Positions 1 to 64,000 are shown, counted from the stretch's first letter. The stretch is DNA of 64,000 bases from Candidatus Kryptoniota bacterium (GCA_938074445.1 CALJEK010000001.1:1-64000), one strand, 5' to 3'. Program-made: numbers and translations. The notes: generated by a model from the letters alone, not told the origin.

Positions 1-245
1 AACGGCAGTGGACAAGCGTTTGAAAATGTCGCAACCATAACGAATTCACCGAACTCCGAAGCTTTTTTGTAAGCATCTTGGAGTGCTTTAAAAACTTTTT
101 CATCCTCACCATAAACAAGCGTGCTCATAGAGCCAACGTGAGTCTCAAGCCCGTAAGATTTAAAAATTTCGATCACTTTATCAATTGGCTCTATTATATC
201 CATTTGCCTTAACGGGTATAAACTTATTTGAAGTGCAACAGCCAT
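1..245 (-). CDS. YkoF/MTH1187-type thiamine-binding protein, partial
   Basis: The gene starts with ATG at 243-245 and runs off the left edge, so 81 codons are visible. The N-terminus (MAVALQISLYPLR), the GLETHVGSMSTLVYGE stretch and the end FVMVATFSNACP match the small thiamine/hydroxymethylpyrimidine-binding fold of the YkoF/MTH1187 family, which is about 95-200 residues long. Family members bind thiamin-type ligands in the cytoplasm and often accompany thiamin transporters. It is the last visible gene of the minus-strand redox run, 3 bases after the preceding gene. There is no space for a TPP riboswitch in front of it. Whether it is one-domain or two-domain cannot be seen. Confidence 0.75.
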   Translation of the reverse strand, partial: MAVALQISLYPLRQMDIIEPIDKVIEIFKSYGLETHVGSMSTLVYGEDEKVFKALQDAYKKASEFGEFVMVATFSNACPLP

Positions 246-248
246 TTT

Positions 249-434
249 TTATCTCTTTTTATTGTCAAAAAATGTCCAATAAATTCCAACGCCTATAAGC
301 GATCCGTAAAACATCGATAAATACGGATTAGAAGTAATTGGGCAAGTTCCAGTCCTGCAACCTATAAAGAAATAATAGAGATAGCCCGCAATAGCACCAG
401 CGACAACAAAAATAAAAAGTTTTAAACGCTTCAT
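249..434 (-). CDS. Tiny membrane protein with CP-x3-NP motif (DUF6132-like)
   Basis: This 61-residue protein has two hydrophobic segments (about residues 5-22 and 40-56) separated by a short loop carrying GCRTGTCPITSNP. The loop cysteines at about residues 26 and 31 and the following [YI]LS-x2-Y-x2-LIG pattern recur in the small protein at 2657-2821, so the two are paralogues. The sequence resembles the DUF6132 family, whose function is unknown. It lies 7 bases after the DUF1858 gene and 3 before the thiamine-binding gene, in the same run. A role in membrane thiol or sulfur handling is only inferred from neighbours. Confidence 0.7.
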   Translation of the reverse strand: MKRLKLFIFVVAGAIAGYLYYFFIGCRTGTCPITSNPYLSMFYGSLIGVGIYWTFFDNKKR

Positions 435-441
435 AAAAATT

Positions 442-657
442 TTACTTTTCTTTTAAACCGAGAACATCATTCAATTCATCAATTATCTGTTCCATTTCAT
501 TTTCCATGCCCTTTTCCTTTATCGCCTGCTCAAGCGTTCCCCATATCGGTTCACCACAAACAATACATTTAATTCCCTTTTTCATCAAAAATCCAACTGA
601 TTCGGGAAATTCTGTTACAAGGTCCTCAATCGTTATATCCTTTGTAATCCTTTTCAT
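442..657 (-). CDS. DUF1858 domain protein
   Basis: This 71-residue cytoplasmic protein has the DUF1858 pattern: an N-terminal helix-rich part (ITIEDLVTEFPESVGFLMKKG), then CIVCGEPIWGTLEQA. The Cys-x-x-Cys-Gly pair at residues 31-34 is the hallmark of this family, seen alone or at the N-terminus of ScdA/YtfE-type repair proteins and of some oxidoreductases. Its start overlaps the rhodanese stop by 4 bases (ATGA type), which suggests translational coupling. Function is unproven; redox or metal-related chemistry is likely from the cysteines and the context. Confidence 0.8.
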   Translation of the reverse strand: MKRITKDITIEDLVTEFPESVGFLMKKGIKCIVCGEPIWGTLEQAIKEKGMENEMEQIIDELNDVLGLKEK

Positions 658-1061
658 CTTCTCACCTCATAATATTTTTTCCATTCAATAATACCTCCAG
701 AGAGATTATAAACGTATTTAAACCCATTCTTAACAAGAATTTCGCTTGCCCTCATACTTCGATTCCCACTTCTGCAATAGACTATTATCTCGTAGTTTTT
801 ATATTTTTTCAGCTCATCAAACCGTTTCTCTATCTCCTGTACAGGTATATTTATTGCCCCATCGATATGCTCTTTGGAAAATTCCATCGGTGTGCGAACA
901 TCAAGAATCAAAACATTTTTAACTTTATTCATCTTCTCCCTCGCCTCAGCAGGACTTATATTGAGATAACCTTTTTGCTCATCTACATTTTGTTTAAGCG
1001 CACAGCCAATGAGATAAATCAAAATAAAGAAAGTTGTTAAAGCCTTATACCCTATTTTCAT
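654..1061 (-). CDS. Rhodanese-domain lipoprotein
   Basis: I start at the ATG at 1061 (135 residues); a GTG four codons upstream is also possible. A signal sequence ends in a lipobox (LIGC, Cys20), so the protein is probably lipid-anchored in the periplasm. A single rhodanese domain (about 35-130) follows, with DVRTPMEF and the active-site loop CRSGNRS (Cys96), fitting sulfurtransferase or persulfide-carrier activity. Its length suits a single-domain rhodanese. The gene overlaps the upstream methyltransferase by 17 bases. With sulfide:quinone oxidoreductase in the same run, it could accept sulfane sulfur, which is inference. Confidence 0.9.
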   Translation of the reverse strand: MKIGYKALTTFFILIYLIGCALKQNVDEQKGYLNISPAEAREKMNKVKNVLILDVRTPMEFSKEHIDGAINIPVQEIEKRFDELKKYKNYEIIVYCRSGNRSMRASEILVKNGFKYVYNLSGGIIEWKKYYEVRR

Positions 1062-1623
1062 CTCTGACACAAATTATTTTATAATGCGATTGATTTATAT
1101 CAGCATGCTCAATTATTGAGAAACCAATCTTATTTAGCAATGCCATAAGTTCGTCTTTTGAGATTCTTTCCTCATATGGTGGTCCCATTTCCTCATGCTG
1201 TTTTTTCCATTCAAGAATAACAACCCTTCCATTATCTTTCGTTATTCTTTTAACCTCATTTAAGAACTTTATAACATCATCATTTTCATGTGTGACAAAG
1301 GCAAGGAAAGTAAAATCACTTACTTTATCCTCGAGTGGGAACTCATAATCTCCTTTTGCAAGCACAGGTATAATGTTAGCAGGTGGATTTTTCTGTTTTA
1401 ACTTGTTAAGCATCTCTTCTTGAATATCAACAGCGTAAACCTTTCCAAAATCGCCGACAATTTTCGAGGCTGGAATGGCAAAATATCCACTGCCACAGCC
1501 AACATCAACCATCGTCATACCTTTCCTTAATCCACATGATGTTAAAATTTCTTCAGGCGGAAGAATTTCTTTCCTTCTCTCGTCGTGAAGATGTTCCGCG
1601 TCTTGAGGGTTAAATTTGTGCAC
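1045..1623 (-). CDS. Class I SAM-dependent methyltransferase
   Basis: This 192-residue Rossmann-fold methyltransferase shows motif I as VDVGCGSGYFAIPA (about 39-52), the acidic ribose-binding residue in AVDIQ (about 64-68), and a later VVILEWKK strand. The N-terminus (HKFNPQDAEHLHDERRKEILPP) matches a UbiE-like group often found beside redox and metal-stress genes. The substrate is unknown. The cysteines that define arsenite methyltransferases are absent. The start codon is GTG, and no ATG occurs before residue 36. The stop is 4 bases from the upstream heme-protein gene. I am confident of the fold, not of the substrate. Confidence 0.85.
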   Translation of the reverse strand: MHKFNPQDAEHLHDERRKEILPPEEILTSCGLRKGMTMVDVGCGSGYFAIPASKIVGDFGKVYAVDIQEEMLNKLKQKNPPANIIPVLAKGDYEFPLEDKVSDFTFLAFVTHENDDVIKFLNEVKRITKDNGRVVILEWKKQHEEMGPPYEERISKDELMALLNKIGFSIIEHADINQSHYKIICVRDENRV

Positions 1624-1627
1624 TTTT

Positions 1628-2194
1628 CTACTTAGAGTTACTTAGCTTAATTTTAACGCTTACAGCACCTCTAAAATCCCCAGCTTGATATCCAGTGGCT
1701 TTGTCCTTCGGATAAGTTTTCCTTAGGAACTCCTTTATCTCTTGCTTTAAAAATTCATCAGTCCCATGACAATTCAAACACATCGGCTGAACAATCAAAG
1801 GCTTAAAATATCTGACATATTTTTCACCATTTTCATTGACAACTTCATAATATTCCTGCGGTAATTCACCTTGTTTATTTAGATTGTTAAGTTTTCCCAA
1901 AATTTTATATTCGTAATCGTCCGGTTTATCAGCTTCATTCCTGTACTTTTCACTTATCCTTCTGACATATATGTTGTATTTTTCTTGATGCGCTTTTATA
2001 ATTTCCTGTGCAAGACCAGAACATGTTTTCATAGCTTCTAAATATCCGCCTTTGCTAAGTTCCTTAAAGAGAACCGCCTTTACAGAATCGACAAGCTCAT
2101 TTGAAACTTTTCTTGCAAGTTCAATTGACTTTTGAATGTTATCATCACTTTGAAACATAAACAAAAGTAGAAAAGCCAAAACTACTTTATACAT
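1628..2194 (-). CDS. DUF3365 (Tll0287-like) periplasmic c-type heme protein
   Basis: This 188-residue protein has a short N-terminal signal (VLAFLLLFMF), then a DUF3365/Tll0287-like sensor-fold domain. One heme c attachment motif, CLNCH (Cys139, Cys142, His143), comes before a GYQAGDFRGAVSV segment typical of the family. DUF3365 domains occur alone or as extracytoplasmic sensors and probably bind heme in the periplasm. The gene overlaps the OsmC gene by 8 bases. It may act as a redox sensor or electron carrier in this cluster; the partner is not visible. Confidence 0.85.
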   Translation of the reverse strand: MYKVVLAFLLLFMFQSDDNIQKSIELARKVSNELVDSVKAVLFKELSKGGYLEAMKTCSGLAQEIIKAHQEKYNIYVRRISEKYRNEADKPDDYEYKILGKLNNLNKQGELPQEYYEVVNENGEKYVRYFKPLIVQPMCLNCHGTDEFLKQEIKEFLRKTYPKDKATGYQAGDFRGAVSVKIKLSNSK

Positions 2195-2633
2195 TTTTTG
2201 TCACCTCCGCTTCAGGTTGAATTATTTTATATGTATAGTTTACCTCAGCGCCGGATTTTTTAAGTATTGCTGAAACAGAACAATATTTCGCCTGTGAAAG
2301 CTCAATGGCGTTCTCGACATCTTTGGGGTTTATTTTATTACCATAAATTACATATTCAATATCAACTTTTGTGTAAACCTTTGGGTGCTCTTCCGCTCTA
2401 ACTCCCGTAATTTTCATCTCAAATTTATCAAACTTAACTCTTTTCTTTTTCAATATACTGACAACATCCATTCCAGTGCAACCACCCAAAGAGATCAAAA
2501 GAAGTTCCATTGGCCTTGTCCCAGCATTTGTTCCCCCAACGGTTTCAGCAGCATCCATAATTACCCAATGGTTAGAATCCCCCCTTCCAATAAAAGTCAT
2601 TCCATCGACAAATTTAACTTCAACATTTGGCAT
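2187..2633 (-). CDS. OsmC-family peroxiredoxin-like protein
   Basis: This 148-residue protein has the OsmC/Ohr fold signatures: GTRPMELLLISLGGCTGMD with the first redox cysteine (Cys52), and the second in AKYCSVSAIL (Cys118). OsmC proteins reduce organic or fatty-acid hydroperoxides in the cytoplasm through this cysteine pair, and some react with persulfides. The general YhfA/OsmC subgroup fits better than Ohr. Length is normal. It is in the middle of the redox run, overlapping the heme protein by 8 bases. Confidence in the family is high; the substrate is open. Confidence 0.93.
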   Translation of the reverse strand: MPNVEVKFVDGMTFIGRGDSNHWVIMDAAETVGGTNAGTRPMELLLISLGGCTGMDVVSILKKKRVKFDKFEMKITGVRAEEHPKVYTKVDIEYVIYGNKINPKDVENAIELSQAKYCSVSAILKKSGAEVNYTYKIIQPEAEVTKNV

Positions 2634-2656
2634 TTTTTTACTCCTCTAAATTTGTT

Positions 2657-2821
2657 TTAAAATTTCTTATATGCGAGCAAAAATCCAAGTAAAGCAAAAT
2701 ACAAAGTGCTTATTTTAGGATTACATAAAAGGGGACACATACCCCCAAGTTTCGAAAAATACCGACCAATGAAAAAGCCCGAAATTCCACCGATAATTGC
2801 TCCAACAAGCCCAGAGATCAT
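2657..2821 (-). CDS. Tiny membrane protein, paralogue of 249-434 protein
   Basis: I start at the ATG at 2821, giving 54 residues; TTG codons at 2866 and 2851 would lengthen it but overlap the upstream gene. A glycine-rich first helix (LVGAIIGGISGFFIG) is followed by a loop, GGMCPLLCNPKIS, and a second helix. The pattern G-x-CP-x3-NP-x-[IL]-S-x2-Y-x2-L-[IL]-G is shared with the protein at 249-434. It may be DUF6132-like; no function is known. It sits between OsmC and a zinc-ribbon gene. The two cysteines could face the membrane interface and take part in thiol or sulfur chemistry, which is speculation. Confidence 0.6.
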   Translation of the reverse strand: MISGLVGAIIGGISGFFIGRYFSKLGGMCPLLCNPKISTLYFALLGFLLAYKKF

Positions 2822-2838
2822 CCCATAAACCCGTTTTT

Positions 2839-3048
2839 TTATCTTGCCCAAATGTAATAATACCAAATCTCTCGGGTTACCTCCTTTTCGATGTATTCAC
2901 AACTTTCACATCGCCAAACCTCATTATCACCGCAACACCTTCTGATAAACATCATTTCGCTTCCGCATTTTCGACAACGTCTTTTTGTAAATTTATCTTC
3001 AAACTTTTGAAAACTTAAATAAAACGATTTTGCGATTTCATCTTTCAT
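2839..3048 (-). CDS. Small zinc-ribbon protein
   Basis: This 69-residue protein has two Cys-x-x-Cys knuckles, CRKCG (Cys25, Cys28) and CESC (Cys47, Cys50), that form a zinc ribbon. An extra CC pair lies between them (Cys38, Cys39). The N-terminal helix and an aromatic C-terminus (IWYYYIWAR) flank the ribbon. It overlaps the TlpA gene stop by 11 bases, so it is co-transcribed. I do not recognise a named family. The extra cysteines could be redox-active; binding of nucleic acid or protein is equally possible. Confidence 0.7.
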   Translation of the reverse strand: MKDEIAKSFYLSFQKFEDKFTKRRCRKCGSEMMFIRRCCGDNEVWRCESCEYIEKEVTREIWYYYIWAR

Positions 3049-3604
3049 TTAAAAGCATAATTATATCTCTTTCAAAAACTTCCTTTGGACGATAACCAAC
3101 ATATTTCGCCCTTATATTACCCTTTCTGTCAATTACAAATGTCGTAGGTATTCCACGAATCCCGCCATAATCCTGCGTAACTTTATAGTTACCGATTAAT
3201 ATTGTATAGTTGATTCCAAATTCCTTCATAAATGGTAAGACATCCTTTACTCCACCTTCGTCAAGTGAGATACCAATTATTTCAACTCCCTTGTCTTTAT
3301 ATTTTTTATAAAGCTCAATAAACCCCGGTATCTCAGCTCTGCAAGGCGGACACCAAGTAGCCCAGAAATCAAGGATTATAATTTTGCCTTTGAAGTCCGA
3401 TAGTTTAACTTTTTTTCCTTTTACATCTAAAAGTTCAAAATCAGGAGCTGGTTTCACGTCTGAAAGAACGCTCGCAAAAGCTGGTGTAACCGCAGAATAA
3501 GTCTTGTTATCCTTTTTTCTCACATTATATCCAAGATAACCAACTACCAAAATTAAAATTAAAAGCCCAATTATAGGTCGATAGTCTATTTTTCGCTTTG
3601 CCAT
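3038..3604 (-). CDS. TlpA/ResA-type membrane-anchored thioredoxin
   Basis: This 188-residue protein has an N-terminal membrane anchor (about 10-26, IIGLLILILVVGYLGY) and a periplasmic TlpA-type thioredoxin domain (about 50-188). The active site is WCPPC (Cys85, Cys88), and the cis-proline loop is GIPTTFVID. It matches ResA/TlpA reductases, which keep periplasmic thiols reduced, for example apocytochrome heme sites or cupredoxin ligands. A c-type heme protein is encoded nearby, so a cytochrome maturation role is plausible. It lies 21 bases after the DUF302 gene. Confidence 0.92.
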   Translation of the reverse strand: MAKRKIDYRPIIGLLILILVVGYLGYNVRKKDNKTYSAVTPAFASVLSDVKPAPDFELLDVKGKKVKLSDFKGKIIILDFWATWCPPCRAEIPGFIELYKKYKDKGVEIIGISLDEGGVKDVLPFMKEFGINYTILIGNYKVTQDYGGIRGIPTTFVIDRKGNIRAKYVGYRPKEVFERDIIMLLNER

Positions 3605-3625
3605 TTTCCGTAGATGTCTTTTTTT

Positions 3626-4009
3626 TTAAATATTTTGAATAACTCTTTCAAGTTTTTCGCGAACCTCAAACGCAATTTCTTTTAACTTTGGGTTATCAAT
3701 TATATAAGTCATAACATTCGGATCAAACGCAGATACAGTGACTTTCCCATCCTTTTCGTAAACTATCACATTGCAGGGAAGCACAAGCCCAAGTTCATAC
3801 TCAGCTTGTAAAGCTTTATAAGCATACGGTGGATTGCACGCACCAAGAATAATATATTTGTCAAAGTCAACATCGAGTTTCTTCTTCAACGTTTCCTTCA
3901 CATCTATTGATGTTAAAACGCCAAATCCTTCCTTTTTTAATTCTTCAGTAACTTTATTAACGGCTTCTTCATATGACAAATTAACGGTTTTTGAAATTCC
4001 ATATTTCAT
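3626..4009 (-). CDS. DUF302 domain protein
   Basis: This 127-residue protein matches DUF302 throughout: an N-terminal FGVLTSIDVKETLKKKL segment, the central ILGACNPPYAYKAL motif with a conserved cysteine, and LVLPCNVIVYE with a second one. The fold is a small alpha/beta sandwich. Function is unknown, but these genes often sit beside thioredoxin, sulfurtransferase and SQR genes, as here. It has no signal peptide. Its start overlaps the stop of the thioredoxin gene by 4 bases, suggesting coupled translation. Confidence 0.9.
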   Translation of the reverse strand: MKYGISKTVNLSYEEAVNKVTEELKKEGFGVLTSIDVKETLKKKLDVDFDKYIILGACNPPYAYKALQAEYELGLVLPCNVIVYEKDGKVTVSAFDPNVMTYIIDNPKLKEIAFEVREKLERVIQNI

Positions 4010-4398
4010 AAGGACCTCCTTAGTATGTTTTCAGATTTAACCCCGACGAAAAATTCTTTAATTTTGCCATTTTCAATCACTACGGTCGAAGGGGTTCCTA
4101 TAACCCCAAATTTTAAAGCGACGTCCATATCTTTGCTTACATCAATTTTAAATATCCTCACTTTGTTATCTATGGAACCGATAAGCTTGTCAATTATTGG
4201 GGTTTGGACTTTACAGGCAGAGCAAGTTGGGCTATAAAAGTAAAGTAAAACTTTTTCATGTTTATCGATTGCTTTCCCAATTTCCCCACCGATATCGGGG
4301 GCTGACTTGCCCTTCCTCAACTTCGCTCTTAATACAATGCTCAAGTTCATCAAAATAAAAAATAGAAACACACCTGCAATAATGTAAAATATAAACAT
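4006..4398 (-). CDS. Membrane-anchored thioredoxin-like protein
   Basis: This 130-residue protein has an N-terminal hydrophobic anchor (about 2-24), then a thioredoxin fold with the active site YSPTCSACKVQTP (Cys59, Cys62) and a cis-proline loop GVIGTPSTVVI. The C-S-A-C site differs from classical CGPC. It is probably a periplasm-facing thiol reductant or disulfide relay, paired with DUF302 through a 4-base overlap. It is shorter than TlpA proteins and is a separate family member from the one at 3038-3604. It follows an inverted repeat at 4423-4445. Confidence 0.85.
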   Translation of the reverse strand: MFIFYIIAGVFLFFILMNLSIVLRAKLRKGKSAPDIGGEIGKAIDKHEKVLLYFYSPTCSACKVQTPIIDKLIGSIDNKVRIFKIDVSKDMDVALKFGVIGTPSTVVIENGKIKEFFVGVKSENILRRSL

Positions 4399-4422
4399 AC
4401 CACAAAACCTTAATTTTACAAG

Positions 4423-4445
4423 AGCCCCGATTTTAAATCGGGGCT
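4423..4445. terminator. Perfect inverted repeat between co-directional genes
   Basis: AGCCCCGATTT and AAATCGGGGCT form an 11-base perfect inverted repeat around a single central T, giving a stable GC-rich hairpin. It lies in the 80-base gap between the DUF2892 and thioredoxin genes. On the minus strand, the transcribed direction, no clear T-run follows. On the plus strand there is CTTTGAAAATTTTTT. It may be a leaky terminator, an attenuator, or an mRNA-stabilising hairpin that splits the run in two. Confidence 0.5.
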
Positions 4446-4478
4446 TTGAAAATTTTTTAATTCCCCGAAGGGTTTATT

Positions 4479-4667
4479 CTACTTACGGGTAGAAATTTTA
4501 AAAAGTGAATATGCTGGGCAATAACCGATAATCCCAGTTATAAGGGGGAGTAATCCGATTAAGCCCCAATATTTTGAATTCCCTTCCATCCAAATCAAGA
4601 ATGAAAGAAGAAAAAGACCAACGATTACACGCAGAACCCTATCCCATGTAGCTTCGTTGACCTTCAT
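4479..4667 (-). CDS. DUF2892 inner-membrane protein (YgaP C-terminal type)
   Basis: This 62-residue protein matches DUF2892: the N-terminal NEATWDRVLRVIVGLFLLS, two transmembrane helices, and the closing GIIGYCPAYSLFKIS. In YgaP the same domain anchors a rhodanese to the inner membrane. As a stand-alone protein it may partner with the rhodanese lipoprotein or thioredoxins of this cluster. The conserved cysteine of the GYCPAY motif is present. It lies 15 bases after the zinc-ribbon gene and is followed by a hairpin. Confidence 0.9.
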   Translation of the reverse strand: MKVNEATWDRVLRVIVGLFLLSFLIWMEGNSKYWGLIGLLPLITGIIGYCPAYSLFKISTRK

Positions 4668-4682
4668 AGTTGAGCCTCCGAA

Positions 4683-4928
4683 TTAATTTGCTAAAAAGTC
4701 AATATCTTCAGTTCTCCTTCTTCTTCTCCTGCGAGCAGGTCTTTCAGGAACAAGCGCCCAAACACGAACATCAATATTTTCAATATCCAAATGAACCTCT
4801 GCCTCACAATAGGGGCATATTTTTACGCTCTGCTTTTCAAGAAAAATTTGATTTTTGCAATTAGGACAGTCTGTTATAACCATCCCGATTACCTTTGCCT
4901 TTTGCTTATTTACTGGCGTCGTAATCAC
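4683..4928 (-). CDS. Small zinc-ribbon protein with poly-arginine tract
   Basis: I keep the GTG at 4928 (81 residues) because GGAG lies 8 bases in front of it. An ATG at 4883 would give 66 residues. Two knuckles, CPNC (Cys21, Cys24) and CPYC (Cys38, Cys41), form a zinc ribbon; an acidic stretch follows, then seven arginines in a row (66-72) and an acidic tail. The family is not recognised. The arginine tract suggests binding to nucleic acid or acidic lipid. The 129-base gap upstream makes this a likely start of a second transcript in the run. Confidence 0.65.
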   Translation of the reverse strand: MITTPVNKQKAKVIGMVITDCPNCKNQIFLEKQSVKICPYCEAEVHLDIENIDVRVWALVPERPARRRRRRRTEDIDFLAN

Positions 4929-4992
4929 AACACTATCTCCATCATTAAGTTTTAAATTAACCGTTCAATTTTAAATAACAATTGAATTTTTA

Positions 4993-5015
4993 GAATTGTT
5001 TCTCTTTGACAATTC
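4993..5015. promoter_or_regulatory. Inverted repeat upstream of the zinc-ribbon gene
   Basis: GAATTGT and ACAATTC form a 7-base inverted repeat with a 9-base spacer in the gap between the SQR stop and the GTG start at 4928. Its half contains ATTGTCA on the minus strand, a sequence also found in the arsR promoter region near 9711. It could be an operator or a weak hairpin. No convincing -35/-10 pair was identified around it. Confidence 0.25.
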
Positions 5016-5057
5016 ACTGGCTAAAGATAAGCAAATTTTTATTGAAAATCAATCACC

Positions 5058-6260
5058 CTATGGCAATTGCGAATAACCGTTTCTCATTTTCCAAAGATAA
5101 TACTTCTCAAACCATACTTTGAGCCAATGCGACCAAGGTCCGGGGAAAAGTATGTGATATTTTCTTGGTTTAAAGATCCTGCTCGCAATGAAAAGAACAC
5201 CCATATTTCCAGCATCCATAATGCATAGCGGAGCAATATCTGAAAAGGCAAGCTTTCTTAAACGATTTACACCAAGAACCCTAAAAGCAATATTATCAGC
5301 CGCAACTCTCGCCATTACTTCAGACATATAGCCAGTCTTAGGAACCCCAATTGGCACTGGCGTTGGCTCAGGATATTTTACAGCAACCGCAACCCCAGCT
5401 GCATAAATATTGTCATAGTCTAAATGTTTATATGTGTCATCGACAGGGATAAATCCTAATTCATTTCCAATTTTGGAATCGCGAACTGCCTTAACACCAA
5501 GGAATGGAGGGATTATCATAGCGTATTTATATGAAAGAACTTCACCATTTGAAAGATAAATCTTATCTTCTGTTATTTTCTCAATCGCTACATTAGTAAT
5601 TCCACGAATGCCAAGCTTTTTAAAGAAAAATTCACTCATCTTTTGGGAATTTCCAACTCCACCTATTCCAAAATTTCCAAGAAATGGCTCTGATGTTACA
5701 AATGTGACGCTTACTTTGTCCCTTATCCCTGCTTTTCTTGCTGCGTATTCAATATTAAAAACATATTCATAAGCTGCACCAAAGCAACTTGCTTTTTGCG
5801 TCGCTCCTATTACAATCGGTCCAGGGTCTTTGACAAACTCATTCCATTTTTCACCAGCGTGAAGTGCATGTTCAACCGTACAAATAGAAGTCGTATATCC
5901 GTTATGTGGACCAAGCCCTTCTACTTCTGAAAAACTTAAATCGGGACCTGTAGCAATTAAAAGAAAATCATAATTATATGTTCCAGCTGTTGTCTCAACT
6001 TGATTCTTTTCGGGGACAATCTTAGTTGCCTCCGCGTGGACAAAATTTATACCACGTTTCTCAAGCACAGGCTTAATTTCAAAAGAAATATCTTCAGGTT
6101 TCCTCCATCCAAATGGAACCCAAATCAAGGAAGGAATGAACACAAAATCTCTTGCTTTTGAGATAACAGTTACGTTCGCTTTGTCTTTAAGCTTTCTTTT
6201 TAGATCAAGCGTTGCCGTAAGCCCTGCAAATGAAGCACCAAGAACAACTATTTTTGCCAT
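5058..6260 (-). CDS. sqr: Sulfide:quinone oxidoreductase-like flavoprotein
   Basis: This 400-residue protein opens with the FAD-binding IVVLGASFAGLTATLDL. It carries three cysteines at 127 (SICTVEH), 159 (KASCFGAA) and 346 (APLCIMDA), whose spacing matches the three catalytic cysteines of Acidithiobacillus-type SQR. Family proteins oxidise sulfide to sulfane sulfur and pass electrons to the quinone pool from the cytoplasmic face of the membrane. The C-terminus (residues about 365-400) is amphipathic and rich in Trp/Phe, fitting monotopic membrane attachment. It lies 15 bases after a 47-residue gene. It may detoxify sulfide or use it for respiration. Confidence 0.88.
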   Translation of the reverse strand: MAKIVVLGASFAGLTATLDLKRKLKDKANVTVISKARDFVFIPSLIWVPFGWRKPEDISFEIKPVLEKRGINFVHAEATKIVPEKNQVETTAGTYNYDFLLIATGPDLSFSEVEGLGPHNGYTTSICTVEHALHAGEKWNEFVKDPGPIVIGATQKASCFGAAYEYVFNIEYAARKAGIRDKVSVTFVTSEPFLGNFGIGGVGNSQKMSEFFFKKLGIRGITNVAIEKITEDKIYLSNGEVLSYKYAMIIPPFLGVKAVRDSKIGNELGFIPVDDTYKHLDYDNIYAAGVAVAVKYPEPTPVPIGVPKTGYMSEVMARVAADNIAFRVLGVNRLRKLAFSDIAPLCIMDAGNMGVLFIASRIFKPRKYHILFPGPWSHWLKVWFEKYYLWKMRNGYSQLP

Positions 6261-6275
6261 GTTAAACCTGAAACT

Positions 6276-6419
6276 TTATCTTTGAATGTTTATAAGTGTT
6301 GTTGAGTTGCCTCTAAGTTCGGCTTCGTGATTGTTCGTGTCCATAAGCCAAAAGTAGCGAGCACGCTCCAAAACTTGGGAGACATGCTCGCCATAATCAA
6401 TTGGAGTTGAAATTTTCAT
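6276..6419 (-). CDS. 47-residue conserved-looking small protein
   Basis: The frame runs from ATG at 6417-6419 to TAA at 6276-6278. The product begins MKISTPIDYGEHVSQVLERA, continues with RYFWLMDTNNHEAELRGN and ends STTLINIQR. Spacing to groES (22 bases) and to sqr (15 bases) matches the rest of the operon, and without this gene there would be an unusual 181-base hole. Composition looks protein-like, with aromatic and charged residues and no low complexity. There is no signal or membrane segment. I do not recognise it. A small accessory factor for the downstream SQR is possible. Confidence 0.6.
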   Translation of the reverse strand: MKISTPIDYGEHVSQVLERARYFWLMDTNNHEAELRGNSTTLINIQR

Positions 6420-6441
6420 TGCTAATCTGAAATTATTTCTT

Positions 6442-6717
6442 CTATTCTTCAATCACTGCCAGTATATCACTTCTCGAAATAATTCTGTATTCCTTTCCAT
6501 TCATTTCAATTTCTTCACCACCATACTTCGCAAACAGAATCTTATCCCCTACCTTAACCTTTGACTGCAGGTCTTCATCGGTACCAACGGCGACGACAAT
6601 CCCTACTCTTGGTTTTTCCTTCGCTGTGTCTGGGATTATGATTCCAGAGCTTGTTCTTGATTCAATTTCTTCAAGCGGTTCAACAAGAACCCTATCATCG
6701 AGTGGTTTAATTTTCAT
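6442..6717 (-). CDS. groES: Co-chaperonin GroES
   Basis: This 91-residue protein is full-length GroES. It starts KIKPLDDRVLVEPLE, has the mobile loop with SGIIIPDTAKEKP, and ends in the YRIISRSDILAVIEE strand. It forms the heptameric lid for GroEL during protein folding in the cytoplasm. No groEL is adjacent; the neighbours are a glutaredoxin (25 bases upstream) and the 47-residue gene. Its place in the redox run suggests expression under oxidant or sulfur stress. It may be a second copy, or the only one, separated from groEL. Confidence 0.95.
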   Translation of the reverse strand: MKIKPLDDRVLVEPLEEIESRTSSGIIIPDTAKEKPRVGIVVAVGTDEDLQSKVKVGDKILFAKYGGEEIEMNGKEYRIISRSDILAVIEE

Positions 6718-6742
6718 TTTTTCTTGTTCCTTAATTTTGTTT

Positions 6743-6991
6743 TTATTTTAACCCAAGCAATTGATCAATTTTTGCTCTATCAAATCCAACAACTGGACGA
6801 TTATTTATTAAAATTACGGGCACCCCAGTTTGACCCGTGAGGCGAATCAAATCTTTAACCGCACGCTGATCTTTTGTTACATCGACTTCTGTAAATTTTA
6901 TCTTCTTTTGCATAAAATATTGTTTTGCTGCTCTACACCATGGGCAAGTTGGGGTTGTGAAAATTATAACTTTTGGTTGTTTCTGTTCCAT
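6743..6991 (-). CDS. Glutaredoxin-family protein (NrdH/Grx-like)
   Basis: This 82-residue protein has a glutaredoxin fold with TTPTCPWCRAAK (Cys16, Cys19), the cis-proline loop TGVPVILIN, and the GF-D motif (VVGFD). It matches the short Uxx-type glutaredoxins that take electrons from flavoprotein disulfide reductases or from thioredoxin reductase. It starts 4 bases after the CoA-disulfide-reductase-like gene, so the two may be a reductase and its substrate. It acts in the cytoplasm. Assignment of the family is firm. Confidence 0.92.
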   Translation of the reverse strand: MEQKQPKVIIFTTPTCPWCRAAKQYFMQKKIKFTEVDVTKDQRAVKDLIRLTGQTGVPVILINNRPVVGFDRAKIDQLLGLK

Positions 6992-6995
6992 CGAA

Positions 6996-8360
6996 TTATG
7001 TTTTCTTTATTTTCTTTTCAAGGTCATTTACCGCAATCAAAATTGGATCCCACACTGGTGCAAATGGTGGAGCATAACTTAAATCAAGATGAGCAATTTC
7101 ATCAACGCTCAATTTTGCATGGATCGCCGTTGCAAAAACATCAATTCTTTTAGCAACGCCATCTCTTCCAACCATTTCAGCTCCAAGCAAACGCCCAGTT
7201 TTTCTATCAGCAATGAGTTTAATTCTAATTTTACCCCCGCCAGGATAATAATGTGCCCTTGAACCATGTTCGATCAAAGTTGCAACATAATCAAACCCTT
7301 CGGATTTCGCTTGCTTCTCGGAGATTCCAGTTCTAGCCACTTCAAGTTCAAAAACCTTAAACACTGCCGTGCCGACGATACCTTTAAAAACTGCGTTCCC
7401 ACCAGCTGCATTCTCACCAGCAACTTTTCCCTGTTTATTTGCTGTAGTTCCAAGAGGAAAATAAACTGGACGATTTAAAACCAAGTGATAAGCCTCAGCA
7501 CAATCACCAGCAGAATAAATTCCAGGTATATTTGTTTCCATCCTTTGATTTACCGCTATTGCACCTGTCTTCCCAATCTCAATCCCAGCTTCTCTTGCAA
7601 TCTCAGAGTTTGGTTTTATCCCAGCTCCAACCACAACAAGCTCAGAATCAATCATTTGACCATTGCTTAAAATTGATTTTTTAACATACCCGTTCTCCCC
7701 GACGAATTCGCTGACAGAAACAGCCTTTAAAAGCCTTACACCGTTTCTTTGAAGTTCTTGCTCAACGATCTCGTTTATTTCGTCATCCATCGTCCCAAGT
7801 ATATTTGGCATCTGCTCAACGATTGTAACATCTATGCCAAGTGAGACAAGCGACTCAACCATTTCCATACCTATATATCCAGCTCCAACTATCAAAGCTT
7901 TTCGCGGAGAATTTTCACCAATGAATTCTTTTATCTTGATCCCATCCTCAAGAAACCTAACCGTAAAGATGCCCCTAAGCTCAACACCTTTTATCTCCGG
8001 CTTTACAGCCCTGGCGCCTGTTGCAATTACAAGCTTATCATACCCAACCTCAAACTCTTTACCATTTTCAAGATTTCTAACAAGGATTGTCCTTTTCCCG
8101 GGAAATATTTTTAAGACTTCATGATGAATGAAAACATCAATATTTCTTTTCTCTTTAAAAAACTTCGCATCGTAAACAACTAAATCGTTCGGCGACTTTA
8201 TTAAGCCAGAGATAAAATACGGCAAACCGCACGAACCATAAGAGACAAAACCACTCTTCTCAAAAACGGAGATCTCTATATCAGGTCTTAATCTCCTCGC
8301 TCTACTTGCTGCACTCATACCTGCAGCAACACCACCAATTACAACAAGTCGTTCAGCCAT
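6996..8360 (-). CDS. CoA-disulfide reductase-like FAD/NAD(P)H oxidoreductase
   Basis: This 454-residue protein is a single-cysteine pyridine nucleotide-disulfide oxidoreductase. The FAD motif VVIGGVAAGMSAASRARR is at 5-22, the redox cysteine in SYGSCGLPYF (Cys44), the NAD(P) motif VGAGYIGMEM follows in the middle, and the second FAD motif is YSAGDCAEAYH. The family includes CoA-disulfide reductases, NADH oxidases and CoA-persulfide reductases. There is no C-terminal rhodanese domain, unlike CoADR-Rhd proteins. With SQR and a glutaredoxin in the operon, reduction of low-molecular-weight persulfides or disulfides is plausible. Confidence 0.9.
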   Translation of the reverse strand: MAERLVVIGGVAAGMSAASRARRLRPDIEISVFEKSGFVSYGSCGLPYFISGLIKSPNDLVVYDAKFFKEKRNIDVFIHHEVLKIFPGKRTILVRNLENGKEFEVGYDKLVIATGARAVKPEIKGVELRGIFTVRFLEDGIKIKEFIGENSPRKALIVGAGYIGMEMVESLVSLGIDVTIVEQMPNILGTMDDEINEIVEQELQRNGVRLLKAVSVSEFVGENGYVKKSILSNGQMIDSELVVVGAGIKPNSEIAREAGIEIGKTGAIAVNQRMETNIPGIYSAGDCAEAYHLVLNRPVYFPLGTTANKQGKVAGENAAGGNAVFKGIVGTAVFKVFELEVARTGISEKQAKSEGFDYVATLIEHGSRAHYYPGGGKIRIKLIADRKTGRLLGAEMVGRDGVAKRIDVFATAIHAKLSVDEIAHLDLSYAPPFAPVWDPILIAVNDLEKKIKKT

Positions 8361-8370
8361 AGTTTACAAG

Positions 8371-9045
8371 TTAATTTTGTTGCTTTAAAGCATCTTTTGT
8401 TTTCTTTGCTGCTTCAACAACTTTATCAACATAGTGCCTTTCGGGCAGTGCGCCCTCAAAGTAATAAATGTCATTCATCACAACCTTAGGAACACCCATA
8501 ACCATATATTTCTCGGCGAGATCCGGAAACTCAATTGCCTCTATCATATCAGCAGTGATTAAATCACTTTCCATTGCAAGTTGATGTGCAAGATGCACTG
8601 CGCTCGGGCAATACGGACACGTTGGCGTTACAAAAACCTGAATGTGAACGGGCACATCAATTTCTTTTATTTTTTCAATGCTTCTCTGACTCAAACCAGA
8701 TACCCCTCGCGACACCATTTCAATATCCGACAAAAGCGACGCAAATTCATAACCAGAAGGGATGCCAAAGTATCTTATTCCATAATCTTTATCCTCGCTT
8801 GCGATGACAGTTGCTGGAACCTTATCTATTTTGAATTCTTTTACCTTATCCTCATCTGTATAGAAATTATAAACCTCCAATTGAATTTTATCCGAAAGTT
8901 CAGAAAGCTCAGTTAAAAGTTGCTTTGTTTCCCTGCAATACTGGCAATCGAGCTCTCGCGTAAAGTGAATCAGCCTAACTTTATTAACTAAATTTTCCTC
9001 AAATCTCTTCTTCAATTCCTCTCTGTCGTCTGCATCAAGAAACAT
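8371..9045 (-). CDS. Protein disulfide oxidoreductase (tandem thioredoxin folds)
   Basis: This 224-residue protein consists of two thioredoxin folds, each with its own active site: DCQYCRE (Cys34, Cys37) and TCPYCPS (Cys143, Cys146). The cis-proline loops are KVPATVI and GVPKVVM. This is the glutaredoxin-like PDO architecture typical of hyperthermophilic archaea and thermophilic bacteria such as Aquifex, where it makes and breaks cytoplasmic disulfides, often with thioredoxin reductase. It is the first enzyme gene after the two ArsR genes. It supports a thermophilic host. Confidence 0.93.
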   Translation of the reverse strand: MFLDADDREELKKRFEENLVNKVRLIHFTRELDCQYCRETKQLLTELSELSDKIQLEVYNFYTDEDKVKEFKIDKVPATVIASEDKDYGIRYFGIPSGYEFASLLSDIEMVSRGVSGLSQRSIEKIKEIDVPVHIQVFVTPTCPYCPSAVHLAHQLAMESDLITADMIEAIEFPDLAEKYMVMGVPKVVMNDIYYFEGALPERHYVDKVVEAAKKTKDALKQQN

Positions 9046-9048
9046 AAT

Positions 9049-9342
9049 TTAATTCCTCCCTTTAGTTTTGTTTTGAATTAATTTTAAAATTTTGATCGCG
9101 ATTGGATTTAAAATTGAATAACGAACCTTCCTCCCTTCACGAACACCTTTTATAATTCCGCTATGCCTTAAAATTGAAAGATGTTGCGAGACAAGTGATT
9201 GTGGAAGTTTCACAGAGCGCCCTAATTCTGAAACAGTTTTAGCCGAACCCTTAAGTTCATCAATTATCTTGAGGCGAACCGGATGACACAAGACCTTTAA
9301 CATTTCTGTAATCTGTGCATAATCAGGCGTTTCTTCAATCAT
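9049..9342 (-). CDS. ArsR/SmtB-family transcriptional regulator (second)
   Basis: This 97-residue winged-helix repressor has the recognition helix LPQSLVSQHLSILRHSGII and the wing GRKVRYSI. Only one cysteine (Cys19, in KVLCHPVR) is present, so it lacks the CVC metal site of ArsR and the usual two-cysteine persulfide switch. It may sense through its partner, or by another route. It lies 2 bases after the first arsR gene and 3 before the PDO gene, so it is in the leader position of the redox operon. Heterodimers or sequential control are possible but untested. Confidence 0.92.
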   Translation of the reverse strand: MIEETPDYAQITEMLKVLCHPVRLKIIDELKGSAKTVSELGRSVKLPQSLVSQHLSILRHSGIIKGVREGRKVRYSILNPIAIKILKLIQNKTKGRN

Positions 9343-9344
9343 TT

Positions 9345-9644
9345 CTAATCTTTTAACTTTTCTTTTTCAAGGATTTTGGCAATTTTTATCGCAAGTGGGT
9401 GGACGACTTTGTACTTTATGTTCAATCCTTCCCTCTCTGCCCTCACAATGCCCTTCGCTCTTAACAAAGCAAGATGCTGGGAAATCTTGGGTTGAGGCTC
9501 GTCAAGGCAATCACCTATGTCACTTACACACAAATCCTGTTCAATTATACCGCATATAATTTTCAGTCTTGTAGGATGACCAATAATTTTCAATATTTCA
9601 GCCTCTTCGGTGAAATCCAATGTTTTTAACTTCTTTAAATCCAT
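9345..9644 (-). CDS. ArsR/SmtB-family transcriptional regulator (first)
   Basis: I start at the ATG at 9644 (99 residues). A longer frame to 9689 would cover the operator and the -10 box. The winged helix includes EPQPKISQHLALLRAKGIV and the wing EGLNIKYKV. Three cysteines cluster around helices 2-3: Cys31, Cys39 (DLCVSD) and Cys45. DLCVSD aligns with the ELCVCDL metal site of ArsR, but its second cysteine is serine. A thiol switch for sulfide or oxidant is plausible. It is the first gene behind a strong promoter with an overlapping palindrome, so autoregulation is likely. Confidence 0.92.
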   Translation of the reverse strand: MDLKKLKTLDFTEEAEILKIIGHPTRLKIICGIIEQDLCVSDIGDCLDEPQPKISQHLALLRAKGIVRAEREGLNIKYKVVHPLAIKIAKILEKEKLKD

Positions 9645-9650
9645 GTCCGT

Positions 9651-9670
9651 ATATTCAAATATTTTAATAT
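9651..9670. promoter_or_regulatory. Palindromic operator for the arsR redox operon
   Basis: The 20 bases read ATATT-n-AAATATTT-n-AATAT, symmetrical except at one position in each half. The site is 6 bases in front of the arsR ATG and immediately after the predicted transcription start (about 9673). ArsR/SmtB repressors bind AT-rich interrupted palindromes at such places and block RNA polymerase. This is the best candidate operator in the window. Confidence 0.6.
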
Positions 9671-9679
9671 TGCTATACA

Positions 9680-9708
9680 AATATAACAAAAATTTCGCTA
9701 TTTGTCAA
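9680..9708 (-). promoter_or_regulatory. Sigma70-type promoter of the arsR redox operon
   Basis: On the minus strand TTGACA (9703-9708) is followed by a 17-base spacer and TATATT (9680-9685). This is a near-consensus promoter with ideal spacing. It predicts transcription start near 9673, a leader of about 28 bases, and repression by a protein at 9651-9670. The -35 lies in a TTGTCA/TGACAA inverted repeat (9702-9715). Confidence 0.75.
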
Positions 9709-9884
9709 GTGACAATTTGCTAGACAAAACCGCAGAAGCCCCAAAAATTTAAATCTTTAAATAACTTTTCCGACGAAAATCCCGTGCAGTTGAAAAATTG
9801 TCAGATTTAAAAATTTAGTTTAGCGGTTTGATTCTGAACCTGTGCATTGTTATCTTTAAGCAAAGAATAAAGCAAGTTTTTAAA

Positions 9885-10589
9885 ATGAAGATTGGACTTT
9901 TCATTCCGTGTTACATCGATCAACTTTACCCCGAGGTTGGTCTTGCAACTGTAAAAATTTTAAAAAGGTTCGGAATAAATTTTGAATATCCAATTGAGCA
10001 AACCTGTTGTGGGCAACCCGCATTTAACACTGGATATTGGAAAGAGGCGAAAATCTTAGCTGAAAAGTTTATACAAATTTTCTCAAATTTTGATTACATA
10101 GTCTCCCCATCCGGCTCGTGTGTCAGTATGATTAAAATTTTTTATCCCAAAATTATTCTTACCGAAGACTTACAGGACATATCTAAAAAATCACTTGAAC
10201 TGACAGAATTTCTCGTTAAAGTTATGAATATTGACTCAACCGGTGCCGAGTTTGATCACACGGTGACATACCACGACTCATGCCACGCCTTAAGAGAACT
10301 TGGGATCAAAACCGAGCCCAGAATTCTTTTAAGAAATGTTAAAAAACTAAAATTGATCGAGATGGAAAATCCCGAAGATTGTTGTGGCTTTGGGGGAACA
10401 TTCTCCGTTAAGTTTCCAGAAATATCATCCGATATGGCAAAGTATAAGGTTAATTATATTTTAAATTCAGGCGCTGAATTTGTAACCTCCACAGACCAAA
10501 GTTGCCTTATGCAAATCGACAGTTATGCAAGAAAGAACAACTTAAACATCAAAACAATCCACATCGCACAAATTCTATCAAACTTTTAA
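9885..10589 (+). CDS. lutA: Lactate utilisation protein LutA, Fe-S oxidoreductase subunit
   Basis: I start at the ATG at 9885 (MKIGLFIPCYIDQLYPE), which is the family N-terminus; an in-frame ATG at 9828 would add a non-conserved tail. The product is 234 residues. It carries both CCG-domain motifs, EQTCCGQPAFNTGYW and EDCCGFGGTFSVK, which bind an Fe-S centre. LutA, LutB and LutC together oxidise L-lactate to pyruvate in the cytoplasm. It leads lutB by 18 bases. The region in front also serves the divergent arsR promoter. Confidence 0.93.
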   Translation: MKIGLFIPCYIDQLYPEVGLATVKILKRFGINFEYPIEQTCCGQPAFNTGYWKEAKILAEKFIQIFSNFDYIVSPSGSCVSMIKIFYPKIILTEDLQDISKKSLELTEFLVKVMNIDSTGAEFDHTVTYHDSCHALRELGIKTEPRILLRNVKKLKLIEMENPEDCCGFGGTFSVKFPEISSDMAKYKVNYILNSGAEFVTSTDQSCLMQIDSYARKNNLNIKTIHIAQILSNF

Positions 10590-10607
10590 CAAAAATTTAA
10601 AATCACA

Positions 10608-11987
10608 ATGAACTATATACCATCAAAATTTAGAAATAACGCCGTAAAAGCTCTTCTAAATGTAAATCTGAGAAAAAACCTGACCCGCGCTATCTCTCAT
10701 ACACTTTCAAAAAGGGTTGAGGTTGTTTCGGAACTTCCAGACTGGGAAAACTTAAGACAAAAGGCTCATGAGATAAAAAAACATACCATTGAGAACCTTG
10801 CTTATTATCTTGACCTATTTGAAGAAAGAGCAACAAAGAACGGAGTAAAAATTTTCCGTGCCAAGGATTCAATTGAAGCAAAAAATTACGTGCTTCAAAT
10901 AGCAAGAAAAATAAATGCAAGATTATGCGTTAAATCAAAATCAATGGTAACCGAAGAGATTGGATTAAGGGAGTTTCTGGAGGAAAATGGTATTGAAACA
11001 GTTGAAACTGACCTCGGCGAGTTTATCGTTCAGCTTGCTGGTGAGATGCCATCGCACATCACAGCTCCAGCGATGCATAAATCAAGAGATGAGATTGGGA
11101 AACTCTTTTCAGAAAAACTTGGGGTGAAATTCACTAACGAACCTGAAAAATTAACAAACATCGCAAGGGAATTTTTGAGGCATAAGTTTTTAAATGCCGA
11201 TCTTGGCATATCAGGCGCAAATTTTCTCATAGCTGAGACGGGCTCCATTGTGATAGTTGAAAATGAAGGAAACGCGGGTTTAAGCACAACTATCCCAAAA
11301 GTGCACATTGCTATTACAGGAATAGAAAAAGTAATCCCGCGACTTTCTGATTTAACCGTTTTCTTTAAAATTTTGGGCAGAAGCGCAACAGCTCAGAGAT
11401 TCACAAGCTATGTTTCAATTATAAACTCACCGAAGAAGAACAAGCCAGATTCACCTGAGGAAATTTATGTGATTTTGCTTGACAATGGTAGAACAAATTT
11501 GTTAAAGTCCGAGAGGTTAAAACAAGCACTTTACTGTATCAAGTGCGGTGCTTGTATGCTTACTTGCCCTGTTTATCAAAGAGTGGGAGGTCATACTTAT
11601 GGTTCAATTTATCCTGGTCCAATTGGCTCTGTGCTAACTCCAGCGCAGTTGGGGCTTAGAGACGCGCTGCTTTTACCGTTTGCGTCCTCCTTATGCGGAA
11701 AATGCTTTGAAATTTGCCCAGTAAAAATTGAAATACATCATCTTCTACTTCAACTTAGAGCTCAAGCTGTTGATTTGGGATTTGCATCTTGGCTTGAAAA
11801 ATTGATCTTTAAACTATGGTTTATCGTTATGCGAAATTATAAACTTTACACATCTGCCTCCAAATTTTTAAGATATCTTCTCAAGTTAGGGATTAAACCA
11901 AAAGTTAAATCTTGGTCAAAGGAACGAATCTTCCCTGAGCTTGCACCGAAATCTTTTAAAGAAATATGGAGAAACCAAAAAACATGA
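10608..11987 (+). CDS. lutB: Lactate utilisation iron-sulfur protein LutB
   Basis: This 459-residue protein has an N-terminal LUD domain (about 60-300; SGANFLIAETGSIVIVENEG is its core), then a two-cluster ferredoxin module with KCGACMLTCPVYQ and CGKCFEICPVK, and a C-terminal tail. It matches LutB/YkgF, the electron-transferring subunit of the L-lactate oxidation complex. Length is normal. The lutC start codon overlaps its stop (ATGA), so subunit translation is coupled. Confidence 0.95.
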   Translation: MNYIPSKFRNNAVKALLNVNLRKNLTRAISHTLSKRVEVVSELPDWENLRQKAHEIKKHTIENLAYYLDLFEERATKNGVKIFRAKDSIEAKNYVLQIARKINARLCVKSKSMVTEEIGLREFLEENGIETVETDLGEFIVQLAGEMPSHITAPAMHKSRDEIGKLFSEKLGVKFTNEPEKLTNIAREFLRHKFLNADLGISGANFLIAETGSIVIVENEGNAGLSTTIPKVHIAITGIEKVIPRLSDLTVFFKILGRSATAQRFTSYVSIINSPKKNKPDSPEEIYVILLDNGRTNLLKSERLKQALYCIKCGACMLTCPVYQRVGGHTYGSIYPGPIGSVLTPAQLGLRDALLLPFASSLCGKCFEICPVKIEIHHLLLQLRAQAVDLGFASWLEKLIFKLWFIVMRNYKLYTSASKFLRYLLKLGIKPKVKSWSKERIFPELAPKSFKEIWRNQKT

Positions 11988-12544
11988 AATCAAACATTGC
12001 AAAAATAAAAAGTAAGTATAACGCTGGAATGGAACTCATAGAAAAGTTTAAGTTTGAATTTGAAAGGGTTGGCGGGGTCTTCATTAAAACATCGCACAAA
12101 AAAGTCCTTGATGATATTTCAAATATCATCACAATTGAAAACGTAAACCAAATTTTCGTTGAAAAATTTGAAAATGAGATCGACGAAGTTTTAAAAAATT
12201 TGCCGGTTAGCCAGATAATAACACAACCACATTCAGTAGAACAACTTGCTTCGGTTGATGCTTCAATTACTGGATGTGATTTTTTGATAGCGGAGACTGG
12301 AACGATAGTTTTCACTCATAAGGAAAATAGATTCAAATCAAGCTTACTCCTCCCCCGAATTCATATCGTGATTGCAGATACGAAGAAATTTTGCCCTACG
12401 TTTGAAGAATTTTTCACGAAAATAGATAAAAACTTTGACTCAATTTTTATGGTAACTGGGCCAAGTAGAACAGCTGACATTGAAAAGGTAATTGTCCTCG
12501 GCGTTCACGGTCCGCAAAAAATTTATCTGCTACTTATCTCTTAA
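11984..12544 (+). CDS. lutC: Lactate utilisation protein LutC (LUD domain)
   Basis: I prefer the ATG at 11984, which forms an ATGA overlap with the lutB stop; an ATG at 11966 is also in frame. The 186-residue product is a single LUD domain, with GCDFLIAETGTIVFT resembling the LutB core and a C-terminal VTGPSRTADIEKVIVLGVHGP that is strongly conserved in LutC/YkgG. It is the third subunit of the lactate complex. Its last 11 bases overlap the convergent gene at 12534. Confidence 0.93.
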   Translation: MKSNIAKIKSKYNAGMELIEKFKFEFERVGGVFIKTSHKKVLDDISNIITIENVNQIFVEKFENEIDEVLKNLPVSQIITQPHSVEQLASVDASITGCDFLIAETGTIVFTHKENRFKSSLLLPRIHIVIADTKKFCPTFEEFFTKIDKNFDSIFMVTGPSRTADIEKVIVLGVHGPQKIYLLLIS

Positions 12545-13070
12545 ACAACGCTTTCATTCCACCTAAAAATTCGGGCAAAGTATACTTGGGGAATCTCGGC
12601 CATGTCACAATGACCACAATAATAATCCACACGATAAGAAACATTCCATATGTAGGAGCATACTTTAGCGCAAATAAAATCATCATTCCATACGGAGGTG
12701 CTTGAAATGCCCACGCTAAATATTCGGACTTAAAATACCACAACAAAAACATCCCAAGCAAAATATATCCAAAACCGATAAACGGGCTAATTAAATTTGA
12801 AAAAGTTAGAAAAAGCCAACATCCAAGTGAGACCGTGACGTCCGCTGTTAAGTCATGCTTTCCTATAAATTTTTGAGCTTTTCTCGGGTCAAGTCGCGAA
12901 ATTGGTCCATCCAGTAAATCCGTCACCCAAGCGATCCATAAAAAGCTTGAGGCTAACGGGATACCTTCATTCGGTTCAAGGGTTGAAAACCTAACAATGT
13001 AAAGCCCAATAAAAAATCTAAGTGTTGTTAAGATATCAGCTACGAGTTTTAGGCTAAGCGTGATTTTCAT
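12534..13070 (-). CDS. CDP-alcohol phosphatidyltransferase-like membrane protein
   Basis: This 178-residue protein has four or more transmembrane helices and a catalytic motif, DLLDGPISR (Asp51, Asp54, Gly55, Arg59) followed by GKHDLTAD (Gly70, Asp73, Asp77). These fit the DxxDGxxAR...GxxxDxxxD signature of CDP-alcohol phosphotransferases, though spacing after the arginine is slightly changed. Such enzymes make phospholipids such as phosphatidylglycerophosphate or phosphatidylinositol in the inner membrane. The substrate cannot be told. It ends in an 11-base overlap with lutC and follows the UbiA fusion gene by 26 bases. Confidence 0.75.
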   Translation of the reverse strand: MKITLSLKLVADILTTLRFFIGLYIVRFSTLEPNEGIPLASSFLWIAWVTDLLDGPISRLDPRKAQKFIGKHDLTADVTVSLGCWLFLTFSNLISPFIGFGYILLGMFLLWYFKSEYLAWAFQAPPYGMMILFALKYAPTYGMFLIVWIIIVVIVTWPRFPKYTLPEFLGGMKALFKR

Positions 13071-13096
13071 TTTAATTTCAACGTGCTATTGTAAAG

Positions 13097-14455
13097 TTAA
13101 AGCAAAAATTTTTCAAAAATTATCCCAACGATAAGTAGACTCGAAAAATAAAGTTGAAGCTTAGCGGTCAACAAGTCGAGAAAAGTGAAATTTACAAGCG
13201 CTTGATTAAATGAAACCTTGATATTCCTTACTGCAACTGGTAACGTCAAAAATGAAAGTATAGAAAAAGCGGGCAAAAATTTTTCAAAAACAAAATAAAC
13301 CATCAATAAATATGCAAGCGAAACAAGAAAAGCATAATAGTAGCTCGAAGCCCTGACCCCTATGATGCCAGCAAGGGTTTTATATCCAGCTTCCACATCC
13401 TCTTTGATATCTCTGAAATTATTTCCATGCAAGATCGCCGTCGTCAAAAGTCCAATTGGAATTGAAAGGATAACAGGAATTAATGAAATTTCCTTTGTCT
13501 GGATATAGTAAACCCCAAGCGTCATAATAGGTCCAAATGCCAAGAAAACCGCAAGGTCACCGAGTGCCCTATACTTAAGTCCAACTGGTGGAGCGGTGTA
13601 AAAAATCCCAAGAATTAAACCCGGAATTATAAAATACAAAACCTTGTAATCAACAACGAATACAAAGTAAAACCCTATGACAAGAGATATTAAAAGCAAA
13701 CTTAGACCAAAAAGTAAATGATGTTTCGGCTTCATTAAACCATCTACAAGAACACGGCTTGAACCGAGCACTTTCCATGTATCGGCACCACGAATATAGT
13801 CAAAGTAATCACTTAAAACATTTACAGCCGAATGCGCGATCAAAAGACCGAATAATACAAGGAGAAACATCGGAATTGAAACACTTGGAGCTATAAAAGT
13901 TCCAAGCAAGACGGGCGCGATTGTAGCTGGGAATGCAAATGGTCTTATCGCTTTAAAAGCAACCTTTAAAATATTATATTTTGTTTTCAACTCCGTTTGG
14001 AAAATTTTTAAAACTTCATCAGTTACTTCAATTTCAGCCCTTGGTTTCCATTCCTCGGTAAAATCGGAAATATAAAGCCTCGTTGGTCTTATTTTAAAAA
14101 CTGTGACACCAGGGATTTTTTTAGCGTAAACCACAAGTTCAACTGCCTTTCTAAAAATTATACTTCGCTCGGGCACTTCAGTTATATCCCCGAGCATCTC
14201 AGCAATTCCCTCACCTTGAACGAACCTATCTGGGACACCGTGTTCAATTACGAAAAAGACATATGGATTTTCAATGATATTGGAATAGTTTTTCCCCTTT
14301 TCAAGCGCAACATAAATATATCCATCTTCTTCGCCAAAATAAACTTTTCCAGCCCAAACTTTCCCATCTTTACCACGACTCACAAGAGTGAGGGTTTTAT
14401 TTTCTTCAAATACCTTTTTTGCTGCTTCAAGATACTTTCTGTATTCACCCCGCAT
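13097..14455 (-). CDS. Fusion: PNPOx/flavin-reductase-like domain + UbiA prenyltransferase
   Basis: Two domains are visible in 452 residues. Residues about 1-140 resemble the pyridoxamine-phosphate-oxidase-like split barrel (LTLVSRGKDGKVWAGKVYF, VFKIRPTRLYISDF), which usually binds FMN, F420 or heme. Residues about 160-452 are a UbiA-type prenyltransferase with about eight helices, the first aspartate motif NVLSDYFDYIRG (Asn212, Asp216, Asp219) and the second NNFRDIKEDVEAGYKT (Asp349, Asp353). The membrane half looks MenA-like. I do not know the physiological product; a quinone or a prenylated cofactor is likely. The fusion is unusual. Confidence 0.85.
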   Translation of the reverse strand: MRGEYRKYLEAAKKVFEENKTLTLVSRGKDGKVWAGKVYFGEEDGYIYVALEKGKNYSNIIENPYVFFVIEHGVPDRFVQGEGIAEMLGDITEVPERSIIFRKAVELVVYAKKIPGVTVFKIRPTRLYISDFTEEWKPRAEIEVTDEVLKIFQTELKTKYNILKVAFKAIRPFAFPATIAPVLLGTFIAPSVSIPMFLLVLFGLLIAHSAVNVLSDYFDYIRGADTWKVLGSSRVLVDGLMKPKHHLLFGLSLLLISLVIGFYFVFVVDYKVLYFIIPGLILGIFYTAPPVGLKYRALGDLAVFLAFGPIMTLGVYYIQTKEISLIPVILSIPIGLLTTAILHGNNFRDIKEDVEAGYKTLAGIIGVRASSYYYAFLVSLAYLLMVYFVFEKFLPAFSILSFLTLPVAVRNIKVSFNQALVNFTFLDLLTAKLQLYFSSLLIVGIIFEKFLL

Positions 14456-14590
14456 AGTGGTTGAAACTTTGTTTTAGAATCGAGTTAGGAAACTTATCTA
14501 AATTTAACCATGTCTTAAAAATAAAGCAATCAAAAATTGTTTTTATATTCGGTGATTCTTTAAATTTTCACAAAAAACGCTCTTAAAAAC

Positions 14591-14911
14591 ATGCCATTGT
14601 TCATCGAAAGAAAGAAATGGCTTGGAAAAGACAAAGAAGAAATTGAAAAGGAATGGCAAGAGCGTGGCTTTACAACTGATGTTTGGATTGACCCACCCGG
14701 ACAAAGGTGGGAAAATTTTGTGCATGACACTGATGAACTTGTGACACCTTTAAATGTTACGCTCGAAATTGAATGTGATGGAGAAATTGCGGAATTAAAT
14801 CCGGGGGATGAATGGTTCATTCCGCGAGGCGCGATTCATTCCGTCAGAAACAAAAGCAATGAAATAGCATATTGGCTTTACGGATACAACATATCAAAAA
14901 CAAATGCATAA
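14591..14911 (+). CDS. Cupin-domain protein
   Basis: This 106-residue protein is a single cupin barrel. The first metal motif is degenerate (ENFVHDTDELVTP) and the second is GDEWFIPRGAIHSVRN, with a clear His. It matches small cupins of unassigned role. It may bind a metal and a small ligand in the cytoplasm. The aldo/keto reductase gene follows 7 bases downstream, so the pair is co-transcribed. A 135-base divergent gap upstream holds no feature I can support. Confidence 0.85.
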   Translation: MPLFIERKKWLGKDKEEIEKEWQERGFTTDVWIDPPGQRWENFVHDTDELVTPLNVTLEIECDGEIAELNPGDEWFIPRGAIHSVRNKSNEIAYWLYGYNISKTNA

Positions 14912-14918
14912 CAAAAAT

Positions 14919-15896
14919 ATGGAATACAGACAATTTGGACAAACTGAAATTCAAGTCCCCGTTATAACTTTTGGCGGATGGGCAATCGGTGGATGGTATT
15001 GGGGTGGAACAGATGAAAAGCTTGCAATTGAAGCGATTCATAAAGCAATTGACCTTGGGATCAATTGTATTGACACCGCTCCAGTTTACGGATTTGGGTT
15101 GGGGGAAGAAATCGTTGGCAAAGCAATTAAAGGTAAAAGAAATGATGTTATTATAGCGACGAAGTGCGGTCTGAGGTGGGATAAAGACGAGGGGGAATTT
15201 TTCTTTGATACTTATTTCAACGGAAAAAGATATTATGTTTACAAAAACGCTCGAAGGGATTCCATAATTGAAGAATGCGAAAGAAGCTTAAAAAGACTTA
15301 ACACCGATTACATAGACATTTACCAAATTCATTGGCCTGATAAAACAACCCCAATTGATGAATCGCTTGAAGCCTTGACCCGACTTCAAGAACAAGGAAA
15401 AATAAGGACTTTTGGGGTCAGCAATTTTGATCTAAACCTTTTAAAAGAAACCTTGAAATATGCAAGGGTTGAAAGTGATCAAGTAAAATATAGCTTGATA
15501 GATCGCGCTATAGTAAATGAACTTTCCGAATTTTGCCTCGAAAATAAAATTTCAATCCTCGCCTACAGCCCACTTGAGCAGGGGCTTTTAACAGGCAAAA
15601 TTACGATGGAAACTGAATTCAAAAGTGGTGACTTAAGAAAAAAACAATTTTGGTTCCAACCTGAAAACAGAAAGAAGGTCCTTGATGCGCTTGAAAAAAT
15701 AAAACCAATTGCGAAAGAAAAAAACGCAACTCTCGCCCAGATTGTTATCAACTGGACTTTTTCGCAACCAGGCATCACAACAGCGATTGTGGGCGCAAGA
15801 AATCCAGAACAAGTTGAAGAAAATGCTGGAGCAGTGAATTTTAAACTCACCGACGATGAAATTAAAAAGATAAGTGAAGCGTTTATATGGGAATAA
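14919..15896 (+). CDS. Aldo/keto reductase
   Basis: I start at the ATG at 14919 (325 residues, MEYRQFGQTEIQ, the usual family beginning); an ATG at 14904 is possible. The tetrad is Asp52 (NCIDTAP), Tyr57 (PVYGFG), Lys82 (ATKCGL) and His138 (YQIHWP). A TIM barrel with an NADPH site (TAIVGARNPEQVEEN) follows. It is close to the YhdN/general-stress AKR group and may reduce carbonyls in the cytoplasm. It overlaps the M1 peptidase gene by 10 bases. Confidence 0.93.
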   Translation: MEYRQFGQTEIQVPVITFGGWAIGGWYWGGTDEKLAIEAIHKAIDLGINCIDTAPVYGFGLGEEIVGKAIKGKRNDVIIATKCGLRWDKDEGEFFFDTYFNGKRYYVYKNARRDSIIEECERSLKRLNTDYIDIYQIHWPDKTTPIDESLEALTRLQEQGKIRTFGVSNFDLNLLKETLKYARVESDQVKYSLIDRAIVNELSEFCLENKISILAYSPLEQGLLTGKITMETEFKSGDLRKKQFWFQPENRKKVLDALEKIKPIAKEKNATLAQIVINWTFSQPGITTAIVGARNPEQVEENAGAVNFKLTDDEIKKISEAFIWE

Positions 15897-18800
15897 AACT
15901 TCGTCTCATTGTAAAATTATCCTTCCCTATTTTAATCATATCAAATTTTTTACTTGCTCAAAGGTCTAATTACTTCCAGCAGAGGGTTGACTATGTGATG
16001 GATGTCTTTCTGGATACGAAAACACATAAACTTACCGGGAAACAAATAGCAACTTATTATAACAACTCACCCGACACGCTTTGGGAAATTTATTACCATC
16101 TTTATTTAAATGCGTTTAAACCCGGCAGTTCAATGCAAATCCGTGGTGATGTTATCAGAAATGCACTCGGTGAAAGGATCAGAGGGATGAAACCTGATGA
16201 ATACGGTTGGACAAATGTTAAATCTTTAAAGGCTGATGACGAAGACATCGATTTTGAAATTTTTGATACAATTTTGAGGGTAAGACTTAAAAAACCGCTC
16301 GTTCCTGGTCATTTTGTGAAGATTGAAATGGAGTTTGAATCTCAAATACCAAAACAAACGCGCAGAAATGGACGGGACAATCGTGAAGGAATTGATTACA
16401 GCATGGCTCAATGGTATCCCAAAATTTGCGAATATGACTTTGAAGGGTGGCACGCAGACCAATACATTGAACGAGAATTTTATGGGGTATGGGGAAATTT
16501 TGATGTAAAAATAACTTTGCCATCAGATTACCTCGTTGGAGCAACAGGGGTAATTCAAAACCCAAACGAAGTTATGTGTGGTTATGAGCTCGGTCCAGTT
16601 GATACGCTAATATTCCCACAGCAATGGAAAAAAGAATTAAAAACACAACTTAAAACCTGGCATTTTAAAGCCGAAAAAGTTCACGATTTCGCATGGGTTG
16701 CGGACAGAGATTACATCCACGAAATAACATGGATGACCCTTGAGGATGATACCGTTATAATTCATCTTCTCTACCAACCTGACGTTTATCCTCTCTGGAG
16801 GGAAACAGGAAAATTTACAAAGGAGATAATAAAACTTTACAGCGAATGGTTTTATAAATATCCCTACAAGAGCTTTACAGTTGCACAAGCAGGCGATGGA
16901 GGTATGGAATATCCAATGCTTATAATGATAACGGGATACCGTGGAAGAACAAGTATGATTGGAATTTTGGCGCATGAAATTGGACACAACTGGTTTTATG
17001 GCTTAATCGGAAATAATGAATCAAAAGAGGCATGGATAGATGAAGGTGGAGCAAGTTTTGTAACCCCAAGGGTTTTTAAAAAATTATTAGGTGAGAAATG
17101 GAGGAGCGATTTTTCTACGCTTGATAACCTATTAAGACCTGAATCTGATATCTTCGGCGGTTATAAAAATTACATAAGATTTTCAAAACTTGGTTATGAA
17201 GAGCCAGTTCTCTTACACTCGGATTTCTTTCGTGAGCCCATCACTTACACAAATGCAGTTTATGGTAAGGGTGCTTCAATTTTCGAAATGCTTGAGTACG
17301 TGGTTGGAGACAGCGTGTTTGCTCTTATTATGAAAGAATTTTTCAAAGAATGGAGTTTCAAACATCCAACGACTAAAGACTTTGAAAGGGTTGCCGAAAG
17401 GGTAAGTGGGATGGAGCTTGATTGGTTCTTTGATCAATGGCTTAAAACCACAAGAAAATGTGATTACGCCATTGAAAGTTTCTCTGGCAAATGGGTAAGT
17501 GAAAATGGTTTGAGAAAATATAACATCAAAGTTAAACTGCGCAACTATGGTCAAATTGTTATGCCCATTGACCTTTATATTTATTTTGAAGACGGGACAT
17601 ATCAAAAAGTCATAATACCGCTCGACCTCCAGCTTAAGCCAAAGAAAGAACCCAACGCAATAATTCTTCATCCATGGTTTTGGGTTAACCCAGTTTATGA
17701 ATTCGAGCTTTCCTTTGATAAGAAAGTGAAAATGGTTGAAATTGACAGCGGATTAAAACTTAGGGATGTTAACAGGTTAAACAACAGAACGGGCGTTTTC
17801 AACAAGGTTCAGATAAAACTACTTGAGCAAACTCAATTAAACCCACCTCTTGAAAAATATTGGTTTAGTATAAGACCGTCAATTTGGTTCGCACAGAGAG
17901 ATGGAGTAAGACCTGGAATTTTTACAAATGGAGCTTATCTTTTCGATTATCACGAAACAAAAATTGGTTTGTGGTATAACACGAGGACAAAAAATTTCGA
18001 TTATTTTATAAACTATCGCAACAATACCCTCCCTATACTTGAAAGGTTAAGTGGTTTTCAAGTTGAGATTTTTAAACTTCACGGTTTGAGAAGGCTTTAC
18101 TTCGAAATCTTTAAAGACATAAGACCTCTTTATCTAACAGTCCCCCCATTTTACAACATTTCATTATTTTTTGAACACACCATGCTCGTTGAAAATAAGA
18201 TTCCCTTTGTAAATCTGAAATGGGATTTGGGGAAGTTCAATATGCTCGGGCTTACAGCAGGAATAACTCACATAATTGGTAACACATCTTTATACGGAAC
18301 TTTTGCCCTAAAAACAACATCGGCAAATAGCACTAAAAATTTTACCAAGTTTTCAATTGAAATAAAGCAAAATACAACTTCAAGTAAATTTGAATTCGCA
18401 ACGAGATTTTATTTCGCAAACTCTTACGGTCAAACACCAACACAGGAAAAATTTTATTTCGTTGCAAACCCACACGAGCAGTTTTTAAATCAATCCTTTA
18501 GAATGATTTACCTAATTGACGAGAAATTTTCTGAAAAAGCAAGACTATTTCTAAAGGGTGGCTTTAACTTAAGAGGCTATTTTGACAGAACTGATACATG
18601 GGTTGAAAAGGGGGGAAGCCTAAGCTTTGACTTAACATTTTTAAAGCTGAGAGATTTTATATTTTTCAGGCTGATAAAATTTTCTGCTTTCGGAGATATA
18701 GGTATAATGAAAGCGGGGGAATTATCACCGCCTTTGGTAAAATTCTTAGAAGACACAACAAAGGCTTATGCGATTTTGTATGACTATGGTTTTGAAATTA

Positions 18801-18949
18801 AATTTCAACCTTTTACATTTATTCCATCCATTGCTGAAAATTTAGTTGCAAGTTTTAACAGATTGAGCATAAGCATGGTATTTCCAGTTGGTTTAACTTA
18901 TGAAAAACCGAGATTGAGATGGGCTGTCGAAATAAAGGTTGAGAGATGA
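15887..18949 (+). CDS. M1-family metallopeptidase fused to a probable Omp85-like beta barrel
   Basis: This 1020-residue protein has a signal peptide (about 1-24). The gluzincin catalytic part (about 30-580) contains GGMEYPM, HEIGHNW (His363, Glu364, His367) and the third zinc ligand Glu386 (WIDEGG), exactly 18 residues on. The C-terminal 400 residues are rich in alternating aromatic/polar strands. They include KGGFNLRGYF (Arg896-Gly897-Tyr898), which resembles the RG[FY] motif of Omp85 barrels, and the chain ends AVEIKVER. It is probably an outer-membrane-anchored peptidase. The barrel call is inference; the peptidase call is firm. Confidence 0.85.
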   Translation: MGIKLRLIVKLSFPILIISNFLLAQRSNYFQQRVDYVMDVFLDTKTHKLTGKQIATYYNNSPDTLWEIYYHLYLNAFKPGSSMQIRGDVIRNALGERIRGMKPDEYGWTNVKSLKADDEDIDFEIFDTILRVRLKKPLVPGHFVKIEMEFESQIPKQTRRNGRDNREGIDYSMAQWYPKICEYDFEGWHADQYIEREFYGVWGNFDVKITLPSDYLVGATGVIQNPNEVMCGYELGPVDTLIFPQQWKKELKTQLKTWHFKAEKVHDFAWVADRDYIHEITWMTLEDDTVIIHLLYQPDVYPLWRETGKFTKEIIKLYSEWFYKYPYKSFTVAQAGDGGMEYPMLIMITGYRGRTSMIGILAHEIGHNWFYGLIGNNESKEAWIDEGGASFVTPRVFKKLLGEKWRSDFSTLDNLLRPESDIFGGYKNYIRFSKLGYEEPVLLHSDFFREPITYTNAVYGKGASIFEMLEYVVGDSVFALIMKEFFKEWSFKHPTTKDFERVAERVSGMELDWFFDQWLKTTRKCDYAIESFSGKWVSENGLRKYNIKVKLRNYGQIVMPIDLYIYFEDGTYQKVIIPLDLQLKPKKEPNAIILHPWFWVNPVYEFELSFDKKVKMVEIDSGLKLRDVNRLNNRTGVFNKVQIKLLEQTQLNPPLEKYWFSIRPSIWFAQRDGVRPGIFTNGAYLFDYHETKIGLWYNTRTKNFDYFINYRNNTLPILERLSGFQVEIFKLHGLRRLYFEIFKDIRPLYLTVPPFYNISLFFEHTMLVENKIPFVNLKWDLGKFNMLGLTAGITHIIGNTSLYGTFALKTTSANSTKNFTKFSIEIKQNTTSSKFEFATRFYFANSYGQTPTQEKFYFVANPHEQFLNQSFRMIYLIDEKFSEKARLFLKGGFNLRGYFDRTDTWVEKGGSLSFDLTFLKLRDFIFFRLIKFSAFGDIGIMKAGELSPPLVKFLEDTTKAYAILYDYGFEIKFQPFTFIPSIAENLVASFNRLSISMVFPVGLTYEKPRLRWAVEIKVER

Positions 18950-18950
18950 A

Positions 18951-19733
18951 ATGGGTCGAATTTACTTGATTATGCTGGCATTGTTTTTAATTTTTTATCT
19001 TGTCGAAAGCGCAATTCCACAGAACAATTTTGAACCTAAGGATGAATACCTTGAATATCACGCTTTCTGGGGTTTTATAAACCTTGGCAGTATAAAAATT
19101 TGGAACGAGACGAACAACGGATATATCAAATCACGATTTCAGCTGGATTCAAACCCGTGGCTTTTTTTTATAAATCTCCACTATGGATTTGAAAGCGAAT
19201 TCAGAATCGATTCATTGCTTGATGCCAAATTTCTAATTTATGAGACAAAAAAGGGTAGAGAAATTGTAACGGTCTTTGAGAAAAAGAACGACAAAATAGT
19301 TGCAATACAGAAAGATCTCAAAACCGGAGAAATAATTGAAGTTATTGAAAAAAATACGAGAAGTTTTTACAATGGAATCACTGCCTTTTTCTTAACAAGA
19401 CGACTTCTCGGAGCGAATTTAAATTCTGTAATTCCAGTTTTAATTCAACTTGATGTAAAGAATGTCGAGGTAAGTTTCCCCCCTGAAAATACAACTGTTA
19501 AGTTTTTGAATTCATATGTAAATGTGAAAAAAGTGAAGGGTTTCATACCTTTTATCACTGAGGAAATCGCCGGCGTCACGGGCGACTTTATAGCGTATTA
19601 TTCGGATGACTCAGCAAGAATCCCAATTAGGGCATATTTTAAAACATCGATTGGCAACGTTAAGGTTGAGCTTGTCAAATGGGAACGGCAAAATTGGAAA
19701 CCTGTACATTTGGCGGATAAAAATAAAAAATAA
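18951..19733 (+). CDS. DUF3108 domain secreted protein
   Basis: I start at the ATG at 18951 (260 residues), which puts a signal peptide (MGRIYLIMLALFLIFYLVES) at the front; an ATG at 18939 is also in frame. The rest fits DUF3108: EYLEYHAFWGFINLGSI, GFESEFRIDSLLDAKFLIYE, then a beta-rich C-terminus with FKTSIGNVKVELVKWE. The fold is a periplasmic lipocalin-like barrel; function is unknown. It follows the M1-barrel gene directly. A second DUF3108 gene is at 60302. The pair may assist envelope biogenesis. Confidence 0.8.
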   Translation: MGRIYLIMLALFLIFYLVESAIPQNNFEPKDEYLEYHAFWGFINLGSIKIWNETNNGYIKSRFQLDSNPWLFFINLHYGFESEFRIDSLLDAKFLIYETKKGREIVTVFEKKNDKIVAIQKDLKTGEIIEVIEKNTRSFYNGITAFFLTRRLLGANLNSVIPVLIQLDVKNVEVSFPPENTTVKFLNSYVNVKKVKGFIPFITEEIAGVTGDFIAYYSDDSARIPIRAYFKTSIGNVKVELVKWERQNWKPVHLADKNKK

Positions 19734-19739
19734 TTTTGA

Positions 19740-20717
19740 ATGAAGGCACTCGTAACAGGTGGAACTGGATTTATCGGAAGTCATCTTGTTGATGAACTTT
19801 TAAATCGAGGTTATGAAGTTCGGTGTATAGTTAGAAATACGAGTAATCTGAAATGGCTTGAAGGAAAAGATGTTGAAATTTTTAAGGGAAGTTTATTTGA
19901 TGTCGATTTTTTAAAAGGAGCACTTAAAGATGTTGACTATGTTTATCATATCGCTGGTGTGACGAAAGGAAAAAATTATTGGGATTACTATCGTGGCAAT
20001 GTTGAGACGACTAAAAATTTGCTTGAGGCGTGCTTAGAAAATCAAAGATTAAAAAAGTTCGTTCTTGCAAGTAGTTTGGCAGCCGTTGGTCCAGGTGAAA
20101 ATTCTATACCTGTTGATGAAACCAAACCCTATAATCCGATAACTTCTTATGGGAAAAGCAAAGCCGAGGCTGAAAAAGTGACGCTTTCATTCAAGGATAA
20201 ATTGCCAATCACAATAGTTCGTCCGCCATCTGTTTACGGTCCACGCGATACATACACATTTGAAATTTTCAAATATATTAAATTTGGTTTTCTGCCAGTT
20301 GTTTTACCCAGTGAGCAAATTTTAAGTTTAGTCTATGTTTCAGATTTAGTTGATGGATTCATACTCGCTGGGGAAAGCGAAAAGGCAACCGGTGAAGTTT
20401 ACTTTATCTCGGGTGATGAAATTTGCACTTGGAAGGAAATTGAAAGCGTAGTTCTGAAAACACTTGATAAAAAAGTTATTCGAATAAAAATTCCCGCCTC
20501 AATTCTTTACTCCATTTCCTTTATTTCCGAATTAATCTTTAAACTACAAGGTAAAGCTTCCCCCCTGAACCTTGAAAAAATAAGGGATATAAGACAAAAA
20601 AACTGGGCTTGCTCGATTGAAAAGGCAAAGAAGGAACTTGGTTATAGCCCGAAGGTTTCACTTGAGGAAGGGATGCGCATCACAATAAATTGGTATATTG
20701 AAAATAAATGGCTTTAA
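19740..20717 (+). CDS. NAD(P)-dependent epimerase/dehydratase (extended SDR)
   Basis: This 325-residue protein has the extended-SDR Rossmann motif GGTGFIGSH (7-15), the catalytic Ser at 111-112 (LASSLAAVG) and YGKSK (Tyr137, Lys141). The C-terminal half has the usual LVYVSDLVDGFILA substrate-binding region. It resembles general nucleoside-diphosphate-sugar epimerases and dihydroflavonol-reductase-like SDRs. The substrate cannot be decided. The methyltransferase gene overlaps its 3' end by 10 bases. Confidence 0.9.
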   Translation: MKALVTGGTGFIGSHLVDELLNRGYEVRCIVRNTSNLKWLEGKDVEIFKGSLFDVDFLKGALKDVDYVYHIAGVTKGKNYWDYYRGNVETTKNLLEACLENQRLKKFVLASSLAAVGPGENSIPVDETKPYNPITSYGKSKAEAEKVTLSFKDKLPITIVRPPSVYGPRDTYTFEIFKYIKFGFLPVVLPSEQILSLVYVSDLVDGFILAGESEKATGEVYFISGDEICTWKEIESVVLKTLDKKVIRIKIPASILYSISFISELIFKLQGKASPLNLEKIRDIRQKNWACSIEKAKKELGYSPKVSLEEGMRITINWYIENKWL

Positions 20718-21331
20718 AAAGTTTATACAAAAAGTTTTTCGCCCTCGCCTACGATATCTTTATGTTTCCGCTCGAAGAACTTGGATTAAAAAAATTAAGG
20801 CAGAAAGTTATAAAACTTATAAAAGGTGAGACAATACTCGAACTTGGCGTTGGTACAGGGCTTAATGTATTTGCTTATCCAGATGGAATTAAAATTATCG
20901 GGATTGAACCGAAGGTTGAAATGATAGAAAGAGCAATTAAAAAGACAAAAAAATTTAAAAAGAATGTCGCCATAATCCGTGCAGATGCAGAAATGTTGCC
21001 TTTCAAGGATGAAAAATTTGATACAGTTTTTGCAACGTTTGTCTTCTGTGAGGTTAAAAACCCAGAAAAAGGATTCGCCGAGATAATCAGAGTTTTGAAA
21101 CCTGGTGGAAGATTGGTTTTGCTTGAACATGTAAGACCAGATGGAAAAATTTTGTCCAAAATTTTTGACTTCGGGAATAAAATTACTTCCATTCTTGGGG
21201 AAAACATAAACCGCAAAACTGTGGAAATCGCTCTTGAGGCAGGACTCGAGATTGAAAGGGTTGAAAAAACTTACGATGGAGTTGTCAAATTAATAATTGG
21301 GACAAAGCCAGATAAAATTCATCACCTTTAA
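20708..21331 (+). CDS. Class I SAM-dependent methyltransferase
   Basis: This 207-residue methyltransferase has motif I ILELGVGTGLNVF (about 40-52), an acidic GIEPK, ADAEMLPFKDEKFD and VLKPGGRLVLLEHV. The UbiE/phospholipid-methyltransferase group is close (ALAYDIFMFPLEE at the start and EHVRP near the end). It may methylate a lipid or quinone. The gene overlaps the epimerase by 10 bases and ends in a TTTAA shared with the convergent cheB stop. Confidence 0.88.
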   Translation: MALKSLYKKFFALAYDIFMFPLEELGLKKLRQKVIKLIKGETILELGVGTGLNVFAYPDGIKIIGIEPKVEMIERAIKKTKKFKKNVAIIRADAEMLPFKDEKFDTVFATFVFCEVKNPEKGFAEIIRVLKPGGRLVLLEHVRPDGKILSKIFDFGNKITSILGENINRKTVEIALEAGLEIERVEKTYDGVVKLIIGTKPDKIHHL

Positions 21332-22392
21332 ATTTCTCTTCTCTCTTTTGCTATTTCTGAGATTGCTTCCCCAATTTTTTCGAGCGGAAGTATGATATCA
21401 GAAAGCCCAGCATCGATGACCGCTTTTGGCATGCCGTAAACCACACATGTTTCCTCATTTTGTGCAATTACGTATCCCCCTCTTTCCTTTACCTTCTTTA
21501 ATCCTTCAACTCCATCTTTTCCCATCCCTGTCATTATCACGCCAAGAACTTTATCTCCAAAAACCTCCGAAGCAGATTCCATCATAATATCAATCGACGG
21601 TTTGTAAAGTGTGTTCGGTTTATCAACTATTTCAACTATTTTCCCACCTAAGATTTTCTTAAAGATTAAATTTTTACCCCCTTGCGCTATCAAAGCAAGC
21701 CCTGGTTGAATTCTATCACCCGTTTGAGCTTCCCTAACCTCAATTTTACTTATTGAATTCAATCTTTCTGCAAGTAATTTTGTAAAGTTCGGAGGCATAT
21801 GCTGAGCTATGACGATTCCAACGGGAAAATTCTCAGGTATTTTCGATAAAACTTCCTGAAGCGCAACAGGACCCCCCGTTGAGACACCTATCGCGACAAC
21901 TTCAAAATTTTTTTCAATTCGCCCGAATTTAACATTCTCGACATCCCCAATTTCATTTTGATAAATTTTTCTGCGAATATATTTGCTATTTACAATTGAC
22001 TTTACCTTTTGAATTAGCTCATCTTTAATTTTTATCACGTCAAGTGAAACATATGAAAGTTGCTTCGGTATAAAATCGATCGCTCCAAGTTTCAAAGCTT
22101 CCAGTGTTGCTACAGCTCCTTCAGTTGTCAGAGAGCTTACCATTAAAACAGGAACTGGGCATTCCTTCATTATGAGCCTCAAGGCGGTCAATCCGTCCAT
22201 CCTTGGCATTTCAACATCAAGTGTGACGATATCAGGCTTAAACATTTTTATTTTCTCAATTGCCTCAAATCCATCCCTTGCGGTTGCGACAACTTTTATC
22301 TCCGGATCCGACTCAAGCATCATTGCAATTGATTTTCTCATAAATGCAGAATCATCGACGATTAAAACTTTTATCTCACCATTAATATTCAT
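21328..22392 (-). CDS. cheB: Chemotaxis methylesterase/deamidase CheB
   Basis: This 354-residue protein consists of a receiver (about 8-125, phospho-acceptor Asp59 in VTLDVEMP) and a CheB methylesterase domain (about 160-350). The catalytic triad is Ser171 (GVSTGGP), His198 (AQHMPPNF) and Asp293 (TGMGKDGVEG). It removes receptor methyl groups after CheA phosphorylation, giving adaptation. It lies 10 bases after cheA and is the last gene of the chemotaxis run. Confidence 0.97.
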   Translation of the reverse strand: MNINGEIKVLIVDDSAFMRKSIAMMLESDPEIKVVATARDGFEAIEKIKMFKPDIVTLDVEMPRMDGLTALRLIMKECPVPVLMVSSLTTEGAVATLEALKLGAIDFIPKQLSYVSLDVIKIKDELIQKVKSIVNSKYIRRKIYQNEIGDVENVKFGRIEKNFEVVAIGVSTGGPVALQEVLSKIPENFPVGIVIAQHMPPNFTKLLAERLNSISKIEVREAQTGDRIQPGLALIAQGGKNLIFKKILGGKIVEIVDKPNTLYKPSIDIMMESASEVFGDKVLGVIMTGMGKDGVEGLKKVKERGGYVIAQNEETCVVYGMPKAVIDAGLSDIILPLEKIGEAISEIAKERREI

Positions 22393-22402
22393 AGATGTTT
22401 CG

Positions 22403-24145
22403 TTAAAGTTTTATAAAATCGAAAGAATTCTTTGCTGACATTTTAAAAACCTGCGCTACATCTACTATTAACCTTACTGTTCCGTCCCCTAGAATCGTGG
22501 CACCAGCGATTCCCTTGACATTTTTTAAATATGAGCCAAGTGATTTTATCACAACTTCCTTTTGACCGATCAAAGCATCAACAACTAAACCAATTTTTTT
22601 CTCAGCGAGTCCTAAAACAACGATATAAAAATCTTTCTTTTCTCCGAAACCGTTGGATTTTAAATTAAAAATTTTCTCTAATCTTAAAAGTGGCAAGATT
22701 GAATCCCTAAGACGTATTATTTCTTTGCCTTTGATAGAGTGGACTTGTTCGGCTTTTATTTTAACAACCTCAATCACTGACGATAATGGAATTATGAAAA
22801 TTTCACCACACACATCAACGAGCAACCCTTGAATTATAGCAAGAGTTAAAGGTAATTTTAATATAAATTTAGTTCCAACTCCAGGGGTTGATTGTAAATC
22901 AATTATACCATTTAATTTTGTTATATTGGCTTTCACCACGTCAAGCCCAACGCCACGCCCCGATACATTTGTAACTTTACTTGCAGTGCTAAAACCCGGG
23001 ATAAAAATAAAATTTAAAATATCTTTATCGCTTATTGACATCGCCTCCTGTTCGGTGATAAGATTTTTATCTATCGCTCTTTTTCTGATTTCATTTGGAT
23101 CAATTCCGCGCCCATCATCTTCAACAGTTACAACAATATAATTTCCCTCATGCTTAGCCTTTAGAATTATTTTGCCCTTTTCCGGTTTCCCGACTTTAAT
23201 CCTTTCCTCAGGCAGTTCAATCCCGTGATCAATTGCATTTCTTATTATGTGAACAAGGGGGTCGTAGATGTATTCAATCACTGATTTATCAACCTCTGTT
23301 TCTTCGCCGTATATGAAAAGCTCAACCTTTTTATTCATTTCCCTTGAAAGATCCCTGACCATTCTTGGGAATTTGCTGAAAACTTTCGCTATCGGCAACA
23401 TCCTCGCGCGCATTACGACAGCTTGTAGTTCTGAAGTTAAATACTCAATTTGAGAAACCGTATCAATCAACTCACGCGCCGTTATCTCACCTTCAAATTT
23501 TTCAACGATAGTTGAAATTACTTGCATCAACCTATTCCTCCCAAGCACAAGCTCACCGACAAGATTTATCAACTCATCAAGTCGCCCAACATCAACTCTT
23601 ATCGTCTTATCAATTACCTTTGATTCAATTCTCTGGAAAACATCCATTCCATCGTTAGAAGTTAAAAATTTTTCATCTTCAACAGAGATTTCTTCAGGGT
23701 TATTTATAACTTCACCATTGGCTATCTTTTCAAGTTTTAAAATAACACTTTCCATCTCGATCGGTCTTAAATCTTTCCTTTCAAGTTTTGAAAGCAAAAT
23801 TTTAAGCAAATCATGTGCTTCAAGCATCACGTCCATTATATCCGGCCTAACCTTAAGCTCACCTTTACGAAGCCTGTTGAGAACGTCTTCAAATTTATGC
23901 GTAAGCTCGCTCATTTGTTCAAAACCAATAAAAGATGATGTACCCTTGATCGTATGAACATACCTAAAAATAGCGTTCAAAAGCTCCAAATCCTCCGGTC
24001 TTTTCTCAAGTTCAACAAGATCATTGTCAAGTTTTTCAAGCAATTCCTTCGTCTCAATTATAAAAGTTTCAACTATTTCTTTCATATCATCGTCGAAAAT
24101 CGCCGGTATACTCATACCCGAAGTTAATTTACTTTTTGTTGCCAT
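22403..24145 (-). CDS. cheA: Chemotaxis histidine kinase CheA
   Basis: I start at the ATG at 24145 (580 residues); a TTG one codon upstream is the only longer option. Domains in order: HPt with His64 (YVHTIKGTSSF), a short linker without an obvious P2 domain, dimerisation (KTIRVDVGRLDELINLVGELVLGRNRL), HATPase (NAIDHGIE, DDGRGID, GRGVGLDVVK) and a C-terminal CheW-like domain. It phosphorylates CheY and CheB. It overlaps cheZ by 17 bases. The small P2-less linker distinguishes it from enterobacterial CheA. Confidence 0.97.
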   Translation of the reverse strand: MATKSKLTSGMSIPAIFDDDMKEIVETFIIETKELLEKLDNDLVELEKRPEDLELLNAIFRYVHTIKGTSSFIGFEQMSELTHKFEDVLNRLRKGELKVRPDIMDVMLEAHDLLKILLSKLERKDLRPIEMESVILKLEKIANGEVINNPEEISVEDEKFLTSNDGMDVFQRIESKVIDKTIRVDVGRLDELINLVGELVLGRNRLMQVISTIVEKFEGEITARELIDTVSQIEYLTSELQAVVMRARMLPIAKVFSKFPRMVRDLSREMNKKVELFIYGEETEVDKSVIEYIYDPLVHIIRNAIDHGIELPEERIKVGKPEKGKIILKAKHEGNYIVVTVEDDGRGIDPNEIRKRAIDKNLITEQEAMSISDKDILNFIFIPGFSTASKVTNVSGRGVGLDVVKANITKLNGIIDLQSTPGVGTKFILKLPLTLAIIQGLLVDVCGEIFIIPLSSVIEVVKIKAEQVHSIKGKEIIRLRDSILPLLRLEKIFNLKSNGFGEKKDFYIVVLGLAEKKIGLVVDALIGQKEVVIKSLGSYLKNVKGIAGATILGDGTVRLIVDVAQVFKMSAKNSFDFIKL

Positions 24146-24914
24146 CAAATAGTCTATCTATCTCTTTTTGCGAAGTAAACTTCCCATTCTTAACAATTTC
24201 ATCAACCACCTTTTGTTTACGCCCCGATCTATCGTATTCAGCCATCGAATTAAATGATCCGCTTTCAACTTCAAAAAACTTATGCTCTGAGCCTTTTAAC
24301 TCAAGATTTTCAAACTTCCTGAGAAGATCTGTTAATTTCTCCTGAACTGAGCCAATTAGATGACCAATAGCAGAAATTTGTTGTGCGGTTATATCCTGAA
24401 ATTGCAAGGCGATCATTATATTGTCTGCACTTTGCTTTATATACGTCAATTTGTCAAGCGCTTCACCAAAGCTGTTATAACTTTCAAATACTGCGTAAAA
24501 CTTCCTCCACAACTCTCTTGATTTCTCAAATTCCCCCCTCTCAATATACCTGCCAACCCTTTTAGCCAGCTTTCTCTGTTTTTCATAACAACGCTTCATT
24601 GTGGATAACAAACTTTTTATCTCACCGAAACCTAAAGTCATCTCATCAAGTGTATTAAGTATTTCCGTTGTCGCCATTTCAGTTGTTTTCGTAACTGTGT
24701 GGAGCTGACTTGAAGCCCTTGGAATCTTGTTTGAGCTTTCCTCAAGTGATTTGTTTATTTCTTCAAGCATCGGACCAACTTCCTTAACAAAACCAAATAA
24801 TTCCTCAAGAAATGGTATTACCCTTTGTCCAAGTATGAAGATTGCCTTTAATTCCTCTATCTCCTTTAAGAGCAAATCAATCTGTTTTATAACTCCTTTC
24901 CCACTTGCCCCCAT
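24129..24914 (-). CDS. cheZ: CheY-P phosphatase CheZ
   Basis: This 261-residue helical protein has the CheZ catalytic motif ALQFQDITAQQIS, with Asp174 and Gln178 matching Asp143 and Gln147 of E. coli CheZ. The C-terminus (SQKEIDRLFDGNKK) resembles the CheY-binding tail. The long helices with TTEILNTLDEM fit the four-helix bundle. It dephosphorylates CheY in the cytoplasm and stops the signal. It lies between cheY (15 bases upstream) and cheA (17-base overlap). CheZ outside Proteobacteria is less common but known. Confidence 0.9.
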   Translation of the reverse strand: MGASGKGVIKQIDLLLKEIEELKAIFILGQRVIPFLEELFGFVKEVGPMLEEINKSLEESSNKIPRASSQLHTVTKTTEMATTEILNTLDEMTLGFGEIKSLLSTMKRCYEKQRKLAKRVGRYIERGEFEKSRELWRKFYAVFESYNSFGEALDKLTYIKQSADNIMIALQFQDITAQQISAIGHLIGSVQEKLTDLLRKFENLELKGSEHKFFEVESGSFNSMAEYDRSGRKQKVVDEIVKNGKFTSQKEIDRLFDGNKK

Positions 24915-24929
24915 TGCCTTAGCCTCCTT

Positions 24930-25313
24930 TTAAAGTGTTTTTAAAATTTGCTCGATCTTTTCCTTTAAAATCTGTGGTGTAAATGGTTTAACAATATAAT
25001 TATTAACCCTTGCCTGAAGCGCCTCAAGGACATCTTCTTTCATTGCTCGGGTTGTGACCATCAAAATTGGTATGTCTGCAAAATTTGGATCCGAACGAAT
25101 TGCTTTTATGAGTTCAAGCCCGGTCATATTTGGCATGTTCCAATCAGTTATTATGAAATCGATTTTCTCGGCGTAAAGCTTAGCAAGCGCATCCTTCCCG
25201 TCCTCCGCCTCAACTATATTTGTATACCCGATATTCTTCAAAGCATTTATAACAATTCTCCTCATCGTTGGTGAATCATCAACAACAAGAAATCTAATCT
25301 TTTCATCCTCCAT
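24930..25313 (-). CDS. cheY: Chemotaxis response regulator CheY
   Basis: This 127-residue single receiver domain has the acidic pocket VVDDSPTMRRI (Asp12, Asp13), the phospho-acceptor Asp57 (ITDWNMPNMTGLEL), the Thr in VTTRA and the Lys in VKPFTPQIL. WNMP and the tail are CheY-like. CheY-P would bind the motor switch or another output. A Shine-Dalgarno AAAGGAG stands 9 bases in front of the ATG. Its N-terminal half is related to the short frame at 25334-25483. Confidence 0.95.
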   Translation of the reverse strand: MEDEKIRFLVVDDSPTMRRIVINALKNIGYTNIVEAEDGKDALAKLYAEKIDFIITDWNMPNMTGLELIKAIRSDPNFADIPILMVTTRAMKEDVLEALQARVNNYIVKPFTPQILKEKIEQILKTL

Positions 25314-25333
25314 AGGGCTTTACTCCTTTTATT

Positions 25334-25483
25334 TTAGATATTGAAAGACTTAATGATAAAAAACTCACGAAGATCTATACCGTCCGAAGCAGTCAAAACT
25401 TTATAGCCCACGTTTTCAAGCCCAAATGAGGTGAACCTCTTTATCATTGGTGAACCATCAATAATAAGTATCGCTTTCGCCAT
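25334..25483 (-). CDS. 49-residue truncated receiver (CheY N-terminal half)
   Basis: ATG is at 25481-25483 and TAA at 25334-25336, in the gap between cheR and cheY. The product starts MAKAILIIDGSPMIKRFTS and continues GLENVGYKVLTASDG, matching the first beta-alpha-beta part of a receiver (compare IRFLVVDDSPTMRRI... in cheY). One acidic-pocket residue is Gly (IIDGSP), and everything after about residue 40, including the phospho-acceptor strand, is missing. It is a decayed paralogue or a micro-protein; which one is unclear. Spacing to both neighbours is operon-like. Confidence 0.6.
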   Translation of the reverse strand: MAKAILIIDGSPMIKRFTSFGLENVGYKVLTASDGIDLREFFIIKSFNI

Positions 25484-25494
25484 GACTTCTCATC

Positions 25495-26370
25495 TCACTC
25501 TTTTTTATATCCAACCATCTTATCAAAATAAACTACTTTAAATGCCTTCGTTAAATTTCTTAAACTCTCTGAAAATCCAACTATAAGATAACCACCTCTA
25601 TTCAGCGAGTCATAAACCTGCGAAACAACCTCACGCCTTGAACTTTCATCGAAGTAAATCAAAACATTTCTTAAGAGAACAAGGTCAAAATTTTTCATCA
25701 TCACCATTTGAAATCTGTCTACTAAATTAATCTGCTTAAACTTAACAAGCCTCTTAACATCTTCAGTTAAATGAAATTCACCGCCGTTTAAAATCTTGAA
25801 GTATTTTTTCATATAATTTTCCGGGACGTATCGCACTGAGTATTGATTATAAATTCCCTTTTTTGCCACATCAAGTACAACACCGTTGATATCCGTTCCA
25901 ATTATTTCAATATTAACATCTGGATATCTTGGTTTTATATTCTCGAGAAAAATCATCGCAATCGTATAAGCCTCATCCCCTGTTGAGCAACCCGCACTCC
26001 AAATTCGCAAGGTTCTGAAACCATTTCGTGGTTTTGATTCTATAATCTCTGGCAGAATTTCTTTCTCAATTGTATTGAATTGCGGCTCATCACGGAAAAA
26101 GTATGTTTCATTTACCGTTATCAAACTAAACAAAACCTCGAGTTCGCTCCCCCGAAAAGGTGAGTATTTCAAGTAATTTAAATAATCACCATATGTTCTC
26201 AAACCGAGGTTCTCAACCCTTGGACGAAGTTTTGATTCAATGAAATATTTTTTGCTTTCAGGAAAGTATATACCCGTAACCTTTGAAATAAAATTTCTCA
26301 ACTCCAAAAACTCCTCATCGCTCAATGCTAAACCATCTATATTTTTTCTCTTAATCAACATGGCAGTCAT
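25495..26370 (-). CDS. cheR: Chemotaxis methyltransferase CheR
   Basis: This 291-residue protein has the all-alpha CheR N-terminal domain (LSDEEFLELRNFISKVTGI) and the SAM-binding domain with LRIWSAGCSTGDEAYTIAM and IIGTDINGVVLD. The ending (LLRNVLIYFDESSRREVV, GGYLIVGFSES) is typical. It methylates receptor glutamates using SAM. The beta-subdomain that binds a C-terminal pentapeptide tether is not evident, which fits the MCP in this cluster lacking such a peptide. Confidence 0.96.
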   Translation of the reverse strand: MTAMLIKRKNIDGLALSDEEFLELRNFISKVTGIYFPESKKYFIESKLRPRVENLGLRTYGDYLNYLKYSPFRGSELEVLFSLITVNETYFFRDEPQFNTIEKEILPEIIESKPRNGFRTLRIWSAGCSTGDEAYTIAMIFLENIKPRYPDVNIEIIGTDINGVVLDVAKKGIYNQYSVRYVPENYMKKYFKILNGGEFHLTEDVKRLVKFKQINLVDRFQMVMMKNFDLVLLRNVLIYFDESSRREVVSQVYDSLNRGGYLIVGFSESLRNLTKAFKVVYFDKMVGYKKE

Positions 26371-26422
26371 TAATAAGGTTTAAATCATCCTGGATCAGCG
26401 TCCAAAATCACAGAGGCTTTGT

Positions 26423-27745
26423 TCATAACTCTTGCAATTTACTTCTTACAATTATCCCCATATCTTCTTCAAAGACGGAACTTCTCATATCAAAACTTAT
26501 TTCCTCTTTTGCACCATTTATCTCAATGTAGGTGTTTTTATATATTGTGCCGTAAACAATTAATTTTGCTCTTTCAGCTCCTCTCATATCGTCAAGCAAA
26601 TTTTTGCGTAATTTTTCAAGATTTTGCAGGCGTTTCGGTATCTCATCGCGCCATTTTATAAGATTTTGAAATTGTCTTTCCTGATCCTCAGGGAGTTCAC
26701 CCCAATCAATTTTTAACCGCGCAAGTGCATATATTTCCGATTTAATACCCTCAAGATATGATTCAAGTCGTCTTATTTCAGATGTTATTTTCTTTAATTT
26801 TTCCACCTGTTTATCCCTTCTTCCAATAATTATCACCGTTTTTGAATATTCTGCTCCTCCAATACTTTTTGCTTCAATTCCGCCTTTACACATTATCGTT
26901 CCACCAATTATCACCGCGTCTTTCGCTATGATTCTACCACCACATATAATATTTGCGTTAACAGCTTCACGCTTTATTGTCACATCACCGTTAGCAATAA
27001 GATTTTGATTTGTTATATATCTTAGCGAGACATTCCCATGAACATAAAGCCGTCCCCTACCATAGCCAATAAATCCACCACCTATGAGAGCATTACCTTT
27101 AACTTCAACGTCGGCATCCTCAATGTTTCCATAAACTTCAAGATTTTTATCCACTTCAACTTTGGCACCTGATTTTATATCACCTTTAACCACCAATGTC
27201 CCAATAAAACTAAGCACTCCAAAATTTACATCAACATTACCATCAATATTCAAAATAGGCGAAACTTCAATCGTGCCGTCTTCATCGACAACAAGATTCC
27301 CATCAGATGTAGCAATTATAATAGAATTGTCCGACTCTGAGAGGGACACATTTCGACCGAGAAAAACATTGGCGGGCTTCCCTGATTTAGCTTTTAAAAT
27401 TTCTCCAGTCACCGTAAACCCATTAACACCAAAAGTTGGAGGATAAACCGTCGCTATTTTTTCTCCAGCCTTAATATTTCTAATAAGATTTTTTCTGTTT
27501 GAATCAAATTCAAAAGAAATATATCCATCCCTACCATCTATGGCTGGATTACCCTCAGCTATTAAAAATTCCCCCTTCTTAGGGTCATTAAGCAAGGCTT
27601 GAATTTCGCTGATTTTAACCCCCTGAACGACACCATTTGAATTAACAAACTTTAAAATATCATCAACACATAAATTCTTGATTTCATCTTCTGATTCCAC
27701 AACTAAATAAGCTCTGAGTTTGTCAGGTGAAATTTTAACTTTCAT
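26423..27745 (-). CDS. FapA family protein (DUF342) in chemotaxis locus
   Basis: I start at the ATG at 27745 (440 residues); a TTG three codons upstream is the longer option. An N-terminal DUF342 region (GEKIATVYPPTFGVNGFTVTG) leads into a beta-helix of valine/glycine repeats (LNIDGNVDVNFGVLSFIGTLVVKGDI, NALIGGGFIGYG), then a coiled coil (VEKLKKITSEIRRLESYLEG). DUF342/FapA proteins are linked to cell-surface or motility functions, with no agreed biochemical role. The gene overlaps cheW by 11 bases. Its place between cheW and cheR suggests a role in signalling or motility output. Confidence 0.88.
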   Translation of the reverse strand: MKVKISPDKLRAYLVVESEDEIKNLCVDDILKFVNSNGVVQGVKISEIQALLNDPKKGEFLIAEGNPAIDGRDGYISFEFDSNRKNLIRNIKAGEKIATVYPPTFGVNGFTVTGEILKAKSGKPANVFLGRNVSLSESDNSIIIATSDGNLVVDEDGTIEVSPILNIDGNVDVNFGVLSFIGTLVVKGDIKSGAKVEVDKNLEVYGNIEDADVEVKGNALIGGGFIGYGRGRLYVHGNVSLRYITNQNLIANGDVTIKREAVNANIICGGRIIAKDAVIIGGTIMCKGGIEAKSIGGAEYSKTVIIIGRRDKQVEKLKKITSEIRRLESYLEGIKSEIYALARLKIDWGELPEDQERQFQNLIKWRDEIPKRLQNLEKLRKNLLDDMRGAERAKLIVYGTIYKNTYIEINGAKEEISFDMRSSVFEEDMGIIVRSKLQEL

Positions 27746-28244
27746 TCGCCCCAATGTGAACTTCTTTTAGAGATTTTTTTTCTTCCAGGCTTAGAACTTT
27801 TTCAAGGTCAAGCAAAATTAAAATCCTTTCTTCCAACTTCGCTATTCCAATTATGTATTCGCTGTCAATCCCAGAAGAAATAAGTTCTGGTGGTGGCTCA
27901 ACCACTTTTTTAGAAATCCTCAAAACTTCGCTTACGCTATCGACTATGAAGCCAACTATCTTATTATTTAACTCAACTACAATAACCCTAGTGTTTTTGT
28001 CAATTTCTTTTTCTCCAAGTCCAAATTTTTTTCTCAAATTCACGACTGGGACGATTTTCCCTCTTAAATTTATCACGCCCTCAATGAAATTTGGCGCATT
28101 TGGGACATGTGTTATCTGAATGGGGCGATTTATTTCCTGAACCTGAAGGATGTTCACACCAAATTCCTCACTCCCGATTTTAAAGCTTACTATCTGAAGC
28201 GCCTCCCCATAATTTCCCACGTTTACAAGATCTTGAAGGCTCAT
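27735..28244 (-). CDS. cheW: Chemotaxis coupling protein CheW
   Basis: This 169-residue protein has the CheW SH3-like fold, with LQIVSFKIGSEEFGVNILQVQEI, VINLRGKIVPVVNLRKKFGL and VGFIVDSVSEVLRI. It couples the MCP to CheA at the membrane. It lies 37 bases after the MCP gene and overlaps the FapA gene. Length and motifs are normal. Confidence 0.96.
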   Translation of the reverse strand: MSLQDLVNVGNYGEALQIVSFKIGSEEFGVNILQVQEINRPIQITHVPNAPNFIEGVINLRGKIVPVVNLRKKFGLGEKEIDKNTRVIVVELNNKIVGFIVDSVSEVLRISKKVVEPPPELISSGIDSEYIIGIAKLEERILILLDLEKVLSLEEKKSLKEVHIGANES

Positions 28245-28281
28245 TTATCTAACTTAATTTATTTTTAACTTTTTGATGTTT

Positions 28282-30150
28282 CTACAAACCATTCCCATCA
28301 ACCCTTGCAAAATTTTTATATCTTTCTCTATCAATTGCTTTTTCGATGCTAAATCGCATAACCATTTGCCTTAATTTTTCTGTAAGTTTGCTTAAATCTT
28401 CAACTGCTCTCGCAATTTGATGAACGCCTGCGGATGTTTGTTCGGCAATTGAACTTATTGATTCAACTGCTTTACTTATGTCTTCGCTGACCCTTGCTTG
28501 TTCTTTATTTGCTCGTGATATCTCAGTGATTAACCCTGCAACATCTTCAGCATTTTGGACAATTTGTTTAAGAGCGAGGTTTGCCCTATCAGCAAGCTGA
28601 ATTCCTGCTTCAGCAACCTCCACCCCTGCCTTCATTATCTGCACAGCTTCATTTGTATCATTTTGTATTTGCTTTATCATATCACTTATTTCCTTGGTAG
28701 CCTTCATCGTCCTTTCTGCTAATTTCCTAACCTCATCAGCAACAACTGCGAATCCGCGTCCTTGCTCGCCTGCGCGAGCTGCTTCAATTGCTGCATTAAG
28801 AGCAAGAAGATTTGTTTGATCCGCAATATCGTCAATCACATCAATTATCTCACCAATTTGAGCGCTACTTTTGCCAAGAATTTGAATGCTTTGGGCTGAA
28901 TTTCTGACAATCTCGGCAAGCCGATGCATCTGCTCAATTGTTGACATTACCGCTTTGCTTCCTTCAGTTGCAAACGAACTATTTTCACGAGCAAGTTCTG
29001 CTACCCTTTCTGCTTGATGTGCGTTTTCAATTATTGTTTTTGACATCTCTTCAACCGCTGAAACAATCTCTGCAATTTGCTTTGCTTGATCTTGAACCGC
29101 TGCTGACATCTCCTCAGTTGAACTACTTATCTGTGCCGTTGAATTAGCAACAGCATTACTCGAATCAATCACTTCTTTTATTAAAATCCTCAAATCATTT
29201 ATCATTTTGTTAAGTTTTTTAACAAACATACCAACCTCATCATCCCTTTCGGCAACCGCTTCCCTCGTCAAATCCCCATCCGAGACGGATTCAATAACAT
29301 CAAAGATTTTTCTGAATTGATCCTCCAAATACCTCTGATGCTCTTGCGTCTTTCTTCTAGCTTCATCCGCTTCAACTCGCAACCTCTCTGCTATCTCTCG
29401 CTGAGAAGTTACCTCATCAATCGCATTTTTAATATTTTCAACCATCTTATTAAATGACCTCATCAGAGACCCGATCTCATCATTTCTCTCAATAGCCTTA
29501 TCAGCAATCGTAACATTGATATCACCTTGCGCAACCAATTCAGCAGCATGGCGAACTTTCTCAACGGGGTTAACAAATAATACAACCACAAAATATCCAA
29601 AAACTAAACCAAGTAAAACCACAAACAAAACAAAAACAATCTCTATCAAATGCGCCTTTGAAATAGCCTCATCAACTTTGCTCTTCGAAAAACCAAACCT
29701 TACATATCCCGCAAGATCAGCCCCATTATAAACCTTAGCTTGAAAATCAAGAATAAAATCACCCTCTGTCGGGATATGAGTGTAATCTATGTTCCCTTCA
29801 AAATTCCTTAATTTTTTTCTCTCGTCCGACAGAATCTTTAGGTTTTTCTCAGCAAGTATCTTACCATCAGAACTATACACAGCTATGTAACTTGTATAGT
29901 CATCATAAAAACTTTCGATCAATTGATTTAACTGTTTTGTATCCTGGAGCAAAATTCCATAAATAGATAAGCGTGAAAATGCGTTGATTATAGTTTCACT
30001 TCTCGTTATAAATCGCCTTTCCATCTCCTTGCCCAAAATTATCGAATAAATAATTGAGCTTGCTACAGCAACAACAATAACGATTAATTCAATCCCAATG
30101 AAAGTTTTATAACGCCATTTGAGATCGTTGAATTTCTTAATTAGCCACAT
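28282..30150 (-). CDS. Methyl-accepting chemotaxis protein with periplasmic sensor domain
   Basis: Of 622 residues, TM1 is about 18-39, a periplasmic sensor of about 130 residues follows ([19 protein letters not shown] looks Cache/PAS-like), and TM2 is about 169-193. Two HAMP-like modules come next ([19 protein letters not shown] near 209-227; [17 protein letters not shown] near 291-307). The signalling hairpin tip is at 439-481 ([21 protein letters not shown]). The C-terminus ends [10 protein letters not shown], with no CheR/CheB tether pentapeptide. It overlaps the putative binding-protein gene by 14 bases, so the ligand may reach it through that protein. Confidence 0.95.
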
Positions 30151-30658
30151 ATTGAATCCTCTCCCTATAGTTTTCTGGAACCGTTAGTTGAAGTGCGTTT
30201 GCAACTTTGTTATTTACATAAACCCTCACCTCTTCCCCTAAAACTTCAAGCGAAAAGAGAGCACCTTCTTTAACAAACTCCAAATTTGAAACCACCACTG
30301 GAATTCTCTTTAAAAGAGCACTTTTAAAAATATATTCCCTTGCTATCGGATGCGCAGCTACATCTTCATCATTAAAAATCCAGATAAAATCAACGCCATT
30401 CTTCGTCAACTCCTCAAATCCCCGAGATATATCTTTCAACTCTTTCACATCCACCACAATAATTTTAACTCCAATTGAAAAAGCAGGACGTTGAAGCTTT
30501 TCTACAATCCCCTGATTTTTACTCAAATCACAAATCACCCCAACTTTTTGAATTTCCGGTTTGAAAGATTTCATCATATAGAGATACTGAAGTGGCGTGG
30601 CTTTCTGAGCAAAAACAAAAGATTGAAAAAATACCAAAAGAAAAATTGCTTTCTTCAT
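30137..30658 (-). CDS. Periplasmic binding-protein-like (ABC_sub_bind type) partner of the MCP
   Basis: This 173-residue protein has a signal peptide ([18 protein letters not shown]) and one lobe of a periplasmic binding fold, with [47 protein letters not shown] and [19 protein letters not shown]. This matches the ABC_sub_bind (PF04392) type, but is about half the usual 300 residues. No permease or ATPase is nearby. It overlaps the MCP gene by 14 bases. It may capture a ligand for the receptor. Alternatively it is a degenerate YfiR-like protein. Confidence 0.65.
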
Positions 30659-30661
30659 TTT

Positions 30662-31045
30662 TTATCGCTCCTTTTTATTATTTGAATTCGCTAAAAGCTG
30701 AGTTATTAATTTTTCAAGCACCCCAAGCGCAACTGGTTTTTCTAAAACTGCAACGACTTCCAGTTCCTTAATAACTTCGTTCCCGATTTCGTTGCGGAAA
30801 CCCGTTAAAATAACAATTTGAAAATCCCGTTTGAATTTAAGAATCTCCCTTATCATTTCGACTCCTGTCATATCAGGCATTTTATAATCAGTAATTAAAA
30901 TGTGAAATTCATTCTCAAGAGCTTTTTTAAGTCCTTCCTTACCATTGCTGGCTTCAATAACTACTAAACCCAACAAACTCAAAAATTCCTTTAAGGTTAT
31001 TCTTACGATTTCATCATCATCAACAAGTAGAATAATTTTTTGCAT
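30662..31045 (-). CDS. Stand-alone response-regulator receiver
   Basis: I start at the ATG at 31045 (127 residues). The receiver domain has the acidic pocket LLVDDDEIVR, phospho-acceptor Asp53 (ITDYKMPDMTGVEM), Thr in ILTGFR and Lys in EKPVALGVL. There is no output domain. As the first gene of the chemotaxis run it may be a second CheY or a phosphate sink. A possible minus-strand promoter lies at 31108-31135 (TTGAAA, 16 bases, TGATAA), but it is weak. Confidence 0.88.
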   Translation of the reverse strand: MQKIILLVDDDEIVRITLKEFLSLLGLVVIEASNGKEGLKKALENEFHILITDYKMPDMTGVEMIREILKFKRDFQIVILTGFRNEIGNEVIKELEVVAVLEKPVALGVLEKLITQLLANSNNKKER

Positions 31046-31213
31046 TAGCTTAAATCTCAATGTTCTCTCGCATCATGCTTCTACACTTCAAAACTTATGC
31101 CACCCTTTTATCACTTAATTTCTCGTGAATTTCAAGACTATAAATTGAAATTGATGGCTAATATTAAACATTCGGACAAATAAGTTGAACAAAATTAAAC
31201 ATCCCTTGAGCGC

Positions 31214-31242
31214 TTGATAATAAAGGGCAGATTTAATATATT
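31214..31242 (+). promoter_or_regulatory. Sigma70-type promoter of aspS
   Basis: TTGATA (31214-31219), a 17-base spacer and TATATT (31237-31242) stand 26 bases in front of the aspS ATG. Predicted start is near 31249, giving a short leader of about 20 bases. The 223-base divergent gap 31046-31268 also serves the minus-strand chemotaxis run. Confidence 0.65.
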
Positions 31243-31268
31243 TTTGAAAAAAGAAACTGCGGAAATAA

Positions 31269-33041
31269 ATGATTTTCAAGAAAAGAACCCACACTTGTGG
31301 AGAACTAAGAGCAACAGATGTTGGAAAAACAGTTACATTAAATGGTTGGGTTGACAGAAGAAGAGACCTTGGGGGATTGATTTTCATTGACCTTAGGGAT
31401 CGCTATGGAAAAACACAAATCGTCTTCTCCCCCCAACATAACTTAGAGGCATATCAAATTGCAAAAGACTTAAAATCCGAATATGTAATTTCGGTAACTG
31501 GAAAAGTTGAACGAAGACCCAAAGGCGCTGAAAATCCATCGCTTCCAACAGGTGAAATCGATGTGCTTGCGGATGAAATTCAAATTTTAAGCAAATCTGA
31601 AACCCCGCCATTTTTAATTGAAGATGATATAAATGTCTCTGAAGAGCTTCGGCTTAAATACAGGTATCTCGATCTCAGAAGACCCCAAATGCAGTCTAAT
31701 TTCATAATAAGACATAAAATGGCTCAAGTTGTCCGAAAATATTTTGACGAAAATAATTTTCTCGAGATAGAAACATCTTTCCTTGTGAAAAGCACACCTG
31801 AAGGGGCAAGGGATTTTCTTGTGCCGAGCAGAATCCACCCCGGAAAATTCTATGCACTCCCCCAATCACCCCAACTTTATAAGCAAATTTTGATGGTTGC
31901 CGGATTTGATAGGTATTTTCAAATTGTAAAATGTTTTAGAGACGAAGACTTAAGGGCAGATAGACAGCCTGAGTTTACACAAATCGATGTAGAAATGTCA
32001 TTTGTTACAGAGGAAGATGTATTCAACATCGTTGAGGGTTTAATGGTTAGATTGTTTAGGGAAATTAAAAATATTGAGCTTCCCACCCCATTCCCAAGAA
32101 TACCTTATAAAGAAGCGATTCAAACTTATGGGACGGACAAACCCGACTTGAGATTTGATTTAAAAATTACCAACGTTACGGATATCTTTGAAAGCACGGA
32201 ATTTAAGGTATTTAGAGAAGCTATACAAAATGGAAATTTAATTTGCGGATTAAATCTTCAAGGTTGTGGGAATTACTCAAGAAGGCAGATCGATGAGATA
32301 ACAACTCTCGCAAAAAATTATGGTGCTGGTGGGGTTGTATACTTCAAGGTTGAAAACGGGAACCTCGAATCACCCATTGCAAAATATATGACTAAAATTT
32401 CGCTTCAAAAATTGAAAGAGCGAATGAAATCAAAAGATGGGGATCTAATAATTTTAATTTCCGACACGCCAGAGAAAATTTACCCAATCCTTGGCGATAT
32501 ACGTCTTGAACTTGGCAAAAGGCTGAACTTAATTGATGAGGATGACTTTAAACTCGCATGGATTGTTGACTTTCCTTTGCTTGAGTGGGATGAGGAGGAA
32601 AAGCGTTGGGTTTCAGTTCATCATCCATTCACATCACCTAAACTTGAAGATATTCATTTACTTGACACAAACCCTGGGAGCGTTCGCGCGAGAGCCTATG
32701 ATCTTGTCCTAAATGGCAATGAAATCGCTGGCGGAAGTATAAGAATTCACGATGCCGAGTTGCAACAGAAAATTTTTAAACTTCTTGGAATTTCAGATGA
32801 GGAAGCAAAAAGGAAATTTGGCTTCCTTCTTGAAGCATTTAAATATGGACCGCCTCCACACGGTGGAATTGCTTTCGGCTTCGATCGCCTTGTTATGATC
32901 TTCACTGGGATGAAATCAATTCGAGATGTCATAGCATTCCCAAAAACAAGCAGTGCTATTTCACTTATGGATGACGCCCCATCTGAAGTTGACCCAAAAC
33001 AACTTGAGGAACTTCACATCCAGATAAAAGAAAAAGATTGA
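31269..33041 (+). CDS. aspS: Aspartyl-tRNA synthetase
   Basis: This 590-residue enzyme has the bacterial AspRS architecture: an N-terminal anticodon-binding OB domain (about 1-110), class II catalytic core with motif 2 FRDEDLRADRQPEFTQIDVE, the GAD insertion domain (about 290-420) and motif 3 GIAFGFDRLVMI. It charges tRNA-Asp, or tRNA-Asp and tRNA-Asn if nondiscriminating, which cannot be told here. Length is normal. Its stop codon overlaps the downstream GH38 ATG (TGATG). Confidence 0.97.
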   Translation: MIFKKRTHTCGELRATDVGKTVTLNGWVDRRRDLGGLIFIDLRDRYGKTQIVFSPQHNLEAYQIAKDLKSEYVISVTGKVERRPKGAENPSLPTGEIDVLADEIQILSKSETPPFLIEDDINVSEELRLKYRYLDLRRPQMQSNFIIRHKMAQVVRKYFDENNFLEIETSFLVKSTPEGARDFLVPSRIHPGKFYALPQSPQLYKQILMVAGFDRYFQIVKCFRDEDLRADRQPEFTQIDVEMSFVTEEDVFNIVEGLMVRLFREIKNIELPTPFPRIPYKEAIQTYGTDKPDLRFDLKITNVTDIFESTEFKVFREAIQNGNLICGLNLQGCGNYSRRQIDEITTLAKNYGAGGVVYFKVENGNLESPIAKYMTKISLQKLKERMKSKDGDLIILISDTPEKIYPILGDIRLELGKRLNLIDEDDFKLAWIVDFPLLEWDEEEKRWVSVHHPFTSPKLEDIHLLDTNPGSVRARAYDLVLNGNEIAGGSIRIHDAELQQKIFKLLGISDEEAKRKFGFLLEAFKYGPPPHGGIAFGFDRLVMIFTGMKSIRDVIAFPKTSSAISLMDDAPSEVDPKQLEELHIQIKEKD

Positions 33042-35707
33042 TGAAAAACTACATCGGGATCCTTGTAAGTCATACACACTGGGATAGAGCTTGGTACTGG
33101 CCATTTCAATTTTTGCGGGTAAGGTTAGTTGAAACAATCGATGAAATAATCGCCACCCTTGAAGCTAACGAAAATTTCAAGTGCTTCGTTCTTGATGGAC
33201 AAACTGTTATCATTGAAGATTACCTCGAAATAAAACCTGAAAGAAGAAAAAACATAGAAAAGCTCATTCAAACAGGGAAACTTATCATTGGTCCGTGGTA
33301 TGTTTTGATGGATGAATTTCTTGAAAGTCCTGAAGCTATGATAAGGAACCTCCTGCTTGGAAGAAAGATAGCCTCCGAATTTGGGCAACTTATGAACGAT
33401 GGATATATTCCCGATTCGTTTGGGCATATATCAAGCCTGCCTAAAATACTCTCTGGGTTTGGCATTCGCTCTGTAATCTTCACCAGAGGAATGGGAAAAG
33501 AATATGAAAAACTTGGCAACGAATTTTGGTGGCAAGCAAACGACGGTAGCAAAGTACTTGCAATTTATCAAAGAAATGGATATTGGAACTGTGCTTGTCT
33601 CGGATTTGATTATGAGTGGGGTGATTATAGATTTGAAAGACCAAACTTTGATCTCGCTATTAAAAAAATCAAAAAAGAGTTTGAATCATTAAAAAATAAA
33701 GCAAATTCCCGTTTCATCCTCTTAAACAACGGCACTGACCATGCCCCAATCCAACCGCAAATTCCCGAAATAATAAAATTCGCGAACAAGAAACTTAACA
33801 ATTTTAAAATTATCCAAGGGAGCTTTTCAGACTTTGTTGACTTGATGCTTAAATCAAAGCCAAGACTCAAAGTTTTCAAAGGGGAATTAAACAAAAATTA
33901 CCACCACCCAATCATTCAAAACGTATATTCAACACGAATTTATCTAAAACAAAAAAACTTCGCATGTCAGACATACCTCGAGAAATACGCTGAACCTTTA
34001 AGCGCCTTCCTTTATTTAGAAACTGGCGAAGATTACTCTCCATTCCTGTGGACAGCATGGAAAATGCTTTTGAAAAATCATCCACATGATGATATCTGTG
34101 GCTGTGGCGTCGATGAGATACACAAAGATATGGAAGACAGATTTAGACAGATTGAACAACTCACTGAATTTGTGATCAAACAAGTTACAGAAAAACTTGC
34201 CTCAATGATAGAGAAAAATGAAGACGAAGAAATGATTTTTGTTTATAACCCGCTTAACTTTGAAAGAAAAGAACTGATAAGGGCTAAAATTTTCCTTGAC
34301 AATAAAAAGTTTGGTGACACTTTCACAATTACAGATGAAAACGGGGATGAAATTAGTTTTGATGTCGTCTCAAGAAGCAGGGAATTTAAAATGGGAATTT
34401 TAAAGGGTGGATTTAAAAATATCTTCGAAATTGAATTTTTGGCGGATTTGCCGCAAGCCGGATATAAAACCTTTTACATACGTCCTCTAAAACCAAGCGA
34501 AATAAAAGTTAAAACCACAGAACTAAAATCAAATGATAGAAGAATTGAAAACGAATTTTTCACGGTTTCGGTAAATGATGACGGCACTTTAAAAGTTAAA
34601 GATAAGCGAAACGGTATTACATACAACAACCTGAACCTCTTCGAAGATGATGAAGATGCAGGTGATGAATACACCTATTCACACTCCGAGAACTGCCTTA
34701 AAATTTTGAGTTCAAACTTCAAACCCAAAATTTCCCTCGTTGAAAAGACCGCATCCAAAGCAACAATAATGATTGAATATAACTTAAAAATTCCCGAATC
34801 TTTAACTCCGGACTTCAAATCACGAAGCAAAAACAGAGTTAATTGCAATTTAAAAACCTTCATAACACTATACAACGGGATTGACAGAATCGACATAAAA
34901 ACGGAATTTACAAATAATGCGAAAGACCATAGGTTAAGGGTTCTTTTCCCAGTTGGATTCGAAACGAAGACGCACTTAGTAGATGGACATTTTGAAATCC
35001 TTGAAAGATTAAATCCGTATCTTGATTGTGAAGAGTTAAATAAAAATGAGAAACCTTATACAACCAGGCATCAGGATGCGTTCGTTTGTTTACACAACGG
35101 TAAATACGGTCTTATGATTGCAAATCGCGGTTTGCCTGAATATGAGATTTCACCCTCTCAAAATGGTGATATAATAGCAGTGACGCTTTTAAGAGCGATT
35201 GGCTATCTTTCAAGAAAAAATTTGCATAGACCCCAACCAGCGGGACCTGAAATTAAAACCCCGGACGCACAATGCTTAGGGAAACATATTTTTGAGTACT
35301 CAATAATCCCCATTGTTGGGGATTTTTTCAAATCGAGGTCATTTTTTAAAGCATATTCATTTTCATATCCGCCTATCTCAATTTTCCAAACTGAATCTTA
35401 TCCTTATCCTAAACTTCTCCCGAAAAGTTTAAGTTTTGTCAAAGTTAACTCAAAAAATTTGGTTTTAAGTTCAATTAAAATCGCAGAAAATAAAGATGGT
35501 GTAATCGCAAGATTTTACAATGTCAGCAAGGGTGGCGAAAAATTTGAAATTAAAACTTATAGAAATTTCCGAATCTTCACAGCAAACCTAAAAGAGGAAA
35601 AAATCGGTGAAGTAAAAACAAATGAAGACGAAAATAAGACAAAACTAACAGCTCGCGGTGGTGAAATTATAACTCTGTATTTAACTACTTCATCAAAATC
35701 ATCTTGA
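33041..35707 (+). CDS. Glycoside hydrolase family 38 alpha-mannosidase
   Basis: I start at the ATG at 33041, overlapping the aspS stop by one base (888 residues); a TTG one codon upstream would also work. The GH38 catalytic domain is at the N-terminus, with HTHWD (zinc ligands His13 and Asp15) and PDSFGH with the expected nucleophile Asp125. A helical bundle (LLKNHPHDDICGCGVDEIHKDM, another zinc region) and a long C-terminal beta-sandwich follow. It has no signal peptide, so it is probably cytoplasmic, acting on alpha-mannosides or glycan fragments. The last 23 bases overlap the convergent gene. Confidence 0.93.
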   Translation: MKNYIGILVSHTHWDRAWYWPFQFLRVRLVETIDEIIATLEANENFKCFVLDGQTVIIEDYLEIKPERRKNIEKLIQTGKLIIGPWYVLMDEFLESPEAMIRNLLLGRKIASEFGQLMNDGYIPDSFGHISSLPKILSGFGIRSVIFTRGMGKEYEKLGNEFWWQANDGSKVLAIYQRNGYWNCACLGFDYEWGDYRFERPNFDLAIKKIKKEFESLKNKANSRFILLNNGTDHAPIQPQIPEIIKFANKKLNNFKIIQGSFSDFVDLMLKSKPRLKVFKGELNKNYHHPIIQNVYSTRIYLKQKNFACQTYLEKYAEPLSAFLYLETGEDYSPFLWTAWKMLLKNHPHDDICGCGVDEIHKDMEDRFRQIEQLTEFVIKQVTEKLASMIEKNEDEEMIFVYNPLNFERKELIRAKIFLDNKKFGDTFTITDENGDEISFDVVSRSREFKMGILKGGFKNIFEIEFLADLPQAGYKTFYIRPLKPSEIKVKTTELKSNDRRIENEFFTVSVNDDGTLKVKDKRNGITYNNLNLFEDDEDAGDEYTYSHSENCLKILSSNFKPKISLVEKTASKATIMIEYNLKIPESLTPDFKSRSKNRVNCNLKTFITLYNGIDRIDIKTEFTNNAKDHRLRVLFPVGFETKTHLVDGHFEILERLNPYLDCEELNKNEKPYTTRHQDAFVCLHNGKYGLMIANRGLPEYEISPSQNGDIIAVTLLRAIGYLSRKNLHRPQPAGPEIKTPDAQCLGKHIFEYSIIPIVGDFFKSRSFFKAYSFSYPPISIFQTESYPYPKLLPKSLSFVKVNSKNLVLSSIKIAENKDGVIARFYNVSKGGEKFEIKTYRNFRIFTANLKEEKIGEVKTNEDENKTKLTARGGEIITLYLTTSSKSS

Positions 35708-37532
35708 TGCTTTTTGTGAAAGTCCCAGAAATAATCCTGCAAAAATAAACCCCTGAAGTTACAACTCTATCATTCTCATCTCGCCCATCCCAAATAACTT
35801 TATGTCGCCCAGATTCCTTAAAGCCACTGACAAGAGTTCTTACCTCCTGACCCAAGACATCATAAATTTTTAAACTAACCCATGAGTTAAATGGAACATC
35901 AAACTCAATAACCGTTTCAATGTTAAATGGATTCGGATAATTTTGATATAGTTCAAACCTATTCGGGAGCCCCTCTTGAAACCCAGCAACAAAAACTGGA
36001 ATTGTTGAAACTTCATTTGAAGGTGCACTTTCATTATGAAGTTTATCAAAAGCGGTTACGACAAAATAATATTTTTTATTAGGGTCTTCAATTTGCACAG
36101 AATAGCTTACCCTTGAACCTTCAACTACAGCAACAAGATTTTTTATATCATCTATATCCACTGGCGAAGTCTCGGATTTATAAATTGCATAATATTTGAC
36201 AGTATCTCCATCTGGAGCTGCTCCGGGGTTGTTCCAAACAAGCTCAAACACCTTATCTGAAATTTTTCGTGCGATTAAATTAGTTGGTGAATTTGGATTT
36301 ACATTATCAATCCATGGCATCGTTGGAATAAATGCGAAGTATTTATACCTTGAATTTCTCAAACTGTCGATCAACCCTTTTAAAAGCAAAGATTTATATC
36401 TGAAAAAAGTATTCCCTTCGGCTCCAACAGCCCTCGTTGTATCTATTTGTGAAAGTATTTCAGAGACTTCCCAATTTCCAGAATTCGAAGCCATCCTATA
36501 AGCAGCGGAGCCAGCATAAATATGCTTGCCATAGCTATTATTTTTCCAGTCGCGAGCGAGAATATTAAATTTAGGATTGTCAGCTATATTCCAATAAATT
36601 TGTGGCGAATGATAATCATGTTTCCCTTCCATCAGCCATCTTCTTGAATCTTGATAAATTGAGCAATACGCTTGCCATCCTGTGGCAATTGGGGTTGTCC
36701 CACTTGGGCAGGAACCGCAATTTTGAGAATAAATATAAATGCCATTTGAATCACATATATTCCTGTAAATGCCGATCGGCGCTGAACCAACCTTAACCCA
36801 AGGTTTTATTCGCTTTATGCTATCATACACAGCTCTAACAAACTTATTTATGTTCTCCCTTCTCCATTCAGCTTTATCAGGATATTCATTTGCATAAGGA
36901 GCATATGTATCGTCATCTGGAAAATCAGGATTTGGGTACCTTATATAATCAAAATGTATCCCATCAATGTCGTAATTTCGCACAAGTTCCATAACAACAT
37001 TTATTAAGTAAGCTCTTGCTTCAGGCTTCCCCATATCGATCCACCATTCATTGTTAGGTCTATAATACTTAACATATTCTGGATAGCGCAAAACTATATG
37101 CGGTGGATTTGTATTAGGGGGTAAAGTTGAATCATCTTTAACTTTAACGACATTCCACCAAGCGTGGAATTCCATTCCTCGTTTGTGAGTTTCCTCAATT
37201 GCGAACTTTAATGGGTCATATCCGGGGTTTCGCCCAAGTGTTCCAGTTAAAGAAGTAGCCCATGGCTCATATTGGCTTGGATAAATTAAATCTCCACGTG
37301 CGCGAACTTGCATTACGACAGTGTTGAAATTCGCAGATTTTAAATTGTCAAGTATTTGAATTAGTTCATTCTTTTGTTGTTGAATTCCGCTTGGACTTGT
37401 TGCCTTAGCTGTTGGCCAATCAAGACCATAAACAGTTGTAAGCCATACCGCGCGTAGTTCCCTTTTGGGATGAACTTGTGCAAAGAGATTTAATGAAAGG
37501 AGCAATAAAATGAAATTGTAAAGTTTTCGCAT
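35685..37532 (-). CDS. Secreted GHL10-family glycoside hydrolase with T9SS sorting domain
   Basis: This 615-residue protein has a signal peptide (MRKLYNFILLLLSLNLFAQ) and a GHL10 (family 10-like, DUF187) TIM-barrel domain, with ELRAVWLTTVYGLDWPT, GMEFHAWWNV and DGIHFDYIRYP. A fibronectin-III-like module (about 410-510) and a type IX secretion C-terminal domain (YQNYPNPFN, YDVLGQEVRTLV, SGVYFCRI) follow. It is exported through the outer membrane and probably anchored at the surface. It may cleave glycans or peptidoglycan. Its 3' end overlaps GH38 by 23 bases. The sorting domain shows that T9SS operates in this lineage. Confidence 0.93.
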   Translation of the reverse strand: MRKLYNFILLLLSLNLFAQVHPKRELRAVWLTTVYGLDWPTAKATSPSGIQQQKNELIQILDNLKSANFNTVVMQVRARGDLIYPSQYEPWATSLTGTLGRNPGYDPLKFAIEETHKRGMEFHAWWNVVKVKDDSTLPPNTNPPHIVLRYPEYVKYYRPNNEWWIDMGKPEARAYLINVVMELVRNYDIDGIHFDYIRYPNPDFPDDDTYAPYANEYPDKAEWRRENINKFVRAVYDSIKRIKPWVKVGSAPIGIYRNICDSNGIYIYSQNCGSCPSGTTPIATGWQAYCSIYQDSRRWLMEGKHDYHSPQIYWNIADNPKFNILARDWKNNSYGKHIYAGSAAYRMASNSGNWEVSEILSQIDTTRAVGAEGNTFFRYKSLLLKGLIDSLRNSRYKYFAFIPTMPWIDNVNPNSPTNLIARKISDKVFELVWNNPGAAPDGDTVKYYAIYKSETSPVDIDDIKNLVAVVEGSRVSYSVQIEDPNKKYYFVVTAFDKLHNESAPSNEVSTIPVFVAGFQEGLPNRFELYQNYPNPFNIETVIEFDVPFNSWVSLKIYDVLGQEVRTLVSGFKESGRHKVIWDGRDENDRVVTSGVYFCRIISGTFTKSIKMILMK

Positions 37533-37544
37533 AAGGAAATTCTT

Positions 37545-38648
37545 TTAGTTTTGATTAAATAAAAAATCAATCGCGTTTTCAATCTCTTCAAGGCTAACAT
37601 CGTTAAAGAACTTCATCCTTCCGATTTTAACGGGCAAATACATATTTAATCGCTCTGAAAAAATTTTCTTGTCATACCCAATATGCTTTAAGATCAAGGT
37701 TTTTGCAAGAAATTTTTTGGGAAAAACAACCCCTGCCTCAGAAATAACTTTCCTTATCCTCTCAAATTCAGCTTTTCTTAAAATACCTCTGTTTAAAGAG
37801 ATGAAACTTTCACCTATCATCCCAAGCATAACTGCCTCACCATGCTTTAATCTTTTGTAATTGAGCGATGCCTCTATACTATGACCAATCGTATGACCGA
37901 AGTTTAAAATCATCCTTAACTTTTTTTCTCTTTCGTCCTTGCTGACAACTCGAGATTTAACTATAACCGATCTATATACAAGATTTTGAATAACTCTGGA
38001 ATTAAGCTTCAACACATCCTCAAGCTGTGTCTCCAGCATTTTAAAAATCTCCGAATCCATTATAATTCCGTATTTGACCACTTCCCCAAGCCCACAGATG
38101 ATCTCACGCTGTGGCAACGTCTTTAAAAAACTTACATCTGAAAAAACGAAAATCGGATGATAAAAGGCGCCAATTAAATTTTTACCAAACTTATGGTCGA
38201 TTCCAACTTTCCCTCCTATTGAACTGTCAACCATCGCAAGTAGGGTAGTTGGGAACTGAATCAAATTTACACCACGTAGATAAATCGCGGAAGCAAATCC
38301 AGCAAGGTCTCCAATAACCCCGCCACCAAAAGCTATTATCGTCTCATCCCGACGCAACTTCATCTGAATTAATTGTGTGATAATTTCCGAAAGGACAAAT
38401 AGATTTTTACTTTTCTCCCCCGGGTTCACGATTATAAACTCTGGGCTAAATCCACTCTTTTTTAAAACACTTAAAAGCTCATCCAGATATAACTTAGCGA
38501 CAATTTTATCGGTTACAATTGCCAGATGTGGCTTTATCCTGTGAGCTTTGCAAAGAGATGGAAATTTGCTCAGAGTTTCATTGCCGATGTAAATCGGGTA
38601 TTTTGCATTTTTTAGATTTAAAATTATTTTATGCAATTTTCCCCTCAA
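37545..38648 (-). CDS. aroB: 3-dehydroquinate synthase
   Basis: This 367-residue enzyme has the NAD motif AFGGGVIGDLAGFAS, DSSIGGKVGID, and the zinc-binding region LGEVVKYG and NFGHTIGHSIE (the histidine pairs). It makes 3-dehydroquinate from DAHP, step 2 of the shikimate pathway, in the cytoplasm. The start is TTG (38648 or 38636); no ATG lies near the conserved N-terminus. It overlaps aroK by 20 bases, so they are an operon. Confidence 0.96.
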   Translation of the reverse strand: MRGKLHKIILNLKNAKYPIYIGNETLSKFPSLCKAHRIKPHLAIVTDKIVAKLYLDELLSVLKKSGFSPEFIIVNPGEKSKNLFVLSEIITQLIQMKLRRDETIIAFGGGVIGDLAGFASAIYLRGVNLIQFPTTLLAMVDSSIGGKVGIDHKFGKNLIGAFYHPIFVFSDVSFLKTLPQREIICGLGEVVKYGIIMDSEIFKMLETQLEDVLKLNSRVIQNLVYRSVIVKSRVVSKDEREKKLRMILNFGHTIGHSIEASLNYKRLKHGEAVMLGMIGESFISLNRGILRKAEFERIRKVISEAGVVFPKKFLAKTLILKHIGYDKKIFSERLNMYLPVKIGRMKFFNDVSLEEIENAIDFLFNQN

Positions 38649-39174
38649 GCTTTTTTAAAATTTCATCGACCGTTTCTTCGACACTTTTTTCATCCGTTGA
38701 AACTAAAATATCAGCCTGCAAATAAAACGGCTCTCTCATTTTAAGCAAAGACAGAATCCTATCAAAAAGCAATCCCTCTGGCAAAACATTACCATGATGG
38801 TCAAGCAAAAGTGGTCTATCCGTTTTATGTTTTATTCTTTGAAATAAAACCTCAGGATTTGCCATCAAATAAACCAAAATGCCAGATTCCTTCACAAGGT
38901 AAAGATTATCAGCAAAGGTTATAGTTCCACCCCCAAGTGCCACAACAAACCTTGAGAGTTTCAACACTGTCTCAATTAAAATTTTTCTCTCAGTGTTTCT
39001 GAAGTAAATTTCGCCTTTTTCGCGAAATATGTCAACTATCTTTTTACCTTCAATGTCTTCAATTAACTCATCAACATCAATAAAATCATATTTAAGACGT
39101 TCCGCGAGCAAAGGTCCAAGCGTGCTTTTCCCACTTCCCATAAATCCAGTTAGAAAGACAAGCGATTTTCGCAT
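38629..39174 (-). CDS. aroK: Shikimate kinase
   Basis: This 181-residue protein has the Walker A GFMGSGKSTLG at the N-terminus, the shikimate-binding DVDELIE, FRNTERKI and VVALGGGT. It phosphorylates shikimate. Length and motifs match AroK. It is preceded by a methyltransferase gene and overlaps aroB by 20 bases. Confidence 0.95.
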   Translation of the reverse strand: MRKSLVFLTGFMGSGKSTLGPLLAERLKYDFIDVDELIEDIEGKKIVDIFREKGEIYFRNTERKILIETVLKLSRFVVALGGGTITFADNLYLVKESGILVYLMANPEVLFQRIKHKTDRPLLLDHHGNVLPEGLLFDRILSLLKMREPFYLQADILVSTDEKSVEETVDEILKKLEGKIA

Positions 39175-39180
39175 ACAAAT

Positions 39181-39822
39181 TTAGCCCAATTTTTTTATCC
39201 TGTAAATTAATACAACTGTCCTCGTTCCCTTATGCAAGATTTCTTTCTTCAGCACTGTCTCAAAGCCAAAATTTTCACCCTTTAAAATTTCAAAGAACTC
39301 ACGCGAAGCTATTCTGTTGGGGTCAGCAAGATAGCAGATAGATTGTGATGTCATCACAGTTTTTAAAACATTTATCAAGTCTTTAAACAAATTTCGTTCG
39401 TAAGTTATGTCCGCTCCAACCACAAAATCAAATTTCTCCGAAATCAACGGACGTTTCCAATCAAGATAAACGAACCTCGCATTTTTTCCGTCACCAATGT
39501 TTCTTATGTAATTTCTCCTCGCATATTGTAATGCCATCATCTCACAATCAGTTGCAGTAATAACAGCATTTTTTAGTCCGAGAGCAACACTCGTTAACCC
39601 AAGCCCACATCCAAGTTCAAGAACCTTTTTATTCTCAAACTCATCTCTCGTAAGGATAAACTCAGAAAGAACAACCGCCGAAGGCCAAACCTCAATCCAA
39701 AACGGAAGATTCTCACTCGTGGAGTATTTCTCAATCACATCATCTACAGCTTTATCGCTATCAACAGGAGCAACGGGTGACTCAATAAAAATTTTTCTAC
39801 CTAAAATTTCAAATGTCAACAA
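39181..39822 (-). CDS. Class I SAM methyltransferase (METTL21/NNMT-like)
   Basis: This 213-residue protein has LPFWIEVWPSAVVLSEFI, motif I VLELGCGLGLTSVALG, and TATDCEMMALQYARRN, matching the protein-lysine/small-molecule methyltransferase-16 superfamily. The motif VVGADITYERNLFKDL is typical. The start is TTG at 39822, followed by another TTG; no ATG is close. The substrate is unknown. It lies 26 bases after the DUF885 gene. Confidence 0.88.
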   Translation of the reverse strand: MLTFEILGRKIFIESPVAPVDSDKAVDDVIEKYSTSENLPFWIEVWPSAVVLSEFILTRDEFENKKVLELGCGLGLTSVALGLKNAVITATDCEMMALQYARRNYIRNIGDGKNARFVYLDWKRPLISEKFDFVVGADITYERNLFKDLINVLKTVMTSQSICYLADPNRIASREFFEILKGENFGFETVLKKEILHKGTRTVVLIYRIKKLG

Positions 39823-39848
39823 GTCAAATCTTTAATTAGTTTTTACAT

Positions 39849-41588
39849 TTACAATTGAAGCAAAATTTCGCGAAGATATTTCACGGGAGGTGAACCATGC
39901 GAAAGCAAACTTTCGTTAAATTCCTTGATATTAAATTTTTCCCCTTTCAATTTTATGTATTCATCCCTTAATGACATTATCTCTTGAAACCCCGTAAAAT
40001 AACTTGAAAGTTGAGCTGAGGTAAGGCATGCTCTTCTCCACTTCCCTTCTGCTTCTGCTCTCTCTTGGAATCCCTCTTTCATCATTAGAGATAATGCCTC
40101 TTCCTGCGTCATATCCCCAGCGTGAATCTTATGATCGAGAATTGAATTTATTATAACCCTGATATACCATTTCAAATGGATTAGTTTCATCCTTGGATCG
40201 TCGTTCAAAATTCCATTTTCAATCATCAATCTCTCCGCGTAAACAGCCCAACCTTCAACCATTGTACCGCTCCCAAATACACTGCGAACAATTGACGGAC
40301 AACGATTTGAATAATAAAGCTGAACATAATGCCCCGGGATAGCCTCATGTATGCTTAATTCCAAAAGCGAATAATAATTATACTCGCGAAGATACGATTC
40401 AATTTGGTCTGGTGTCCAATCCTCCGGGATTGGAGAAACATTGTAAAATGTTTTCATATTTTTCTCCAATGGACCTGGAGCCTCAAGCGAAGCCACTGAA
40501 ACACCGCGTTGATATTCAGGCGTTTCTCTGACAACAAGAGGTTTGCTTTCGTCAAGCGTTAGAAGATTTTTCTCCTTAACAAATTTCGTCAGATAATTTA
40601 AATCCGCCTTCACTCTATCCATAATCTCCGATGGTCTCGGATGTTCAAGCACAATTTTATCAAGCACTGCTTTTATAACTGCTAACTTATCCATTCCCTT
40701 TGGTTCCCTGCCGTAGTAATACTTATAAAGTGGCAAAGCAATTTGATACATTTCTTCATGAGCTTTGCTTTTTTCCTTTTCAGCGAGCGCAAGAATTTCA
40801 TCTGGCGTTAAATTTGATTTTAAATAATGTTTCATTTTTTTGTAATAAAGTTCTTTGCCAAGTCTAAAATCACGCTTTGACCTCGGCTTTAACTCATCTT
40901 CAAGCCATCTTCCATACTCCTCAAGCGATTTAACTCCAGCGTCAACCGCTCTTTTTAACTCTAATTTTAGTTCATCAGATATCTTCAAAGTATCCGCAAA
41001 CCTTATTAAATCATTTTTTAAAATGTTAATGTTGCCTTTATTTTGCCTTACAGCAGTCTCAATATGAATTTGTGGCGCATCCTTTAAATTTTTCTTTGCC
41101 TGCTCAATAAAGTTCGGAATCTGTTTCACCCTCTCAAGAGCGTTTTTCAATCTCTCCTCCGCCGGTGCAAAATCCTGCGTTATCAAATACATCAGACCAT
41201 CACCTATCACCGAGTTATATATTAACGGATTCCATTCATACTCCTTCAATTCCTCAAGATTAAAAATTCTCTCTTCAATTTCCTCTAACAAAATACGGCA
41301 ATCGATACTGTTATCTTTTGAAAGTTTTTTCAAGTCAAATTTCGAAAACTTCTTTTTATAACTTTTTAGCCATTCAAGCTTTTCTTGTATCGCCCTTTCT
41401 GAAAAATCGTCAAGCAGGTTATCGTATTCGTGATATCCAATCCAAGTCGCGCTGACTGGATGATATTTGAAATATTCGTCCATGAACTTATTTACAAGCT
41501 TTGAAAACTTCTCATCCTCTGTTTGTCTTGCGCAACCGAAGATGAAAATCAAAATCGTCATAAAAACAATGTTTAGTTTTAACTTCAT
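39849..41588 (-). CDS. DUF885 family lipoprotein, putative zinc peptidase
   Basis: This 579-residue protein has a lipoprotein signal (VFMTILIFIFGC, Cys19) and a long DUF885 domain that ends with SIHEAIPGHYVQLYYSN, a HExxxGH-like zinc site, and further EGWAVYAERLM. DUF885 proteins resemble M32/M2-type zinc metallopeptidases and are secreted or membrane-anchored. It may cleave peptides in the periplasm. Its start overlaps the lnt stop by 4 bases, so translation is coupled. Confidence 0.88.
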   Translation of the reverse strand: MKLKLNIVFMTILIFIFGCARQTEDEKFSKLVNKFMDEYFKYHPVSATWIGYHEYDNLLDDFSERAIQEKLEWLKSYKKKFSKFDLKKLSKDNSIDCRILLEEIEERIFNLEELKEYEWNPLIYNSVIGDGLMYLITQDFAPAEERLKNALERVKQIPNFIEQAKKNLKDAPQIHIETAVRQNKGNINILKNDLIRFADTLKISDELKLELKRAVDAGVKSLEEYGRWLEDELKPRSKRDFRLGKELYYKKMKHYLKSNLTPDEILALAEKEKSKAHEEMYQIALPLYKYYYGREPKGMDKLAVIKAVLDKIVLEHPRPSEIMDRVKADLNYLTKFVKEKNLLTLDESKPLVVRETPEYQRGVSVASLEAPGPLEKNMKTFYNVSPIPEDWTPDQIESYLREYNYYSLLELSIHEAIPGHYVQLYYSNRCPSIVRSVFGSGTMVEGWAVYAERLMIENGILNDDPRMKLIHLKWYIRVIINSILDHKIHAGDMTQEEALSLMMKEGFQERAEAEGKWRRACLTSAQLSSYFTGFQEIMSLRDEYIKLKGEKFNIKEFNESLLSHGSPPVKYLREILLQL

Positions 41589-43222
41589 TTTTTCGCCATC
41601 TTTTGTTTAAAATTTTTAAATACGGCAAAGACAAATGTAAAAATTGTCAAATAGAACGAGATGTAAACTATTACATCCCCATGTTTTGTGTAAAAAGTTT
41701 CTTCGTCGTTTAACTTAACTATGTCGGCAATTTGCGTTTTCTCATGAAATTTCGTCTTCTTTTGGACCCTACCATATGGATCAATTAAACCTGATACCCC
41801 ACCATTTGCGCATCTTACTATGCTTCTTCTATTTTCAACCGCTCTTAAAATTGAATACTGAAAATGCTGATATGGTCCAGATGTGTTGCCATACCAACTA
41901 TCATTTGTGATGACGACAAGAAATTGGGCTCCCCTTTTCACAAACTCACGGACAAAAGAAGGATAAATTGATTCATAACATACAACACCTGAAAACTTGA
42001 TGACCTCCCCATTTTTCCTTTTCATTTCAAAAATAGTTGTATCTTTTCCCTTCGCCCAATTGCTTATCCCAACGCCCCATTGCAATGGCTCGATCAAAAA
42101 ATGGAACGTATCCGCATAAGGTAAACGCTCTCCAAATGGGACAAGTATTATCTTCGCGTATTTTTGAATCTTATCCGAATTTGGCAAAAATAAACCCATC
42201 GCATTAAACGCATCATATCTTTGTCCTGTTTCTTTTATAAGATGGCTACTTGGCGGAGCATCGGAAGGATTATCATAAAACTTTGCATCTGGAAAACCTG
42301 TCAATATCGCGATGCCTAAACTATCAACCCAACTTTTGAACCAATTGAAATAATAACGATATGGTGAGAGAAGGAAATAATAGGTTATCGCCGTTTCTGG
42401 ATAAACGATCAACTCAACATCTGGATTCGTTTGAATTATTTTTCTTGTCATGCCCATATAAAGTTCAAGCTGCTCAGCAAGCGTTCCCTCCCATTTCAAC
42501 CACGGATTTATATCAGGTTGAATTAGACCAACTTTGATCTCTTTATATGAGAAATTGTTTGACTTCTTCAAGACAGATGCACCATAAAAATCTGGAGCAA
42601 TGTAAATTAAAATAGCAAGCAAAAAATACAGCGAAGCTCTCTTTGAAAAAATTTTCCCCTGCGAAAGAATTTCTTTTATAGCAAGGTAAAAAATGACATT
42701 TACGACAAGAATTAAAAAAGAAAGCCCGTAAACACCTGTGAACTCTATAAACTGTATCTTCTCAATAAAATATGTCTGCGTATTTCCAAGTGTTAGCCAT
42801 GGAAAGGCTAATTCAGTTTTTGAGCGAAAATACTCGAACAAGGTGTATGCAAATGGGAAAGCTACGAGATTAACTACACCTCCAATATTTCTTTTAACAA
42901 ACATATAAAACCACATCGGAAGGAAGAAAAGAACCGGATGAAACAAAATTAAAAGCACGCATCCAACCATTAAAAACGGGTCCGCTTCTTTTGACCATCC
43001 TCCAACCCAGTAAAGCGTAAATAGATTGAAAAAGAAAAAGGAAAGATAAGAATAAAGGAAAAGTTGTTTGTAATTCTTGAGCTTGTCAATCAAAAATAAA
43101 AGCGGGACAAATCCAACGGTTGCGAAGAAGCCTGATTTTAAAGGTGGAAATGAAAGCGAAAGCAAAACTCCGGTCGAAAATGCAAGCAGAAATCTCTCGT
43201 CAAAAATTTTTCCCTTTTTCAA
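41585..43222 (-). CDS. lnt: Apolipoprotein N-acyltransferase
   Basis: This 545-residue protein has six or more N-terminal membrane helices and a C-terminal nitrilase-like domain. The catalytic triad fits Glu276 (VYPETAIT), Lys357 (YAKIILVPFGE) and Cys415 (VVCYESIYP). It adds the third acyl chain to lipoproteins in the inner membrane. It starts with TTG at 43222, in front of which GGAG stands directly, and overlaps the PAP2 gene by 23 bases. Lipoproteins in this window (rhodanese, DUF885) would be its substrates. Confidence 0.95.
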   Translation of the reverse strand: MKKGKIFDERFLLAFSTGVLLSLSFPPLKSGFFATVGFVPLLFLIDKLKNYKQLFLYSYLSFFFFNLFTLYWVGGWSKEADPFLMVGCVLLILFHPVLFFLPMWFYMFVKRNIGGVVNLVAFPFAYTLFEYFRSKTELAFPWLTLGNTQTYFIEKIQFIEFTGVYGLSFLILVVNVIFYLAIKEILSQGKIFSKRASLYFLLAILIYIAPDFYGASVLKKSNNFSYKEIKVGLIQPDINPWLKWEGTLAEQLELYMGMTRKIIQTNPDVELIVYPETAITYYFLLSPYRYYFNWFKSWVDSLGIAILTGFPDAKFYDNPSDAPPSSHLIKETGQRYDAFNAMGLFLPNSDKIQKYAKIILVPFGERLPYADTFHFLIEPLQWGVGISNWAKGKDTTIFEMKRKNGEVIKFSGVVCYESIYPSFVREFVKRGAQFLVVITNDSWYGNTSGPYQHFQYSILRAVENRRSIVRCANGGVSGLIDPYGRVQKKTKFHEKTQIADIVKLNDEETFYTKHGDVIVYISFYLTIFTFVFAVFKNFKQKMAKK

Positions 43223-43784
43223 CTCCAGAGCCGAATTTATTTTCGTAAAGTTTACTTATATAAATCCAGAGATAAACAACGCCAAATCCAACGATTGCAC
43301 CGATTATCATCCCAGCAATTACATCTGCTGGATAATGAACCCCGACGTAAACTCTCGAAAATGAAACAAGAAAGGCGAAAATAAAAAGATATGCGCTATA
43401 CTTTTTATAAAATTTAGATACCAAAGTTGCAACGGTGACGCTATTAACAGCATGGCTCGATGGAAAAGACAAGCCACTTCCACATCCAACAAGTAACCTA
43501 ACACCCTCAAGCTCATGACACGGTCTTATCCTGCCAACCAATGGTTTTATGATATGACTGCTTAACTGGTCACTTATCACAATTGCTGGAATTAGAAGAA
43601 TTGCAACTATCCTCCCCCTCTTACCGCCGGCGATTAAAAGCCCAATCCAGATAAGAGCAAAGAGAACTCTCAAGTTTATATCTTTAGTTATAAAAGGCAT
43701 CAAAACATCAAAAACGGGGTTCGCAATTTTAACGTTGAAAAAATAGAAAAGTGCTTTATCGATTTGCAAAAATTCTTGAATCAA
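43200..43784 (-). CDS. PAP2-family membrane phosphatase
   Basis: This 194-residue membrane protein has the three PAP2 motifs: KPLVGRIRP, SFPSSHAVNS and SRVYVGVHYPADV, in five or six helices. It may dephosphorylate undecaprenyl pyrophosphate or phosphatidic acid/PGP. The start is TTG at 43784, in a TTGA overlap with the dedA stop, so it is translated by coupling. Next to lnt and dedA, envelope lipid recycling is likely. Confidence 0.93.
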   Translation of the reverse strand: MIQEFLQIDKALFYFFNVKIANPVFDVLMPFITKDINLRVLFALIWIGLLIAGGKRGRIVAILLIPAIVISDQLSSHIIKPLVGRIRPCHELEGVRLLVGCGSGLSFPSSHAVNSVTVATLVSKFYKKYSAYLFIFAFLVSFSRVYVGVHYPADVIAGMIIGAIVGFGVVYLWIYISKLYENKFGSGVEKGKNF

Positions 43785-44395
43785 GGTTTTCCCTTTTTAC
43801 TTTTTATGAAACTTTTCAAAACAAAAACAATCACAGCAAGCGTAAGTATCGCAGTTACGATTTTACTATAACTTGAAATCACATCAGCTATCAAATGCCA
43901 ATTCTTTCCCAGAATTTTGCCACCTGTTACAAGAATTAAATACCAAAGAGAGGCGCTGATAAAAGAGAGTAAAATTGATTTTTTCAAATCATATTCCCCA
44001 AGTCCAGCAAAAAATGCGACGAAAGCTCTCGTTCCCGCAAGAAATCTGTTCATAACAATGAGAAGATATCCATATTTTGAAAAAAGCACCTCCACCTTCT
44101 TCACATTTTCAGGGTTTATAAACTTGATTTTCCCTTTCTCGATTATTTCATCACCAAATTTATCCCCAATGAAGTACATAGTTACAAAGCCAAATGTACT
44201 GCCCAAAACAGCGGAAACAAGAGTGAGAGTAAAATCAGTCTTCCCAATCCCCGACAAAGAAGCACAAAAAACAACGATAACATCGCTTGGTGAGGGCGGG
44301 AAAACATTTTCAATATAAGCAAAGAAAAAAACCACAAGGTAAATCCATATATTGTCAATGCTTAAAATAAATTCCAGAATCTGCTTCGTCTCCAT
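43781..44395 (-). CDS. DedA-family membrane protein
   Basis: This 204-residue protein matches the DedA/VTT family: YIENVFPPSPSDVIVVFCASL, FVTMYFIGDKFGDEIIEKG, VMNRFLAGTRAFVAFFAGL. DedA proteins are phospholipid scramblases or undecaprenyl-phosphate flippases in the inner membrane. The start overlaps the ispF stop (TAATG). With PAP2 next door, undecaprenyl-phosphate recycling is a reasonable idea. Confidence 0.93.
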   Translation of the reverse strand: METKQILEFILSIDNIWIYLVVFFFAYIENVFPPSPSDVIVVFCASLSGIGKTDFTLTLVSAVLGSTFGFVTMYFIGDKFGDEIIEKGKIKFINPENVKKVEVLFSKYGYLLIVMNRFLAGTRAFVAFFAGLGEYDLKKSILLSFISASLWYLILVTGGKILGKNWHLIADVISSYSKIVTAILTLAVIVFVLKSFIKSKKGKP

Positions 44396-44877
44396 TACTC
44401 ATCTACTTTTGATTTTATTAAAACAACGACAAAACAAGCAATAGCGTCTCCCTTCCCTACCGCATCAAATTTTTCGTTTCTTTTCGGTTTGATGGAAATT
44501 TTATCAGGGGGAATTCCCAAAATTGAAGATATCTTCTCTTTTATCTCTCCGATGAATGGAGAAAGTCTGACCTCTTCAAGTATCACGGTTGAATCAATGT
44601 TTACAATTTCAAAATTTTTTTCATCGAGGATTCTTTTAACGTCTTTAAGAAAGATCTCGCTTCTTGCATCTTTATATTTTTCATCCGTATCCGGAAATAA
44701 CTCCCCGATGTTTCCAAACCCTAAAGCACCAAGCAAGGCATCACAAATCGCATGAATTAACACATCGCCATCCGAATGCCCAAGCGAACCCTTGGAAGAC
44801 GGAATTTCAACTGCGCCAATATAAAGCTTTCGCCCTTCAACAAGTGGATGTATGTCATAGCCAATCCCAACTCTCAA
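44395..44877 (-). CDS. ispF: 2-C-methyl-D-erythritol 2,4-cyclodiphosphate synthase
   Basis: I start at the TTG at 44877 (160 residues, MRVGIGYDIHPL, the family N-terminus); another TTG at 44889 is possible and no ATG is near. The metal ligands are in GYDIHPL and LGHSDGDVLIHAICDA, with ELFPDTDEKYK and DKISIKPKRNEK also conserved. It acts in the MEP isoprenoid pathway. It follows acylphosphatase by 2 bases. Isoprenoid output would feed the UbiA enzyme and undecaprenyl lipids. Confidence 0.95.
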   Translation of the reverse strand: MRVGIGYDIHPLVEGRKLYIGAVEIPSSKGSLGHSDGDVLIHAICDALLGALGFGNIGELFPDTDEKYKDARSEIFLKDVKRILDEKNFEIVNIDSTVILEEVRLSPFIGEIKEKISSILGIPPDKISIKPKRNEKFDAVGKGDAIACFVVVLIKSKVDE

Positions 44878-44879
44878 AA

Positions 44880-45170
44880 TCAAAGCCAACCTTTTATTTC
44901 GAAAGATTTATATTTAGCTTCGTAAGGTTTCCAAGTTATTTGGACGTCTTCAACCTGTGCGTATCTCGGTCCAACTTTGACGAGTTTTATGAGCTCTTCA
45001 ACAAGCGAACGTTCACCCTCAACTTCAATCTCGACATCACCGTTACTTAAATTGCGCACCCATCCATTTAATCCGAGATGATTTGCATGCTTTTGAACAA
45101 ACCATCTAAATCCAACCCCTTGAACAAAGCCTTTAACAATTATATGTGCGCAGATATAATCCCCCGACAT
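44880..45170 (-). CDS. acyP: Acylphosphatase
   Basis: This 96-residue protein has the active-site loop KGFVQGVGFRWF (catalytic Arg) and NGWVRNLSNGDVEIEVEG with the catalytic Asn. It hydrolyses acyl phosphates such as acetyl phosphate or 1,3-bisphosphoglycerate. It overlaps neither neighbour in a harmful way (6 bases after the alanyl-tRNA editing gene). The same fold heads HypF at 49970. Confidence 0.95.
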   Translation of the reverse strand: MSGDYICAHIIVKGFVQGVGFRWFVQKHANHLGLNGWVRNLSNGDVEIEVEGERSLVEELIKLVKVGPRYAQVEDVQITWKPYEAKYKSFEIKGWL

Positions 45171-45176
45171 ACTCCT

Positions 45177-46376
45177 TTAAGATATTTTTGTTTTCAATTT
45201 ATCAACGCTTACCTTAAACATCTCTTCAAACTTTTCCACAGGTCCACCAAATTGAACAAAATCATCCTTTCCACCACCTCTTCCGCCAGTAAAATCCAAA
45301 ATCTCATTAAGAACTTCCTTTAAGTTAACCTCAACATCGTTTGATCTTGAAATTATAAAATTAGCACCGCCAGACTTCGCCCCAAGAATTGAAAGAGTTT
45401 TTGAATGTTGTATTAACTTGCGAGCTAAAATTTTTAATTCATCAACAGCTCTATTTTCAAAACTTACACTAACAAAATTTACCCCATTAATTTTTTCCGA
45501 ATCTTGAATCAATCTCTCAGCTTCGAATTCAATCAATCTTTCTGTAAGGAAATTTATCAACCTTTGTTTCTCTCTCTGCGCATCAAGGACTTTATTTACT
45601 TGTTCAGCAAGTTCCGAGTCACGAACACTTAAAAGTGCGACAAGTTCATTTGAAACTTTATTTTTCACTTGATAATCTCTTAGCGCCCTTACACCACAGA
45701 GGAACTCGACTCTCGTCAATCCGCCCTTGACTCTTTCCCACCTTTTAACTTTTATCAAACCTATTTCACCTGTCCTTGAAACATGCGTCCCACCACAAGG
45801 CGAGAAATCAAAATCGCTTACCTCGATAATTCTAACCGTACCAGATACCTTTGGTGGTTTCCTCAAGGGAAATTTCGAAATCCCCGAATCGCTAACAAAA
45901 TGAATCTTAACTTCTCTGTTTTCCCAAACAATCTGATTAGCCAAAGACTCAACCTCATGAATTTTATCGTAATTTAAGCTTTCAATATCAAGGTCAATCG
46001 TCCCGATGTCATCTCCAAGCCTTGATGACACAGTCTCGCAATTTAGCAAAATTTCAAAAGCCCTTGAAAGTATATGTTGACCTGTATGCTGTTGCATATT
46101 TGAAAACCTTCTATCCCAATCAATTTGGCAATCAGCTTCACCGATTGATAAATTTCCGTCAATTATGTGCAAAATTTCACCATTTTCCGTTTCTATAACA
46201 TCTACAACCCTTGCGTTGTTAATTAATCCAGTATCATGTTCTTGTCCCCCCGATGTTGGATAAAAATAAGTTTTATCGAGTACGACAGCAATTTGCCCAT
46301 TGTAATTTTTAACATCTATCACCTTTGCTCTAAATCGCGTGATGTAACTATCGCTATAGTAAAGCTTGCGTGTCAT
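45177..46376 (-). CDS. Alanyl-tRNA editing protein (AlaX-L with DHHA1 domain)
   Basis: This 399-residue protein resembles the editing half of alanyl-tRNA synthetase. The zinc-binding editing domain has QQHTGQHILSRAFE and SPCGGTHVSRTGEIG, followed by a coiled linker and a C-terminal DHHA1 domain ending in DFTGGRGGGKDDFVQFGG. It hydrolyses mischarged Ser-tRNA-Ala or Gly-tRNA-Ala in trans. The catalytic synthetase domains are missing, as expected. A probable promoter is at 46398-46426. Confidence 0.93.
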   Translation of the reverse strand: MTRKLYYSDSYITRFRAKVIDVKNYNGQIAVVLDKTYFYPTSGGQEHDTGLINNARVVDVIETENGEILHIIDGNLSIGEADCQIDWDRRFSNMQQHTGQHILSRAFEILLNCETVSSRLGDDIGTIDLDIESLNYDKIHEVESLANQIVWENREVKIHFVSDSGISKFPLRKPPKVSGTVRIIEVSDFDFSPCGGTHVSRTGEIGLIKVKRWERVKGGLTRVEFLCGVRALRDYQVKNKVSNELVALLSVRDSELAEQVNKVLDAQREKQRLINFLTERLIEFEAERLIQDSEKINGVNFVSVSFENRAVDELKILARKLIQHSKTLSILGAKSGGANFIISRSNDVEVNLKEVLNEILDFTGGRGGGKDDFVQFGGPVEKFEEMFKVSVDKLKTKIS

Positions 46377-46397
46377 TGGGATTTAAATTTTTTATTA

Positions 46398-46426
46398 AAT
46401 TTACACGCTATTGAGTTGATTTTCAA
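46398..46426 (-). promoter_or_regulatory. Sigma70-type promoter of the alanyl-tRNA editing gene
   Basis: On the minus strand TTGAAA (46421-46426) is separated by 17 bases from TAAATT (46398-46403), 22 bases ahead of the ATG. It would start transcription near 46391 and drive the run down to ispF, lnt and beyond. Confidence 0.5.
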
Positions 46427-46505
46427 AAATTTAAGAAACTCTAAACCAAATCGACTTGTTGAAAATTTTAAAGCAAATTCAATAACAAAACTTGGAGGTG
46501 CTACG

Positions 46506-46889
46506 ATGCGGTCGACGAAATTCTTCTTTACTCTCTTTATTCCCTTGCTTGCCATCTTTTTCTTTTCATATCTACCAGCTCAGCAGAAAACTGAAGCTAA
46601 AAAGGTAACCCTTAAAGGTGAATGCCTCGATCTTGCTTGTTATATTGCTGGGGAGAAGAAAGGAGCTGAGCATAAAAAATGTGCGGACATGTGCATTAAG
46701 GGTGGCGCACCAATTGGAATTTTAACAGAGGATGGGAAAGTATATCTTATAGTTGAAAACCATTCAAAGCCAGAACCATATGAAAAGTTAAAAAATTATG
46801 CTGCTGAAAAAGTAACAATAACAGGTGTCTTATACCAGCGTGGCGGTTTGCCCGGGATTGTAATCGAATCTGTCGAACTAGCGAAATAA
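46506..46889 (+). CDS. Secreted Cys-rich small protein
   Basis: I start at the ATG at 46506, with GGAGG 7 bases in front of it, giving 127 residues. A longer frame from 46236 overlaps the divergent gene and is rejected. A signal peptide (KFFFTLFIPLLAIFFFSYLPAQQ) precedes a compact domain with GECLDLACYIAG, HKKCADMCIKGGAPIGILTEDGKVYLI. Four cysteines and a His (KGAEHKKC) suggest metal or heme-type binding, but no CxxCH exists. I have seen this arrangement described only as hypothetical. It is followed by a terminator and then a diheme cytochrome gene. Confidence 0.75.
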   Translation: MRSTKFFFTLFIPLLAIFFFSYLPAQQKTEAKKVTLKGECLDLACYIAGEKKGAEHKKCADMCIKGGAPIGILTEDGKVYLIVENHSKPEPYEKLKNYAAEKVTITGVLYQRGGLPGIVIESVELAK

Positions 46890-46899
46890 CTTTTATAAC

Positions 46900-46925
46900 G
46901 GGCAGGTCTTTAACCTGCCCTTTTT
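46900..46925 (+). terminator. Rho-independent terminator
   Basis: GGGCAGG (46900-46906), loop TCTTTAA and CCTGCCC (46914-46920) are followed by five T residues. It stands 11 bases after the Cys-rich protein stop and only 20 bases before the cytochrome ATG, so it splits the two genes into separate transcripts or limits read-through. Confidence 0.9.
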
Positions 46926-46944
46926 AATAAATTGTAAAAAGGAG

Positions 46945-47691
46945 ATGAAACGAAATATTTTGTTGCTGATTATATTTGCCATCGCATCTCTATTAATCAT
47001 CCTTCGGTTCATCATAACTTATCCTAACTATACACCTGTATGGAAAGGTAGAGAAGTTGCTTTCAAATACGGCTGTTTTAATTGTCATGGCTTTGAAGGG
47101 CAAGGGAATATAGAGAATCCAGGATACCGATACCGTCAAATTCCATCATGGCAAGGGGAAACAGCAATGATGTTCATTCTAAGCGAAGATGAATTAAAAG
47201 AATGGATTCTTTATGGAAAACCCAAAAGATTACAAAATCTCGAACTCGGTGGGGTTATAAAAATGCCAGCCTATGAGAAAATTATCTCCGAAAAAGAATT
47301 AAGTGATTTAATTTCTTATCTCAAAGCAGTTATGGGGTTGATCAAAATAGACAACGACAGCGCAAAAATTGGCTATGAGATAGCAAAAAAATCAGGTTGT
47401 TTTGGTTGTCATGGTCCCTATGGTATGGGCGGTATGCCAAATAAAGGTTCATTCAAAGGTTATATACCAGGATGGGATGGAAAAGATTTTAAGGACCTTG
47501 TCAGAGACGAAAATGAACTTAAAGAGTGGATATCGGACGGAAAAATAAAACGGTTTGAAAAGAACCCAATTGCAGATAGATTTCTCAAAAAACAGATTGT
47601 CAAAATGCCCGCTTATAAAAGTATTTTGAGCGAAGATGAAATAAATTACTTGATTTCCTACATCAAATGGTTAAGGAAGGAGAACTTTTAA
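46945..47691 (+). CDS. Diheme c-type cytochrome with internal duplication
   Basis: This 248-residue protein has an N-terminal membrane anchor/signal (about 4-24). Two cytochrome c modules follow, each with CFxCHG (CFNCHGFEGQG and CFGCHGPYGMGG), an ELKEWI helix, and a methionine ligand in a [IV]KMPAY loop. The halves are clearly related, so the gene arose by duplication. It is a periplasmic electron carrier, likely feeding a terminal oxidase or reductase. A GGAG lies directly in front of the ATG, a spacing shorter than usual. Its stop overlaps hypF by 4 bases. Confidence 0.92.
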   Translation: MKRNILLLIIFAIASLLIILRFIITYPNYTPVWKGREVAFKYGCFNCHGFEGQGNIENPGYRYRQIPSWQGETAMMFILSEDELKEWILYGKPKRLQNLELGGVIKMPAYEKIISEKELSDLISYLKAVMGLIKIDNDSAKIGYEIAKKSGCFGCHGPYGMGGMPNKGSFKGYIPGWDGKDFKDLVRDENELKEWISDGKIKRFEKNPIADRFLKKQIVKMPAYKSILSEDEINYLISYIKWLRKENF

Positions 47692-49970
47692 ACAACGCTG
47701 AACAAAGCCACCACCGCTTGACCAAGCGATAAACCACCATCGTTTGGGGGAACTTTTGAATGGGTGTAAATTTCAAAACCAAGTTTAGCAAGTTTTAAAA
47801 TTGTCTTTTCTACAAGCAAGGCATTTTGGAAAACTCCACCACTTAAAACAACTTTATTTATTCCAGTCCAAGATCTTGCTTTATTTGAAACCTCACAAAT
47901 TATATTAGCAATTGTATTGTGAAATTTTCCAGAAATCTTCGGAACAGGTATACCTCTGACGATGTCGTCAACAATCTGCTCAATACAGGGTTTAAAGTTA
48001 ATCACCCAAGGTTTTGAAGCATAATCGATCTCGAACAAATAAAATCCATCTTCATTTTCATCAGCAAGCATTTGAAATTCCATCGCTGCTTGGGCTTCAT
48101 AGTTAACACTCAACCTCACCTGACAAAGTGCGGAGACCGCATCGAACAGTCTTCCAACAGCAGAAGTGAAAGGCGAATTAATTTTTCTATCTATGATTTG
48201 TAGAAGGACTTTGAGTTTGTTTTCCTTTTCTTCAATTAAGGTTTTGATAAATGGAATTTGAATATCGACAAATTCACGCCCAAATGTTTGATAAAGATAT
48301 GAAACTGCCATCCTCCACGGTTCTTTTATAGCAACTTCACCACCCGGAAGCGGGACATACTCAAAGTGAGCCAATCTTTCAAATTTTGAAAGTTCAGCTA
48401 TAAGAAATTCCCCACCCCATATTTTACCATCAGTTCCGAAACCTGTCCCATCAAATGCAACGCCGATCACAGGCTCAGACAAATTATTTTCCGTCATACA
48501 ACTTACAATATGGGCATGGTGATGTTGAACCGGAATTTTAATTGGGATGTCAAGTTCAAGCGCATATTTAGTGGACAGATACTCAGGGTGCATATCGTAT
48601 GCGAGAATTTGGGGATTTAAATCAAAAAGTTTTTTAAAGTGTTCAATTCCCTCAATCAATGATTTTAAAGTAGCCCAATTTTCAAGGTCGCCTATGTGAT
48701 GGCTTAAAAAAGCATATCTACCCTTTAAAAAACAAAATGTATTTTTCAAGTGCCCTCCAACTGCTAAAACATGTTTTTTCGCTTCAAATGGTATTTTAAC
48801 TGGATAAGGCACATACCCTCGCGAACGCCTTATCATCGTCGGTTTTCCCGATATTACAACAGCAACTGAATCGTCGCACCGTATGTGAATTTCACGGTTA
48901 TGAACAAGGAAAAAGTCGGCTATATTTTGCAACCTTTCGAAAGCGTCATCATCTTTATATGCTATTGGTTCCTCGGTTAAGTTCCCACTTGTCATAACAA
49001 GAGGAATGTCAACCTCCCTTAAAAGGAGATGATGAAGTGGGGTATATGGCAGCATAACCCCGAGATAGGAATTTCGCGGTGCAACCTCATAAGCCACGGG
49101 ACAATCTTTTTTCTTCTTCATCAAAACAATTGGGCGTTGAATTGATGTTAAGAGTTTTATCTCGTCCTCATTATATTCACAAATCTTATCAAGCCATTCA
49201 ATACTTGGAATCATAATCGCAAAAGGCTTTTCAATTCTCATTTTTCTTTTTCTCAGTTCGGAAACAACTTCATCATTCAAAGCATCGCAAGCTAAATGAT
49301 AACCTCCCAAACCCTTTATTGCGACTATAAAGCCATCGCGTAAAATTTTTGAAGTTTCTTTTATAACATCATCACAGTTTACCTCGTTCAGATTTTTATC
49401 AACAAGTTTAATCCTGGGACCACAAACAGGGCAAGCATTAGGTTGAGCATGAAATCTTCGATCCGAAGGGTCATTGTATTCCCGCTCACACCTATCGCAC
49501 ATCTTAAAAACTGACATCGTCGTCTTCGGTCTATCGTAAGGCACATCAATTATAATTGTAAACCTTGGACCACAGTTTGTACAATTTATAAAAGGATACC
49601 TAAACCTTCTATCATTGGGATCGAAGAGCTCATGCAGGCAGTCTTCACATGTTGAAACATCGGGCGAAATTAAAACAAATTTTTCTTCTCCCCCCTTACT
49701 TTTTTCAATGAAAAACTCTTTATAACCCTTTACATTCGAAGGCTCGCAAACTATTTTTTCAATTAGCGAAAGAGGCGGAGCTTTTCTTGGGATTTCTTTT
49801 ATAAACTCATTTATCGCATCCTCTTCACCTTCAACTTCAATATAGACACCATTTGTGTCGTTATAAATGTATCCTTTCAAATTAAATTCATTTGCAAGCT
49901 TAAAAATAAACGGTCTAAATCCAACCCCTTGAACGATCCCCTCAATATAAATCTTTTGAGCCTTTAACAT
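47688..49970 (-). CDS. hypF: [NiFe]-hydrogenase maturation carbamoyltransferase HypF
   Basis: I start at the ATG at 49970 (760 residues); a TTG at 49988 is the longer option. Domains in order: acylphosphatase (IYIEGIVQGVGFRPF), two zinc-finger-like Cys sets (C108, C111, C130, C133; C158, C161, C180, C183), a YrdC-like domain (AIKGLGGYHLACDA) and a Kae1-like domain (VQHHHAHIVSCMTE, GVAFDGTGFGTDG, VVLSGGVFQNALL). It makes the CN ligand carrier for NiFe-hydrogenases from carbamoyl phosphate. It overlaps hypB by 29 bases. Confidence 0.96.
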   Translation of the reverse strand: MLKAQKIYIEGIVQGVGFRPFIFKLANEFNLKGYIYNDTNGVYIEVEGEEDAINEFIKEIPRKAPPLSLIEKIVCEPSNVKGYKEFFIEKSKGGEEKFVLISPDVSTCEDCLHELFDPNDRRFRYPFINCTNCGPRFTIIIDVPYDRPKTTMSVFKMCDRCEREYNDPSDRRFHAQPNACPVCGPRIKLVDKNLNEVNCDDVIKETSKILRDGFIVAIKGLGGYHLACDALNDEVVSELRKRKMRIEKPFAIMIPSIEWLDKICEYNEDEIKLLTSIQRPIVLMKKKKDCPVAYEVAPRNSYLGVMLPYTPLHHLLLREVDIPLVMTSGNLTEEPIAYKDDDAFERLQNIADFFLVHNREIHIRCDDSVAVVISGKPTMIRRSRGYVPYPVKIPFEAKKHVLAVGGHLKNTFCFLKGRYAFLSHHIGDLENWATLKSLIEGIEHFKKLFDLNPQILAYDMHPEYLSTKYALELDIPIKIPVQHHHAHIVSCMTENNLSEPVIGVAFDGTGFGTDGKIWGGEFLIAELSKFERLAHFEYVPLPGGEVAIKEPWRMAVSYLYQTFGREFVDIQIPFIKTLIEEKENKLKVLLQIIDRKINSPFTSAVGRLFDAVSALCQVRLSVNYEAQAAMEFQMLADENEDGFYLFEIDYASKPWVINFKPCIEQIVDDIVRGIPVPKISGKFHNTIANIICEVSNKARSWTGINKVVLSGGVFQNALLVEKTILKLAKLGFEIYTHSKVPPNDGGLSLGQAVVALFSVV

Positions 49971-50628
49971 TTTCTCTGAATTTTTCAACTCTGTTTTTAA
50001 ACCAATTTATCCAACCTTCAATCCCCTCGCCAGTTTTACACGAAATTGGGAAAATTTTCGCATTTGGATTTACTTCGAGAACATTTTTTTCAAGTTCTTT
50101 TAATTCAACCCCAGCATAAGGCAAAAGATCAATTTTATTCAACAAAACAACTTCAACCTCGTGAAACATAAGAGGATATTTCTTTGGTTTTTCTGCCCCC
50201 TCAACAACGCTGTAAACCATAACCCTTAAATCCTCTCCCAAGTAAAATTCAGCTGGACAAACGAGGTTTCCAACATTCTCGATAAAAAGTATATCAAACC
50301 CATCAAGTTTAAATTCATGTAATGCATTGTGAATCATACGGGCATCGAGATGGCAAACATTTCCAGTGGTTATTTGATAAGCAGGTATGTTTAACGCTTT
50401 TATTCTATCTGAATCAACCGTTGTCTGCAAATCCCCTTCAATTACTGCGATAGCGAAATCATTTTTAAGATATTTAATCATCACCTCAAGAACAGAGGTT
50501 TTTCCAGCTCCAGGGGCTGACATCAAATTTACTGTGAAAACTCCCCATTTTTTGAAAAGTTCTTTGTTTTCGAGCGCTATTTCCTCATTCGCCTGAAGAA
50601 TTTTCGTGCCGACATCAATTTTATGCAT
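49942..50628 (-). CDS. hypB: Hydrogenase nickel-incorporation GTPase HypB
   Basis: This 228-residue GTPase has the P-loop SAPGAGKTS and a G4 motif NKIDLL. The metal site Cys92-His93 (GNVCHLD) with Cys124 (NLVCPAEF) matches HypB. The N-terminal CCxxC and His-rich extensions of E. coli HypB are missing, as in many thermophiles. It donates nickel to hydrogenase with HypA. It follows hypA by 25 bases. Confidence 0.96.
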   Translation of the reverse strand: MHKIDVGTKILQANEEIALENKELFKKWGVFTVNLMSAPGAGKTSVLEVMIKYLKNDFAIAVIEGDLQTTVDSDRIKALNIPAYQITTGNVCHLDARMIHNALHEFKLDGFDILFIENVGNLVCPAEFYLGEDLRVMVYSVVEGAEKPKKYPLMFHEVEVVLLNKIDLLPYAGVELKELEKNVLEVNPNAKIFPISCKTGEGIEGWINWFKNRVEKFRENVKGSKDLY

Positions 50629-50653
50629 TTTAATCTCCCGAATTTATTTTTGC

Positions 50654-50995
50654 TTATTCAATTTCAATATATTCAACCCTCATTTCCCTACCCGAGACAA
50701 TATTCATCGGTTCCGAACATTTTGGACAAAATAAATTAAAATCTTCCATCGATTCGAGGACAAAGCCACAAGCGTCGCAAATTGATTTAAACTTAACTAT
50801 TTCAATTTCGAGTTCGGCTCTTTCAGCAATTGTTCCAACTTTCGCCACATCAAAAGAAAACTCAAGTGCCTCTTTCACCACGCCGGAGAACTCGCCGATT
50901 TGAACCTTAATTTTTTTAACCGCCTTTGAATTATTTTTTCTCGCTGTGTTCTCAGCGATTTCAAGTATACTTTGCGCAATGGAAAGTTCATGCAT
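50654..50995 (-). CDS. hypA: Hydrogenase nickel-chaperone HypA
   Basis: This 113-residue protein starts MHELSIAQSI, with the nickel ligand His2 and Glu3. Its zinc ribbon uses CDACG and CPKC. It inserts nickel into hydrogenase with HypB. It leads the hypABF run. No hydrogenase structural gene and no hypCDE appear in the window, so they must lie elsewhere. Confidence 0.95.
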   Translation of the reverse strand: MHELSIAQSILEIAENTARKNNSKAVKKIKVQIGEFSGVVKEALEFSFDVAKVGTIAERAELEIEIVKFKSICDACGFVLESMEDFNLFCPKCSEPMNIVSGREMRVEYIEIE

Positions 50996-51088
50996 TCTAG
51001 AACGAAACCTGAAATTTTAATATAATTTAAGAATTTTCTCGAAACAATCAACGAGAATAAAGCGAGTCAGAATTTAAAGCTTCGAATC

Positions 51089-51117
51089 TTGCTTTTATTG
51101 GGGGTTTTATTTATATT
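51089..51117 (+). promoter_or_regulatory. Sigma70-type promoter of efp-acc genes
   Basis: TTGCTT (51089-51094), a 17-base spacer and TATATT (51112-51117) stand 35 bases in front of the efp ATG. The predicted start is near 51124. The same TATATT box and spacing occur at the arsR and aspS promoters. Confidence 0.6.
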
Positions 51118-51152
51118 TTCAAAGCACGTCTGAAACAAAACTTAAAAGAATC

Positions 51153-51713
51153 ATGGCGACAACTGCTGACATTCGAAATGGCTTGAACATAAGGTACAAT
51201 GGAAAAGTTTATACAATCATTGATTTTCAGCATGTCAAAAGAGGTCGTGGTGGTGCATTTGTAAGGGTTAAACTTAAAGATGTAAAGACAGGAAGAATTT
51301 TGGATGAAACCTTTGATTCCGGTGAGGAAATTGAAATAGTAAGGCTTGATTTTAGAAAGTTTCAATTTTTGTATAAAGACGGGGATGAATTTGTTTTTAT
51401 GGATCTTGAGACATTTGATCAAATCCATGTCCCGTCTGAGCTTGTTGGAGATAATGCCTTGTTTATGAAGGAAAACGAGACAGTCGATATTTTATTCGAT
51501 GGCGACCAAATTCTTGGAATTCAGCTCCCGACCTTTGTTGAACTTGAAGTTATTGAAACGGAGCCTGGGATTAAGGGGGATACGGTAACAAATGTGATGA
51601 AGCCAGCGAAGCTTGAAACTGGTGCTGTTATAAATGTTCCGTTGTTCATTGAGCAAGGTGAAAAAATCAAAGTTGATACGAGGACAGGCGAATATGTTGA
51701 AAGAGTAAAATAA
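51153..51713 (+). CDS. efp: Translation elongation factor P
   Basis: This 186-residue protein is full-length EF-P, with domain I ([20 protein letters not shown]), a central OB ([19 protein letters not shown]) and C-terminal OB ([23 protein letters not shown]). It relieves ribosome stalling at proline runs. The loop that carries Lys34 in E. coli reads KRGRGGAF, with Arg32 at the tip. So EpmA-type lysylation is not expected; EarP-type rhamnosylation or no modification is possible. It leads accB by 17 bases. Confidence 0.96.
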
Positions 51714-51730
51714 AAGGAGAGTTAAGCAAA

Positions 51731-52285
51731 ATGGATCTAAATTACATCAAGGAACTCATTAAAGCAGTTGATGAAAGCGGTGTTGAAGAGGTTGAAATAG
51801 AGATAGAGGGTTCAAGGTTAAGGATAAGCAAAAACCGTAAAGGTGAGACTGTTGTGCAATCCAGCGCAAACTCATTTCCAAACTTTATTCCAATTCCATT
51901 TCCATTTTATCCACCGATTGGACCAGTCCACCAGCCTGCGCCTGTACCTTTAGCTCAAACCCCTGAGACAAAAGTTGAAGCTCCAAAAGAAGAAAAAGGC
52001 GCTGGCGCAACTGAAGTTCCAGTTGTTGAAAAAGGCAAAAAATATCATGAGATAAAATCTCCAATAGTGGGGACATTTTATCGGGCACCTGCTCCGGATG
52101 CTGAACCATATGTTAAAGTCGGCGATGAAGTCTTCCCTGGCACAGTCCTTTGCATAGTTGAAGCGATGAAACTTATGAACGAAATTGAATCCGATGTTCA
52201 TGGTATAGTTGCGAAAATTCTCGTCGAGAACGCTCAACCCGTTGAATATGGTCAGCCTCTCTTCCTTATTGAACTCCTTGATTAA
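51731..52285 (+). CDS. accB: Biotin carboxyl carrier protein of acetyl-CoA carboxylase
   Basis: This 184-residue protein has an N-terminal helical part, a Pro/Ala-rich linker (about 46-98), and a biotinyl domain with [10 protein letters not shown], the biotin site being Lys147. It carries CO2 to acetyl-CoA carboxylase with AccC. Length and linker are normal. It precedes accC by 27 bases, in the usual efp-accB-accC order. Confidence 0.96.
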
Positions 52286-52312
52286 GTAAGAAAAAATCTC
52301 ACGGGATAAAAA

Positions 52313-53665
52313 TTGTTTAAAAAGATTTTAATTGCTAACAGAGGTGAAATAGCTTTAAGGATTATCAGAACATGCAAAGAGCTTGGCATAAAGACAGTCG
52401 CGGTTTATTCAGAAGCAGATAGATATTCCCTCCATGTCAGATTTGCAGATGAGGCGGTTTGTATAGGTCCGGGACCGAGCAAAGATAGTTATCTTAATAT
52501 TCCAAGGATAATTGCAGCAGCTGAGATAACAAATGCCGAAGCAATTCACCCGGGTTATGGTTTTTTAGCTGAAAATGCGATGTTTGCCGAAATTTGTGAA
52601 TCATCGGGGATAAAGTTCATTGGTCCGACACCAGATGCGATTGAGGCAATGGGTGATAAAGCCTTGGCAAAAGAAACGATGAGAAAAGCAGGGGTTCCCG
52701 TAATCCCAGGAAGTGATGGTGTCATTGAAACATTAGAGGAAGCCAGAGAAATAGCAAATGAGATTGGCTACCCAATAATGTTGAAAGCTGCTGCGGGTGG
52801 TGGCGGAAAAGGTATGAGAATGGTAAACAACGAAAGTGAACTTGAAAACGCATGGCAAACCGCAAGAGCAGAAGCCGAAGCTGCCTTTGGAAATCCAGCG
52901 CTTTATATTGAAAAATTCATTGAAAGACCAAGGCATATTGAAATTCAAATCCTCGCAGATGAGCATGGTAATGTAATACATCTTGGGGAAAGAGATTGCT
53001 CAATTCAAAGAAGGCATCAAAAATTAATAGAAGAATCACCATCCCCGATTGTAACACCCGAGCTTCGCGAAGCAATGGGTCAAGCAGCTGTAAAAGGGGC
53101 AAAAAGCGTTAAATATAGAAATGCTGGAACTATCGAATTTCTCGTTGACAAGAATGGCAATTTTTATTTTATGGAAATGAATACCCGAATTCAAGTTGAA
53201 CATCCAGTGACAGAAATGGTTTATGGTATAGATATAGTAAGAGAGCAAATTAGAATTGCATCGGGTGAGAAACTTAACATAAAACAAAGGCAATTAAAAC
53301 CCAATGGACATGCAATTGAATGCAGAATAAATGCTGAAGACCCATACAATGGCTTTAGACCTTCGCCCGGAAAAATAACAGGACTTCATTTTCCGGGTGG
53401 TTTCGGCATTAGAGTGGATTCACACATTTATCAGGACTATGTTGTCCCGCCTTATTATGATTCAATGATAGCGAAATTAATAGCTCACGGGAAAACAAGA
53501 GACGAAGCAATCGCAAGAATGTTAAGGGCGCTTGAAGAGTTTGTAATTGAAGGGGTCCACACGACAATCCCATTTCATATAAAACTTTTAAATTCGCCCG
53601 AATTTAGAAGCGGGATCGATTACGACACAAAATTTATTGACCTTAAATTTAATATGAACGATTAA
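52313..53665 (+). CDS. accC: Biotin carboxylase subunit of acetyl-CoA carboxylase
   Basis: This 450-residue protein has the ATP-grasp fold, with [22 protein letters not shown] at the front, [11 protein letters not shown], and [19 protein letters not shown]. The biotin carboxylase C-terminal domain ends the protein. It carboxylates biotin on AccB using bicarbonate and ATP. The start is TTG at 52313, because the first conserved residues (FKKILIANR) leave no other choice. It is 21 bases ahead of gcvH. Confidence 0.96.
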
Positions 53666-53686
53666 AACATAAAAAGGGGAAACACT

Positions 53687-54070
53687 ATGCAATTTCCGGA
53701 AAACTTAAAGTACACAAAAGAACATGAATGGATAAGGATTGAAGACAACCTCGTTGGGGTCGTTGGTATAACCGAGTATGCTCAAAGCGAACTTGGTGAT
53801 ATTGTGTATGTTGAACTCCCACAAGTTGGAAAAGTTGTAAAACAACTTGAATCCTTTGGAACTATCGAGGCTGTAAAAACAGTCGCAGATCTCTTCGCGC
53901 CTGTCTCAGGCGAAATAATTGAAGTGAATGAAAACTTAAAAAACTCACCAGATTTAATTAATAAGGACCCTTATGGCGAGGGTTGGATAGTTAAAATTAG
54001 AATTAAGGACATGAATGAACTTAACAATCTTCTCTCCGCCGAAGATTATCGGAAATTCATAGGCAAGTAA
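53687..54070 (+). CDS. gcvH: Glycine cleavage H protein
   Basis: This 127-residue protein has the lipoyl domain with ESFGTIEAVKTVADL, the lipoyl-lysine being Lys64. It shuttles the aminomethyl group between P, T and L proteins in glycine cleavage. The length is typical. It has a GGGGAAA-type Shine-Dalgarno and leads gcvPA by 29 bases. Confidence 0.96.
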   Translation: MQFPENLKYTKEHEWIRIEDNLVGVVGITEYAQSELGDIVYVELPQVGKVVKQLESFGTIEAVKTVADLFAPVSGEIIEVNENLKNSPDLINKDPYGEGWIVKIRIKDMNELNNLLSAEDYRKFIGK

Positions 54071-54099
54071 AAATTTAAAAATTTAAAGGTGCACATAAA

Positions 54100-55434
54100 A
54101 TGGGCTTCATTCCAAATACCGACGAAGATAGGCAAGAAATGCTTAGGGCGATTGGCGTTTCGTCATTCGAGGAATTGATTTCAGATATACCTAAAGAGAT
54201 AAGATTAAAAGAAGATTTAAAACTTCCCGAGCCTATTTCGGAATTTGAAGTTTTAAAAGAACTTCAAAGCATATCCGAAAAAAACCTCGACTTAAACCAT
54301 GCAATTTCATTTCTCGGTGGTGGAGCATACGATCACTTCGTCCCCTCAGCTGTTTTTACAATAATAAGCAGATCTGAGTTTTACACCGCTTATACTCCGT
54401 ATCAAGCAGAAGTAAGTCAAGGAACACTTCAAGCAATTTATGAATACCAAACTATGATCTGCAGATTGACTGGAATGGATGTGGCAAACGCCTCTATGTA
54501 TGATGGTGCCAGCGCACTTGCAGAAGCAGTCTTGCTCGCACTTGGTCATACTGGAAGAAATGAAGTCGTCATCGCTGGACCGATCAACCCGAATTATTTA
54601 GCAGTGGTTCGAACTTACACACACCCGAGAAGAGCCAATGTTAAATTAACTAAATTTGATTCCGGGGTTTGCGATATTGACGACTTAAAAGCACAGATAA
54701 CAGATCAAACTGCATGCGTTGTCGTTCAGCAACCGAATTTCTTCGGAAATATCGAAGATGTATTTGAGATTGAAAAACTTACACATAATAAGGGGGCTTT
54801 GCTTATAGTTGCAATTGACCCAATTTCGCTTGGAATTTTAGTCCCACCCGGTGAATACGGCGCAGATGTAGTCGTTGGTGAAGGACAACCACTCGGGATT
54901 CCGCTGAGATTCGGTGGTCCGTATCTTGGCATCTTTGCCACAAAGGAATTTTTAATCAGAAAGATTCCAGGGCGACTTTCCGGGGTCACAATTGATAGAA
55001 ACGGTGAACGCGGCTTTACGCTCACGCTTCAAACAAGAGAACAACATATAAGAAGAGAAAAAGCAACCTCAAACATTTGCACGAATCAATCCTTAATGAT
55101 GCTTGCTGCGACAGTTTATATGGCTTTGATGGGGAAACAAGGTTTAAAAGAAGTTGCGAACCTTTGCCTCCAAAAAAGCCATTATCTTGCCGAACAAATT
55201 TCAAAAATTGATGGTTTTAAACTGAGATATAATCAACCATTCTTCAAAGAGTTCGTTGTGCAAACCCCTATCCCCGTATCAAAAATCAAAGAAAAATTAC
55301 AAACTAAGAAAATTCTCCCCGGAATTGACTTATCAAAGTTCCCCGGCTATGGGGATGGATTGTTAATTGCCGTGACTGAGAAAAGAACAAAGAAAGAAAT
55401 GGATTTATTCGTCGAGGAATTAAAAGGTTTATAA
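54100..55434 (+). CDS. gcvPA: Glycine dehydrogenase (decarboxylating) subunit 1
   Basis: This 444-residue protein is the N-terminal half of the split P-protein. GFIPNTDEDRQEMLRAIG starts it and FLGGGAYDHFVPS is conserved; SNICTNQSLMMLAATVYMALMG ends the core. The catalytic lysine lies in subunit 2 (GcvPB), which is not in the window. It decarboxylates glycine with PLP as an alpha2beta2 complex. A terminator follows directly, so gcvPB must be transcribed elsewhere. Confidence 0.95.
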   Translation: MGFIPNTDEDRQEMLRAIGVSSFEELISDIPKEIRLKEDLKLPEPISEFEVLKELQSISEKNLDLNHAISFLGGGAYDHFVPSAVFTIISRSEFYTAYTPYQAEVSQGTLQAIYEYQTMICRLTGMDVANASMYDGASALAEAVLLALGHTGRNEVVIAGPINPNYLAVVRTYTHPRRANVKLTKFDSGVCDIDDLKAQITDQTACVVVQQPNFFGNIEDVFEIEKLTHNKGALLIVAIDPISLGILVPPGEYGADVVVGEGQPLGIPLRFGGPYLGIFATKEFLIRKIPGRLSGVTIDRNGERGFTLTLQTREQHIRREKATSNICTNQSLMMLAATVYMALMGKQGLKEVANLCLQKSHYLAEQISKIDGFKLRYNQPFFKEFVVQTPIPVSKIKEKLQTKKILPGIDLSKFPGYGDGLLIAVTEKRTKKEMDLFVEELKGL

Positions 55435-55445
55435 TTAGTTTCTTG

Positions 55446-55472
55446 GGGGGCGGAAATCGCCCCCATTTTTTT
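55446..55472 (+). terminator. Rho-independent terminator after gcvPA
   Basis: GGGGGCG (55446-55452), loop GAAAT and CGCCCCC (55458-55464) are followed by A and seven T residues. It is 11 bases after the gcvPA stop. It ends the efp-acc-gcv transcript. The next gene, at 55510, must rely on read-through or on a promoter squeezed into 37 bases. Confidence 0.93.
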
Positions 55473-55509
55473 ATAAGCACCAAAAAAGTTAAATAGTCTC
55501 AATCTCTCA

Positions 55510-56238
55510 ATGAAGCGATTCTCCGTTATAATTCCAACCCTCAACGAAGAAAAAACACTTCTCTGGGCGGAAAAAACCTTTACAAATGAAATAAAACAAA
55601 TCTACGACATTGAGGTTATAGTAAGCGACGGGGGAAGCATAGACAATACAATTGAAATAGCCAAAAAATTCGCTGATAAAATCGTTTTAAATGAACCTCG
55701 GGAAAAACAAACCATCGCAAGAGGCAGAAATCTTGGGGCTCTAAACTCGAACGGGGAAATACTCGTTTTCCTAAACGCAGATGCGAGAATAAGCGATATT
55801 GACATATTTTTCAAACTGTGTAACAATTTATTGAAAATGCCAGAAGCAGTTGCTCTCTCTTTTGAGGTTGATGTTTATCCCGAGGAGGAAACCTTTAAAG
55901 ATAAGATATTTCATTGGTTTCTAAATAAATTCTTTGCGCTTCTTAATGTCATAGGGCTTGGGATGGGAAGAGGCGAATGCCATGTTATAAAAAGAGAAGC
56001 TTTCTTTAACGTAAACGGCTACAATGATAAACTTGTAGCAGGCGAAGATTTTGAATTATATATGAGACTCCATCGTCTCGGGAAAATAATAAATGTTTAC
56101 GGAGTTAAAATTTACGAATCACCAAGACGATATAGAAAATATGGCTACGTTAGAACCCTCGCTTTGTGGTTTTTTAACTCCATTTCAATTATCTTATTTA
56201 AGAAATCAATTTCAAACGAGTGGAATATGGTGAGATGA
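55510..56238 (+). CDS. Family 2 glycosyltransferase
   Basis: This 242-residue protein has the GT-A fold, with SVIIPTLNEEKTLL, VIVSDGGSIDNT, the metal-site FLNADARI and AGEDFELYMRLHRLG. A hydrophobic segment near the C-terminus (TLALWFFNSISIILF) may attach it to the membrane. It transfers a sugar from a nucleotide donor; the acceptor is unknown. Its stop overlaps the downstream Wzi-like ATG (ATGA), so the two are coupled. Confidence 0.9.
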   Translation: MKRFSVIIPTLNEEKTLLWAEKTFTNEIKQIYDIEVIVSDGGSIDNTIEIAKKFADKIVLNEPREKQTIARGRNLGALNSNGEILVFLNADARISDIDIFFKLCNNLLKMPEAVALSFEVDVYPEEETFKDKIFHWFLNKFFALLNVIGLGMGRGECHVIKREAFFNVNGYNDKLVAGEDFELYMRLHRLGKIINVYGVKIYESPRRYRKYGYVRTLALWFFNSISIILFKKSISNEWNMVR

Positions 56239-57839
56239 AAAAGTTTCTCCCGATTTTTTTGCTTTTTTCAGCCAACATTTTATCACAAGTTGAGAATGTC
56301 CCGATCTCGCATAGCGTATATATCTTTTTAAAAAGAATGGAAGTAAGGGGAATAATCAAAAATTTTGATGACGCTTCCCTGCCACTTTCAAGAAATGAAG
56401 TTGCAAATTTTTTAAGAGAAATTCACTCAAGGCGTGATAAACTAAGCACAAAAGAACAGGGATATCTTGATCTTTTGATGATTGAATTTGAAAACGAACT
56501 GAAAAGCGAAAGTTTTTTCGAAACCTCAATCTTAAATGATGGATTTAAATTCAAAGGAGGTTTTTTTTCGGACAAAGCAAAATATCTTTATGCTTACAGA
56601 GATTCAAACATTAATTTTTTTGCAGATTTGCTTTTCAACCTTGATATGAGATTTGCAAAGAGTTCGAAGGTCGCTTTAGCTGAAATTGGTGGAAGATTAA
56701 GGGGAACATACGGTGGCAAATTTGGATTTTACCTTCAATCAACGGATGGACAATCTTTCGGAGATAAAGAATTAGCTCTTGAGGATCTGAAATTAAAACA
56801 AAACTATAAGTTTAACGAAAAAGGCTCTGTCAACTTCGACTTCACAGACGCATACATAAAATATCAAACGGGACATTTAAGCTTTCAGCTCGGCAGAGAA
56901 TCGCTAACACAGGGATACGGATTTTCTGGCAAGCTTTTTATCTCCAATACTTCCCCAGTTTTCGACTTTTTAATGATTCGATTTAAATATAAAGGTGTCT
57001 CCTATAGTTTCATTCATTCATGGCTTCTTGGGGCAAAATTTACGATTCCAGACACCGTTGCAGGAGATATAACTGTAATAAACTCAAAATATCTCGCAAC
57101 CCACAGGTTAAACTTTAACTTTTGGGACAAATTCAATTTCGGAATTTGGGAAGGCATTATTTACACGAAGCGTTTCCCTGAGCTAGCTTATCTCAACCCG
57201 ATCAACTTTTATAAGTCTGCTGAACATTCACTTCAAGATAGAGACAATGCCCTTCTCGGCTTTGATTTCAAATCAAACATCTTCAGAAACTTTCAAATTT
57301 ACGGGACAATTCTAATTGATGATATAAACTTCCCAACTATTGGCACTGGTTGGTATGGCAACGAGCTTGGTTATCAAGTTGGATTTTATTTCGCTGATTT
57401 TGTAAAGGATGCTGATCTTATATTTGAATACACGAGGATTGAACCATATGTTTACTCTCACAAATTCAATGAAAATAATTACACGCATAATGGTTTTTTA
57501 TTAGGGCATTCAATTGGACCGAATTCAGATGATTTTTTCGTTAAAATTGTTTATCTTCTTTCAAAAAGGGCGACACTGACAGTTTTTGGAGAAAAAATAA
57601 GGCATGGGAGAAATCCTGTGGTCGGTTCTGATACTATAAACGTTGGAGGGGATTTTAATCTTGGACATCGAGCTCGAGACGCTGAAAAAGTTAAATTTCT
57701 AGGTGGAGTTATTGAAAATAGTTTCAGATTTGGCTTTGATTTGAACTGGGAAATAAAGAAAGACATCATAATTGGGTTGGGTGTTGGAAAAAATGAAAAA
57801 AATTTTTTAACTTACCTCAAAATAAAAGTAGATTATTGA
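56235..57839 (+). CDS. Capsule-assembly Wzi-like outer-membrane barrel
   Basis: I start at the ATG at 56235 (534 residues), which gives a signal peptide (MKKFLPIFLLFSANILSQ) and an ATGA overlap with the glycosyltransferase. An N-terminal helical module (HSVYIFLKRMEVRGI, LSRNEVANFLREIHSRR) resembles an S-layer-like domain, then comes a barrel of about 18 strands with GRESLTQGYGFSG and YTHNGFLLGHSIGPNSDD, typical of Wzi-family proteins. It is probably in the outer membrane and binds surface polysaccharide. The glycosyltransferase next door fits polysaccharide work. Confidence 0.75.
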   Translation: MKKFLPIFLLFSANILSQVENVPISHSVYIFLKRMEVRGIIKNFDDASLPLSRNEVANFLREIHSRRDKLSTKEQGYLDLLMIEFENELKSESFFETSILNDGFKFKGGFFSDKAKYLYAYRDSNINFFADLLFNLDMRFAKSSKVALAEIGGRLRGTYGGKFGFYLQSTDGQSFGDKELALEDLKLKQNYKFNEKGSVNFDFTDAYIKYQTGHLSFQLGRESLTQGYGFSGKLFISNTSPVFDFLMIRFKYKGVSYSFIHSWLLGAKFTIPDTVAGDITVINSKYLATHRLNFNFWDKFNFGIWEGIIYTKRFPELAYLNPINFYKSAEHSLQDRDNALLGFDFKSNIFRNFQIYGTILIDDINFPTIGTGWYGNELGYQVGFYFADFVKDADLIFEYTRIEPYVYSHKFNENNYTHNGFLLGHSIGPNSDDFFVKIVYLLSKRATLTVFGEKIRHGRNPVVGSDTINVGGDFNLGHRARDAEKVKFLGGVIENSFRFGFDLNWEIKKDIIIGLGVGKNEKNFLTYLKIKVDY

Positions 57840-57854
57840 AGGAGGTAAAGAAAG

Positions 57855-59432
57855 ATGCTCAGACAAAAATTCTCACCGTTGACTATGATAATTGCCCTTA
57901 TCGTTGGGATGGTAATTGGGGCGAATCTAAACAGTTTGCTTTCCACCGACGATGTTTACATACAGATAATGAAACTCAATGATGTTTTAAATCTAACACG
58001 AAAAAACTATGTCGACAAAGTTGATACTCAAACCCTTGTGGAAGCTGCGATAGAAGGGATGCTTGGCGTCCTTGACCCACATTCGGTATATATCCCAGCG
58101 AAAGCAATGGAAAGAGTAAACGAAGATATAAGAGGAAGTTTTGAAGGCATAGGGATTGAATTTACGATTATCAATGATACTATAAATGTTGTTTCACCAA
58201 TAGCAGGAGGTCCAAGCGAGCAACTTGGCATAATGGCAGGAGATAAGATAATAAAGATAGACGATGAGCCAGCGATAGGATTAAAAAATGAAGATGTGAT
58301 AAGAAAACTTCGCGGTCCAAAAGGAACGAAGGTAAAGGTGACGATTTTAAGACCTGGGGTTAAAGAGTTGCTTGATTTCGTCATAACAAGAGATAAAATC
58401 TCGATCTATAGCGTTGATGTTGCGGTGATGGTGTCAAAAGATATTGGTTATATAAGCGTAAACAGATTCTCGGAGACTACAGATCGTGAGTTTAGGGAAG
58501 CTGTTCAAAAGTTGAAATCTCAAGGGATGAGGAAACTTATTCTCGATTTGCGAAACAACCCTGGCGGTCTTCTTTCTGAAGCTGTAAAGCTCGCCGACGA
58601 GTTTCTCCCCAAAGGGAAATTGATAGTTTACACAAAAGGGCGCCTTCCTGAATACAATGAAGAATTTTATGCAACATCCGATGGGGCACTTGAAAATGTC
58701 CCGCTTATTGTGCTTGTTAATCAAGGTTCAGCCTCTGGAAGTGAAATTGTTGCAGGGGCAATACAAGATTGGGATAGAGGTTTAATCATTGGTGATACCA
58801 CATTTGGTAAGGGACTTGTGCAAAGACAATTCCCATTAAACGATGGTTCCGCAATTAGATTAACGACCGCAAGATACTATACCCCGAGCGGAAGATTGAT
58901 CCAGAAACCATACGAAGGAAAAAAGTATATGACATTAGCTGAACAACCAAGCAAAGGGAAGGATTCGGCGAAAACAGTTTACAACACCAAAGTTTTATCT
59001 CGTCCCGTTTACGGTGGTGGTGGGATCGTTCCAGATTTTCTCGTAAAAACGCAAACCCTGTCGGATCTTTCAGTTAATATAAGAAGACAAAATCTATTCT
59101 ATGTTTTCATTTCAAACTTTATGGATGAAAAAGGAAACGAGATAAGAAGCAAGTATGGGAACAACTTTGAGTATTTCAGAAAAAACTTCCAGATAACGGA
59201 TGAGATGCTTAACAATTTCAAAAATTTTGTTGTTTCAAAGGGAATAAAATGGGATGAAGACCAATATCAGAAAGACCAGGCGTATATAAAAGCCATTTTA
59301 AAGGCACACATAGCAAGGTTCATTTGGCGAAATGAAGGTTGGTATCCGATAATGCTCGAGGTTGACGAGCAATTTCAAAAAGCCATTGAACTGATGCCAC
59401 AGGCTGAAAAACTTTTGGCAAGTGGTAAATAA
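57855..59432 (+). CDS. C-terminal processing peptidase (S41, CtpA/Prc)
   Basis: This 525-residue protein has an N-terminal signal anchor (about 8-28), a PDZ domain (about 90-170), and an S41 protease domain with NQGSASGSEIVA (Ser294) and DTTFGKGLVQ (Lys319), 25 residues apart as in Tsp. It trims C-termini of envelope proteins in the periplasm. A GGAGG stands 9 bases before the ATG. The Wzi-like gene upstream could be one of its substrates, which is inference. Confidence 0.95.
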   Translation: MLRQKFSPLTMIIALIVGMVIGANLNSLLSTDDVYIQIMKLNDVLNLTRKNYVDKVDTQTLVEAAIEGMLGVLDPHSVYIPAKAMERVNEDIRGSFEGIGIEFTIINDTINVVSPIAGGPSEQLGIMAGDKIIKIDDEPAIGLKNEDVIRKLRGPKGTKVKVTILRPGVKELLDFVITRDKISIYSVDVAVMVSKDIGYISVNRFSETTDREFREAVQKLKSQGMRKLILDLRNNPGGLLSEAVKLADEFLPKGKLIVYTKGRLPEYNEEFYATSDGALENVPLIVLVNQGSASGSEIVAGAIQDWDRGLIIGDTTFGKGLVQRQFPLNDGSAIRLTTARYYTPSGRLIQKPYEGKKYMTLAEQPSKGKDSAKTVYNTKVLSRPVYGGGGIVPDFLVKTQTLSDLSVNIRRQNLFYVFISNFMDEKGNEIRSKYGNNFEYFRKNFQITDEMLNNFKNFVVSKGIKWDEDQYQKDQAYIKAILKAHIARFIWRNEGWYPIMLEVDEQFQKAIELMPQAEKLLASGK

Positions 59433-59484
59433 TTCCAACTCTCAAGTTGGATTTTTCAATTTAAAAATAAATTTTGGTGTAAAA

Positions 59485-60297
59485 ATGAAATCATGGCAAC
59501 TGCTACTTTTAATTTTTGTTCTTACCGTGAATCTTTTTTCGCAAGCCCAACAACAATTACCAAAATATTCTATCGACGATGTCATTAAAAAACTGGAAAT
59601 AATGGATAGCTCACTCAAGGGGAAGGTTGATTCAATTCGGAATGAATTTGATCAAAAATTAAATCAAAGTGTAAATCAAGTAAGGGAAGCTTTATCATCA
59701 AAACTTGAAAAAATTGATTCCAGAATTTCGACGATTTCATCTGAAACAGGGCAACTTTCCAAAAGAATTAACCAAGTTGAGGCACAAAATCGTGATTTGA
59801 GAAATCGCATTTCAAAGGTTGACGAGAAAATATCTGGCGTCACGAACGAAATTAGTGATGTAAAACAATCAATTGGTAAGGTAAACCAGGGGGTAAGTGA
59901 GGTTTCCGCTAAAATTGAGGAAAACGCTTCAAAACTTGATGAGATCATCTCAAAGTTTGGCTCAAATAGAGCGACGCTTGTGGTTGGCTTCATAATCGTT
60001 ATAATTCTTTCGGCTGGCGTTGCACTTGGAGTTATAAATCTTTCAAAGTTAACAAGGTCTGCAGAGAAAAATATAATTGATAGTTTTGAAAGCACCGTAG
60101 GGAAAATTGAAATGACGACAAGCGATTTGAAAACAATAGTTGATGTCCTTAAACAGCAAACCAGTGAAGTAGTTGCATATCAAAAAATACTTGAAGAACG
60201 AATAATTTCGGCACAGCAACAACTTGAAGCAAAGCTTGAGGAAAAATTGCCAGCAAGAAAAAGGGTACAAAGAAAAGCTCCTGGTTCTTCAGAATAG
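59485..60297 (+). CDS. Membrane-spanning coiled-coil protein
   Basis: I start at the ATG at 59485 (270 residues), because the signal sequence KSWQLLLLIFVLTVNLFSQ follows it. A long periplasmic coiled coil (about 32-155) has heptad patterns such as ISTISSETGQLSKRINQVE. One transmembrane helix is at 165-186, and then a second coiled coil (about 195-250) and a basic tail (LPARKRVQRKAPGSSE). Its layout resembles receptors and TolA-like scaffolds, but it has no HAMP or kinase. Function is unknown. The DUF3108 gene starts 4 bases after its stop. Confidence 0.75.
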   Translation: MKSWQLLLLIFVLTVNLFSQAQQQLPKYSIDDVIKKLEIMDSSLKGKVDSIRNEFDQKLNQSVNQVREALSSKLEKIDSRISTISSETGQLSKRINQVEAQNRDLRNRISKVDEKISGVTNEISDVKQSIGKVNQGVSEVSAKIEENASKLDEIISKFGSNRATLVVGFIIVIILSAGVALGVINLSKLTRSAEKNIIDSFESTVGKIEMTTSDLKTIVDVLKQQTSEVVAYQKILEERIISAQQQLEAKLEEKLPARKRVQRKAPGSSE

Positions 60298-60301
60298 ATT
60301 T

Positions 60302-61105
60302 ATGCGTTTTGCTTTTGTTTTAATTTTTATATTATCTGCGGAATTGGTTTCTCAACAAGAATTTGAAAAATTTGATAAATCATTTAATACATCGTTTATT
60401 CAAGTTGGCGAAGAACTAACTTATGAGGTCAAGTATCTTTTTTTTAAACTCGGTCAAATAAAGTTTAAAGTCGTCGACAAGTTTATTGAAAACGGGAGCG
60501 AACTTTACAAAGTTAGGGTTACCGTTAATTCTTATTCTGTTCCATTTGTAGATATCCACGCTAGTTTTGAAGCAACTTTCGATTCGAGATTTGTAGCGAG
60601 AAAGTACTATAGCGAACTTAACGAGCGAAAGTATTATCAAAGCGTTAGATATCAGTTCTATAAAAATTTGTCAGCTTATATCGTTGAGAAGAATTATCAG
60701 AATTTTGAATATGATACGAAAGGGCAAAAAATAGATACGGTCAAAGTTTTAACCATGTATTGTGATGGTCCATCTCTTTTTTACTATGCGAGATCAAATT
60801 TTAACCAAACAAAAACAATGGTTGTGCCGACTTTTATTGAAGGGGTGAAAGGAATTACGATCATAAACTTTGGTAAAAGAAAAACAAAGATAAAAATAGA
60901 TGCACTAAATAAACCGGTCGACGCTTACGAAATAGATGGAAAAGCAAATTATATTGGATTTTTCGGATTAACCGGAGATTTTACTGGATGGATAAGCGCT
61001 GATGAGAAAGCAATTCCATTAAAGGGCAAATTGAAAGTTTTGGTTGGAAGCGTTACAGTTGAACTGAAAGGGTGGAACAACATTAAAGAAACAAAGGGAA
61101 ATTAA
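60302..61105 (+). CDS. DUF3108 domain secreted protein
   Basis: I start at the ATG at 60302 (267 residues), since the signal peptide (RFAFVLIFILSAELVSQQ) begins there; an earlier in-frame ATG lies inside the coiled-coil gene. The DUF3108 pattern is VGEELTYEVKYLFFKLGQIKFKV, then FEATFDSRFVARKYYSELNERK and FTGWISADEKAIPLKGK. It resembles the DUF3108 protein at 18951. It is periplasmic; its function is unknown. Confidence 0.82.
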   Translation: MRFAFVLIFILSAELVSQQEFEKFDKSFNTSFIQVGEELTYEVKYLFFKLGQIKFKVVDKFIENGSELYKVRVTVNSYSVPFVDIHASFEATFDSRFVARKYYSELNERKYYQSVRYQFYKNLSAYIVEKNYQNFEYDTKGQKIDTVKVLTMYCDGPSLFYYARSNFNQTKTMVVPTFIEGVKGITIINFGKRKTKIKIDALNKPVDAYEIDGKANYIGFFGLTGDFTGWISADEKAIPLKGKLKVLVGSVTVELKGWNNIKETKGN

Positions 61106-61108
61106 AAC

Positions 61109-61657
61109 ATGAAAATATTGCCTTACAGAGGTAAGTTTCCAGAGATCGACGAATCGGTTTTCATAGCTGAAGGAGCAGTTATAATTGGGGATGTCACAAT
61201 TGGAAAGGACTCAAATATATGGTTTAATGCGGTAATACGAGGTGATGTTAATTATATAAGAATTGGTGCAAGAACAAACATTCAAGATGGTTGCATCCTT
61301 CATGTGACCACAGAGAAATATCCATTGTTCGTTGGCGATGATGTTACAGTTGGACATGGTGCGATTTTGCATGGGGCAGTGATTCGCGATAAATGTTTAA
61401 TTGGTATGGGGGCTATAGTGCTTGATGGCGCTGAAGTTCAACCTTTTTCAATTGTAGCAGCAGGTTCACTTGTGAGGCAAGGATTTGTTGTGCCTGAAGG
61501 TGTGCTCGTCGCGGGCGTTCCAGCAAGGGTTGTGAGAGAGTTAACAAGCGATGAAAAGAGGATGATTGAGGAATCTGCCATTCACTATGTTGAACTTTCA
61601 AAAGAATATAAGAATTTAAAGGGGGTGAATTATGAAATTAAAAATTTGGGGTTGTAG
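61109..61657 (+). CDS. Gamma-type carbonic anhydrase family protein
   Basis: This 182-residue left-handed beta-helix protein has hexapeptide repeats and the three zinc ligands at His65 (CILHVT), His83 (VGHGA) and His88 (ILHGA). It matches the YrdA/PaaY group of gamma-carbonic-anhydrase-like proteins. Its activity can be carbonic anhydrase or another hydrolysis. It overlaps the MBL gene by 26 bases. Confidence 0.92.
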   Translation: MKILPYRGKFPEIDESVFIAEGAVIIGDVTIGKDSNIWFNAVIRGDVNYIRIGARTNIQDGCILHVTTEKYPLFVGDDVTVGHGAILHGAVIRDKCLIGMGAIVLDGAEVQPFSIVAAGSLVRQGFVVPEGVLVAGVPARVVRELTSDEKRMIEESAIHYVELSKEYKNLKGVNYEIKNLGL

Positions 61658-62528
61658 GGGTTCCATCCCCACACCGGGGAAAGACACAGTTCGTTATGGG
61701 GGAAACACACCCTGTGTTGAACTCAAACTTGACGATAACAATTTGATAATTCTTGACTCCGGAACAGGAATAAAAAATCTTGGCAACTATTTGATTCGCA
61801 AAGGGGAATCCACAAGAGCTTATATAATGATAACCCATCCTCACTGGGACCATATCCAAGGTTTCCCTTTTTTTAAACCGCTCTTTATTTCGGGAAATGA
61901 GTTTACAATAGTTGGATCAGGGGCAAAGACTAAAACGCTCGAGCAAATCGTTGCAGATCAAATGGATAGGGTCTACTTCCCTGTAAGATTAAGCGAACTA
62001 AAGGCAAACATAAAATTCTTGCAGGTTGGCGAGGAAGAATTTAAAGTTTATGATGCCACCGTTAAGACAATCTATGTTAACCATCCCGGATTTACACTTG
62101 GCTACAGAATAAGTTTCAATAATAAGACGGTCGTTTATATAAGCGATAATGAACCGTTTGATAGAGAGATAACACCGTATCTTTTTAACTGGGAAAAGGA
62201 AGTTGTTGAAAGATTTGAAAAAATCCCAGGGGACCCGAACAAGAGAATCTTTGAATTTGTTAAAGGCGCCGATCTTTTAATCCATGACACGACTTACACA
62301 CCTGAGGAATATGTTGAAAAAGTTGGCTGGGGACATTCGCACTATCTTTTCACGTTGAGAGTCGCACATGAAGGTGGTGTGAAGCGACTTTTACTTTTCC
62401 ATCACGACCACACTCATACAGATAGCATGTTGGATCAGATTTTTGAACATTGTAAAAACGAGTTGAAAAAGAAAAAGTATAAATTTAACCTTCTCATCGC
62501 AGCTGAGGGGATGGAAATAGAAATTTAA
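61632..62528 (+). CDS. MBL-fold metal-dependent hydrolase
   Basis: This 298-residue metallo-beta-lactamase-fold protein has the motif THPHWDHIQG (His69, His71, Asp73, His74) and the downstream VNHPGFTLGYRI, SDNEP, and HDTTYTPEEY with HHDHTHTD. It resembles the ribonuclease-Z/PhnP/CpdA-like phosphodiesterases. GGGGGTGAATT is a strong ribosome-binding site in front of the ATG. It is cytoplasmic; the substrate is unknown. Confidence 0.9.
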   Translation: MKLKIWGCRGSIPTPGKDTVRYGGNTPCVELKLDDNNLIILDSGTGIKNLGNYLIRKGESTRAYIMITHPHWDHIQGFPFFKPLFISGNEFTIVGSGAKTKTLEQIVADQMDRVYFPVRLSELKANIKFLQVGEEEFKVYDATVKTIYVNHPGFTLGYRISFNNKTVVYISDNEPFDREITPYLFNWEKEVVERFEKIPGDPNKRIFEFVKGADLLIHDTTYTPEEYVEKVGWGHSHYLFTLRVAHEGGVKRLLLFHHDHTHTDSMLDQIFEHCKNELKKKKYKFNLLIAAEGMEIEI

Positions 62529-62548
62529 CGGCGTTGAAAGATTAAAAT

Positions 62549-63043
62549 ATGAGAAAAAGACATATACTGTTTCTAAGCCACGATGAGAAAGATAAGATTA
62601 CGAAGTTTTTAGAAAATTCAATAGATACGAATTCTGAGTTTTATCGTAGGGCAAAGATGATTTTGCTAAAGGCGGAGGGAAAATCGCTTGAGGAGATAGC
62701 AAGAGAAATTGGTCTTACCAAGCAAGCCGTTGCTTATACTATTAAACTATTCAAAAAAGAGGGTTTTAATGGCATTACGAAGAAAAGAGGGAAAAAAGAA
62801 AAATTTTCGAGCGAAGACAGGCAAAAAATCATAGACCTTGTCACTCAGTTTATCCCTCTTGAGTTTGGCATTCAGAAAAGATATTGGACGTTGAGAATAA
62901 TTGTAAAGGCGATGCAAAAAATCTACAATGTTAAAATTTCAGCTGGCACAGTTCGTAAAATTTTAAAAGACGCAAACATTGATCTCAAAACAATGAGAGA
63001 TAAATTTAAAAAGCAAAAATTGATTGATCATCTTAGGTCATAA
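62549..63043 (+). CDS. Orphan IS630-type helix-turn-helix protein
   Basis: This 164-residue protein has two helix-turn-helix units. The first is [27 protein letters not shown] and the second [28 protein letters not shown], as in the N-terminal part of IS630/Tc1-like transposases. The catalytic DDE domain is missing: the protein ends 40 residues later (LIDHLRS) at a natural stop. No terminal repeats were found. It could be a domesticated transposase or a DNA-binding regulator. Its 3' end overlaps comM by 11 bases. Confidence 0.75.
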
Positions 63044-64000
63044 TTCCCCACAAGTTTCTATCAAGGCTACGATATTGGATTGCCTCGCTTATATGTTCTG
63101 GTTTTATATTTTCACTACCTGAGAGGTCAGCGATAGTTCTTGCAACTTTTAGTATTTTATCATAAGCGCGAGCAGAAAGACCCAATTTCGTTATCGCGTT
63201 TTTCAAAATTGCTTCCCCATCCGAATCAATCCTGCAAAATTCCCTAATTTCTCTCGTCTGCATATCAGCATTTTTGAAAAGATTTTTCCTTCCTTTAAAT
63301 CTACGTAATTGTATTTCTCTTGCCCTAATAACTCTATCCCTTATTTGCGCCGATGTTTCACCAGTTGCCTTACTTGCAAGTTCTGAATATTTAACAGCTG
63401 GAACTTCTATGTGTATATCAATTCTATCAAGCAAAGGTCCTGATATTTTCCCCATATATTTTTGAATTTGAGCCGGGGAACATGTGCACTGCTGATAAGG
63501 ATTTCCAAGATTTCCACAGGGGCAGGGATTCATCGCGCAAACAAGCATAAAGTTAGCAGGATATTCAACTGTCATTTTCGTCCTGCTTATTGTGACCCTT
63601 TTATCCTCAAGAGGTTGTCTTAAAACTTCAAGCACATTGCGATTAAACTCTGGAAGCTCATCAAGAAATAAAACCCCATGATGTGCAAGCGAAATTTCCC
63701 CGGGGCGTGGAATTGTTCCGCCACCAACAAGCGCTGAGTCTGAAATCGTATGATGGGGTGCTCTAAATGGACGAGTTGCAATAAGTGCCGTGTTGGGCGG
63801 TAAAAGTCCAGCAACCGAATGAATTTTTGTTGTCTCAAGGGCTTCCTCAAGCGTCATAGGAGGCAGTATAGTCGGGAGTCGCTTCGCAAGCATCGTTTTA
63901 CCACTTCCAGGTGGCCCGATCATTATAACATTATGTCCACCAGCTGCAGCTATTTCAAGAGCCCGTTTAACATTTTCCTGCCCTTTCACATCTGAAAAAT
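63033..64000 (-). CDS. comM: ComM-type AAA+ ATPase (Mg-chelatase-like), partial
   Basis: The frame runs past the right edge ([23 protein letters not shown] continues upstream). The visible 320 residues are the AAA+ module: Walker [10 protein letters not shown], Walker [11 protein letters not shown], the zinc-like cluster [20 protein letters not shown] and the C-terminal lid ([19 protein letters not shown]). The N-terminal Lon-like domain of this about 510-residue family is off the window. ComM helps branch migration during natural transformation and recombination. Confidence 0.95.

Follow-up and report, generated by a model that had tools for sequence, protein, structure and literature searches.

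Why would a peptidase of the M1 family be joined, in a single chain, to a barrel of the Omp85 type? Proteins of the Omp85 family, which builds bacterial outer membranes, are known as machines for assembly and translocation. The question is raised by one gene in a window of 64,000 nucleotides (the whole stretch of DNA that was analyzed; GCA_938074445.1 CALJEK010000001.1:1-64000) from a Candidatus Kryptonia genome. The gene is a single open frame with orthologues in other genomes, occupies positions 15887..18949 of the plus strand, on which all features given below also lie, and encodes 1020 amino acids plus a stop codon. In a preliminary description of the locus, the product was read as an M1 peptidase joined to an Omp85-like barrel, which would form an unusual surface or periplasmic machine. 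Both halves of the fusion were borne out by our analysis, the first by a match to PF01433 and the second by fold and profile matches. We refer to the product as the M1-Omp85 protein.

The protein begins with a predicted signal peptide (residues 1–24, 15887..15958), read from the sequence and accompanied by a predicted helix at residues 2–27; cleavage likely occurs before Gln25. This signal peptide has no lipobox. A lipoprotein anchor was rejected for the family as a whole, as a simple lipobox pattern was absent from all 62 full-length rows of the alignment. The M1 N-terminal beta domain (residues 30–300, 15974..16786) was recognized by its predicted strands and by conserved QQ..DY and Y.N.SPDTL motifs. 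It is followed by the catalytic domain (residues 301–526, 16787..17464), in which Peptidase_M1 (PF01433) matched residues 314–518 with an E value of 4e-18 and 66.2 bits against a Pfam cut-off of 27.7. M1 structures ranked first when the PDB was compared by sequence and by the fold of the whole model.

The zinc site had been assigned to His363, His367, and Glu386, and these residues were found at exactly those positions. HEIGH (residues 363–367, 16973..16987) holds the zinc ligands His363 and His367 together with the catalytic Glu364, and the third ligand, Glu386 (17042..17044), follows downstream with HExxH-18-E spacing. Two further elements had been missed in the preliminary description: GGMEYP (residues 338–343, 16898..16915), a GxMEN-type motif for the substrate N-terminus in M1 enzymes, and Tyr459 (17261..17263), the presumed M1 catalytic tyrosine. 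MEYP, H363, E364, H367, E386, and Y459 were invariant in 63 of 63 aligned rows; within the GxMEN-type motif, E341 was invariant and Tyr took the place of Asn in all full-length rows. Judged by sequence, GGMEYP, HEIGH, Glu386, and Tyr459 constitute a complete M1 active site.

In the predicted structure, the beta domain and the catalytic domain are followed by a beta-sandwich domain (M1 domain III; residues 527–620, 17465..17746), which leads directly into the barrel. A helical domain covering the active site is usual, albeit not universal, in M1 enzymes. No C-terminal helical domain was present past residue 520 of the predicted structure, and the barrel half contained short loop helices only. 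The M1-Omp85 protein thus shares with aminopeptidase N, leukotriene A4 hydrolase, and IRAP the beta domain, the thermolysin-like domain bearing HExxH-18-E and GxMEx, and the beta-sandwich, but differs from them in having a barrel in place of the C-terminal helical domain and GGMEYP rather than GxMEN.

We then turned to the C-terminal half, on which the domain libraries were almost silent. Pfam returned no match, PF01103 included, for the C-terminal part of the M1-Omp85 protein alone. Among 41 members of the family, PF01103 matched three (E down to 0.00097), the M1-Omp85 protein not being one of them, and NF047779 (NCBIfam) matched only one; the paralogue in the source genome scored 19.2 bits against PF01103, whose cut-off is 24. 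For this reason, profile and fold comparisons were used instead. AlphaFold2 was run on an alignment of 29 relatives and gave a model with a mean pLDDT of 84 and a pTM of 0.81. Sixteen strands were predicted between residues 658 and 1019 (17858..18943): 658–669, 673–684, 689–698, 703–712, 722–731, 734–745, 755–767, 782–797, 800–811, 819–831, 836–848, 906–924, 927–943, 962–974, 992–1003, and 1013–1019. Model confidence was 46–78 in the last strands and was also low in part of loop 6; 16 strands were obtained again when the barrel was predicted without the peptidase. Because the full-length fold search was dominated by M1 peptidases, we searched with the barrel predicted alone. TamA, BamA, or Sam50 accounted for all of the 50 best listed PDB matches, with E values from 3.7e-7, at TM-scores against known Omp85 structures of only 0.41–0.52 (normalized by query). 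A profile match, the check named in the preliminary description, helps to recognize Omp85 proteins and does not define them; PF01103 gave the sparse hits listed above, and profile–profile comparison of the barrel with the genome's own Omp85 proteins was positive (score 60.4, probability 93.5%). In the controls, TonB-dependent receptor barrels reached 0.3% and other barrels less than 2%, and the best score from 40 column shuffles was 14.4.

The last 400 or so residues had been described as barrel-like, with an RGY typical of Omp85 proteins, and the predicted structure agrees with this. RGY occurs once in the protein (residues 896–898), as part of LRGY (residues 895–898, 18569..18580), which lies in the long loop 6 (residues 849–905, 18431..18601) between strands 11 and 12. 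FGDIG (residues 935–939, 18689..18703) falls within strand 13, and the near-invariant Gly968 (18788..18790) lies on strand 14. The lid lock of Omp85 proteins pairs (V/I/L)RG(Y/F) in loop 6 with (F/G)xDxG on strand 13, the first position of the latter being Phe in BamA and TamA and Gly in FhaC (PMC4490367). The strand-13 motif found here carries Phe, as in BamA and TamA and unlike FhaC, and Gly968 probably corresponds to the glycine on strand 14 that, in those two proteins, makes room for the Phe of FxDxG. The barrel topology, both motifs, and the strand-14 glycine are common to BamA, TamA, and Sam50; by contrast, the M1-Omp85 family carries a peptidase head, can in part dispense with the lid lock, and is without POTRA domains. 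Omp85 proteins typically carry one or more POTRA domains, although these are missing from some described subfamilies. No POTRA match appeared among the families found in the 41 members at E values up to 1, and the region that precedes the barrel (residues 527–620) is all-beta in the predicted structure and not POTRA. The predicted structure thus has the lid-lock motif at the position that the preliminary description required. These results support the assignment of the C-terminal domain as an Omp85 barrel, presumably a closed one. The near absence of Pfam and NCBIfam matches would also suit a 16-stranded barrel of other descent, or a beta domain outside the membrane that merely resembles Omp85, but the specific fold matches, the controlled profile match, and the positions of the motifs and their joint variation (see below) make this a very remote prospect.

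To place the fusion in its genomic setting, we compared it with its closest relatives, in Candidatus Kryptonium thompsonii (90% identity) and Candidatus Chrysopegis kryptomonas (74%), both of which are colinear. Both retain the gene order cupin, aldo/keto reductase, M1-Omp85, DUF3108, NAD epimerase, methyltransferase, and in a third relative, whose contig is shorter, the order is the same from the M1-Omp85 gene onward. The downstream DUF3108 gene (18939..19733, alternative ATG at 18951; PF11306, E = 6.4e-7) adjoins the M1-Omp85 gene in all three Kryptonia relatives compared. Within the genus, dN/dS was 0.04 for the peptidase and 0.09–0.18 for the barrel, indicating purifying selection on both, less strict on the barrel. 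Synteny and purifying selection on both halves led us to reject a chance or assembly fusion. Selection this clear on the barrel is perhaps more than a mere anchor would need.

Each of the seven genomes searched within the genus carried the full architecture, usually together with a second copy; that of the source genome is on contig 39 and is 33% identical. It also occurs in Ignavibacteria, KSB1, Neomarinimicrobiota, Calditrichota, and several other Bacteroidota families. Across the family, mean pairwise identity was 20% for the barrel and 38% for the peptidase, indicating that the barrel diverges faster. In a tree of the peptidase domain, rooted at the midpoint as a convention rather than by inference, barrel-bearing forms were spread across the tree. 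Nested among them was one supported clade, comprising 41 proteins without a barrel from Flavobacteriia, Chitinophagia, and other groups, a position that reads as a single loss; apparently, on this sequence tree, the barrel was lost once in the Flavobacteriia/Chitinophagia line and the peptidase alone was kept. Gemmatimonadota and archaea contribute further barrel-less forms, which are placed close to the midpoint root. Flavobacteriia and Chitinophagia secrete short M1 peptidases (about 630 amino acids) that contain the same peptidase unit, about 40% identical, but have no barrel and stop right after domain III; the GGMEY motif is retained in most proteins of the clade. A lipobox was detected in 1 of 52 barrel-less rows.

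Variation within the barrel was then examined at the lid-lock pair. R896 and D937 were present together in 42 of 62 distinct rows, the M1-Omp85 protein included, and were both missing from the other 20; not one row had either residue alone. Among 85 variable barrel columns, R896 was the only one to agree with D937 in every row. On the tree, joint loss of the pair amounts to three changes, of which two have good branch support, and with so few changes the pattern is consistent with coevolution, short of statistical proof. The catalytic residues were retained in every lineage without the pair.

These observations bear on the suggestion that the protein is a machine. In an integrated machine, the barrel would still be an active translocase or insertase and the peptidase would trim the same substrate during passage or assembly, as a processing or quality-control step. 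Such an arrangement would explain why about two-thirds of the family retain intact BamA/TamA-type (FxDxG) lid-lock motifs, as well as the unique agreement between the two columns and the purifying selection on the barrel. On the other hand, POTRA domains are missing, at least two supported lineages lost the pair but kept the peptidase, and the source genome encodes separate Omp85 proteins that do bear POTRA domains, one of them resembling BamA in its strong POTRA repeat matches. We therefore regard an integrated machine of this kind as unlikely. In the same vein, the lack of POTRA, the joint disappearance of R896 and D937 from about one-third of the family, and the loss of the barrel in one large clade make the translocase or insertase sense of "machine" less likely. 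Of the two locations offered in the preliminary description, surface or periplasm, the second is now much the likelier. Membership in the Bacteroidota BAM complex was considered and dropped, as no peptidase is among the named subunits (PMC12611786).

The catalytic residues have never been given up in the full-length family, and the features specific to Omp85 barrels have been lost more than once; for this reason, we interpret anchoring as the barrel's main role. The absence of POTRA, the 20 rows without R896 and D937, the nested barrel-less clade, and the faster divergence of the barrel all support an anchor rather than an engine. A precedent is PlpD, in which a patatin head and a C-terminal 16-stranded Omp85 barrel share one chain and topology experiments showed that the head remains in the periplasm (PMC11116518). 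The M1-Omp85 protein differs from PlpD in having an M1 zinc peptidase head instead of a patatin lipase and no POTRA between head and barrel. As the order of signal peptide, enzyme, and barrel is the same in both, the M1 head should, by analogy, face the periplasm. Taken together, these findings favor, with a probability of about 0.6, a PlpD-like protein with a peptidase head, that is, an M1 aminopeptidase of the periplasm for which a repurposed Omp85 barrel provides the outer-membrane anchor. The protein would pass the inner membrane via Sec, and its POTRA-free C-terminal barrel would fold into the outer membrane. The zinc peptidase would then hang from the barrel in the periplasm, just beneath the outer membrane, where it may trim N-terminal residues off peptides, and the barrel would act as an anchor and positioning device, not as an insertase.

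The same architecture could instead be taken for type Vd autotransport, with the barrel exporting the M1 domain to the cell surface to digest environmental peptides. A surface peptidase would be useful to protein-degrading heterotrophs, and related loci lie near secreted peptidases. However, export would require a folded head of some 600 residues to come unfolded and pass through a narrow barrel, and in a 16-stranded barrel both the N- and the C-terminus are on the periplasmic side. Moreover, the type Vd model for PlpD itself was overturned by the topology experiments (PMC11116518). Surface exposure of the M1 head is, in our view, distinctly unlikely.

If the enzyme is periplasmic, the neighboring genes may hint at its substrates. 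Near the Kryptonia locus, no proteases were found, the neighbors being the cupin, aldo/keto reductase, DUF3108, epimerase, and methyltransferase genes; any catabolic context therefore comes from other phyla. In Neomarinimicrobiota relatives, the next downstream gene encodes an M14 carboxypeptidase in seven loci of one clade (a raw count) and an HtrA-type protease in L038, and C25 and M61 peptidases are encoded two genes downstream in L039 and L034. These neighbors favor a role in peptide catabolism, in which the anchored aminopeptidase would most likely act on peptides that enter from outside the cell or are products of secreted or periplasmic endopeptidases. For peptides from outside, the barrel could conceivably serve as a pore gated by loop 6, with the peptidase trimming incoming peptides at its inner mouth. 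The peptidase would indeed sit directly under the barrel, and the protein lacks the helical domain by which M1 active sites are normally closed. Nevertheless, loop 6 closes the Omp85 barrels of BamA and TamA, our analysis gave no sign of a pore, and the barrel-less clade retains the enzyme, so that coupling to uptake seems highly doubtful.

The periplasmic, barrel-anchored peptidase proposed here has no counterpart among the ten subfamilies of the 2014 Omp85 survey by Heinz and Lithgow, none of which has an M1 domain (PMC4104836). Similar in layout is the "Metallo" ("metalloprotease") subfamily, likewise a POTRA-free barrel with an N-terminal metallo-enzyme, which is defined by PF00149 (PMC4104836). 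In Pfam's description, PF00149 is a calcineurin-like phosphoesterase and not a protease. By contrast, the head of the M1-Omp85 protein is, by sequence, a metallopeptidase (PF01433), and it has no PF00149 match. The class known in the literature as "Omp85-metalloprotease" is thus named after a phosphoesterase domain, and genuine peptidase-Omp85 proteins are not listed there. No description of an M1–Omp85 fusion was found in the open literature searched.

PlpD recently showed that an Omp85 barrel can carry an enzyme, and the M1-Omp85 family, widespread in Bacteroidota and neighboring phyla and without POTRA, adds a peptidase to this group. Its members form a natural series, in which the lid lock is kept, the lid lock is lost, or the whole barrel is lost, and through which the purpose of an Omp85 barrel and its lid lock can be probed apart from an assembly function. 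Both kinds of enzyme head are found in the source genome, which also encodes a patatin-POTRA-Omp85 protein (L168).

The genome that carries the M1-Omp85 gene also encodes a patatin-POTRA-Omp85 protein (G000 contig 9, L168:698-3436, minus strand), which we classed as PlpD-type. The number of distinct types of Omp85 protein with an enzyme head in this genome is thus three or more. On contig 37 of the same genome (L171:570-3413, plus strand), we identified a WD40-like/PD40 Omp85 protein of 948 aa, in which a peptidase-like head is followed by propeller repeats and then by a barrel with LRGY/FFDAG motifs. The protein matches Peptidase_MA_2 (PF13485) at residues 132-266, just over the cut-off, and the head reads KHELIH ... 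WFTEGLAEFW; judged from its sequence, it appears to be a gluzincin peptidase. The 2014 description of the WD40-Omp85 subfamily mentions the propeller alone (PMC4104836). In that classification, the name 'Omp85-metalloprotease' was founded on PF00149, a phosphoesterase family, and a later paper reuses it (PMC11116518).

A divergent second M1-Omp85 paralogue, 33% identical to the window's protein, is encoded on contig 39 (L172:2625-5708, plus strand). This paralogue retains the classical Phe at its C-terminus; in the window's protein and in the close orthologues of that protein, the last residues are instead charged (ER/EK). A tandem pair of M1-Omp85 genes was found at an Ignavibacteria locus (L004:4959-8141 and 8337-11441), and likewise in three further Ignavibacteria genomes (G164, G243, and G262).

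The M1-Omp85 gene is overlapped or abutted by a gene for a DUF3108 protein with a signal-like N-terminus (window 18939-19733, plus strand). The two genes also adjoin in three Kryptonia relatives, and the DUF3108 protein is possibly a partner of M1-Omp85. In one Neomarinimicrobiota clade (L042, L043, L044, L045, L048, L049, and L052), the next gene 3' of M1-Omp85 encodes an M14 zinc carboxypeptidase bearing an InhA-like MAM domain and, in most cases, a dockerin match.

Archaeal members of the same M1 family, from Thermoplasmata and Hermodarchaeota (L062, L063, L064, and L066), lack the barrel, as expected because these archaea have no outer membrane.
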